From assembly GCA_013360825.1 (NCBI GenBank), contig JABWAY010000003.1:1-38018 (forward strand): a stretch of 38,018 nucleotides of DNA, given 5' to 3'. The notes under the pieces were generated by a model. That model was not told where the DNA came from and made no database searches. It worked only from the letters and a program-made list of their open reading frames with translations. Of the stretch, positions 1 through 38,018 are shown piece after piece. The translations under genes were made by a program, and so were the position numbers. Each line of letters starts with the position of its first letter. Position 1 is the first letter of the stretch. Source of the stretch: Candidatus Brocadiia bacterium. GTDB taxonomy: Bacteria > Planctomycetota > MHYJ01 > WSZJ01.

Positions 1-144
1 GACCTGATGCAGTGAGCGCAGACGGCATTCAGGCGCCGGACGGCATTGTGGTGCCGCCGCCGGCCGCCGAGCCCCGGCCACCCGGACGCACGGTGACCGC
101 CAGCCGGCTCGCCCGCCACCCGCCGTGAGCGCGAGCCGCGGCCC

Positions 145-1188
145 GTGCTGCGCGGGGAGCTCGAGACCTTCGTCGTCGGGCCCAGCAACGAGCTGGCCTA
201 CTCCGTCACCGCCGCGCTCGTCCGCAACCCGGGCCAGGCCTTCAAGCACCTGATCCTGCACGGCGGCTGTGGCCTCGGCAAGACGCACCTGCTACAGGCG
301 GTGTGCAACGGCATCAGCCGCACCCACCCCGAGCTGGTTTGGCACTTCGTGTCCGGCGAGGTCTTCACCAACGAGTTCATCGCCGCGTTTCGAACCGCAA
401 CGCTCGACCAGTTTCGAGCGCGGTATCGCAACATCGACCTGCTCGTCATCGACGACATCCACTTCCTCTCCAACAAGAAGGCCACGCAGGAGGAGTTCCT
501 GCACACGTACAATGCGATCGACGCCTGCGGGAAGATGGTTGTCCTCTCTTCCGACCGCCATCCGCGCAGCATGTCGACCCTGTCCGAGCCATTGGTCAAC
601 CGGCTCGTGGCGGCGATGGTCGTCGAGATCGGGCCGCCCGATTACTCGATTCGCCGCGAGATTCTCCGCCGCAAGGCCGCGGTCATGCAGTGCGACCTGC
701 CGGACATGGCCCTCGACTTCCTCGCCCAGCGCGTCACGCGCAACATCCGCGAGCTGGAAGGCGCGTTGCAGAAGCTGGTAGCCCTGGCTTCGCTGACGCG
801 GGAGCCGCTGACGCTCGATCGCGTCCGGCGGGCCGTCGAGGAGTACGTTCCCGCCGCCCGGGCCCCGGAGCCGGCCCAGATCGTCCGTCAGTGCGCGCAG
901 CACTTCGGCGTCACCGTTGACGCGTTGAACTCGAGCTCACGCGATCGCACCGTGACCCTCGCGCGAGGCGTCGCGATTTTCCTGCTGCGGCGGCATACGC
1001 GGCTGAGCTACCCCGAGATCGGCCGCCTGCTCGGCGACAAGCGGCACTCGACCGCGATCATGGCTGCCCGCCGGATCCAGGACCTGCTCGACCGCGACCA
1101 GTCGGTGACGTGGCACACGGCGGGCGGCGCGCGCGACGCCCCGCTGCGCTGCCTGATCGACGAACTGGAGCAGCGCCTGCTCCAGTGA
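145..1188 (+). CDS. DnaA-like AAA+ ATPase with C-terminal DnaA domain IV (possible paralog; N-terminal domains absent or frameshifted)
   Basis: FVVGPSNELAY, Walker A GGCGLGKTH, Walker B LLVIDDIHFL, NIRELEGAL sensor region, domain IV RLSYPEIGRLLGDKRHSTAIMAARRI. GTG start; in-frame stop at 94-96. Confidence 0.85.
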   Translation: MLRGELETFVVGPSNELAYSVTAALVRNPGQAFKHLILHGGCGLGKTHLLQAVCNGISRTHPELVWHFVSGEVFTNEFIAAFRTATLDQFRARYRNIDLLVIDDIHFLSNKKATQEEFLHTYNAIDACGKMVVLSSDRHPRSMSTLSEPLVNRLVAAMVVEIGPPDYSIRREILRRKAAVMQCDLPDMALDFLAQRVTRNIRELEGALQKLVALASLTREPLTLDRVRRAVEEYVPAARAPEPAQIVRQCAQHFGVTVDALNSSSRDRTVTLARGVAIFLLRRHTRLSYPEIGRLLGDKRHSTAIMAARRIQDLLDRDQSVTWHTAGGARDAPLRCLIDELEQRLLQ

Positions 1189-1330
1189 CGCAGGCCGTCC
1201 GCCGGAGACGGCCCGCCACGGACGGAACGTCCCCCTGGGCGGCACGGATGCCGCCCGCCTTCCTTCCTCCCCCGCTCCCCCGCTTCCAGCCCCACCCCTA
1301 GCGCGGTTCACGGCGCCGGTCGTGCGCTCG

Positions 1331-1336
1331 TATAAT
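1331..1336 (+). promoter_or_regulatory. candidate -10 element TATAAT upstream of the small lipoprotein ORF
   Basis: Exact TATAAT in a GC-rich intergenic region ~25 nt before ATG 1362; only a weak TTCACG-like -35. Confidence 0.4.
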
Positions 1337-1361
1337 CTGGCCGGCAGCGGGGCCAGCCGCG

Positions 1362-1610
1362 ATGCGCAATGCATCGACGCGCAGGCTTGCTGCTAAGGAG
1401 CGACGGATGCTTGCGCGCAGGATCTGGCGACGCATGGCGCTCTCGTGCATGAGCGGTGGCACGCTGCTGGCGGCGGGCTGCCTGGCCACGCTGGAGCGGA
1501 ACATCGACCTGATACTCTCGCCGGCCGCGACGGAGAACATTCTCCGCGCCCCGTACAGCGCCGTGTCCACGCTGGTTCAGCTCGTGGCCCGCTACGTGCG
1601 CGGAGGCTGA
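1362..1610 (+). CDS. small hypothetical lipoprotein-like protein
   Basis: Basic/hydrophobic N-terminus followed by a lipobox-like LLAAGC; stop 3 nt before the FHA gene start; start codon uncertain. Confidence 0.45.
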   Translation: MRNASTRRLAAKERRMLARRIWRRMALSCMSGGTLLAAGCLATLERNIDLILSPAATENILRAPYSAVSTLVQLVARYVRGG

Positions 1611-1612
1611 GC

Positions 1613-2869
1613 ATGCCCGCCCTGCTCGTGCGCTATCCGCCGGGGAAGACGCACCGCTTCGAGCTCTCGTCCAGCCCGCTGACCGTGGGCCGATCCGAGG
1701 CGTGCGACATTCATCTGCCCAGCGAGGAGATCTCGCGCGAGCACGCCCACATCTGGATCGACGAGCACAACCGCGTCCTCGTTCAGGATCGCCGCTCCAA
1801 GAACGGCACGCGCGTCGACGCCGGCGAGACCTTCCGCAACGAGGTGCGGGTGGCCCGCCGGTCGATCCGCGTGGGCGAATTCGAGCTGGAGATCGTCGAA
1901 GCGCCGCCGGCGGACGACACTGCCGACACGCGCGTGGTCTTCCAGCCCGATCCCCCCACCGCCTCGGGCGACGCCAGCTTCTTCCCCCCCACACGGCAAC
2001 TCGACCTGAACACACAGCGCCTCTCGCTCCTGATGAGCCTGGCCGAGCGGATCAGCGGCGTCTTCGACCGCAAGCAACTGCTCGAGCAGGCGCTCGATGC
2101 CTGCTGCGAGGCGCTCTCCTTCGAGCGCGGCCTGATCGTCATCAAGACCCAGCGCGGCGACACGGAGGCCCCCGTGACGCGCAACGTGCAGCGGGACGCC
2201 AGCGGCGCGTACACGGTCAGCCGCACGCTCATCAACCGGGCCCTGCTCCACGGCGAGCGGGCCGTGGTCAACAACCTCGCCACCGACATGGTCGGCAACA
2301 TCAGCGACAGCCTGGTCCGCTTCCCGATCTGCTCCGCGCTGTGCGTGCCCATCCTGCACCGTGATGAGATCCTGGGCGCCATCTATGGCGACCGCATTAC
2401 CCAAGCCTCCACTTACACCAACGAGGACGTGGACTTCCTGGCGGCCATCGCGCGGCAGGTCGGCGTCGACCGCGTCTTCGCCGGCGTGGCGCCCCGCAAG
2501 AAGGCGGAACTGATCGCGGAGCTCAAGGCCGACGGCCCGGTCGCCATGGTCGGCGACGGCGTCAATGACGCCCCCGCGCTTGCCGTCGCCGACGTCGGCA
2601 TCGCCATGGGCACCGGGTCCGACATCGCCGCCGAGGCGGGGCACATCGTCCTCGTGCGCGCCGACCTCCGCGACGTGGAAGCCGCGATCGATCTCAGCGC
2701 GCGGGTCCTCCGGACCATCCGGCAGAACCTCTTCTGGGCCTTCGCCTACAACGTCGCGATGATTCCCGCGGCCGCGCTGGGCTGGCTGAACCCGATGATC
2801 GCCGCCGGCGCGATGGCCGTCAGCAGCCTCAGCGTCGTCGCGAACTCGCTCCGCCTCCGCCGCGCCTGA
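1613..2869 (+). CDS. FHA-GAF domain protein whose reading frame continues into the C-terminal end of a copper-type P1B ATPase (chimeric ORF)
   Basis: FHA (VGRSEACDIHLPSEEISREHAHI...RSKNGTRV), GAF (CVPILHRDEILGAIYGDR...NEDVDFLAAIARQVG), then P1B ATPase motifs KKAELIAELKADGPVAMVGDGVNDAPALAVADVGIAMGTGSDIAAEAGHIVLV and IRQNLFWAFAYNVAMIPAAALGWLNPMIAAGAMAVSSLSVVANSLRLRR. The ATPase lacks its N-terminal, TM, phosphorylation (DKTGT) and most nucleotide-binding regions. Confidence 0.75.
   Translation: MPALLVRYPPGKTHRFELSSSPLTVGRSEACDIHLPSEEISREHAHIWIDEHNRVLVQDRRSKNGTRVDAGETFRNEVRVARRSIRVGEFELEIVEAPPADDTADTRVVFQPDPPTASGDASFFPPTRQLDLNTQRLSLLMSLAERISGVFDRKQLLEQALDACCEALSFERGLIVIKTQRGDTEAPVTRNVQRDASGAYTVSRTLINRALLHGERAVVNNLATDMVGNISDSLVRFPICSALCVPILHRDEILGAIYGDRITQASTYTNEDVDFLAAIARQVGVDRVFAGVAPRKKAELIAELKADGPVAMVGDGVNDAPALAVADVGIAMGTGSDIAAEAGHIVLVRADLRDVEAAIDLSARVLRTIRQNLFWAFAYNVAMIPAAALGWLNPMIAAGAMAVSSLSVVANSLRLRRA
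2444..2482 (+). other. probable junction between FHA-GAF gene and P1B ATPase gene
   Basis: Encodes AIARQVGVDRVFA, which fits both the GAF C-terminus (FLAAIARQVGxAIEN) and the P1B ATPase motif (AIARxVGIDxVxAxVxPxxK). Confidence 0.6.
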
Positions 2870-2879
2870 CCCCGGGCCC

Positions 2880-3818
2880 CTACTTCATCGTGCGCGGCTC
2901 GCGCTCCCAGATTTTCCGGAGCACCGACTCCAGCCGCTCCCGGACCTCCGCGTCGGGATGGTCCTTCATCAGGCGCGCCACCGCCTCCGCCGCCCCCGCC
3001 CCCCGCGCCGTCAGCATCTCGGTCGCACGCAGCCGCTCGTTCGTGTCCTTCGAGGCCAGGAGATCCGCATCCCGGCGCAGCGCAAGGTCCTCGTCCTCCG
3101 TCAGACGCCTCGCCCCCCGGAGCTCCTCCAGAATGTCCTCCACCTCGGGGCGCATGACATACACGTACTCGAACGTGACGCGCGGAGTCGCAAAGGTCCG
3201 GACACGGATGTGCAGGTAGGCCCCCTCGCCGCTCCGCAGCCGGAACCAGGCACTCTCGGGCTGAAGCTCCCGGATGTCCACCTCGCCGGGCTCCAGCGCC
3301 TGGGCCAGCGCCGGCCGGCGCGCGGCGTCGATCTTCCCGAATCCCTCGGGAACCCCCGCGCCGATCCCGAAGATCCCCCGGACGGTCAGGATCGAACCGC
3401 CCCCCTGCGAGCGGACGATCGCGATGTCCCCCCTGTGACCCGGGTCGTTCCGGTCTTCCTCGAAGCGCCACGTGTCGCGGCCGAAGGCGTCGAGGGAGAA
3501 GGTTCCGGTCTTGTAGAAGCGGGGGAAGGTGCCGATGAGGCCGCGCGCGGCGGTCTCGTTTTTCCCCTGGTTGCGCCAGCGGACCTCGATGGAGTAGAGG
3601 GCATAGCGCTCCGCGTCGATGACGAGCGACGGGACGCCGGGCTTCCCGAGAACCGTCTCCCGTCCGCGATCGAGAAGGAGGACCTCGTAGGCGTCGGCGT
3701 CCTCGACCTTCGGCCAGGTCAGGGTGAGTTTTCCGTCGGCGAATTCGCCGCGGACGTCCTCCGCCACGGCGGGGACGGCGAGGAGGGCCAGGAGCAGCGG
3801 AAGGGCGGCGCGCGGCAT
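2880..3818 (-). CDS. secreted hypothetical protein with HEAT-like C-terminus
   Basis: Signal peptide MPRAALPLLLALLAVPAVA; C-terminal repeat-like RLRATEMLTARGAGAAEAVARLMKDHPDAEVRERLESVLRKIWE. Confidence 0.65.
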   Translation of the reverse strand: MPRAALPLLLALLAVPAVAEDVRGEFADGKLTLTWPKVEDADAYEVLLLDRGRETVLGKPGVPSLVIDAERYALYSIEVRWRNQGKNETAARGLIGTFPRFYKTGTFSLDAFGRDTWRFEEDRNDPGHRGDIAIVRSQGGGSILTVRGIFGIGAGVPEGFGKIDAARRPALAQALEPGEVDIRELQPESAWFRLRSGEGAYLHIRVRTFATPRVTFEYVYVMRPEVEDILEELRGARRLTEDEDLALRRDADLLASKDTNERLRATEMLTARGAGAAEAVARLMKDHPDAEVRERLESVLRKIWEREPRTMK

Positions 3819-3991
3819 GGTGTCTCCGGGGAGGGGGCAGGACTCGAGGCCGTTCACAGGGGCCGGGGAGGGCAGTTTACGTGATCCCGGCGGGTTGTCC
3901 CTCCCCGAGGAGAAACCATGTTCCTTTTTCCGGAAGTCTCATAGGATTCCGCAACACCCCCGCAACCCCACAACACCGGAGGCAGGCACCC

Positions 3992-5455
3992 ATGATCCGC
4001 GTCAACACCACGCGCCGGCTCGAGCGCACGGACCTTCTGGTCCTCTTTGCCGAAGAACCGCCCACGAAGGACCAGAAGCCCGCCTGGCGCTGGTCGACGC
4101 TCTCGGGGGATGCGAATCGCCGGCTGGTCGCGGCGCTGGAGAAGGAACGGTTCACGGGACGGACCGCGCAGACGTTCGTCTGGCACGCCGCGGATACGAA
4201 CGCGGAGCGCGTTCTGGTGGCGGGGCTGGGGAAGGCGGCGAAACGGGACGTGGATCTGACGATCCGCGCGGCGGGGGCGGCGGCGCGGAAGGCGCGGGAC
4301 ATCGGGGCGCTGCGTGTCGCGGCGGAGCTGCCGCCGGCGGGGAAGGTCGGGGAGGAGAGGAGCGCCCAGGCGATCGCGGAGGGGTTCATGCTCGGGGCCT
4401 ACGAGTTCGACCGGTACCGGTCGCGGGAGCCCCAGAAATCCTTCGAGGCGGTGACGATCGTGGCGGCGCCGGAGAGGGCGCTGAAGCTGGCGGAGATCAT
4501 GTGCCGGGCGACGCTGTTCGCGCGGGATCTGGTCAACACCCCCGCGGGAGACTGCGCGCCGCGGCACCTCGCCGATGCGGCGCGAAAGCTCGCCGGGGCG
4601 CACGTGAAGGTGACGGTCTGGGGGCCGAAGGAGATCGAAAAGAAAAACATGGGCGGGCTGATCGGGATCGGGAAGGGATCGGACGAGCCGTATCATTTCA
4701 TCATGCTGAAGTATGAGGGCAGGAAGGGGGCGAAGAAGATCGCGGTCTGCGGCAAGGGGATCACCTTCGACTCCGGCGGGCTCTGCATCAAGCCGGCGGA
4801 CGGGATGGGAACGATGAAGTGCGACATGAGCGGCGCGGCGGCCGTCCTCGGGCTGTTTGCGGCGATCAGCGAACTGAAGCCGGAGTGCTCCGTCTACGGG
4901 TACATCCCCGCGGCGGAGAACATGACCGGCGGGAGCGCGGTGAAGACGGGGGACGTCCTGCGGACGGCGAGCGGGCGGACCATCGAGGTCAACAACACCG
5001 ATGCGGAGGGGCGGGTGGTCCTGGCCGACGCGATGACGGTCGCGCGCGAGGACAAGCCCGACGAGATCATCGACCTCGCGACCCTGACGGGCGCCTGCGT
5101 CGTCGCCCTCGGCGACCAGGTCGCGGGACTCTTCGCGAACGACGACGCCCTGGCCGCGGGGATCGAGGCGGCGGCGAAACGCGCGGGCGAGCGGTTCTGG
5201 CGGATGCCGATCGTGAGCGAGTACCGGGACCTGCTGAAGTCGGAGATCGCCGACATCAAGAACAGCGGCGGGCGTTACGCCGGGGCGATCCAGGGCGCGC
5301 TGTTCCTGCAGGAATGGGCCGGGGAACAGCCCTGGGCCCACCTCGACATCGCGGGGCCTGCGTGGACGGACAAGGGGCTTCCGTACTGCCAGCCCGGGGG
5401 GACCGGGTTCGCGGTGCGGACCCTGCTGGAATACGTGACCGCGCAGGGCCGGTAG
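3992..5455 (+). CDS. pepA: leucyl aminopeptidase (M17 family)
   Basis: Metal/active-site motifs GKGITFDSGGLCIKPADGMGTMKCDMSGAAAVLG and NNTDAEGRVVLADAM. Confidence 0.93.
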   Translation: MIRVNTTRRLERTDLLVLFAEEPPTKDQKPAWRWSTLSGDANRRLVAALEKERFTGRTAQTFVWHAADTNAERVLVAGLGKAAKRDVDLTIRAAGAAARKARDIGALRVAAELPPAGKVGEERSAQAIAEGFMLGAYEFDRYRSREPQKSFEAVTIVAAPERALKLAEIMCRATLFARDLVNTPAGDCAPRHLADAARKLAGAHVKVTVWGPKEIEKKNMGGLIGIGKGSDEPYHFIMLKYEGRKGAKKIAVCGKGITFDSGGLCIKPADGMGTMKCDMSGAAAVLGLFAAISELKPECSVYGYIPAAENMTGGSAVKTGDVLRTASGRTIEVNNTDAEGRVVLADAMTVAREDKPDEIIDLATLTGACVVALGDQVAGLFANDDALAAGIEAAAKRAGERFWRMPIVSEYRDLLKSEIADIKNSGGRYAGAIQGALFLQEWAGEQPWAHLDIAGPAWTDKGLPYCQPGGTGFAVRTLLEYVTAQGR

Positions 5456-5492
5456 CAGCGGGGAGCGGGGTCGCGCGGGCCCGGGAGGCGGT

Positions 5493-5714
5493 CTACTTCC
5501 GGAACTGCTTCCTCACGATGTCGAAGACCGTCTGCTTTCCGTCGCCCCCGCAGCCTTTGCAGGACAGGTCGACCGCGTCCCCGAGCCGGATCCCGCCGAT
5601 TCCCAGGCAGGATTCGCAGGTGCGGATCGGCACCAGGAACGCCGCCGCAAGGGCGGCGAGGCCGACCAGAGCCAGCAGCCTGGTTCCGAATCCGCGGCGT
5701 GGGGACGCACTCAT
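5493..5714 (-). CDS. small membrane-anchored protein with two CxxCxGxG (DnaJ-type) zinc-binding repeats
   Basis: One TM segment (LLALVGLAALAAAFLVPI) then CESCLGIG and CKGCGGDG; SD-like cggaga before ATG. Confidence 0.6.
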   Translation of the reverse strand: MSASPRRGFGTRLLALVGLAALAAAFLVPIRTCESCLGIGGIRLGDAVDLSCKGCGGDGKQTVFDIVRKQFRK

Positions 5715-5816
5715 GGGGCTTTCTCCGAAGGGACTCCCATTCTCCGCGAATCCGGCGCGGTGTCAGCGAGATTCTGCGGTTCCGGGTGATGCGCCCCCGT
5801 CCCGCGCCGCCGGAGG

Positions 5817-5822
5817 TAGAAT
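5817..5822 (+). promoter_or_regulatory. candidate -10 (TAGAAT) for a leaderless or near-leaderless transcript
   Basis: TAGAAT ends 9 nt before ATG 5832; no Shine-Dalgarno in the gap (cccaccgcc). Confidence 0.45.
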
Positions 5823-5831
5823 CCCACCGCC

Positions 5832-6443
5832 ATGTTTCCTCCCTCCCTCTGTGTCTTCGCGCGCCGCCCGGAATCCGGCCGTGTGAAGACCCGCCTGGCG
5901 GCCGAGATCGGGGCGGAGGCGGCGCTGGGAGCGTACAGGGATTGCCTCCGCGCGGTCGCGGCGCAGGCGGCGCGGATCGCGCCGCGCGGTTCGCTCCGGG
6001 GACTGTTCGTCTTCGGGACGCCCGACGGCTGCGTGAACGACATGGCGGCCTGGTTCCCGCGCTGGTCCGCGTTCATGGACCAGGGTGACGGCGACCTCGG
6101 CGAGCGGATGGGGCGCGCGTTCCGGCGCTGCTCCCCGGCCGTCCTGATCGGGACCGACTCCCCCGACCTCCCGGACGCGCACGTCGAGCAGGCGTTCCGC
6201 GATCTGGAGTCGCACGACGTCGTCCTCGGCCCCGCGGAGGACGGCGGTTATGTCCTGATCGGGCTGCGGGAACAGCGCCCGGATCTGTTCCGGGACATCC
6301 CGTGGTCCACGCCGGCCGTGCTCGAGACGACGTTGAAGCGGGCTGCGGGACTCCGGGTCTCCTTGCTCCCCCCCTGGTACGACATCGACACGCGCGCCGA
6401 CCTGGAGCGGTGGCGGCGCGGGACCGCCGGCGCGCAGGGATGA
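5832..6443 (+). CDS. DUF2064 / TIGR04282-family glycosyltransferase-like protein
   Basis: FARRPESGRVKTRLA, GDLGERMGRAF, VLIGTDSPDLP, GPAEDGGYVLIGL, PPWYDIDTRADLE. Confidence 0.85.
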   Translation: MFPPSLCVFARRPESGRVKTRLAAEIGAEAALGAYRDCLRAVAAQAARIAPRGSLRGLFVFGTPDGCVNDMAAWFPRWSAFMDQGDGDLGERMGRAFRRCSPAVLIGTDSPDLPDAHVEQAFRDLESHDVVLGPAEDGGYVLIGLREQRPDLFRDIPWSTPAVLETTLKRAAGLRVSLLPPWYDIDTRADLERWRRGTAGAQG

Positions 6444-7129
6444 CCTCTCCCCGGATCGCGGTCGTCATTCCCGCGCTGAACGAGGAGAAGAGCCTGCCGC
6501 TCGTCCTGGCCGCCCTTCCGACCGTCGAGGATGTCGTGGTCGTGGACAACGGCTCGACGGACCGGACGGCGGAGGTCGCGCGGGCGGGAGGGGCTCGCGT
6601 CGTGGAGGAACTCCGGCGCGGGTATGGGAGCGCGTGCCTGGCGGGGATCGCGGCGCTGGGGGACCCGGACATCGTGGTCTTCGTGGATGCGGACTTCAGC
6701 GATCATCCCGAGGAACTCCCCCTTCTGACGGCGCCGATCGCGGCGGGGGAGGCCGACATGGTGATCGGGTCGCGCTCGCTCGGCGAGCGGGAGCGCGGCG
6801 CGCTCCTCCCGCAGGCCCGGTTCGGGAACGCGCTGGCCTGTTTCCTGATGCGCGTCCTCTACGGCCACCGCTACACCGACCTCGGCCCGTTCCGGGCGAT
6901 CCGGGCCTCCTCGCTGCGGGCGCTCGGGATGCGTGACCGGAATTTCGGCTGGACCGTGGAGATGCAGATCCGGGCGCTCCGGCACGGGCTGCGGATCCGG
7001 GAGGTGCCGGTCCGTTACCGCTGCCGGATCGGGACGTCGAAAATCACCGGTACGATCTCGGGCACGATTCGTGCAGGATATAAGATCCTGTGGACGATCT
7101 TCCGCCACGCCCTTTCCCGAAAGGCCTGA
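6440..7129 (+). CDS. family 2 glycosyltransferase
   Basis: AVVIPALNEEKSLPLVL, VVDNGSTDRTAEVA, FVDADFSDHPEEL; 4-nt ATGA overlap with the upstream gene. Confidence 0.88.
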   Translation: MTSPRIAVVIPALNEEKSLPLVLAALPTVEDVVVVDNGSTDRTAEVARAGGARVVEELRRGYGSACLAGIAALGDPDIVVFVDADFSDHPEELPLLTAPIAAGEADMVIGSRSLGERERGALLPQARFGNALACFLMRVLYGHRYTDLGPFRAIRASSLRALGMRDRNFGWTVEMQIRALRHGLRIREVPVRYRCRIGTSKITGTISGTIRAGYKILWTIFRHALSRKA

Positions 7130-7141
7130 ACGTCAAATCCC

Positions 7142-8413
7142 ATGACGCTTCGTAAAACCGGTTTCCTCCTCGCCCTCGTCCTCGGGGCCCTCCCCGCCGC
7201 GGCCGGTGAACGCTGGTTCAAGGAACGCGTCCGCTTCGAAAACCTCCCGGACGCCTCCCGGACTCATGACCCTGACACCGCGCTGGCGTTCTCGGTGATA
7301 CCGCAGGGGAAGTACAAGTGGGGCTGGATGGCGGTCACCTATCCGGACGGGACGGTCGCCAACTTCGAGAAGGCGGAGGTGAAGAACGGGAAGGCGAAGT
7401 TGAGTCTTCCGCTCGACCAGGGGAAAGGGAAGTACGTGGTGGAATTCCTGGTTGAAGGCGAGCTGGGGCCGGCGGTGGGGGCGATCTTCCACTACTACTG
7501 CGGCGTGCCGGTGGAGGCCGAGAAGGAGCAGGACTACGCCTGGGACCCGCGCGCGGCGGACCTGATCGAGCGGGACGTTTTCAAACGGATCACGGATTTC
7601 CGGGACACGCTCGGGCTGCCGAAAGTCGTCTGGGACGAGCGGTGCGCGGACCTGGGGCGGGACCACTGCGCGGACATGATCGAGAACCGGTTCTTCGCCC
7701 ATGTCTCCCCGAAGCATGGGGATCTCGCGGCGCGCGGGAAGGTCAAGTACGGGTGGAAAAACGTGATCTGGGGCGTGCCGGATCGCGCGTACGTGTCCAA
7801 GCCGGACGGTCCCATTTTCATCGGCGAGGACATCGCCTTCGACAACAACCCCGGGGCGGCGATGGATGCCTGGCTGGGGTCTCCCGGCCATCGCGCCGTG
7901 TTCATGAACAAGTTCGTGACCCACCTCGGCGTCGGCGTCCGGAAGATGGAGCAGATGGAGAACGGGTTCCTTGTGCGCCGGATCTACCTGGTCGCCGCCT
8001 TCGCCCTGTATGCGGACTCCAATATCGCAAAGGCCGAACAGGAAGCGGCGGAAAAGGCGCTCGAGGCGAAGGCCTGGCCGCAGCTCCAGAAGGCCGAGGA
8101 CCTCGAGGCGCGGGACGCCCCGGCCGCGGTCGATCTCTACGAGGAGATCGCGGCGAAATGGCCCACGACGGCCTCAGGCCGGAAGGCGGCGGCGCGGGCG
8201 AAAGAGCTGAAGGAGCGGGAGGACTGGGCGGCGATCGTCAAGGCCGCCACCAGCCGCAGGGAGGCGCGGCAGTGGGTGGAACGGGCGCGCATGCTGATCG
8301 ACAACAAGAAACCCGAGAATGCGCGCGTCTGGCTGGAAAAAACGCTGGAAACCCATCCGGACACCCCCGAGGCCGAGGAGGCCCGCAGGATGCTCCAGGC
8401 CCTTCCAAAATAG
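7142..8413 (+). CDS. secreted CAP/SCP-domain protein with C-terminal TPR-like helices
   Basis: Signal peptide; CAP motifs NRFFAHVSP, GEDIAFDN, AMDAWLGSPGHRAVFMN, HLGVGV. Confidence 0.82.
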   Translation: MTLRKTGFLLALVLGALPAAAGERWFKERVRFENLPDASRTHDPDTALAFSVIPQGKYKWGWMAVTYPDGTVANFEKAEVKNGKAKLSLPLDQGKGKYVVEFLVEGELGPAVGAIFHYYCGVPVEAEKEQDYAWDPRAADLIERDVFKRITDFRDTLGLPKVVWDERCADLGRDHCADMIENRFFAHVSPKHGDLAARGKVKYGWKNVIWGVPDRAYVSKPDGPIFIGEDIAFDNNPGAAMDAWLGSPGHRAVFMNKFVTHLGVGVRKMEQMENGFLVRRIYLVAAFALYADSNIAKAEQEAAEKALEAKAWPQLQKAEDLEARDAPAAVDLYEEIAAKWPTTASGRKAAARAKELKEREDWAAIVKAATSRREARQWVERARMLIDNKKPENARVWLEKTLETHPDTPEAEEARRMLQALPK

Positions 8414-8512
8414 TTCCCTTCCGCGGAATTCCGAATTTCGCGTAACGAGCCGGATTCCGCCCGTCCTTCGTGCAGACGTGGGGGGGCCAAGATTACTGAT
8501 ACGGAGGCAGCC

Positions 8513-8899
8513 ATGAGATTTCTGCTCGCACTGATGGCCGCGGCGGTGTTCATGACCGGCGGTGTGGCCGGCGCCGAGGGTGCCGGGAAGGGCAAGGTGG
8601 AGAGGAAAGAGGAGGTCAAGCGCCGGAAGAAGGCGGATGAGGAGAAGAAGGCGCGGAAGGCGAAGGAAGAGATGAAGAGGCGCAAGGCGGCGGAGGAGAT
8701 GAAGAAGCGCCGGATGATGGAGGAGAAGCGGAAGCGGGAGATGGAGGAGAAGAAAAAGAGGGAGATGGAGGAGAGGCTGAAGGGCGAGGGCGGTTGCGAA
8801 GAGGGGAAGGATGGCAAGAAGGGGAAGGATGGGGCGGAGGGGAAAGAGGAGAAGGAGCGCAAGGAGCGGAAAGACGGGGATGGCGTGAAGAAGCTCTAA
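8513..8899 (+). CDS. secreted, extremely charged Lys/Glu/Arg-rich low-complexity protein
   Basis: Signal peptide MRFLLALMAAAVFMTGGVAGA, then long K/E/R helix-like tract; good SD (acggagg) before ATG. Confidence 0.6.
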   Translation: MRFLLALMAAAVFMTGGVAGAEGAGKGKVERKEEVKRRKKADEEKKARKAKEEMKRRKAAEEMKKRRMMEEKRKREMEEKKKREMEERLKGEGGCEEGKDGKKGKDGAEGKEEKERKERKDGDGVKKL

Positions 8900-8932
8900 C
8901 CCCGCCGCCGGCGACGCCGATCAGAACACGCG

Positions 8933-8954
8933 CACCCGGTCCATCGACCGGGTG
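8933..8954. terminator. inverted repeat, candidate terminator between convergent genes
   Basis: cacccggt-ccatcg-accgggtg: perfect 8-bp stem with 6-nt loop, followed on + by ttcttg; lies between convergent 8899 and nuoN stop 9110. Confidence 0.45.
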
Positions 8955-9109
8955 TTCTTGCAGGCGGCCCCGGCTGGCCGGACAGCGTGGAGGCCTGCCC
9001 GCGGCTTCTGGCTATTCCCGGGGGCCGGTATCCGCGGCGGCGCCCCGCGAGGCGGTTCCGCGATGTCGGGTTCGGGAATTCCGGCGCGGCGGCAGCAGAC
9101 ACCCCCGAC

Positions 9110-10624
9110 TCAGTTCAGCAGCTCCGCCAGCGCGCGGGCGCTCCACTCGATCACCGGCTGCGGGAAGACGCCGAGGAGGAGCGTGCCCGCGGCGGTGAGG
9201 GTCAGGGCCAGCCCCGCCCCCCAGGCGTCGGCGCCGACCGGATGCTCCTCGCCCTTCTCCGCGGGCTTCATGTACATCGCGACCACGATCTTCAGGTAGT
9301 AGTAGGCCGCGATCATCGATGTTCCGATCCCGATGACGGCGAGCCAGAGGAAGCGGGACGCGTCCGGCGAGGGGCCCGAGGCGTGCTCGATGGCTTCCCG
9401 GAAGACGACGAATTTCCCCATGAATCCCGCGGTCGGCGGGATTCCGGCGAGCGACGCCATGAACAGGGTCATGGCGGCGGCTGCGCCGGGGCGGCGTGCC
9501 GCGAGGCCCGAGAAAGAGGAGATGGTCTCGAGTTCGTCGCCCGGGCGCGCAAGGAGGGAGATGAGACCGAACGAGCCGACGGTCGTGACGGCGTAGGCGG
9601 CGAGGTAGAAGAGCACCGAGGATCCCGACGAGGGGTTCTCCGAGGAGACGATCACGCCGACGAGCACGTATCCGGTGTGCCCGATGGAGGAATAGGCGAG
9701 GAGGCGCTTGAGGTTGGTCTGGGCGAGGGCGAAGACGTTCCCGACGATCATGGTTGCGGCGGCGATGAGGAACAGGACGGCGCCCCATGTGGCGCCGAGC
9801 GACGGGAACGCGACCATTCCGGCGCGGAGCAGGAAGGTGAAGGCGGCGACTTTGACGACGGCGGCCATGAACCCGGTGACGGGAGCGGGGGCGCCCTCGT
9901 AGGCATCCGGAACCCACCCGTGGAACGGGACGGCGCCGATCTTGAACCCGGTGCCGATCAGGAACATGCCGAGGCCGGCGAGGAGGAGCGGGTTGTCGAA
10001 CGGGACGCGTCCCACGGATTCCAGGGAGAGGAGGGCGGCCTGGGCGGAGGTGGACGCGGCCGTCGGCTGCGAGATGACGGCTCCGTAGAGCAGGGCCACG
10101 CCGAACAGAAGGAACCCGGTGGCGAACGCCCCGAGGATGAAGTACTTCACGGCGGCTTCGACTGACTTCTCGCGGTCGCGGGTGATGGCGACGAGGCAGT
10201 AGACGGGGATGGAGAGCACTTCGATGCCGAGGAACGCGGACATGAGGTCCCCGGCCTGCGTGAGGAGGAGAGCGCCGGAACCCGCGGTCAGCATCAGGGC
10301 GTGATACTCGCCGAAATCGACGCCGGCGGCGCGCGTGTAGCTCGCGGACATGAGGACCGAGAGGGCCGTGGCGGCCACGACGGTCAGTCCCGCGAATACG
10401 GCGACCCCGTCGACGCGGAGGGCTCCGCCGAAGGCGGACTCGGGGCGTCCCCACAGCCCGGCGAGGACGAACGCCGCGGCGGCCAGGGAGCCGAGGGAGA
10501 TGAACGGGAGCAGGCCCGCATCGCGGGTCGGGGTGAACAGGTCGGCCATGACGGCCAGCGCGGCCCCTGCCAGCAGGATGAGGATCGGGCTGAGGAGGAA
10601 GAGGTCGTGCGCGCTCACCGGCAT
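9110..10624 (-). CDS. nuoN: NADH-quinone oxidoreductase subunit N
   Basis: Antiporter-like subunit motifs: EAAVKYFILGAFATGFLLFG, KIGAVPFHGWVPDAYEGAPAPVTGFMA, NLKRLLAYSSIGHTGYVLVG. Confidence 0.93.
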   Translation of the reverse strand: MPVSAHDLFLLSPILILLAGAALAVMADLFTPTRDAGLLPFISLGSLAAAAFVLAGLWGRPESAFGGALRVDGVAVFAGLTVVAATALSVLMSASYTRAAGVDFGEYHALMLTAGSGALLLTQAGDLMSAFLGIEVLSIPVYCLVAITRDREKSVEAAVKYFILGAFATGFLLFGVALLYGAVISQPTAASTSAQAALLSLESVGRVPFDNPLLLAGLGMFLIGTGFKIGAVPFHGWVPDAYEGAPAPVTGFMAAVVKVAAFTFLLRAGMVAFPSLGATWGAVLFLIAAATMIVGNVFALAQTNLKRLLAYSSIGHTGYVLVGVIVSSENPSSGSSVLFYLAAYAVTTVGSFGLISLLARPGDELETISSFSGLAARRPGAAAAMTLFMASLAGIPPTAGFMGKFVVFREAIEHASGPSPDASRFLWLAVIGIGTSMIAAYYYLKIVVAMYMKPAEKGEEHPVGADAWGAGLALTLTAAGTLLLGVFPQPVIEWSARALAELLN

Positions 10625-12144
10625 CAGCGCTCCTCCTCTGACGGCGGGGCGGAGACGCGGGCGGAATCCCGCACGTCCTGGACCAGCTTTGTCAGCGTCG
10701 GCTCCATTCTGGACAGGAGCACGTTCGGGGCGAGGCCGATGAAGAAGATCAGGACGAGCAGCGGGAGCAGCGTCGCCCATTCCCGGCCCCTGAGATCCCC
10801 CAGCGCCTCGTTTTCCTCGTGAACGATCTTTCCGAACAGCACGCGCTGGACCATCCAGAGCATGTAGACGGCACCGAGAACGACGCCGGAGGTCGCCAGG
10901 ATGGCCGCCAGCGGCTGGGTTTCGAAGGCGCCGAGCAGGATCAGGAACTCGCCGACGAACCCGTTGGTTCCCGGGAGCCCGATCGAGGAGAGCGTCACGA
11001 TGATCAGCACCGCCGAGAACGCCGGGACGACCCTGGCGATCCCGCCGAAGTCCTCCAGGAGACGGGTGTGCCGGCGTTCGTAGAGGACGCCCACGCAGAG
11101 GAAAAGGGCGCCGGTCGAGATCCCGTGATTGATCATCTGGAGGACGGCGCCCTGCAGGGCCTTCTCGCTGAAGGCGAACATTCCCAGCACGCAGAAGCCG
11201 AGGTGCGCGACGCTGGAATAGGCGATCAGCTTCTTCATGTCCTCCTGAGCCAGACACATCAGCGAGCCGTAGATGATTCCGATGACCGCGAGCGCGATCA
11301 TGACCGGGGCGTAGTGGGCGGCCGCCTCGGGGAAGAGCGGGATGGCGAACCTGAGAAGGCCGTAGGTGCCCATCTTGAGCAGGACGCCTGCGAGAATGAC
11401 GGAGCCGGCGGTCGGGGCCTCCACGTGCGCGTCCGGAAGCCATGTGTGCAGCGGCCAGACGGGAACCTTCACGGCGAACGCGACGGCGAAGGCGACGAAG
11501 CAGACGCGGGAGACGTCCAGCGCGAGCGGGGATGCCCGCAGCGCCTCCCGGATCGACGCGAGGTCGAATGAGGTCGCCCCGCTCTGGAAGTAGAGATAGA
11601 GGATGGCGATGAACATCGGCAGCGAACCGACCACCGTGAAAATGAAGAACTTGAGCGCCGCGTAGATCCTGCGCCGGCCGCCCCAGACGCCGATGATCAG
11701 GAACATCGGAATCAGCATCGCTTCCCAGCACACGTAGAACAGCAGAAGGTCCTGGGCGGCGAACGTCCCGAGCATCGCGGCCTCGAGGAGGAGGAAGGCC
11801 GCCATGTACTCCTTGACGCGGTCCTGGATCGACCAGCTTGCGAGGATGCAGATCGGCGTGAGAAACGTGGTCAGGAGAGCCAGGGGCATGGAGAGCCCGT
11901 CGAGGCCGAGCGACCAGGTGATGCCGAGCGCGGGCACCCAGGCGCGGTTCTCGACGAACTGGAGCGCCGCCGTCCCTTCGCGGAACTCCGTCCACAGCGG
12001 GATGGACAGGAGGAAGACGAGGAACGAGACGGAGAGGGCGGCGAGGCGCGTTTCGCGCACATTGGCGCGGGGCATGAACAGGAGGGCGACGGCACCGACG
12101 ACCGGCGCGAAGATCAGCGTGGAGAGGACGGGGTAGCCCGTCAT
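10624..12144 (-). CDS. nuoM: NADH-quinone oxidoreductase subunit M
   Basis: WSLGLDGLSMPLALLTTFLTPI, LLFYVCWEAMLIPMFLIIGVWGG, VPVWPLHTWLPDAHVEAPTAGSVILAGVLLKMGTYGLLRF. Confidence 0.95.
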   Translation of the reverse strand: MTGYPVLSTLIFAPVVGAVALLFMPRANVRETRLAALSVSFLVFLLSIPLWTEFREGTAALQFVENRAWVPALGITWSLGLDGLSMPLALLTTFLTPICILASWSIQDRVKEYMAAFLLLEAAMLGTFAAQDLLLFYVCWEAMLIPMFLIIGVWGGRRRIYAALKFFIFTVVGSLPMFIAILYLYFQSGATSFDLASIREALRASPLALDVSRVCFVAFAVAFAVKVPVWPLHTWLPDAHVEAPTAGSVILAGVLLKMGTYGLLRFAIPLFPEAAAHYAPVMIALAVIGIIYGSLMCLAQEDMKKLIAYSSVAHLGFCVLGMFAFSEKALQGAVLQMINHGISTGALFLCVGVLYERRHTRLLEDFGGIARVVPAFSAVLIIVTLSSIGLPGTNGFVGEFLILLGAFETQPLAAILATSGVVLGAVYMLWMVQRVLFGKIVHEENEALGDLRGREWATLLPLLVLIFFIGLAPNVLLSRMEPTLTKLVQDVRDSARVSAPPSEEER

Positions 12145-14108
12145 GCGGCCACCCCCGACCAGACGACGAATCCCAGGACGAGCATGGCTCCCGCGAGGAA
12201 CCAGACGGCGTAGGTCCCGACGGCGCCGTCCTGGATCCGGCGGGCGGCCTCGCTGATCACCTCGGCGACCAGCGCGATGAGGTTTACGAACATGTCGATC
12301 AGGAGCACGTCGACGAAGGTCCAGAGGATCACCGCGATCACTTTCACGGGCCGGACGATGACCCGGTCGTAGGCCTCATCGATGTAGAACCTGTCGCGGA
12401 CCAGGGCGTACATCTGCCCCATGGCCGCGGACCGCTGCACAAACGCGGCGGGCAGCCCCGGGTTTTTCACGTAGATCCAGAGCGCGAGCCCCGAGCCCGC
12501 GAAGGCAATCAGGGTCGAAACGACCATCAGCCCCATCTCCGCGGCATGGTGATCCCCCGCGGCGGCCGCGGCGGCGGGCTTGAATGTCCCCAGCACGGGG
12601 GCCAGCCAGGCGGAGAACCACGCCGAACCGTGGAGCACCTCCGGGACGTTCAGGAACCCCGCCCCCGCCGACAGGATCGCGAGAATGGCGAGCGGCAGCA
12701 CCATCGTCCACGGCGACTCGTGCGCGTGCGAGTGCACCTCCGCGGAGCCGCGCGGCTGCCCGAGGAACGTCATCGCGACGAGGCGGAACATGTAGAACGA
12801 GGTCAGGGCGCTGCTCAGCAGCGCCATCGTGCCCAGAATCAGCCCCTGCGGGCTCGACCAGGCCCTCCACACGATCTCGTCCTTCGAGAAGAACCCCGCC
12901 AGCGGCGGGATCCCGGCAATCGCGATCGTCCCGACCAGCATCGTGGCGAACGTCGCCGGAAGCTTCCCGCGCAGCCCACCCATCCGGCGCATGTCCTGCT
13001 CCCCGGACATCCCGTGGATCACGCTTCCCGCCCCCAGGAAGAGCAGGGCCTTGAAGAAGGCGTGCGTGACGACATGGAAGAACCCGGCGGAGAACGCCCC
13101 GACGCCCATGGCGAGGAACATGAAGCCGAGCTGGGAGACGGTGGAGTAGGCGAGCACTTTCTTGATGTCGGTCTGCGCCAGGCCGATGAGGGCGGCGAAG
13201 AGGGCGGTCGCGGCCCCGACGCCGGCGATGACGCCCATCGTGGCGGGAGAGAGGACGAACAGGTGCGAGAGGCGGCAGATCATGTAGAGGCCGCTGGTCA
13301 CCATCGTCGCGGCGTGGATGAGCGCGGAGACCGGAGTCGGCCCCGCCATGGCGTCGGGGAGCCATGTGTAGAGCGGGATCTGGGCGGATTTCCCCGTTGC
13401 CCCGAAGAAGAGTGCGAGGGTGATCGCGGTGACGGTGGTGATGTTGAGGAAGGGGACCGGGGCCTGCAGGCGGTCCTGGGCGGTCAGGAGGTTCTGCTGG
13501 ATCGCGGTGAAGTCCAGCGACCCGAACACGACGAACAGCCCGAACATGCCGAGCACGAACCCGAAATCGCCGATGCGGTTGACGATGAACGCCTTGCGGC
13601 CGGCGAGGGCCTTTTCCGGGTCCTCGTACCAGAAGCCGATCAGCAGGTAGGAGCAGAGCCCGACGCCTTCCCATCCGACAAAGAGGACCAGCAGGTTGTC
13701 TGCCAGGATGAGCACGAGCATGGAGAACATGAACAGGTTGAGATAAGCGAAGTACCGGGGGACGGACCGGTCGTGGGACATGTAGCCGGCGCTGTACAGG
13801 TGGATCAGGGTGCCGACCCCGGTGACGACGAGGAGCATCACGACGCTGAGGCGGTCCGCCACGAAGGCGAAATTGACGGTGAGCCCGGCCGTCTCGATCC
13901 ACGTCCAGAGGGGGGCGTGCACGGACACGCCGGTCGTGAAGACTTCCCGCGCGACCGGAAGTGCGCAGAGGAAGCTGCCCAGGGCGGCGGCGACGCCGAC
14001 CAGGGTTCCCGCGGACCGGCCAAGCCTGCGTCCGAGGATTCCATTGATCAGGAACCCCGCGAGGCAGAGGAACGGGAGGATCGTCAGGCAGCGGGCGGCG
14101 TCGTTCAC
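12141..14108 (-). CDS. nuoL: NADH-quinone oxidoreductase subunit L
   Basis: LFVGWEGVGLCSYLLIGFWYE, SAQIPLYTWLPDAMAGPTPVSALIHAATMVTSGLYMICR, KKVLAYSTVSQLGFMFLAMG. Confidence 0.95.
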   Translation of the reverse strand: MNDAARCLTILPFLCLAGFLINGILGRRLGRSAGTLVGVAAALGSFLCALPVAREVFTTGVSVHAPLWTWIETAGLTVNFAFVADRLSVVMLLVVTGVGTLIHLYSAGYMSHDRSVPRYFAYLNLFMFSMLVLILADNLLVLFVGWEGVGLCSYLLIGFWYEDPEKALAGRKAFIVNRIGDFGFVLGMFGLFVVFGSLDFTAIQQNLLTAQDRLQAPVPFLNITTVTAITLALFFGATGKSAQIPLYTWLPDAMAGPTPVSALIHAATMVTSGLYMICRLSHLFVLSPATMGVIAGVGAATALFAALIGLAQTDIKKVLAYSTVSQLGFMFLAMGVGAFSAGFFHVVTHAFFKALLFLGAGSVIHGMSGEQDMRRMGGLRGKLPATFATMLVGTIAIAGIPPLAGFFSKDEIVWRAWSSPQGLILGTMALLSSALTSFYMFRLVAMTFLGQPRGSAEVHSHAHESPWTMVLPLAILAILSAGAGFLNVPEVLHGSAWFSAWLAPVLGTFKPAAAAAAGDHHAAEMGLMVVSTLIAFAGSGLALWIYVKNPGLPAAFVQRSAAMGQMYALVRDRFYIDEAYDRVIVRPVKVIAVILWTFVDVLLIDMFVNLIALVAEVISEAARRIQDGAVGTYAVWFLAGAMLVLGFVVWSGVAA

Positions 14109-14419
14109 CAGCGCATCGACCTCATTTCATCGGTGTCGGTCGTTTTCCTGTGCCGGAACCAGGCGAGCACGATCGCCAGGCCGACGGCCGCCTCCGCCGC
14201 CGCGACGGCCATCGTCAGCAGGACGAAGACATGGCCTGCGGGCGCGTCGGAGCCCCGGGGGTAGTAGCGGGCCAGCGCGACAAAGGCGACGTTCACGCCG
14301 TTGAGCATCAGCTCGATCGACATCAGCATGATCAGGACGTTCCGGCGCGCGACAACGCCGTAGACGCCGGTCGCGAAGAGGAGAGCCGAGAGCAGCAGGC
14401 AGTTGTGCAGCGTCATCAT
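14105..14419 (-). CDS. nuoK: NADH-quinone oxidoreductase subunit K
   Basis: GVVARRNVLIMLMSIELMLNGVNVAFVAL, MAVAAAEAAVGLAIVL. Confidence 0.94.
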   Translation of the reverse strand: MMTLHNCLLLSALLFATGVYGVVARRNVLIMLMSIELMLNGVNVAFVALARYYPRGSDAPAGHVFVLLTMAVAAAEAAVGLAIVLAWFRHRKTTDTDEMRSMRW

Positions 14420-14964
14420 CCGTGGTGTCCCCCGCCCGGCGGGTCCGCCTGCGGCGCCGGACGGTCCAGGTGCCGCTTCGCGAGAATCACCGCCCCCATG
14501 GTCGCCGCCAGGATCAGCACGGAGACCACCTCGAACGGCAGGACGAACTCCGAGAACATGACCGTCCCGACGGCGTCCGGCGAGCCGAACGTGCCGGGAA
14601 CCGGCGGGGCGGGGGAGAACGGCGCGCGGAGGATCGCGGCCGCGAGGAGGCCGAAGAGCACGGTGGAGCCGATTCCCGCGAGAAGCTTGAGAGGCCAGGG
14701 GCGCTCCCCGCCGAGTTCGCTCTCCTTCAGGGACAGCAGCATGATCACGAAGAGGAACAGGACCAGGATCGCCCCCGCGTAGACCATGAGCTGCATCAGC
14801 GCCAGGAACGGCGCCGCCAGGACCATCATCACTCCGGAGATCGCGCCGAAAAACAGGATGAGCGACAGCGCGGAGTACATCGGGTGCCTGCGCGTGACGG
14901 TCAGGAACGCGCCGAAGATGGCGAGGAAGCTGAAGACGACGAAGAAGGCGTCGCGAAGGTTCAT
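14416..14964 (-). CDS. nuoJ: NADH-quinone oxidoreductase subunit J
   Basis: RHPMYSALSLILFFGAISGVMMVLAAPFLALMQLMVYAGAILVLFLFVIMLL. Confidence 0.93.
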   Translation of the reverse strand: MNLRDAFFVVFSFLAIFGAFLTVTRRHPMYSALSLILFFGAISGVMMVLAAPFLALMQLMVYAGAILVLFLFVIMLLSLKESELGGERPWPLKLLAGIGSTVLFGLLAAAILRAPFSPAPPVPGTFGSPDAVGTVMFSEFVLPFEVVSVLILAATMGAVILAKRHLDRPAPQADPPGGGHHG

Positions 14965-15935
14965 CCCTGTGCCATCGCCCCCGTAAAGAGGATGTTCGCG
15001 AGGCCGAGCGGAATCATCGTCTTCCACCCGAGGTGCATCAGCTGGTCGAACCGGAACCGGGGAAGCGTCCAGCGGACCACGATGAAGAAGAACAGGAGGA
15101 CGGACACCTTGGCGAAGAAGACCGCGACGGTCAGCAGGGAGAAGAACGGGGAATGATTGTGAACATCCATCCCCGGCAGGCTCCAGCCCCCGAGGAACAG
15201 GGTGGTGATCAGGCAGCAGGACGCGAACATCGCCGCGTACTCGGCGAGGAAGAACAGCGAGAACTTCATCGACGAGTACTCGGTGTGGTACCCGCCCACC
15301 AGCTCGGCCTCGCACTCCGGGAGGTCGAACGGAAGCCGGTTCGTCTCCGCGAACGCGGCGATGAAAAAGAGGACGAACGCCAGCGGCTGCCGCAGGGCGT
15401 TCCACTTCGGAATGAACCCGCCCCACGTCCCCGTCTGGTCCAGGACGATGACGTTCAGGTCCACGCTCCCCGCGGTCATCAGGACGGACACGAGCGCGAG
15501 CCCCATCGCGATCTCGTAGGAGAGCATCTGCGCGCCGGCGCGGAGTCCTCCCAGCATCGCGTACTTGTTGTTCGACGCCCATCCCCCGAATGCCAGGCCG
15601 TAGACGCTGAACCCGGTCAGGGCCAGCGTGAGCAGGACGCCGACGTTCCCGCGGCAGACCTGAAGCGGCAGCAGTTCGCCGTCCACCATCATGGGCTGCC
15701 CGAACGGGATGACGGTCGCCAGCAGGGCCGCCGGGGCAAACGCGACCGCGGGCGCGAGGATGAACAGAAACCGGTCCGTCCCCTCCGGAACCACGTCCTC
15801 CTTGAACAGGAGCTTGATGGCGTCCGCGAGCGGCTGGAAAAGGCCGAGCGGACCGACGCGATTGGGGCCGACGCGGTCCTGGATCCAGGCCGACACCTTG
15901 CGCTCGACCCAGACGAGCACCGGCACCACCTGCAT
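14961..15935 (-). CDS. nuoH: NADH-quinone oxidoreductase subunit H (true start probably upstream at a non-ATG codon near 15983)
   Basis: VLVWVERKVSAWIQDRVGPNRVGPLGLFQPLADAIKLLFKED; ETNRLPFDLPECEAELVGGYHTEYSSMKF. Confidence 0.94.
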   Translation of the reverse strand: MQVVPVLVWVERKVSAWIQDRVGPNRVGPLGLFQPLADAIKLLFKEDVVPEGTDRFLFILAPAVAFAPAALLATVIPFGQPMMVDGELLPLQVCRGNVGVLLTLALTGFSVYGLAFGGWASNNKYAMLGGLRAGAQMLSYEIAMGLALVSVLMTAGSVDLNVIVLDQTGTWGGFIPKWNALRQPLAFVLFFIAAFAETNRLPFDLPECEAELVGGYHTEYSSMKFSLFFLAEYAAMFASCCLITTLFLGGWSLPGMDVHNHSPFFSLLTVAVFFAKVSVLLFFFIVVRWTLPRFRFDQLMHLGWKTMIPLGLANILFTGAMAQG

Positions 15936-16027
15936 GACGGTGGCGAAGACCGCGACGACGACGACCAGGTCCCAGATCCTGATGACTCAATCCCCTTTAT
16001 GACGCGCGGCCATCCCCGGCCGCAGGC

Positions 16028-17683
16028 TCATGACCTGACGGCCGGTTCTGCCGCGGCGGTCCGGAGCGGAATCCCCCGGTCGCCTACTTCCCGATAGGTC
16101 ATCTCACGGAATGCCGCCACGTCCGCACCCAGCTGACGGAATACGCCGTCCCCGGAGAGCAGGCCCGATCCGCCGGGAGGGTGCTGATTGAAGAGTTCCT
16201 GCAGGATGTCCATCGCCGGGAGCGCATCCCCGGGCGCGGTCACGACCGGACGGATCCGCTGGACGCGGCCGTCCGCGTTCACGAACGTCCCGTCCTGTTC
16301 CCAGTGCATCGTCCCCGGCAGCAGGATGTGGGCCCGCTTTGACAGAGGCGACGGGAGGACATCGATCATGACGAGGGTCCTGACCTTCTCCAGGGCCGCG
16401 TCGAGTTCAGGCGACGGGGCCGGGGCCGGCGCGGCGTTGATCACGAGCAGTGTCGAGACCTTGCCGAGGGCGACGGCGCGGGCGACCGCCGACGCTCCGG
16501 CCTCGACGGCCGACCCCCCGAGGATTTCCCGTGCGCCGCCCCGGTTCGGGTTCCTGTCGGCCTGGATCACGAATCCGCCCTTGAACTGCTGTCTCGGGCC
16601 GGGGGCCTGCTCGAGCACACCGAGGTCCGCGTCGGGCGAGAGGATCCGCAGGAGGCGCCGGAACAGGAAGAGCTCCTCGTTCGTGTTCCAGAGGCTCGCC
16701 AGGCCGGCGATGCCCCCGCCGGCGGCGGAGAGCCGGCTCCATGCTTCGCGCACGGCCTCGGCCCGCGTGGCCGGTTTGCCGTCCACGCGCGCCTGGATCA
16801 GCCGCGCGGCGGCCGGCTGGGACTTGTACGACAGCCGCCCGCCGTCGCACATCCACCAGTCGTTGACGTCCGTGTTCTCGCGGGGTTTCAGCCTGACGAT
16901 TCCCTCCCGGACCGTGTCGGCGTCGACGTTGCACCCGGCGGAGCACGACGCGCAGAGCGTCTTTTCGGTCTTCGTGAACCAGACGCGCGCCTGGAACTTG
17001 AAGTCCTCGCTGATCAGGGCTCCGACCGGGCAGACGTCCTCGGTGCACATCGAGAGCGGATTGTCCAGGGGGCGTCCCGGGAAGACATCGACCACGCTGT
17101 GATCGCCGCGGTTCACGACGCAGATTTCCCCGGTGCCGGAGATTTCATCCGTGAACCTGACGCAGCGCGTGCAGACGATGCACCGGCTGCCCCACAGAGA
17201 GATGTTCGGGCCGAGCGCCTTGGTGTGCTTCATGTGGCGTTCTTCGTAGAAGCGTCCGTGGCTCCGGCCATGGTCGTAGGAGTGGTTCTGGAGGTAGCAC
17301 TCTCCGGCCTGGTCGCACGTGGGGCAGTCGAGGGGGTGGTTGATCAGTTCGAACTCCATCACGCCCTGGCGCGCCTTCAGCACGTCCGGGGTTCCCGTTT
17401 CCACGACCATCCCGTCCGCGATCTGGGTCATGCAGCCGATGACGAGCATCGGTCGCGGCGGGGGCGGGGCGGGGGGAACCGAGCCGTCCGGCGCGGGCTT
17501 CGGCGGCGGCGGTGGGGGCGGCGTGACGCGAACGAGGCACATGCGGCAGTTTCCGGAGAGCGACAGCCCCGGGTGGTAGCAGAAATAGGGAACCTCGAAC
17601 CCGTTGCGGATCGCCACGGGGAGGACCGTCTCTCCCCTTTCCCCCGTGACCTGCCTGCCGTCGATGGTGAAGGTGATCGGCAT
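16028..17683 (-). CDS. nuoG: NADH-quinone oxidoreductase subunit G
   Basis: 2Fe-2S region (CYHPGLSLSGNCRMC), N5 HxxxCxxCxxxxxC (HPLDCPTCDQAGEC), CIVCTRCVRF, CTEDVCPVGAL, N7-type CxxCxxxCx27C. Confidence 0.93.
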   Translation of the reverse strand: MPITFTIDGRQVTGERGETVLPVAIRNGFEVPYFCYHPGLSLSGNCRMCLVRVTPPPPPPPKPAPDGSVPPAPPPPRPMLVIGCMTQIADGMVVETGTPDVLKARQGVMEFELINHPLDCPTCDQAGECYLQNHSYDHGRSHGRFYEERHMKHTKALGPNISLWGSRCIVCTRCVRFTDEISGTGEICVVNRGDHSVVDVFPGRPLDNPLSMCTEDVCPVGALISEDFKFQARVWFTKTEKTLCASCSAGCNVDADTVREGIVRLKPRENTDVNDWWMCDGGRLSYKSQPAAARLIQARVDGKPATRAEAVREAWSRLSAAGGGIAGLASLWNTNEELFLFRRLLRILSPDADLGVLEQAPGPRQQFKGGFVIQADRNPNRGGAREILGGSAVEAGASAVARAVALGKVSTLLVINAAPAPAPSPELDAALEKVRTLVMIDVLPSPLSKRAHILLPGTMHWEQDGTFVNADGRVQRIRPVVTAPGDALPAMDILQELFNQHPPGGSGLLSGDGVFRQLGADVAAFREMTYREVGDRGIPLRTAAAEPAVRS

Positions 17684-17685
17684 CG

Positions 17686-19056
17686 TCACACCACCAGTCT
17701 CGGGCTGATCCGCCCGTGCTGCCTCACCGGCGCGACATGCGTCGGTTTGTGTTTGCCCATCGGGCAGCACTTCCGGCGGATGTGCTCCTCGACTTCCGCC
17801 CGGAAGGCCCCGTTGTCGGGGTAGTTCTTCACGTCGAGGACGCTCTGCACGGGCATCGCGGTCGCGTCGCTGAACACGCAGATCGTCTTTCCGCGCATGT
17901 TGTCGCAGATGTCGAGGACGTTCGCGATGTCGTCCTCGCGGCCGCCTCCCAGCTCGATCCGCTCGAAGATTTTCGCGAGCCAGCCCGATCCCTCGCGGCA
18001 GGGGGTGCACTGGCCGCAGGATTCATGCGCATAGAAGCGCAGGATGTTCCAGAGGGCGTCGACGACGCAGACGGAGTCGTTCATGACGATCGTTCCCGCG
18101 CTTCCGAACATGGTCCTGACCTTCTTCAGCGACTCGAATCCCAGGGGGGTGTCGATCTTATCGGGGGTGAGCCACTGGCTGCTCGACCCGCCGGGAATGA
18201 TCGCCTTGAGCGGGCGGTCGTCAAGGATCCCGCCGGCGAAATCGTGGATCAGCGCGCGGAGGGGGAGGCCCATCGCGTGCTCCACGTACCCCGGCTTTTT
18301 GACGTGCCCCGAAACGCAGTAGATCTTCGGCCCGGGATCGTCCGCCGGCCCGATCGACTTGAACCATGCGGCTCCGCGCTCCACGATCGGCGGCACGTTC
18401 GCCAGCGTCTCCACGTTGTTGATGATCGTCGGCTGGCCGAACGCGCCCACGACCGCGGGAAACGGGGGCTTGATCCGGGGATACCCGCGATTTCCCTCCA
18501 GCGATGTGAGGAGCGAGGTCTCCTCGCCGCAGATGTAGGCGCCGGCCCCGCGGTGCACCGTGACGTCCAGGCGGAAGTCCGTCCCCAGCACGGACTGGCC
18601 CAGCGCGCCGTGCCGGTAGGCTTCCTCCACCGCACGTTCCAGGATCTTCGCCCCCAGCGCGAACTCGCCCCGGATGTAGATGTAGGCCACGTTCGCGCCG
18701 ATCGCCCGGCAGGTGATCACGATCCCCTCGAGCAGGAGGTGCGGGTCGCCCTCCATGATGTAGCGGTCCTTGAACGTCCCCGGCTCGGACTCGTCGGCGT
18801 TGACGCAGAGGTACCGCGGTCCCGGAACGCGGTCCGGCGGCGGAACGAACGACCATTTCAGCCCGGTCGGAAACCCCGCGCCGCCCCGGCCGCGGAGACC
18901 GCTGTCCTTCACGAGCTGGATCAGTTCCGCCGGCTTCATCGCCAGCGCCTTCCGAGCCGCACCGTACCCGCCGTGCGACAGGTAGGCCTCCAGCGTGTGC
19001 ATGCCCGGCTGGTTCGCGTGCCGGAGCAGCACCGGTTCGTAGGGGGGAAGCGGCAT
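17686..19056 (-). CDS. nuoF: NADH-quinone oxidoreductase subunit F
   Basis: GLRGRGGAGFPTGLKWSF, NADESEPGTFKDR, GAGAYICGEETSLLTSLEGNRGYPR, ESCGQCTPCREG. Confidence 0.96.
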   Translation of the reverse strand: MPLPPYEPVLLRHANQPGMHTLEAYLSHGGYGAARKALAMKPAELIQLVKDSGLRGRGGAGFPTGLKWSFVPPPDRVPGPRYLCVNADESEPGTFKDRYIMEGDPHLLLEGIVITCRAIGANVAYIYIRGEFALGAKILERAVEEAYRHGALGQSVLGTDFRLDVTVHRGAGAYICGEETSLLTSLEGNRGYPRIKPPFPAVVGAFGQPTIINNVETLANVPPIVERGAAWFKSIGPADDPGPKIYCVSGHVKKPGYVEHAMGLPLRALIHDFAGGILDDRPLKAIIPGGSSSQWLTPDKIDTPLGFESLKKVRTMFGSAGTIVMNDSVCVVDALWNILRFYAHESCGQCTPCREGSGWLAKIFERIELGGGREDDIANVLDICDNMRGKTICVFSDATAMPVQSVLDVKNYPDNGAFRAEVEEHIRRKCCPMGKHKPTHVAPVRQHGRISPRLVV

Positions 19057-19538
19057 CACGCGCCTCCCCGGAGTTTGCGCAGGATTTCCGGGACCTGCTC
19101 GGGCCGGACGTTCTCGATGTAGTCGTCGTTCACCTGGAGGCAGACCGCGGTTCCGCAGCTGGCCAGGCACTCGACTTTCTTCAGCGTGAACATCCCGTCC
19201 TTCGTCGTCTCGTCCCTGCCGATCCCCAGTTCGGAGCTGAGGGCGTCGTAGACCGCGTCGCTGCCGCGGAGGGCGCAGGGGAGCGTCGAGCAGACCTGGA
19301 CCAGATACTTCCCCGTGCCGGGGCGCCGGTAGTGCGTGTAGAAGGAAAAGACGCCGAGGACCCTGGCCGGCGAGACGTCCAGGATCTCCGCGATGTGGAC
19401 CATCGCGTCGAAGTCGATGCACCCCGCCTGTTCTTCCGCGAGGCGCAGCGCCGGCAGGAGCGCCGCCTGCTTCTTCGGATAGCGCAGGATCAGGGCATCC
19501 AGTTTCGCCCGCCGCTCGGGGGTGAAGGAGAAGCTCAT
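19056..19538 (-). CDS. nuoE: NADH-quinone oxidoreductase subunit E
   Basis: GVFSFYTHYRRPGTGKYLVQVCSTLPC, VECLASCGTAVCLQVND. Confidence 0.93.
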   Translation of the reverse strand: MSFSFTPERRAKLDALILRYPKKQAALLPALRLAEEQAGCIDFDAMVHIAEILDVSPARVLGVFSFYTHYRRPGTGKYLVQVCSTLPCALRGSDAVYDALSSELGIGRDETTKDGMFTLKKVECLASCGTAVCLQVNDDYIENVRPEQVPEILRKLRGGA

Positions 19539-20746
19539 CGGTCGAGCTCCCCGGCGATCACGTTCAGGCTCGCCATCACCGCCACCAGGTCGCTGATCAT
19601 CCCGCCCCTCACCATTTCCGGAAACGCCGTGTAGTTGATGAACGAGGGCGGGCGGCAGCGCAGACGGTACGGATTCCGGGTTCCGTCCGAGACGATGAAC
19701 CACCCGAGCTCGCCGTTGGGACTCTCCGTGCTCGCATAGATCTCGCCCGGCGCGGGCTGGAACCCGTGTCCGTGCATGATGAGCTTGAAATGATGGATGA
19801 GCGCTTCCATGTCGTTGTACACGCTCAGCTTGTCGGGGAGCGTGAACTTGGTGTCGATCGCGGTGACCGGGCCGTCGGGGAGCGCGTCGATCGCCTGGTT
19901 CAGGATGCGGATCGACTCGCGCATTTCCCGGACGCGGACGCGGTAGCGGGACCAGACGTCTCCGTCCGGCTCGACGGGGACCTCGAAATCGTAGAGTTCG
20001 TACCCGAGATAAGGGCGGACGCGGCGGATGTCCCAGGCCAGGCCGCTTCCCCGCGCGATCGGCCCGGTGACCCCGTGCGCAATCACGTCGTCCCTCGAGA
20101 TGACGCCCACGCCGCGCGTGCGCTTCGTGAAGATGCGGTTCCTGTTGAGCATCTTCTCGACCTCGTCGATCACCCCCGGGAAGTACTCCAGGAACTTCTT
20201 CACCATGGGGATGAAGTCGTCGGGGACGTCGCGGGAGAGCCCCCCGATGCGCGTCCAGGAGGTCGTCAGCCGGCCGCCGGAGGTCGCCTCGAAGATGTCG
20301 TAGAGTTTCTCGCGCTCGACGAACGCCCAGAGCATGACGCTGAAGGCGCCCAGGTCCATCGCCTGAAGGCCGACGGAGAGGACGTGGTCGCCCAGCCGCC
20401 CGAGCTCCGCGAGGATCACCCGCAGGACCCGGCAGCGGGGCGTGATCTCGACCCCGAGCATCTCCTCGACCGCGAGCGCGAACCCGATGTTGTTGTTGAG
20501 CGAACTGAGGTAGTTCAGGCGGTCCGAGAGCGTGATGAACTGGTTGTACGAGCGGTACTCCGCCAGCTTCTCGAACCCCGTGTGCAGATATCCGAGGTGC
20601 GGCCGGCATCTCACGACGATCTCGCCGTCCACCTCGACCTCGAGATGCAGGGTCCCGTGTGTCGCGGGATGCTGCGGCCCGATGTTCATCGTCATCGTCT
20701 TCGTGCCCAGGTTCTTCGGGCCCTGCGGAGGTGCCTGCGCGCTCAT
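19535..20746 (-). CDS. nuoD: NADH-quinone oxidoreductase subunit D
   Basis: MNIGPQHPATHGTLHLEVEVDGE, HLGYLHTGFEKLAEYRSYNQ, YASTESPNGELGWFIVSDG. Confidence 0.96.
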   Translation of the reverse strand: MSAQAPPQGPKNLGTKTMTMNIGPQHPATHGTLHLEVEVDGEIVVRCRPHLGYLHTGFEKLAEYRSYNQFITLSDRLNYLSSLNNNIGFALAVEEMLGVEITPRCRVLRVILAELGRLGDHVLSVGLQAMDLGAFSVMLWAFVEREKLYDIFEATSGGRLTTSWTRIGGLSRDVPDDFIPMVKKFLEYFPGVIDEVEKMLNRNRIFTKRTRGVGVISRDDVIAHGVTGPIARGSGLAWDIRRVRPYLGYELYDFEVPVEPDGDVWSRYRVRVREMRESIRILNQAIDALPDGPVTAIDTKFTLPDKLSVYNDMEALIHHFKLIMHGHGFQPAPGEIYASTESPNGELGWFIVSDGTRNPYRLRCRPPSFINYTAFPEMVRGGMISDLVAVMASLNVIAGELDR

Positions 20747-21258
20747 CCTCCCCCCTCCTCAACCTGGTACCGCCGGAACGCCGAACGCTCCCCGCGCCCC
20801 TTCAGCGGATAGTCCTTCCGCAGCGGGTGCCCGGTGTAGTCGTCCGGGCAGAGGATGCGGCGCAGGTCGGGATGGCCGGTGAACCGGACGCCGTACAGGT
20901 CCCAGACCTCCCGCTCCAGCCAGTCCGCGTTTTTCCAGAGCGGGACGGCCGAGTCGATCTCCGCCCGCGCCTCGCTGACGAATGCCTTCACGCGCAGCCG
21001 CCGGTTGGTGAGGATCGACGTGAGCTGGTAGACGACGGCGAAGCGTTCGAACGCGTCGAGCCGCAGGTAGTCCACCGCCGTGAGGTCGGTCAGCATGTCG
21101 TAGGGGGTCTCCGGGTCCGCTTTCAGCGACCGCAGAATCTCCAGGATCCGCCCCGACCTGACGGAGACGGCGGTCTGGCCGCGGAATTCCTCGACGGCAA
21201 GGATCTCCGACGCGAAGCGCTCGCGGAGGCGGGGGAGTGCGGGGTCCGGGGTGTTCAG
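20743..21258 (-). CDS. nuoC: NADH-quinone oxidoreductase subunit C (start approximate; candidate CTG start)
   Basis: MLTDLTAVDYLRLDAFERFAVVYQLTS, PLWKNADWLEREVWDLYGVRFTGHPDLRRILCPDDYTGHPLRKDYPL; homologous N-terminus continues upstream of the first ATG. Confidence 0.88.
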   Translation of the reverse strand: MNTPDPALPRLRERFASEILAVEEFRGQTAVSVRSGRILEILRSLKADPETPYDMLTDLTAVDYLRLDAFERFAVVYQLTSILTNRRLRVKAFVSEARAEIDSAVPLWKNADWLEREVWDLYGVRFTGHPDLRRILCPDDYTGHPLRKDYPLKGRGERSAFRRYQVEEGGG

Positions 21259-21262
21259 GGTG

Positions 21263-21751
21263 TCAGGCTCCGTGTTTCGCGTCGGCGATCCGTTCGCGGC
21301 CGACGATCTCCTGGATCTTGCGGATGCCGTCGATGAGATTTTCCGGGCGGGGGGGGCAGCCGGGGATGTAGACGTCGACCGGGATGAACTGGTCGACCCC
21401 CTGGATCAGCGTGTAGGTGTCGAAGACGCCGCCGCTCGAGGCGCAGGCGCCCATGGAGATGCACCACTTGGGCTCGGGCATCTGCTCCCAGATCTTGAGG
21501 AGGACGGGCATCATCTTGATCGAGACGCGCCCGCTGACGATCATCAGGTCCGCCTGCCGCGGCGAAAACCGGATGACCTCGGCGCCGAAGCGCGCCAGGT
21601 CGAACCGGGACGACAGGGTCGCCATCATCTCGATCGCGCAGCAGGCCGTCCCGAACGGCATCGGCCAGAGCGCGTTCGAGCGCGCCCAGTTGACGAGCGC
21701 CGAGACGCGGGTGGCGAGCATTCCGTCGCCGAGGAGGCGTTCTAGTCCCAT
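21263..21751 (-). CDS. nuoB: NADH-quinone oxidoreductase subunit B
   Basis: [50 protein letters not shown]. Confidence 0.96.
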
Positions 21752-22098
21752 TCCAGGGCCCCGCGTTTCCAGACATACCCGAGGCCTGCGCCCAGCACGG
21801 CGACGAAGATCGCCATGGCCGCGAAGCTCCCGGAGCCGAGCGACCTGTGTGCGACGGCGTAGGGAATGAGGAAGACGATTTCGATGTCGAACAGGATGAA
21901 GAAGAGTGCGACGAGGTAGAAGCGGATGTTCTGACGGCCCTGTGAGGAATCCAGGAGGGGGACGCCGCATTCGTAGGGTTCCGCCTTGGCGGCCCGGCGG
22001 CGTTTCGGTCCCAGGAGGGCGGAGAGGATCAGTGCGCCGGCGCCGGTGGCGAGGACCAGGAGGCCGTAGACGAAGAGCGGGCCGTAGTCGCGGAGCAT
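21742..22098 (-). CDS. nuoA: NADH-quinone oxidoreductase subunit A
   Basis: [46 protein letters not shown] ctcggaga upstream. Confidence 0.95.
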
Positions 22099-22283
22099 GA
22101 CGGGGAAATCTCCGAGGGAACGATCAGGCAGGGGGCGTTCGAAAAATGATAAGGGTGGGTTGGAGAACCGTCCAGCAATAGGGGGAGGCGGGCGCCGCAA
22201 GGTGTGAGAGGCATGGGCGATCGGGCGTGCTGCGGAGTGGTCCCGGGGTCGGAGTGAGTGCTGGAAAAAGTGGCGGGATCTGG

Positions 22284-22289
22284 TAGTCT
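22284..22289 (+). promoter_or_regulatory. candidate -10 (TAGTCT) for leaderless transcript of the hydrolase gene
   Basis: TAGTCT ends 7 nt before ATG 22297. Confidence 0.4.
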
Positions 22290-22296
22290 TTAGGAC

Positions 22297-23970
22297 ATGA
22301 ACAATCTTAATCTTCGCGCGATGGCCCTCTTCCTCGCCTGCTCCCCCCTCTTCGCCCAGGACCCGCCCCCCCCGACACCGCCCGAGCCTCCCGCTCCCGA
22401 TGTCGAGATCGACAGCGGCATCTTCGATGTCTTCCAGGGCGATACCCGCCGGGCCTTCGAACACTTCCGCATCGTCCGGAAAACCGACGGCACCATCGTC
22501 ATGACCGGCAAGGCCACGTTCGCCATCGACAACAAATCCGGCTCCGACGTCTGGGAATTCTTCCCGGACATGCAGCTGGGCGCGAACGGGGTCAAGGGCT
22601 ACCAGGTCCGCGCGAAGTTCCCGATCGGGCCCGGCGAGGGCGCGGTCTGGTTCGACGGCGGGACCTGCCTGTGGAAGTTCCGCTCCCCGGAAATGGAAAA
22701 GGCGGATCCCGTCGCCGTCCCGCTTCCCCCCGATGGATTCGTCGTCGACAAGAATCTCGCCCACCACTGGGCGATCGTCGGGTTGATGAATCTGCGGGGA
22801 AACCGCAGGGTGCTCGACCCGGAGAACGGGAGGGTGGTCGAGTTCCGCGTCTCGGAGCCGGTCCCCGCACGGATCGATGCGCTGACGGGGAGTTTCCTCT
22901 GTGAGCGCGTGCTCGTCACCCTTGGAAGCTACGGCATCAACCTGTGGATGGATCCGAAGGGGAGGCTGCTCCGCCTGGAGGTCCCGCAGTACGGGATTAC
23001 GGCGATCCGGCGCGGGGCGTACGGGACTCCCGGACCGCGTCGCACGCCGACGCCGCGGAACGCCGCCCCGGTGACGCAACGCATCAACTTCCAGGACACG
23101 CGACAGTTCCTGAGCGGGTCGCTGACCCTCCCCGCCGGGGACGGCCCGTTTCCCGTGGTTCTGATCCTGAGCGACTCCGGACCGCAGGACCGTGACGGAA
23201 ACGCGCACATCGGCCCGATGACCTGGGGACATCAGCGCGACATCGCGGACGCGCTCGCGGCGGGCGGCGTCGCCTGCCTCCGCTGGGACGATCCGGGCAC
23301 CGGGGAGTCGCCGTCCATGATCGAGATGCCGACGATCACGGATTTCATCTCCCAGGCCCGCGCTGCGGTCAAGTTCGCCCGGGGGCGGCCCCAGATCGAC
23401 CCGGAACGGGTCGGCGTCATCGGCCACGGCGAGGGATCGCTCATCGCGCTCCAGCTGGCGGCCAACAAGGAGGTCGCGTTCGCCATCCTCCTGTCCGCCC
23501 CCGGCGTCACGATCGATCGCCTCTTCCTGGAACAGCTCGAGAACGAAATGAAAAGAGCCGGCGTCCAGGACGCCGAATACAGGGCGCGCGTCGATGAGAC
23601 ACGCGAAGTCCAGCGGCTCTTCCTCGATTCCGCCATCAAGGACTGGAAGCCACCGCAGGTCCCGCAGCGCTTTCTGTTCCTCGGCGGACAGCGGATCTGG
23701 TTCCGCGACCTGATGCGGTTCGACCCCGTGGAACTCGCGAAAGCCGCCAAGGTCCCGGTCTACGCGATCCACGGCGACGGCGACGTCCAGGTCCCGATCG
23801 GCCTGCACCGGCCGCTGAGCGCCGTGCTGGGCGAAGGACGGAGCCGCATCCTCGCCGGCCACGATCACTTCCTCATGCCCGTGATCAACGGGGACGCGGG
23901 GGATATCGCGGATCCCGACCGCCGGATTTCGGACGAGGCGCTGAAGGCGATCCTGGAGTGGGCGCGGTAG
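22297..23970 (+). CDS. secreted alpha/beta-hydrolase-fold protein; nucleophile elbow GxSxG reads GHGEG (predicted inactive or altered)
   Basis: Signal peptide; VVLILSDSGPQDRDGN, CLRWDDPGTGES, RVGVIGHGEGSLIALQLA, AIHGDGDVQVP, LAGHDHFL. Confidence 0.82.
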   Translation: MNNLNLRAMALFLACSPLFAQDPPPPTPPEPPAPDVEIDSGIFDVFQGDTRRAFEHFRIVRKTDGTIVMTGKATFAIDNKSGSDVWEFFPDMQLGANGVKGYQVRAKFPIGPGEGAVWFDGGTCLWKFRSPEMEKADPVAVPLPPDGFVVDKNLAHHWAIVGLMNLRGNRRVLDPENGRVVEFRVSEPVPARIDALTGSFLCERVLVTLGSYGINLWMDPKGRLLRLEVPQYGITAIRRGAYGTPGPRRTPTPRNAAPVTQRINFQDTRQFLSGSLTLPAGDGPFPVVLILSDSGPQDRDGNAHIGPMTWGHQRDIADALAAGGVACLRWDDPGTGESPSMIEMPTITDFISQARAAVKFARGRPQIDPERVGVIGHGEGSLIALQLAANKEVAFAILLSAPGVTIDRLFLEQLENEMKRAGVQDAEYRARVDETREVQRLFLDSAIKDWKPPQVPQRFLFLGGQRIWFRDLMRFDPVELAKAAKVPVYAIHGDGDVQVPIGLHRPLSAVLGEGRSRILAGHDHFLMPVINGDAGDIADPDRRISDEALKAILEWAR

Positions 23971-24036
23971 CGCGGTTTTTCTCGCGCGACCGGCGGCGGC
24001 ACGGCGATAGTGGGGGCCTCACAAACGGAGGCCTTC

Positions 24037-24627
24037 ATGGTCGAGCAGGTGCTGGTCGTCCCCCGCGTGGACCTCTTCGGACTCACCCATAACCCCCACG
24101 GCTTCGAGACGAAGACGCTCGGGAGGGCCAGGGACCGGATCGCGCGGTTCGCGCGGTTCGTGGACCGCCCGTCCGCCGAGGACGACCCTTCGCTCAAGCA
24201 GATCATTCCCTACGCGGTGGTGCGAAGGGGGGCGCGGGTGATGACGCTGACGCGGCTCTCGAAACAGTCGGAAAAACGCCTGCACAACCGGATGTCGATC
24301 GGGGTCGGGGGCCACATCAATCCTGACGGCGGGATGGAGGGGATCGTGGAGCGGGGGCTGAAGCGCGAGCTGGAGGAGGAGCTTCACCTGCCTCCGGGGT
24401 ACGCCTGGCGCCCTGTGGGCTGCCTGAACGATGACTCGACGCCCGTGGGGTCGGTTCACTTCGGGCTTGTCTACGTGGTCGACGTGGAGACGGAGGACGT
24501 CGCGGTCCGGGAGACGGACCTGATGGAAGGGGGGTTCCGGGATGCGGCGGAGCTTCCGGCGCTGTCGGAGCGGATGGAGACGTGGTCGCGGTTTCTGGTG
24601 GAGAATCTGGGGCGGGTTCTGGCCTGA
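24037..24627 (+). CDS. NUDIX-domain hydrolase
   Basis: Nudix-like box GVGGHINPDGGMEGIVERGLKRELEEELHL; SD acggagg before ATG. Confidence 0.75.
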   Translation: MVEQVLVVPRVDLFGLTHNPHGFETKTLGRARDRIARFARFVDRPSAEDDPSLKQIIPYAVVRRGARVMTLTRLSKQSEKRLHNRMSIGVGGHINPDGGMEGIVERGLKRELEEELHLPPGYAWRPVGCLNDDSTPVGSVHFGLVYVVDVETEDVAVRETDLMEGGFRDAAELPALSERMETWSRFLVENLGRVLA

Positions 24628-24651
24628 GGGTCTGCGGGCCGCGGGCCCGGG

Positions 24652-25761
24652 TCAGGGAGCGACGACGGGGACGACGTCGGTGGTGGTGCCGCTGTCTTCG
24701 GAGATGGAGACGACGCGGCCGTCGGAGAGGATGGAGACGAGGCCGGCGAGCGGGTGGCGGATCGGGCGGCGGAAGGCGACGCCGCCGCGATCGATGGTCA
24801 GCTCGGCCTCGATCCGGCCGTCGGGCCGGATCCGACGGACCGCGAATTTCCGGAACGACCATCCGCCGATGAGCGCGCCGCGTTCGAGGGGGACGACCCA
24901 CTCGATGCGGATTTCCGGGTCGATCGCGGCCGCGGCGTCGGGGCCGAGGAGGGCGTAGATTTCCAGGCGGCCGGGGGCGTCCTTGGAGAGCCCGGTGGCG
25001 GGGCCGAGGAAACCTGGGACGGGCTGGCGGACGAGGGAACGGCCCTCGAAGCGGAAGCACTCGAGGGCGCCGCGGCTGGTGTGGACCCAGAGACGGTCGC
25101 GGACCCACAGGACGCGGCCCGCGAGTTCGCCGCCGCCCGACGGGATCCAGGGGGACTTGGCGATGGCCGCGCCGTCCGCGAGGAAGCATGCGGCGCAGGC
25201 CTGCTGTTCCTTGGCGAGGAACGATTCGACCTCGCAGCCGAGGACGCCGGCGGACAGGGCGATGGGCGTCGAGACCCAGTCCATCTTGCGGCCGATCGGA
25301 AACCGGCGGATGTCGCGGTCGCCGTCCCAGCGCCAGGCGAACGAGTCGTGTTTCTGGCTCATCCCGCGCGAGACGCCGATCCAGAGGTGATCGCCGATCA
25401 CGGCGGGGCGGTCGGCGTAGCACTCCCACGCAAACTCGTCGATCGTCTCCGGCCGGTCCGTCTCGAGCAGCACCAGACGCGACCGGTGCTGCGTGTGGCC
25501 GCGGTCGGTGGAGCGACTCTCCGTGATCGACGTCAGCAGGTGATCCTTCCAGCAGATCGGGAGCCAGAGCGGACCGTCGAAGCGTTTTCGCGAGAAGGTC
25601 TCGCCCGCGAGATCGATGACGGACCAGGTGCAGCCGAGGAGTCCCGGCTTGTGGAGCTCGGTGTCTCCGGTGATGGCGTGGAGACGCCCGTCCGGGAGAG
25701 CTCCGAGTTCGAGCCCCCGGCCGGGCAGGCGGCAGATCTCGTCCAGCACGAGGGGGCGCAT
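24652..25761 (-). CDS. hypothetical protein, possible beta-propeller-like
   Basis: 369 aa continuous frame starting 12 bp after the synthetase stop; repeated W/G-rich beta-strand-like segments; no named family recognised. Confidence 0.55.
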   Translation of the reverse strand: MRPLVLDEICRLPGRGLELGALPDGRLHAITGDTELHKPGLLGCTWSVIDLAGETFSRKRFDGPLWLPICWKDHLLTSITESRSTDRGHTQHRSRLVLLETDRPETIDEFAWECYADRPAVIGDHLWIGVSRGMSQKHDSFAWRWDGDRDIRRFPIGRKMDWVSTPIALSAGVLGCEVESFLAKEQQACAACFLADGAAIAKSPWIPSGGGELAGRVLWVRDRLWVHTSRGALECFRFEGRSLVRQPVPGFLGPATGLSKDAPGRLEIYALLGPDAAAAIDPEIRIEWVVPLERGALIGGWSFRKFAVRRIRPDGRIEAELTIDRGGVAFRRPIRHPLAGLVSILSDGRVVSISEDSGTTTDVVPVVAP

Positions 25762-25772
25762 GGGGTCGCTCG

Positions 25773-27749
25773 CTACGTCGCGCGCAGGATCTCCTCGAGA
25801 GCGTCCGGATTGTCCACGCTGGCCGTGTCCCCGACGTCCTGGCCCAGATACTTCTTCCGGATCGCGCCGCGCACGATCTTCGCCGAGCGCGTCTTGGGGA
25901 GCATGCGCACGAACTTCAGGGCCTCCGGTTTCAGGGTCTTCCCCAGACTCCGGACCACCTGGGCCTTGAGCTCCTCCCGCAGCGTTTCCGAAGGCCCGGC
26001 GCCGGGTTTCAGGACGACGAAGCAGACGAGCGACTCGCCCTTGATGTCGTGGGGAACCCCGATGGCCGCCGCCTCGGCGACGGACGCGTGCTCGATCAGC
26101 GCCCCCTCGACCTCGGCGGGACCGACGCGTTTGCCCGCGATTTTGATCGTGTCGTCCGACCGGCCGAAGAGGTACCAGAGTCCGTCGGCGTCGACCTTCG
26201 CCCAGTCGCCGTGGTACCAGACGCCGGGCCAGCGTGAGAAGTAGGTCTCGAGGTACCGGTCGGGGTCGTTGAGGAAACCCTTGGTCATGGAGGGGGCGGG
26301 TTTCCGGCAGACGAGGTGCCCGATGCCGCCGCGGATGGGGCGGCCGGCGTCGTCGAAGACGTCGACGTCCATCCCCAGCCCGGGACCGCCGAGCGTGCAG
26401 GGTTTCAGGGGCTGGATCGGAAGCGGGGAGAGGAGGCATCCGATGATTTCGGTGCCTCCGGAGATATTGATGACGGGGCAGCGTCCGCCGCCGATGTGGC
26501 GGAAGTACCACTGCCAGGAGTCGGGGTCCCAGGTTTCGCCGGTGGAACCCAGGATGCGGAGCGAGGTGAGGTCGTGGCGCCCGGGCTGTTCCACGCCGTG
26601 CGGGATGAGGACCCGGATGGCGGTGGGGGAGATGCCGAGGTGGGTGACCCGGAGGTCCTCGACGATTTCCCACAGGCGGTCGGGGCGCGGGTAGTCCGGT
26701 GCTCCTTCGAAGACGACGAAGGTGGCGCCGAAGAAGGTGACGCCAATCATCTCCCAGGGGCCCATCATCCAGCCGATGTCGGTGGCCCAGAAGAAGACGG
26801 AGTCGGGCTTGACGTCGAAGCAGTAGCCGAGTTCCTTCGCGATCTGGGCGATGCACCCGGCATGGGTATGCACCGTTCCCTTGGGCCGCCCCGTCGTGCC
26901 GCTGGTGTAGATGATGAGCGAGCGGTCTTCCGCATCGAGTTCGGCGGTTTCGCAGCGCGGGACCGCGCGGGCCACGAACTCGTGCCACCAGAAGTCCCGG
27001 CCCGGTTTCCAGGGGCAGTCTCCGCCCGTCCGCCGGAGGACGATCATGTGGCGGAGAGAGGGGACCTCGGCGGCAGCGGCGTCGGCTTCCTGCTTGATCG
27101 GCACCGCCTTTCCCCGGCGGACCCCCTGGTCCGCGGTGATCAGGACCCTGGCGCCGGCATCGGTGAGGCGGACGGCGAGGGCTTTCGACCCGAAGGCGCT
27201 GAACACCGGGATCGCGACGGCGCCGATCTTGAGGCAGGCAAAGAATGCCGCGACGACTTCGAGGACCATCGGCATGTAGATGCCGACCGCGTCCCCCCGG
27301 CCGACTCCGCATTCCTTGAGAGCGACCGCCAGCCGCGAGACCTCGTCGTGGAGTTCGCGGTACGTCCAGCGCCGCGTGTGCCCGTCGTCCTGCACGCCGA
27401 CGACCGCGACATGGTCGCCCCTCGCCGGGAGGTGCCGGTCGATGCAGTTGTCCACGATGTTCAGCCGGCCGTCGATGAACCAGCGGGTCCACGGGAAACC
27501 CTTTGACTCATCCTTCAGTGTCGTCCACGGGCGCTGCCAGCGGACCCCCAGATCCTCGAGGGCGGCCGCCCAGAACCAGTCGGTGTCCGTGGTCGACCTG
27601 CGGACCAGTTCGTCCACGGTCGCGATCGCGTGCGCCTTCATGAATCGCGTGACGTTGGCCGAGGCGATCCGGTCGGCCGTCGGAGTCCAGGCGTACCCGT
27701 TCGGGACCCCTCCGGGCGCCGGAGCCTGGCGCGGAGACTTCTTCTTCAT
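25773..27749 (-). CDS. AMP-dependent acyl-CoA synthetase (acetyl-CoA-synthetase-like)
   Basis: IIYTSGTTGRPKGTVHTH, GSTGETWDPDSWQW, YHGDWAKVDADGLWYLFGRSDDTIKIAGKRVGPAEVE, C-terminal KTRSAKIVRGAIRK. Confidence 0.9.
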   Translation of the reverse strand: MKKKSPRQAPAPGGVPNGYAWTPTADRIASANVTRFMKAHAIATVDELVRRSTTDTDWFWAAALEDLGVRWQRPWTTLKDESKGFPWTRWFIDGRLNIVDNCIDRHLPARGDHVAVVGVQDDGHTRRWTYRELHDEVSRLAVALKECGVGRGDAVGIYMPMVLEVVAAFFACLKIGAVAIPVFSAFGSKALAVRLTDAGARVLITADQGVRRGKAVPIKQEADAAAAEVPSLRHMIVLRRTGGDCPWKPGRDFWWHEFVARAVPRCETAELDAEDRSLIIYTSGTTGRPKGTVHTHAGCIAQIAKELGYCFDVKPDSVFFWATDIGWMMGPWEMIGVTFFGATFVVFEGAPDYPRPDRLWEIVEDLRVTHLGISPTAIRVLIPHGVEQPGRHDLTSLRILGSTGETWDPDSWQWYFRHIGGGRCPVINISGGTEIIGCLLSPLPIQPLKPCTLGGPGLGMDVDVFDDAGRPIRGGIGHLVCRKPAPSMTKGFLNDPDRYLETYFSRWPGVWYHGDWAKVDADGLWYLFGRSDDTIKIAGKRVGPAEVEGALIEHASVAEAAAIGVPHDIKGESLVCFVVLKPGAGPSETLREELKAQVVRSLGKTLKPEALKFVRMLPKTRSAKIVRGAIRKKYLGQDVGDTASVDNPDALEEILRAT

Positions 27750-27756
27750 CTCCGTC

Positions 27757-27762
27757 ATCCTA
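27757..27762 (-). promoter_or_regulatory. candidate -10 (TAGGAT) for leaderless transcript of the synthetase gene
   Basis: On the minus strand TAGGAT is followed by gacggag and then ATG (27749), a 7-nt gap. Confidence 0.4.
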
Positions 27763-27876
27763 AGCCACCCGGCGGCGATTTCCTACGATCCAACGGCGCC
27801 TTCCCCGGCGAATTTGATGGCCCGTCGATCCCCGTGCCCGCCCCGCACGGAGACTCCCCGACCGACCCGTCCGCGG

Positions 27877-30006
27877 CTACTTCAGGAGCGCCCGCAGTTC
27901 CTCCGGCGTCGTGACCGGCGCCGCGCAGGTCATCTCCCGGCAGACGAACGCCCGGGCGCCGCCGGCCGGAGACCGACCCTCGAGAAGCGGGAGGATGGCC
28001 TCCTCGCCCGGCGCGCCGTTTGCGAATGCAAGCACGCGGTGCGGCGTCCAGGTCGCGCGGGCCGTCGCCGCGAGCCGCTCATATGCCGGATCGCCGGGAT
28101 GCCCGGAGATCACGATCTCCCTCGGGCCGCGGACCAGGAACGACGCCTGGCGCAGCAGCTCCGGCTGCGCGGGCGCCGCCTGCTCGAGCCTGTCGCGGAA
28201 GAGGCCGATCGCCTTCTCCGCGCCGGCTCGCGGGGCGGCATCGCCGGTCATCGCCGCCACCCTCAGGAGCACCCCGCACGCCACCGAAATTCCCGAAGGG
28301 ATCGCGCCGTCGTAGGGGTCCTTCCTGCGCGCGATCAGCTTCTCGTGATCCCCGGCCGTGGACCAGAACGCACCCTGCACGGGATCCTCGAAAAGCCGGA
28401 CCATCTCCTCCGAAAGCGCGCGCGCCTCGCGCCAGAACTCCAGGTCCCCGGTCGCCTCGTAGACGTCCAGAAGCCCCGCGGCCAGAAACGCATAGTCGTC
28501 GAGGAACCCCTTCACGCTCATCACCCCGCCCCGCCATCCGCGGCGGAGTCTCCCGTCGACCCGGCACTCCTTCAGCAGAAACCGCGCCGCACGGACCGCC
28601 GCGTCGCGGTAGCGCGGTTCATCGAACACGCTGCCCGCGTACGCCAGCTCGCCGATCATCAGCCCGTTCCAGGACACGAGGATCTTGTCGTCGAGATGCG
28701 GGGGGATCCGTTTCGCCCGCGCCGCATACAACTTCTGCCGCGCGGCCTTCAGCGCCTCCTCCCGGGCCTCGTCCCAGACCGGCACGTGCAGCACGCTGCT
28801 GCCGTGCTCGAAGTTTCCCTCGGCGGTCACGCCGTAGTACGCGCAGAAGGCCGCCCCCTCGTCCTTCCCCAGCACCGCCTCCACCTCGCCGGGTTTCCAG
28901 ACGAAGAACTTCCCCTCCTCGCCTTCGCTGTCCGCGTCCGTTGCGCTCCAGAACGCCCCCTCCGGCGCCGTCATCTCCCGCAGGACGTAGTCGAGGACCT
29001 CCCGCGCGATCCGCGCGTGGTACCGGTTCCCCGTCGCCGCGAACGATTCCGTGTAGTTCCGCGCCAGCTGCGCGTTGTCGTAGAGCATCTTCTCGAAGTG
29101 AGGGACGAGCCAGCGCTCGTCCGTGGAGTACCGGGCGAACCCGCCCCCGATCTGGTCGTAGATTCCCCCGCGGGCCATCGCGTCGAGCGTCCGGCGCACC
29201 GCCTCGGCGGCCTTCGGGTCGTCCCCGCCCTCCCGCATCAGGAACGCGAGCATCATCGTGGGCGGGAACTTCGGGGCGCTTCCGAACCCTCCGTTCGTCC
29301 CGTCGAAGCGGCGCAGGATCTGGGAGGCGGCGGCGGGCAGGAGGGCGGCGTCCACCGTGGTCGGACCATCCGGCTTGCCGACGCTGGACAGGTAGTCCGT
29401 CAGGGCCTGCCCCTGCTTTTCGATTCCCGCGCGATCCTTCGTCCAGGCCTCCGAAAGGGCGAGGAGGAGCGTGCCGAATCCCGGCCGCCCCCGCCCGTCC
29501 TCGGGAGGGAAGTAGGTTCCCGCGTAGAACGGCTTGCCCTCGGGGGTCAGGAAAACGCTCATCGGCCAGCCGCCCGACCCGTGATTCAGCGCCTGGACCG
29601 CCTCCATGTAGATCTCGTCGACATCCGGGCGCTCCTCGCGGTCGACCTTGATCGCCACGAACCGCTCGTTGAGGATCTTCGCGATCGCCTCATTCTCGAA
29701 ACTCTCCCGCTCCATCACATGGCACCAGTGACAGGTGGAGTATCCGACGCTGAGGAAGACGGGCTTGTCCTCCGCGCGGGCGCGGGCAAACGCCTCCTCT
29801 CCCCACGGGTACCAGTCGACCGGGTTGTGGGCGTGCTGGAGGAGGTAGGGACTCTTCTCGCGGGACAGGCGGTTGGCGGGGTGCAACGGGGTCTCCCTGG
29901 AAGGGGGCTCGGGGTCGCGGGATGGGGCGGGGCCGGTTCTCGGCGCGGGGTCGCAGGCGGCGAGGATCGGAAGGATGCCGACGATCAAAAGCCTGCCGGA
30001 TCGCAT
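27877..30006 (-). CDS. DUF255 (YyaL/SSP411-like) thioredoxin-domain lipoprotein
   Basis: Lipobox [88 protein letters not shown]. Confidence 0.92.
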
Positions 30007-30072
30007 ATGATCACGGTCATCGAACCCGGTCCGGGTGTCAACCCCGGAGTCCGCATTCGGGAGGTTTCCCGC

Positions 30073-31347
30073 GTGGCCGTCCTGACTCGAGTCCTGCTCG
30101 CCGTGCTGGCCCTCTCCGCCGGTGTCGCCGCGGACGACCTGGCGGAGCTGCGGAAGCGCGAGGATGCGCTCCGCGCCGAGGAGGCGGGGCGGCGGCTGCC
30201 GCTCGCGGAGCACTGTGAGCGGTGCAAGATGTGGAAGGAAGCGGACGCGGAGTACCGCCGGCTGGTGGTGCTCGCCCCCGACAACGCGCAGGTCGCGGAC
30301 AGGGCGGCGAAGGCCGCCGAGAAAGCCAAGGTGGCGCAGAGCCGGCCCGCGAAGCAGGACGAGGCGTCGTATCGGCAGGGGGCGATGACCGTCTCACGGG
30401 AGATGGCGAAGAAGTGGTGGGAGCTGGCGCAGTGGGCCCTGGAGCGCGGGCTGAGGGTCGAGGCCGAAAAGACCGCGGAAAATGCGGAGGGGCTGGACGA
30501 GGTCGTCGGTGCGCCCTCCCCGCTGGCGAAGAAATTCTGGGAATCGATCTATCCTCTCGGCGATGAGCGGCGTCTGTCGATCGACGCGCTGAACGGGTGG
30601 CGAAAGCGGTGCGGGCTGAAGCCCGTCGAGTTCTCCGCGAGGCTCTCGGCGGGGGCGCAGCGGCATTCGGAGTACCTGCTGCGAAACGAGGGGCACCCGT
30701 CCACCGACGGACTGGGCGCTCACGACGAAGATCCCTCCCTCCCCGGGTACACCCCGGAGGGGGCGCACGCCGGCAAGTCGAGCGACATCGGGCAGGAACC
30801 GCCCGTCGCCGCGATGCTCGGAATGCTCGGGACCTACTATCACCGCATCCCGCTTCTCCACCCCGACCTCCAGCGGGTCGGGATCGGATGGGCGCCGCGC
30901 CCGGACGGACAGGGCGGGTGGTGCACCATCGACTGCATGTCCGGGCACGGGCCGCGGGTGGACTCCCCGCGCATCGTGGTGTACCCGCCGGACGGCTCCC
31001 GGGATGTGCAGCGCGCGTTCGACAACGAACTCCCGGACCCGATTCCGCCAGGGGAAGACCACGACTGCGGGACCTGCGTGAGCCTGAGCGTGTTCGACAA
31101 GGGAAAGCTCGAGAACTGCGAGATGACCGTGAAGGTGAACGGGGCGGCGGTGGAGGGGTACCTGTCCCATCCCGGGGCGCCCGCGCGGAAGGACCACGGC
31201 CAGGGGCGCAACATCGTCTTCATTCCGAAGGACCCGCTCCCGGCCGGGGCGAAGGTGGAGGTGAGCGCGAAGGGGTCGCTGGACGGCAAGCCGATCGCGA
31301 AGTCGTGGTCGTTCACGACCGGGCAGGACCTGTCTCATCCGCGGTGA
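30073..31347 (+). CDS. secreted CAP/SCP-like protein, tandem paralog 1 (GTG start proposed)
   Basis: Signal peptide [78 protein letters not shown]. Confidence 0.75.
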
Positions 31348-31390
31348 GACGGACACCGGCCCGCCCACGTCACTTTTCAGGGAGCCCGCC

Positions 31391-32635
31391 ATGCGTCGAT
31401 CCGTCGCCCTCGCCCTCGTGATCCTGCTCCCGCTCCTGGCCGCCGCGGAGGACGCGGCCGCGGAGTATCAGAAGCGCGCGAAGAAGCTGGAGCAGGAGGA
31501 GGGAACCGGCGCGGCGAATCTCGCCCGGCACTGCGAGTCGACGAAGATGTGGAAGGAGGCGGTCGTCGAACTGACCCGCGCGGCGGAGGTCTTTCCCGAC
31601 AGCCGGGATCTTCAGGAGCGCCTCGAGAAGGCCCAGCAGCGCGCCGACACCGTCGTGAGCCGGCCCACGGAAACGGAGAAAGCCCAGTACCAGGCCGGGC
31701 AGGCGGCGCTCCGGAGCGCGCTCGCGAAAAAGTGGAAAGACCTTGCGGCCTGGGCGAAAGGTCGCGGACTCGAGGACGAGTCGTTCGAGGCTGCGGCGCG
31801 CGCGGCGGACTTCGGGGAAACGAAGGCGGCGTCGAGCGACCCGAAGCAGCAGGCGGTGGACTGGCTCAACCTGGTGCGCCGCAAGCTGAAGGTCGGCGCC
31901 GTGACCCTCAGTCCGAAACTGAGCGCCGACGCCCAGAAGCACTGCGACTACCTCGTCCTGAACAAGATCCCCTCCAGCGCGAGCGGCGACCAGGTCCATG
32001 GGGAGGACCCCAACCTCCCCGGCTACACGCCGGAGGGGGCGAGGTCCGGCATGAGCAGCGACATCGGGCGCATGGAGCCGCTCGGCTCGATGAAGGGGAT
32101 GATCGGGACCTTCTACCACCGGATCCCGCTTCTCCACCCCGACCTGAAGGAGGTGGGGATCGGGTTCGCGAAGAGCGGGGACGCGGGGCGATGGGGGGGC
32201 GGGTGGTGCGCGATCGACTATTCCGGCGTCGGGGACCGCCAGGAGAAGGCCCCGCGCGTCGTCGCCTATCCGTCGCCGGGGCAGAAGGGGGTTCCGCGCG
32301 GATTTGACGGGGAGAATCCGGATCCGCGGCCGGCGGGGACGGATGTGGTCGGGTATCCGGTCACGCTGACCTGGTTCGACGGGGAGGAGGTCCGGGGTGT
32401 GGAGATGGAGGTGCGCGCCGCGGGCGTCCTGGTCCCCGGGTACGTCTCCTCGCAGGAGAAACCGGCGCGCGCCGATTTCCCGAACGACAACACGGCCTGT
32501 TTCATGGCGGAGGGGCCCCTGGCCGCGAGCACGCTTCACAAGGTCGTCGTCCGGGCGACGGTGAAGGGGGAGCCGTTCGAGATGACCTGGGAGTTCACGA
32601 CGGGGACCAGGATGTCGGAGGAGGGGTGGCGCTGA
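31391..32635 (+). CDS. secreted CAP/SCP-like protein, tandem paralog 2
   Basis: Signal peptide; [58 protein letters not shown]. Confidence 0.78.
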   Translation: MRRSVALALVILLPLLAAAEDAAAEYQKRAKKLEQEEGTGAANLARHCESTKMWKEAVVELTRAAEVFPDSRDLQERLEKAQQRADTVVSRPTETEKAQYQAGQAALRSALAKKWKDLAAWAKGRGLEDESFEAAARAADFGETKAASSDPKQQAVDWLNLVRRKLKVGAVTLSPKLSADAQKHCDYLVLNKIPSSASGDQVHGEDPNLPGYTPEGARSGMSSDIGRMEPLGSMKGMIGTFYHRIPLLHPDLKEVGIGFAKSGDAGRWGGGWCAIDYSGVGDRQEKAPRVVAYPSPGQKGVPRGFDGENPDPRPAGTDVVGYPVTLTWFDGEEVRGVEMEVRAAGVLVPGYVSSQEKPARADFPNDNTACFMAEGPLAASTLHKVVVRATVKGEPFEMTWEFTTGTRMSEEGWR

Positions 32636-32672
32636 GGCGGCCCCGCGGCGCCTGCGGGCTTCCGCGGACCGG

Positions 32673-34445
32673 TCAGGCGCCGCTGAGCCTCCGTGCGGCG
32701 AGGACGCTGGCGCCGAGCGCGTGCCGCCGCTGGAGGCGGTCGCACTCCTCGAACCCGGTGGTGTGGGCGGAATAGCGCAGCAGGGCGATCCAGTACCCCT
32801 CCATCGCGGCCACACCGGCGCAGAGTTCCTTCCCCCAGCTCCGGACCTCGCAGACGGCCGCGTGCGACTTGGCGATCGCCGGGTCCGCGGCCAGGGCGGC
32901 GGGAAGGGCGGGGGGCGCGGCCTCGAGCGATTCCTGGCGCATGAGGAGGTCCTCCCACTGCAGAGCCCGCCGGAGCGCGTCCTCGTCGGGGACGGGATGC
33001 AGGATGAACTTGAGATCGTTCTCCAGCTTGGCGACGTCCTTGAGCGCATGCGCCGGCCCGGTGTGAAAGTAGTCGATGAGCCAGGCGTTCCCCGCGTCGT
33101 CGAGCAGGACGTTCGCAAGGTTCAGGTCGCCGTGCACCCAGGCGACAGGGGCGTCGACCGGGTCCGCCGCAAGGAGCCGCGGCAGCCCGGCGTAGAACGT
33201 CTCGAGCGGCGCGATGTCGATGTCCCCGGCGAGCGCCCGCCCCCGTTCCAGCGTGTTCGCCGCATACTCCGGTCGATATCCGTAGTGCCCGTAGAGCTGC
33301 AGCCGGTCCCGGACCGGGGACTGCGACAGCCGGCAGAGGACGTTCGACCAGACCCTTCTCAGCAGCGCCGCGGCGTCCTCCGGAGATCGGGCGACCGCGA
33401 TCCGCCGCTGCAAGGCCGCGACGGGGGAGTGGTGCATGGACGCGAACATGTACTGGATCGCGCCGCGGGTCACGAGGTCGGCGTGGTCGACCATCGTCGG
33501 TGCGCTGAGCCCGAGCACGTTCTCGACGCGCTCGACCGCGGCCCGCTCCTTCGCGATCTTCGCCCTCTCGTCGGTCTTCACGACAAACGGGACCTCGATG
33601 CGTCCATCCTGATCGATCGACCGCGTCCGCCAGACGCGGGCGCCGCTGAATCCGCCGGCGAGCGGGGCGAGCTCGACGGAGCGGCAGTTGCGGAACAGGT
33701 GGCGGACGAGGTCTGCATCCTCGCCGTCGAGGGGAGATCCGGAGAGCGCGACGCCGTAGGCCGGGGCGGGGCGGGTCTCCGCGCGTTCCCCGATCCCGAG
33801 CGCCGCGAGGAACTCCGGGATGCCGTCCACCACGCGCACGGCGAGGTTCTGGGCGAGGAGGTCGAGGGCCTGAAAGTGCCGGACCCGGGAGCGGCTGGCG
33901 GCGAGCGCGCTGCAGACGACGATGTGCCGGAATCCAAGCCGGGTCAGGAGGTCGTAGGCCAGGTACTGAACCTTGACGTCGGTCCAGACCCCGATGATCC
34001 CCGCGACCACCTCGGCGGGCGGGACGGGGCCCAGCAGCTCCCGGATCTGCGCTTCCAGGTCCGTCGACACGAAGTCGTTCAGCGTGGTCGAGTCCACGAT
34101 CCGGGTCGGCACGCCGTCGTCGTGGAGGTCGTCGAGCGGGGGGACGAACGCGGCGCCCGCGGTCCCGCGGAGGCAGTGGGGGCCGAAGTGGGCAAGGTGG
34201 GCCTGCTGCGCGGGGTCTCCGGCATCGTGCCAGTCCCGGATGTGGACGACCGCGTGCCCGGGGCCGGCCCCCGCGTAGAAGGCGCGCAGGAATCGTCCCA
34301 GCGGACCGGTGGCAGGGTCGTCTCCGACGAGCCGGCGCGCCTCGGCGTGCCCGATGTGCAGCTGGTTCGGGACGCGCGCACCGGCGGAGACCGGCGCCAC
34401 GAAGTCGTTCTGGAGGCATTGCGTGAACAGGAGGATCCGCGGCAT
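32673..34445 (-). CDS. fusion of a catalytically degenerate isochorismatase-like domain and an APH-type kinase-like domain
   Basis: N-terminal LFTQCLQNDFV and GVWTDVKVQYLAYDLLTRLGFRHIVV (isochorismatase fold, Cys position is Lys). C-terminal G-loop LAGGFSGARV, FVVKTD, HGDLNLANVLLD, LIDYFHTG. Confidence 0.75.
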   Translation of the reverse strand: MPRILLFTQCLQNDFVAPVSAGARVPNQLHIGHAEARRLVGDDPATGPLGRFLRAFYAGAGPGHAVVHIRDWHDAGDPAQQAHLAHFGPHCLRGTAGAAFVPPLDDLHDDGVPTRIVDSTTLNDFVSTDLEAQIRELLGPVPPAEVVAGIIGVWTDVKVQYLAYDLLTRLGFRHIVVCSALAASRSRVRHFQALDLLAQNLAVRVVDGIPEFLAALGIGERAETRPAPAYGVALSGSPLDGEDADLVRHLFRNCRSVELAPLAGGFSGARVWRTRSIDQDGRIEVPFVVKTDERAKIAKERAAVERVENVLGLSAPTMVDHADLVTRGAIQYMFASMHHSPVAALQRRIAVARSPEDAAALLRRVWSNVLCRLSQSPVRDRLQLYGHYGYRPEYAANTLERGRALAGDIDIAPLETFYAGLPRLLAADPVDAPVAWVHGDLNLANVLLDDAGNAWLIDYFHTGPAHALKDVAKLENDLKFILHPVPDEDALRRALQWEDLLMRQESLEAAPPALPAALAADPAIAKSHAAVCEVRSWGKELCAGVAAMEGYWIALLRYSAHTTGFEECDRLQRRHALGASVLAARRLSGA

Positions 34446-34452
34446 CCCCGCG

Positions 34453-34458
34453 ATTCTA
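34453..34458 (-). promoter_or_regulatory. candidate -10 (TAGAAT) for leaderless transcript of the pseudo-isochorismatase/kinase gene
   Basis: On the minus strand TAGAAT-cgcgggg-ATG (34445), a 7-nt gap. Confidence 0.5.
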
Positions 34459-34496
34459 TGCCCGGCCCGCCGCCGCGTCGCGGTCGATCGCCGGGG

Positions 34497-34502
34497 TACA
34501 CT
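34497..34502 (+). promoter_or_regulatory. candidate -10 (TACACT) for leaderless transcript of the aminotransferase gene
   Basis: TACACT-gggcgg-ATG (34509), a 6-nt gap. Confidence 0.45.
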
Positions 34503-34508
34503 GGGCGG

Positions 34509-35606
34509 ATGCCATCGCGCAGATTGCCCTGGTCGGCGGAACCGAACGCCCTGACGGTCCTGCGCGGGGAAAAGCTCCTCGCGGGGACGCCGATCCTGGA
34601 CCTGACGGTGACCAACCCCACCCGGGCCGGGATCGCCTATCCGGAATCCGAGCTTCTCCGGGCGATCGCCGACCCCGCCCTGCTGCGCTACGAACCGACC
34701 CCGCGCGGACCCGAGGCGGCCCGCGCCGCCGTCGGCGCCCTCTACGGCGTCGGCGCGGAGCGCGTCCTGCTCACGGCCAGCACGAGCGAAGCGTACGCCC
34801 TCCTGTTCAAGATGCTCTGCGACCCGGGGGACGTCGTGCTCGTCCCGCAGCCCGGATACCCGCTCTTCGACCACCTGGCGGCGCTGGAAGGAGTCTCGGT
34901 CCGGCCCTGGCAGCTCGACCTCGACGCGGGGTGGGCCTCCCGGATCCCCCGGTCCGCGGGGGGCGCGAAGGCGCTGGTCGCCGTCAGCCCGAACAACCCC
35001 ACCGGGTCCTGCCTGGAACCCGCCGCGCTCGACGACGTCGCGCGCCTCGGGATCCCCCTGATCTCCGACGAGGTCTTCTCCGACTACGCCTTCGCGCCGC
35101 TTCCCCCTCCGGCGCGGAGCCGGACGGACATCCCCGTCTTCACGCTGGGGGGGCTCTCCAAGTCCGCGGGGCTGCCGCAGCTGAAGCTGGGCTGGATCGT
35201 GGCCACCGGCCCGGGCGCCCCGCAGGCGCTCGACCGCCTCGCCGCCGCCGCGGACGCCTACCTCTCCCCGTCCGCCCCCGTGCTCTGCGCCGCCCCCCGG
35301 CTGCTGGAACTTGCGCCGCGGATCCGCGAGGGGATCCGGGCCCGCCTCCAGGCGAACCTCGCCGTCCTGCGCGCAGTCCTTCCGGAGAGTCTCCGCGCCC
35401 CCCTCGGCGGCTGGAGCGCCGTGCTGGAACTCCCGGCGGAACGCACCGACGAAGAGTGGGCGCTCGCCCTTCTCAGGACCGACGGCGTCCTCGTGCATCC
35501 GGGGTACTTCTACGGTTTTCCGCGCGAGGCGTTCCTGGTCGTCAGCCTGCTGACCCCGGAGGAGACGTTCCGCGCGGGGTGCGGCCGGATCGCATCACGC
35601 CTTTGA
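34509..35606 (+). CDS. class I/II PLP-dependent aminotransferase
   Basis: LTVTNPTRAGI, VAVSPNNPTGS, LISDEVFSDYAF, PLP-lysine region LGGLSKSAGLPQLKLGW. Confidence 0.9.
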   Translation: MPSRRLPWSAEPNALTVLRGEKLLAGTPILDLTVTNPTRAGIAYPESELLRAIADPALLRYEPTPRGPEAARAAVGALYGVGAERVLLTASTSEAYALLFKMLCDPGDVVLVPQPGYPLFDHLAALEGVSVRPWQLDLDAGWASRIPRSAGGAKALVAVSPNNPTGSCLEPAALDDVARLGIPLISDEVFSDYAFAPLPPPARSRTDIPVFTLGGLSKSAGLPQLKLGWIVATGPGAPQALDRLAAAADAYLSPSAPVLCAAPRLLELAPRIREGIRARLQANLAVLRAVLPESLRAPLGGWSAVLELPAERTDEEWALALLRTDGVLVHPGYFYGFPREAFLVVSLLTPEETFRAGCGRIASRL

Positions 35607-36263
35607 GAAGAGGACCTGCCGGCCGGCCCAGGGGCGCGTGAACGCGACCCGGGGGCCCGCGCGCCAGCCGAGGGAGGCGATCGCGTCCACGAGGTCGTCC
35701 ACCCGCCGCCAGAAGAACGATTCGTAGCTCCCGGGCCCGCGTCCTTCGTCCGCCCCCTCCACGGCCTCGACCACGAATGTTCCTTCCGCCGTCAGGACCC
35801 GCGAGGCCTCTCCGCAGATCCGGTCGAGGTCGAGGACGTGATCGAGGGAGTTCGTGTACACCGCCCCGAACGCGCCGGCGCGGAAGGGGAGCCGGTGAAA
35901 GTCGCCGCGCAGCACGTCCGGATTCCGCGGCCCGGGGTTGAGGTCGATCCCGACCGCGGGAATGCCCGCGTCCCGGAATGCCCGCACCTCGGCCCCCAGG
36001 CGCGCCCCGAGGCAGAGCGCACGGCCCCGCACCGCGGGCAGCCTTGCGCGCAGCACCTCCCGGAACTCGCGCTCGTGTCCCTCGATGTTCTTCGTCACCG
36101 CCAGCTTCGCCGCCTGGTGCGCGACGTACGACGCGTAGTCCGGATAGGACCGGCGGGAAAGGGCGCCCTCGCCGGACCAGGGGAGATCCTTGAAACGTTT
36201 CCGGCGGCGGAAAGGCCACATGCCGGCATTGGACAACGCGCGGAGACACCGGTCGAGCCGCAA
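35595..36263 (-). CDS. SAM-dependent class I methyltransferase (start uncertain; alternative ATG near 36221)
   Basis: ALCLGARLGAEVRAFRDAGIPAVGIDLNPG, DFHRLPFRAGAFGAVYTNSLDHV. Confidence 0.78.
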   Translation of the reverse strand: MRLDRCLRALSNAGMWPFRRRKRFKDLPWSGEGALSRRSYPDYASYVAHQAAKLAVTKNIEGHEREFREVLRARLPAVRGRALCLGARLGAEVRAFRDAGIPAVGIDLNPGPRNPDVLRGDFHRLPFRAGAFGAVYTNSLDHVLDLDRICGEASRVLTAEGTFVVEAVEGADEGRGPGSYESFFWRRVDDLVDAIASLGWRAGPRVAFTRPWAGRQVLFSKA

Positions 36264-36291
36264 ATGACTTCGCCGCAGGGCGCCGGCGGTG

Positions 36292-36297
36292 TAGAAG
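36292..36297 (+). promoter_or_regulatory. candidate -10-like TAGAAG for leaderless transcript of the SpoU gene
   Basis: TAGAAG-caacct-GTG (36304), a 6-nt gap. Confidence 0.3.
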
Positions 36298-36303
36298 CAA
36301 CCT

Positions 36304-37047
36304 GTGGAGCACCTTGAAGGATGGATCCAGGTTCTCGCCGCGCTGCGGGCGCGGCGGCGGAAATTCCAGTTGATACTCGCTTCTCAATCATCCCGCTCCG
36401 AAAACCTCGAGCGGGTGGTGGAGGAAGCGGGCCGGATGGCGGTGCCGGTTCGAAGGGCTCCCGCGGAGGAGCTCGACGCGATGGCGCACGGCCGGACCCA
36501 CGGGGGGGTGATCGCGGTCTGCTCCCCGCGGCCGCCGTCGCCACCGGAGGAGATGGACAATCTTCTCCGGGAGCGGCGGACGATCCTTCTCCTGCTCATC
36601 GAGGGGGTCGAGGATTCCAGGAACCTCGGATTCACCCTGCGCTCGGCGGACGCGCTCGGCGTGGACGCGGTCCTGCTGAAGAAGCACATCTGGGACTTCG
36701 ACCCGGTGGAGGTCTCCCGCGCCGCCAGCGGCGCCTGGGACTCCCTCCCGCTGTTCAAGGTCGACCGCGGCGCGGAGGAGATCGACCACCTCCGCAGGTC
36801 GGGAGTCCTTCTCTGGGGGTGCGTGCCGGGCTCGCGCCGGCCGGTCTGGGACGTCGACCTCCGCGGACGGGTCTGCCTCGCGATCGGCGGTGAAAAGCGC
36901 GGATTGTCCGCCGTCGTCCGCGAGCGCTGCGACGGCTTCGTGACCATCCCGATGCGCGAGGGCGCCACGTCCCTGTCCCTCTCGGCCGCGGCCACGGTCG
37001 TCCTCGCGGAGGCGGCCCGACAGCGGTCCGTCAGGCCAGCGCCCTGA
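36304..37047 (+). CDS. SpoU/TrmH-family RNA methyltransferase (GTG start)
   Basis: VEDSRNLGFTLRSADALGVDAVLL, CLAIGGEKRGLS, VTIPMREGATSLSLSAAATVVLAE (SLNVS position reads SLSLS). Confidence 0.87.
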   Translation: MEHLEGWIQVLAALRARRRKFQLILASQSSRSENLERVVEEAGRMAVPVRRAPAEELDAMAHGRTHGGVIAVCSPRPPSPPEEMDNLLRERRTILLLLIEGVEDSRNLGFTLRSADALGVDAVLLKKHIWDFDPVEVSRAASGAWDSLPLFKVDRGAEEIDHLRRSGVLLWGCVPGSRRPVWDVDLRGRVCLAIGGEKRGLSAVVRERCDGFVTIPMREGATSLSLSAAATVVLAEAARQRSVRPAP

Positions 37048-38018
37048 GTTTCTCCATCCGCTCCCGATCGTCCGGCGACGCATGGGCGAGCCACCCCGAG
37101 CCGGTCGCGCGCCGGATCGCGTCACGGGCCGTTTCGCGCGCCTTCCCGGCCTGTCCGGATTCGGCCTGAATGAGCGCCAGATCCGAGAGAACGTTCCAGA
37201 CCGGCCGGGTGGAGCCGAGCCTGAGGCGGTCCCAGGTCTCGCGCGCCTCGGCAATCAGCACCTCCGCCTCCCCGATCCGCCGCATGCGGAGCAGACAGAG
37301 CCCGGCGTTCCCCTGGTTCAGCGCCAGCGATTCGGTCGGGTCCCCCTTCTTCAGGATCGCCGCGGCCCGCAGCGCGTGCTCGAGCGCCTCCTCCAGCCTC
37401 CCCATCGTGAAATACGCCGCGCCGATGTTCCCGATGATCCGCGTCGCGTGCGTCATGTCGTCCATCTCCAGCGCCAGCGCCTCCGCTTCACGGTAGACCG
37501 CCAGCGCTTCCTCCGGCCTCCCGCTGTCGCGGAGAGCGAGCCCGTAGTTGTTCATGTGGAGCAGCATTCCGCGCTTCAGCCCCGCGTCCCGATGCGCCTG
37601 CACCGCCGCAAGGATCTCCGTGGCGGCGTCCCCGGGCCGCTTCATCTGGAGCATCATCAGCCCCCGGTTTCCCTGGCACTTCGCGACGAGCATGGGGAGC
37701 CCGAACCGGCGGAATTCATGGAGCGCCTGGTCGTTCAGGTCGAGCCAGTCGGTGGTTTCATTCGTGTGGTATCCGACGGCGGCTATGTTGAAGCGGATCA
37801 CCGCGGCGCGGAGCCGCATCCCGGAGGCCAGGGCCTCCTTCAGGGCCTGGTGGAGGCGCTCGAGCGCGGGCGCGTACCGCGACGCCAGGGTATCGACCTG
37901 GGTCGCGGCGGTCAGGACTTCCTGCCGTGCCGCGGCCGGCACGTCCGCGGGGAGGAGCCCGCAGGCCTCGTCGACGGTGCGCACCGCTTCCGCGATCGAC
38001 GATTCCGCGGCGAGGACG
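37031..38018 (-). CDS. TPR-repeat protein, N-terminus cut by window edge
   Basis: Repeated TPR-like units (GLALRDSGRPEEALAVYREAEALA, GAAYFTMGRLEEALEHALRAAAI); frame is open through position 38018. Confidence 0.75.
   Translation of the reverse strand, partial: VLAAESSIAEAVRTVDEACGLLPADVPAAARQEVLTAATQVDTLASRYAPALERLHQALKEALASGMRLRAAVIRFNIAAVGYHTNETTDWLDLNDQALHEFRRFGLPMLVAKCQGNRGLMMLQMKRPGDAATEILAAVQAHRDAGLKRGMLLHMNNYGLALRDSGRPEEALAVYREAEALALEMDDMTHATRIIGNIGAAYFTMGRLEEALEHALRAAAILKKGDPTESLALNQGNAGLCLLRMRRIGEAEVLIAEARETWDRLRLGSTRPVWNVLSDLALIQAESGQAGKARETARDAIRRATGSGWLAHASPDDRERMEKLRALA

Follow-up and report, generated by a model that had tools for sequence, protein, structure and literature searches.

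What does a hydrolase-like domain do when its catalytic residues have been exchanged and a kinase has been attached to it? The question is raised by one gene of the window, the whole stretch of 38,018 nucleotides analysed here, whose product had been read in the initial annotation as a dead isochorismatase-type hydrolase placed in front of an intact small-molecule or protein kinase.

Domain layout, fold and kinase motifs

The open reading frame begins with an ATG at 34445 and ends with a stop at 32673 on the minus strand, giving a product (P0001) of 590 amino acids, and the start codon is common to four orthologues of the same genus which are 67-68% identical. The gene and its two domains are laid out as follows.

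32673..34445, minus strand: whole gene, 590 amino acids, nicotinamidase-fold domain and TCAD9/APH-type kinase (ORF, Pfam, orthologues)
33792..34445, minus strand: N-terminal nicotinamidase-fold domain, residues 1-218 (alignment of relatives, structure model, PDB match)
32676..33728, minus strand: C-terminal TCAD9/APH-type kinase domain, residues about 240-590 (Pfam, full-length model, motif conservation)

The Pfam matches were to Isochorismatase (PF00857, E=2.4e-10, residues 50-202), TCAD9 (PF19974, E=1.1e-41, 143.8 bits and thus above the curated cut-off of 40) and APH (PF01636, E=2.4e-9). An AF2 model of residues 1-218 alone (pLDDT 84.7, pTM 0.87) found its best PDB matches exclusively among nicotinamidases and their relatives, with PncA of B. 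subtilis at the top (6a8l, E=3.7e-11, TM 0.81 by target length), which confirmed the isochorismatase/nicotinamidase fold of this half. Modelled at full length, with less confidence (pLDDT 67.5), the protein matched APH kinases and the nicotinamidase of S. pneumoniae. Pfam and the structure models together bear out the proposed fusion of an isochorismatase fold with a kinase.

In the C-terminal half the APH-type motif set is complete, comprising the Gly-rich loop, the Lys, the catalytic HGD, the Asn and the metal Asp. GGFSG (264-268), K290, E300/E305, HGD (438-440), N445 and D458 were found to be invariant in the ten full fusions compared, so the kinase set called intact from this one protein is intact throughout. 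Three of these elements are located as given below, each invariant in ten fusions.

33576..33578, minus strand: Lys290 (FVVK), nucleotide-binding Lys
33111..33134, minus strand: HGDLNLAN, residues 438-445, with catalytic Asp440 and metal-binding Asn445
33072..33074, minus strand: Asp458 (LIDYF), second metal-binding Asp

The intact motifs predict phosphotransferase activity for this half. A resistance kinase was considered and rejected, as the APH(3') resistance model gave 23.7 bits, far under its cut-off of 205. TCAD9 was detected at E<=1e-12 in 10 of the 246 planctomycete genomes searched, in nine of them inside this nicotinamidase-fold fusion; in the tenth (L124, G145:C359, 4177-6519) TCAD9 is followed by a TPR-S sensor domain, which is another architecture.

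Active-site residues of the N-terminal domain

In PncA of M. tuberculosis the catalytic triad consists of Asp8 at the end of strand 1, Lys96 at the end of strand 3 and Cys138 at the start of helix 3, and the metal is held by Asp49, His51, His57 and His71 (PMC3025910). The corresponding and family-specific residues of the window protein are listed here.

34416..34418, minus strand: Cys10, position of the catalytic Asp (PncA Asp8), motif TQCLQNDF vs VDVQNDF; invariant in the family
34356..34358, minus strand: His30 of the family-specific motif PNxLHIG; invariant
34227..34235, minus strand: D71-W-H73, equivalents of the PncA metal ligands Asp49/His51; D71 and H73 invariant
34176..34178, minus strand: His90 of FGxHC, equivalent of the PncA metal ligand His71; invariant
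34089..34091, minus strand: Ser119, position of the catalytic Lys (PncA Lys96); invariant in the fusions, Ala in two free-standing relatives
33972..33974, minus strand: Lys158, position of the catalytic Cys (PncA Cys138), from alignments to solved enzymes; invariant
33876..33878, minus strand: His190; invariant in the family

When the protein was aligned with solved enzymes, Lys158 fell at the catalytic Cys and Ser119 at the catalytic Lys, while Cys10 was assigned to the catalytic Asp by ungapped comparison of TQCLQNDF with VDVQNDF. In the model of the N-terminal half Cys10 comes right after strand 4-9, Ser119 closes strand 114-119 and Lys158 opens helix 158-170. The Asp-Lys-Cys triad of the isochorismatase superfamily is absent, with C10, S119 and K158 in its place, and the metal site of PncA has equivalents for three of its four ligands (D71, H73 and H90), all of them invariant. 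In an alignment of 14 relatives, which included free-standing ones of 30-38% identity, C10, H30, D71, H73, H90, C91, K158 and H190 were found to be invariant. Since the triad is replaced the classical hydrolase is gone; a specific pocket is nonetheless under strong constraint. Judged from the aligned sequences, the exchange of Asp for Cys and of Cys for Lys, fixed across the subfamily in two phyla and in free-standing as well as fused proteins, is an unusual rebuilding of an active site.

Within the genus the N-terminal domain is 76% identical as against 62-65% for the kinase, and outside the genus about 46% as against about 38%, while a dN/dS of about 0.2 indicates strong purifying selection. 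Taken together, these values are evidence against a decaying or purely structural domain, and the invariant pocket along with the higher conservation of this half fits a rebuilt pocket better than a dead hydrolase. The initial annotation was right that the catalytic Cys had become Lys and that the upstream catalytic Lys had been lost. It had also looked to homologues with an intact Cys elsewhere as a point against its reading, and missed Cys10, which is invariant at the old Asp site; with a Cys at another active-site position, and the N-terminal domain as the best-conserved part of the protein, the hydrolase cannot be called dead on this footing.

Relatives, neighbourhoods and the MoxR/vWA-like partners

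Five genomes from the genus of the window carry full fusions, as do four more planctomycetes (G110, G020, G244 and G081) and two Burkholderiales (G294 and G809), and in G131 the fusion is a split gene. The architecture, together with the Cys-to-Lys change, is hence conserved beyond this contig and in a second phylum besides Planctomycetota; the subfamily is uncommon, being present in 14 of 392 planctomycete genomes, and the related genomes are draft MAGs or assemblies. Both Burkholderiales reading frames are frameshifted, at different positions, and were analysed in pieces, unmended; the frameshifts could reflect decay or mistakes in assembly. One remote planctomycete hit (L104, E=4e-17), which carries VDM...TNICV, turned out to belong to the ordinary isochorismatase-family proteins and was left out. 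The 770-residue protein of G020 (L022) runs on into a dual-specificity phosphatase with HCxAGxGRSG (PF22785/PF05706/PF00782, the CDKN3/Tc-R-P/DSP families). The same phosphatase domain occurs in G110, where the contig end cuts it, in G131 and in both Burkholderiales, and is absent from the window protein, G244 and G081. Relatives of the triple-domain form were sought in phages, with no match, and in plasmids, with only weak kinase or phosphatase matches; no relatives of the N-terminal domain were found in viral contigs. The window protein matched nothing in plasmids and no PADLOC family, so it was set down neither as a mobile or phage gene nor as a known defence protein.

Free-standing N-terminal domains occur in G056, G171, G065 and G282. 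Those of G056 cluster with nicotinate phosphoribosyltransferase, NrtR, NAD synthase, a classical nicotinamidase, Hsp70 and ThiF, and the arrangement in G171 is similar, a link to NAD that comprises two genomes of one genus. In both loci (L026, 4377-16286, and L027, 2320-15051) the free-standing C10/K158 proteins adjoin the Hsp70 gene amid the NAD-salvage genes, including the classical nicotinamidase, and ThiF belongs to L026. Beside the split fusion of G131 (L025, G131:C136, 7452-11603) lie genes for a YukD/ubiquitin-like protein, an E1-like ThiF, a JAB protease and an FHA-domain protein, a group that resembles a bacterial ubiquitin-like conjugation system. In G110 (L021, G110:C207, 1775-2871) mtnA, encoding S-methyl-5-thioribose-1-phosphate isomerase, ends 13 bp upstream of the fusion gene. 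In one same-genus genome (L002, 4873-8064) the fusion gene is followed by a gene for a large protein which by eye resembles a nuclease with a NACHT/STAND-type NTPase.

In the window the flanks (25.7-38.0 kb) encode an acyl-CoA synthetase, a DUF255 protein, CAP proteins, an aminotransferase, methyltransferases and a TPR protein, and no MoxR or vWA gene lies beside the fusion there. Downstream of it (30100-32635, plus strand) two adjoining genes for CAP-domain proteins of the cysteine-rich secretory protein family stand by the gene for the DUF255 thioredoxin-like protein, and this group recurs in same-genus loci. The aminotransferase had been put forward as part of one system with the fusion.

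34509..35606, plus strand: divergent class I/II aminotransferase, a neighbour at genus level

It adjoins the gene in four of five same-genus loci (window, L003, L004 and L005) and in no other lineage examined, so that the proposed pairing was given up and the aminotransferase probably lies outside the system.

A compact operon was found in the two Burkholderiales, in which the fusion comes first and is succeeded by a MoxR-type AAA+ ATPase (AAA_3/AAA_lid_2), a protein X of about 340 amino acids, a 620-residue protein and a protein Y of about 210 amino acids. The 620-residue protein had no Pfam match and carries an invariant HEIGHH motif together with D(C/S)SGSMPNP; we read it, from these motifs, as zincin-like and vWA/MIDAS-like. 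X and Y had no significant Pfam match, hence none of VMAP, iSTAND, FtsH or a beta-propeller was recognised as third component. This physical linkage is confined to two related genomes of one order. Pairwise BLAST of the Burkholderiales operon against the first planctomycete neighbourhoods gave nothing, and the unlinked copies surfaced only by whole-genome search, which detected the vWA-like protein in the window's own genome (G000:C157, E=1e-121) and in G115, G146, G222 and G081, identity being about 40%, and weakly in G131, all away from the fusion. Its MoxR was not seen in the window's genome, an 87.8%-complete assembly that has the vWA-like gene on a contig of 4.8 kb. G280 and G131 do carry MoxR, and where contigs permit MoxR, X or Y adjoin the planctomycete vWA-like gene. 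In G081 and G222 (L120 and L121) unrelated genes stand between X and the vWA-like gene, namely a Schlafen-AlbA/ATPase and ParA in G081 and a WD40 propeller protein in G222, an arrangement of the variable-cargo type that is common in conflict systems.

Seven of the ten fusion-bearing planctomycete genomes have at least one operon partner, unlinked, and the three from which partners are missing (G244, G020 and G110) are all incomplete MAGs. The vWA-like protein occurs in 6 of 216 planctomycete genomes, the sole one without the fusion being G141, and Fisher tests of the co-occurrence gave p=5e-7 by genus, 1e-4 by same genome and 0.04 with the whole class taken as one event. The association of the fusion with the MoxR partners is good and phylogenetically thin. 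TCAD9 is listed as associated with MoxR-vWA ternary systems (PMC10910872), and Kaur et al. 2020, who described these systems, noted rare active APH kinases among the effectors (PMC7159879). The early impression of a likeness to ternary systems, offered as no more than that, therefore points the right way, with the TCAD9 domain and the Burkholderiales operon behind it.

A candidate sensor-kinase and its comparison with known systems

We tentatively favour, at a probability of about 40%, a reading in which an N-terminal domain that senses a ligand or state controls the attached kinase, which acts on a MoxR-centred machine and is opposed by the phosphatase in the longer form. This reading starts from the observed folds, residues, conservation, fusion partners, operon and co-occurrence, and infers the ligand, the sensing, the kinase activity, the target and the biological role. 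The protein would then serve a MoxR-linked system as its sensor-kinase. The N-terminal domain, with the nicotinamidase fold and metal-type residues kept and the D-K-C triad exchanged for a conserved C-S-K set, probably binds a small ligand without the old amidase reaction, a nicotinamide- or NAD-related compound being the leading guess, and its ligand-bound state would control the APH-type kinase. The dual-specificity phosphatase fused in relatives would undo the phosphorylation. The likely target would be the MoxR AAA+/X/HEIGHH-vWA/Y machine, whose genes adjoin the fusion in Burkholderiales and lie apart from it in genomes of this planctomycete genus. Because relatives add a phosphatase and adjoin a chaperone/protease machine, the protein looks like a phospho-switch and not like a dead leftover enzyme.

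The invariance of C10, K158, H30, H190 and D71/H73/H90 despite divergence to 30%, along with the strong purifying selection, would also suit an N-terminal domain that is still an enzyme, with Cys10 and Lys158 newly paired as catalytic or redox-sensitive residues above the kept metal site and the product or state feeding the kinase. A binding site would however predict such invariance just as well, Ser119 varies in free-standing relatives and the literature searched holds no precedent, and we regard this relocated chemistry as possible, though clearly less probable than sensing. APH kinases usually act on small molecules, a habit which speaks for a bifunctional metabolic enzyme of nucleotide or sugar metabolite salvage or repair, its N-terminal domain performing one step, its kinase phosphorylating a small molecule and its phosphatase removing the phosphate. 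The closely spaced mtnA, the NAD-salvage genes by the free-standing versions and the aminotransferase in the window's genus agree with this. Yet the metabolic neighbours change with every lineage, the triad for amidase chemistry is lost, TCAD9 is named after ternary complexes and the MoxR operon is non-metabolic, which leaves such an enzyme rather unlikely.

A catalytically dead scaffold that merely positions the kinase, with no ligand sensing, would account for the replacement of all three classical catalytic residues; it fits least and we hold it to be improbable, as conservation peaks at the pocket residues and is higher in the N-terminal domain than in the kinase. Returning to the favoured sensor-kinase, its boldest form would be a new signalling class, in which a nicotinamidase-fold site permuted from Asp to Cys and from Cys to Lys works as a Cys-Lys switch, catalytic or of a redox/ligand kind, and drives a kinase and an opposing phosphatase that control a MoxR/zincin-vWA machine; we consider this version doubtful. 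The family supplies the TCAD9 kinase of MoxR-vWA systems with a candidate target, a candidate sensor domain and a phosphatase that would oppose it, and the switching of these systems thereby becomes testable, the rebuilt active site leaving clear residues for testing.

The literature searched, which leaves out most subscription papers, contained no isochorismatase in fusion with such a kinase or in MoxR systems, and isochorismatase is nowhere mentioned by Kaur et al. 2020 (PMC7159879). Compared with nicotinamidase/pyrazinamidase PncA (PF00857 superfamily), the N-terminal half has a like fold and the metal-type D-x-H...H, while Asp, Lys and Cys have become Cys, Ser and Lys, a kinase is fused and LHIG and H190 are family-specific. 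With the APH/aminoglycoside and small-molecule kinases (PF01636) the protein has the P-loop, Lys, HGDxxxxN and Asp motifs in common, whereas its low resistance-model score and the other domains fused to it set it apart from APH resistance kinases. The Burkholderiales operon resembles the MoxR-vWA ternary conflict systems (PMC7159879) in its MoxR AAA+ ATPase, vWA-like protein and extra components, and differs from them in that the vWA-like partner has an N-terminal HEIGHH and no Pfam match, and in that no described third-component type was recognised. To TCAD9 (PF19974), the kinase-like domain tied to vWA-MoxR-VMAP ternary systems, the likeness lies in the kinase half; no VMAP was recognised here, and what distinguishes the family from other TCAD9 proteins is the N-terminal nicotinamidase fold of the window protein and the C-terminal phosphatase of its relatives.
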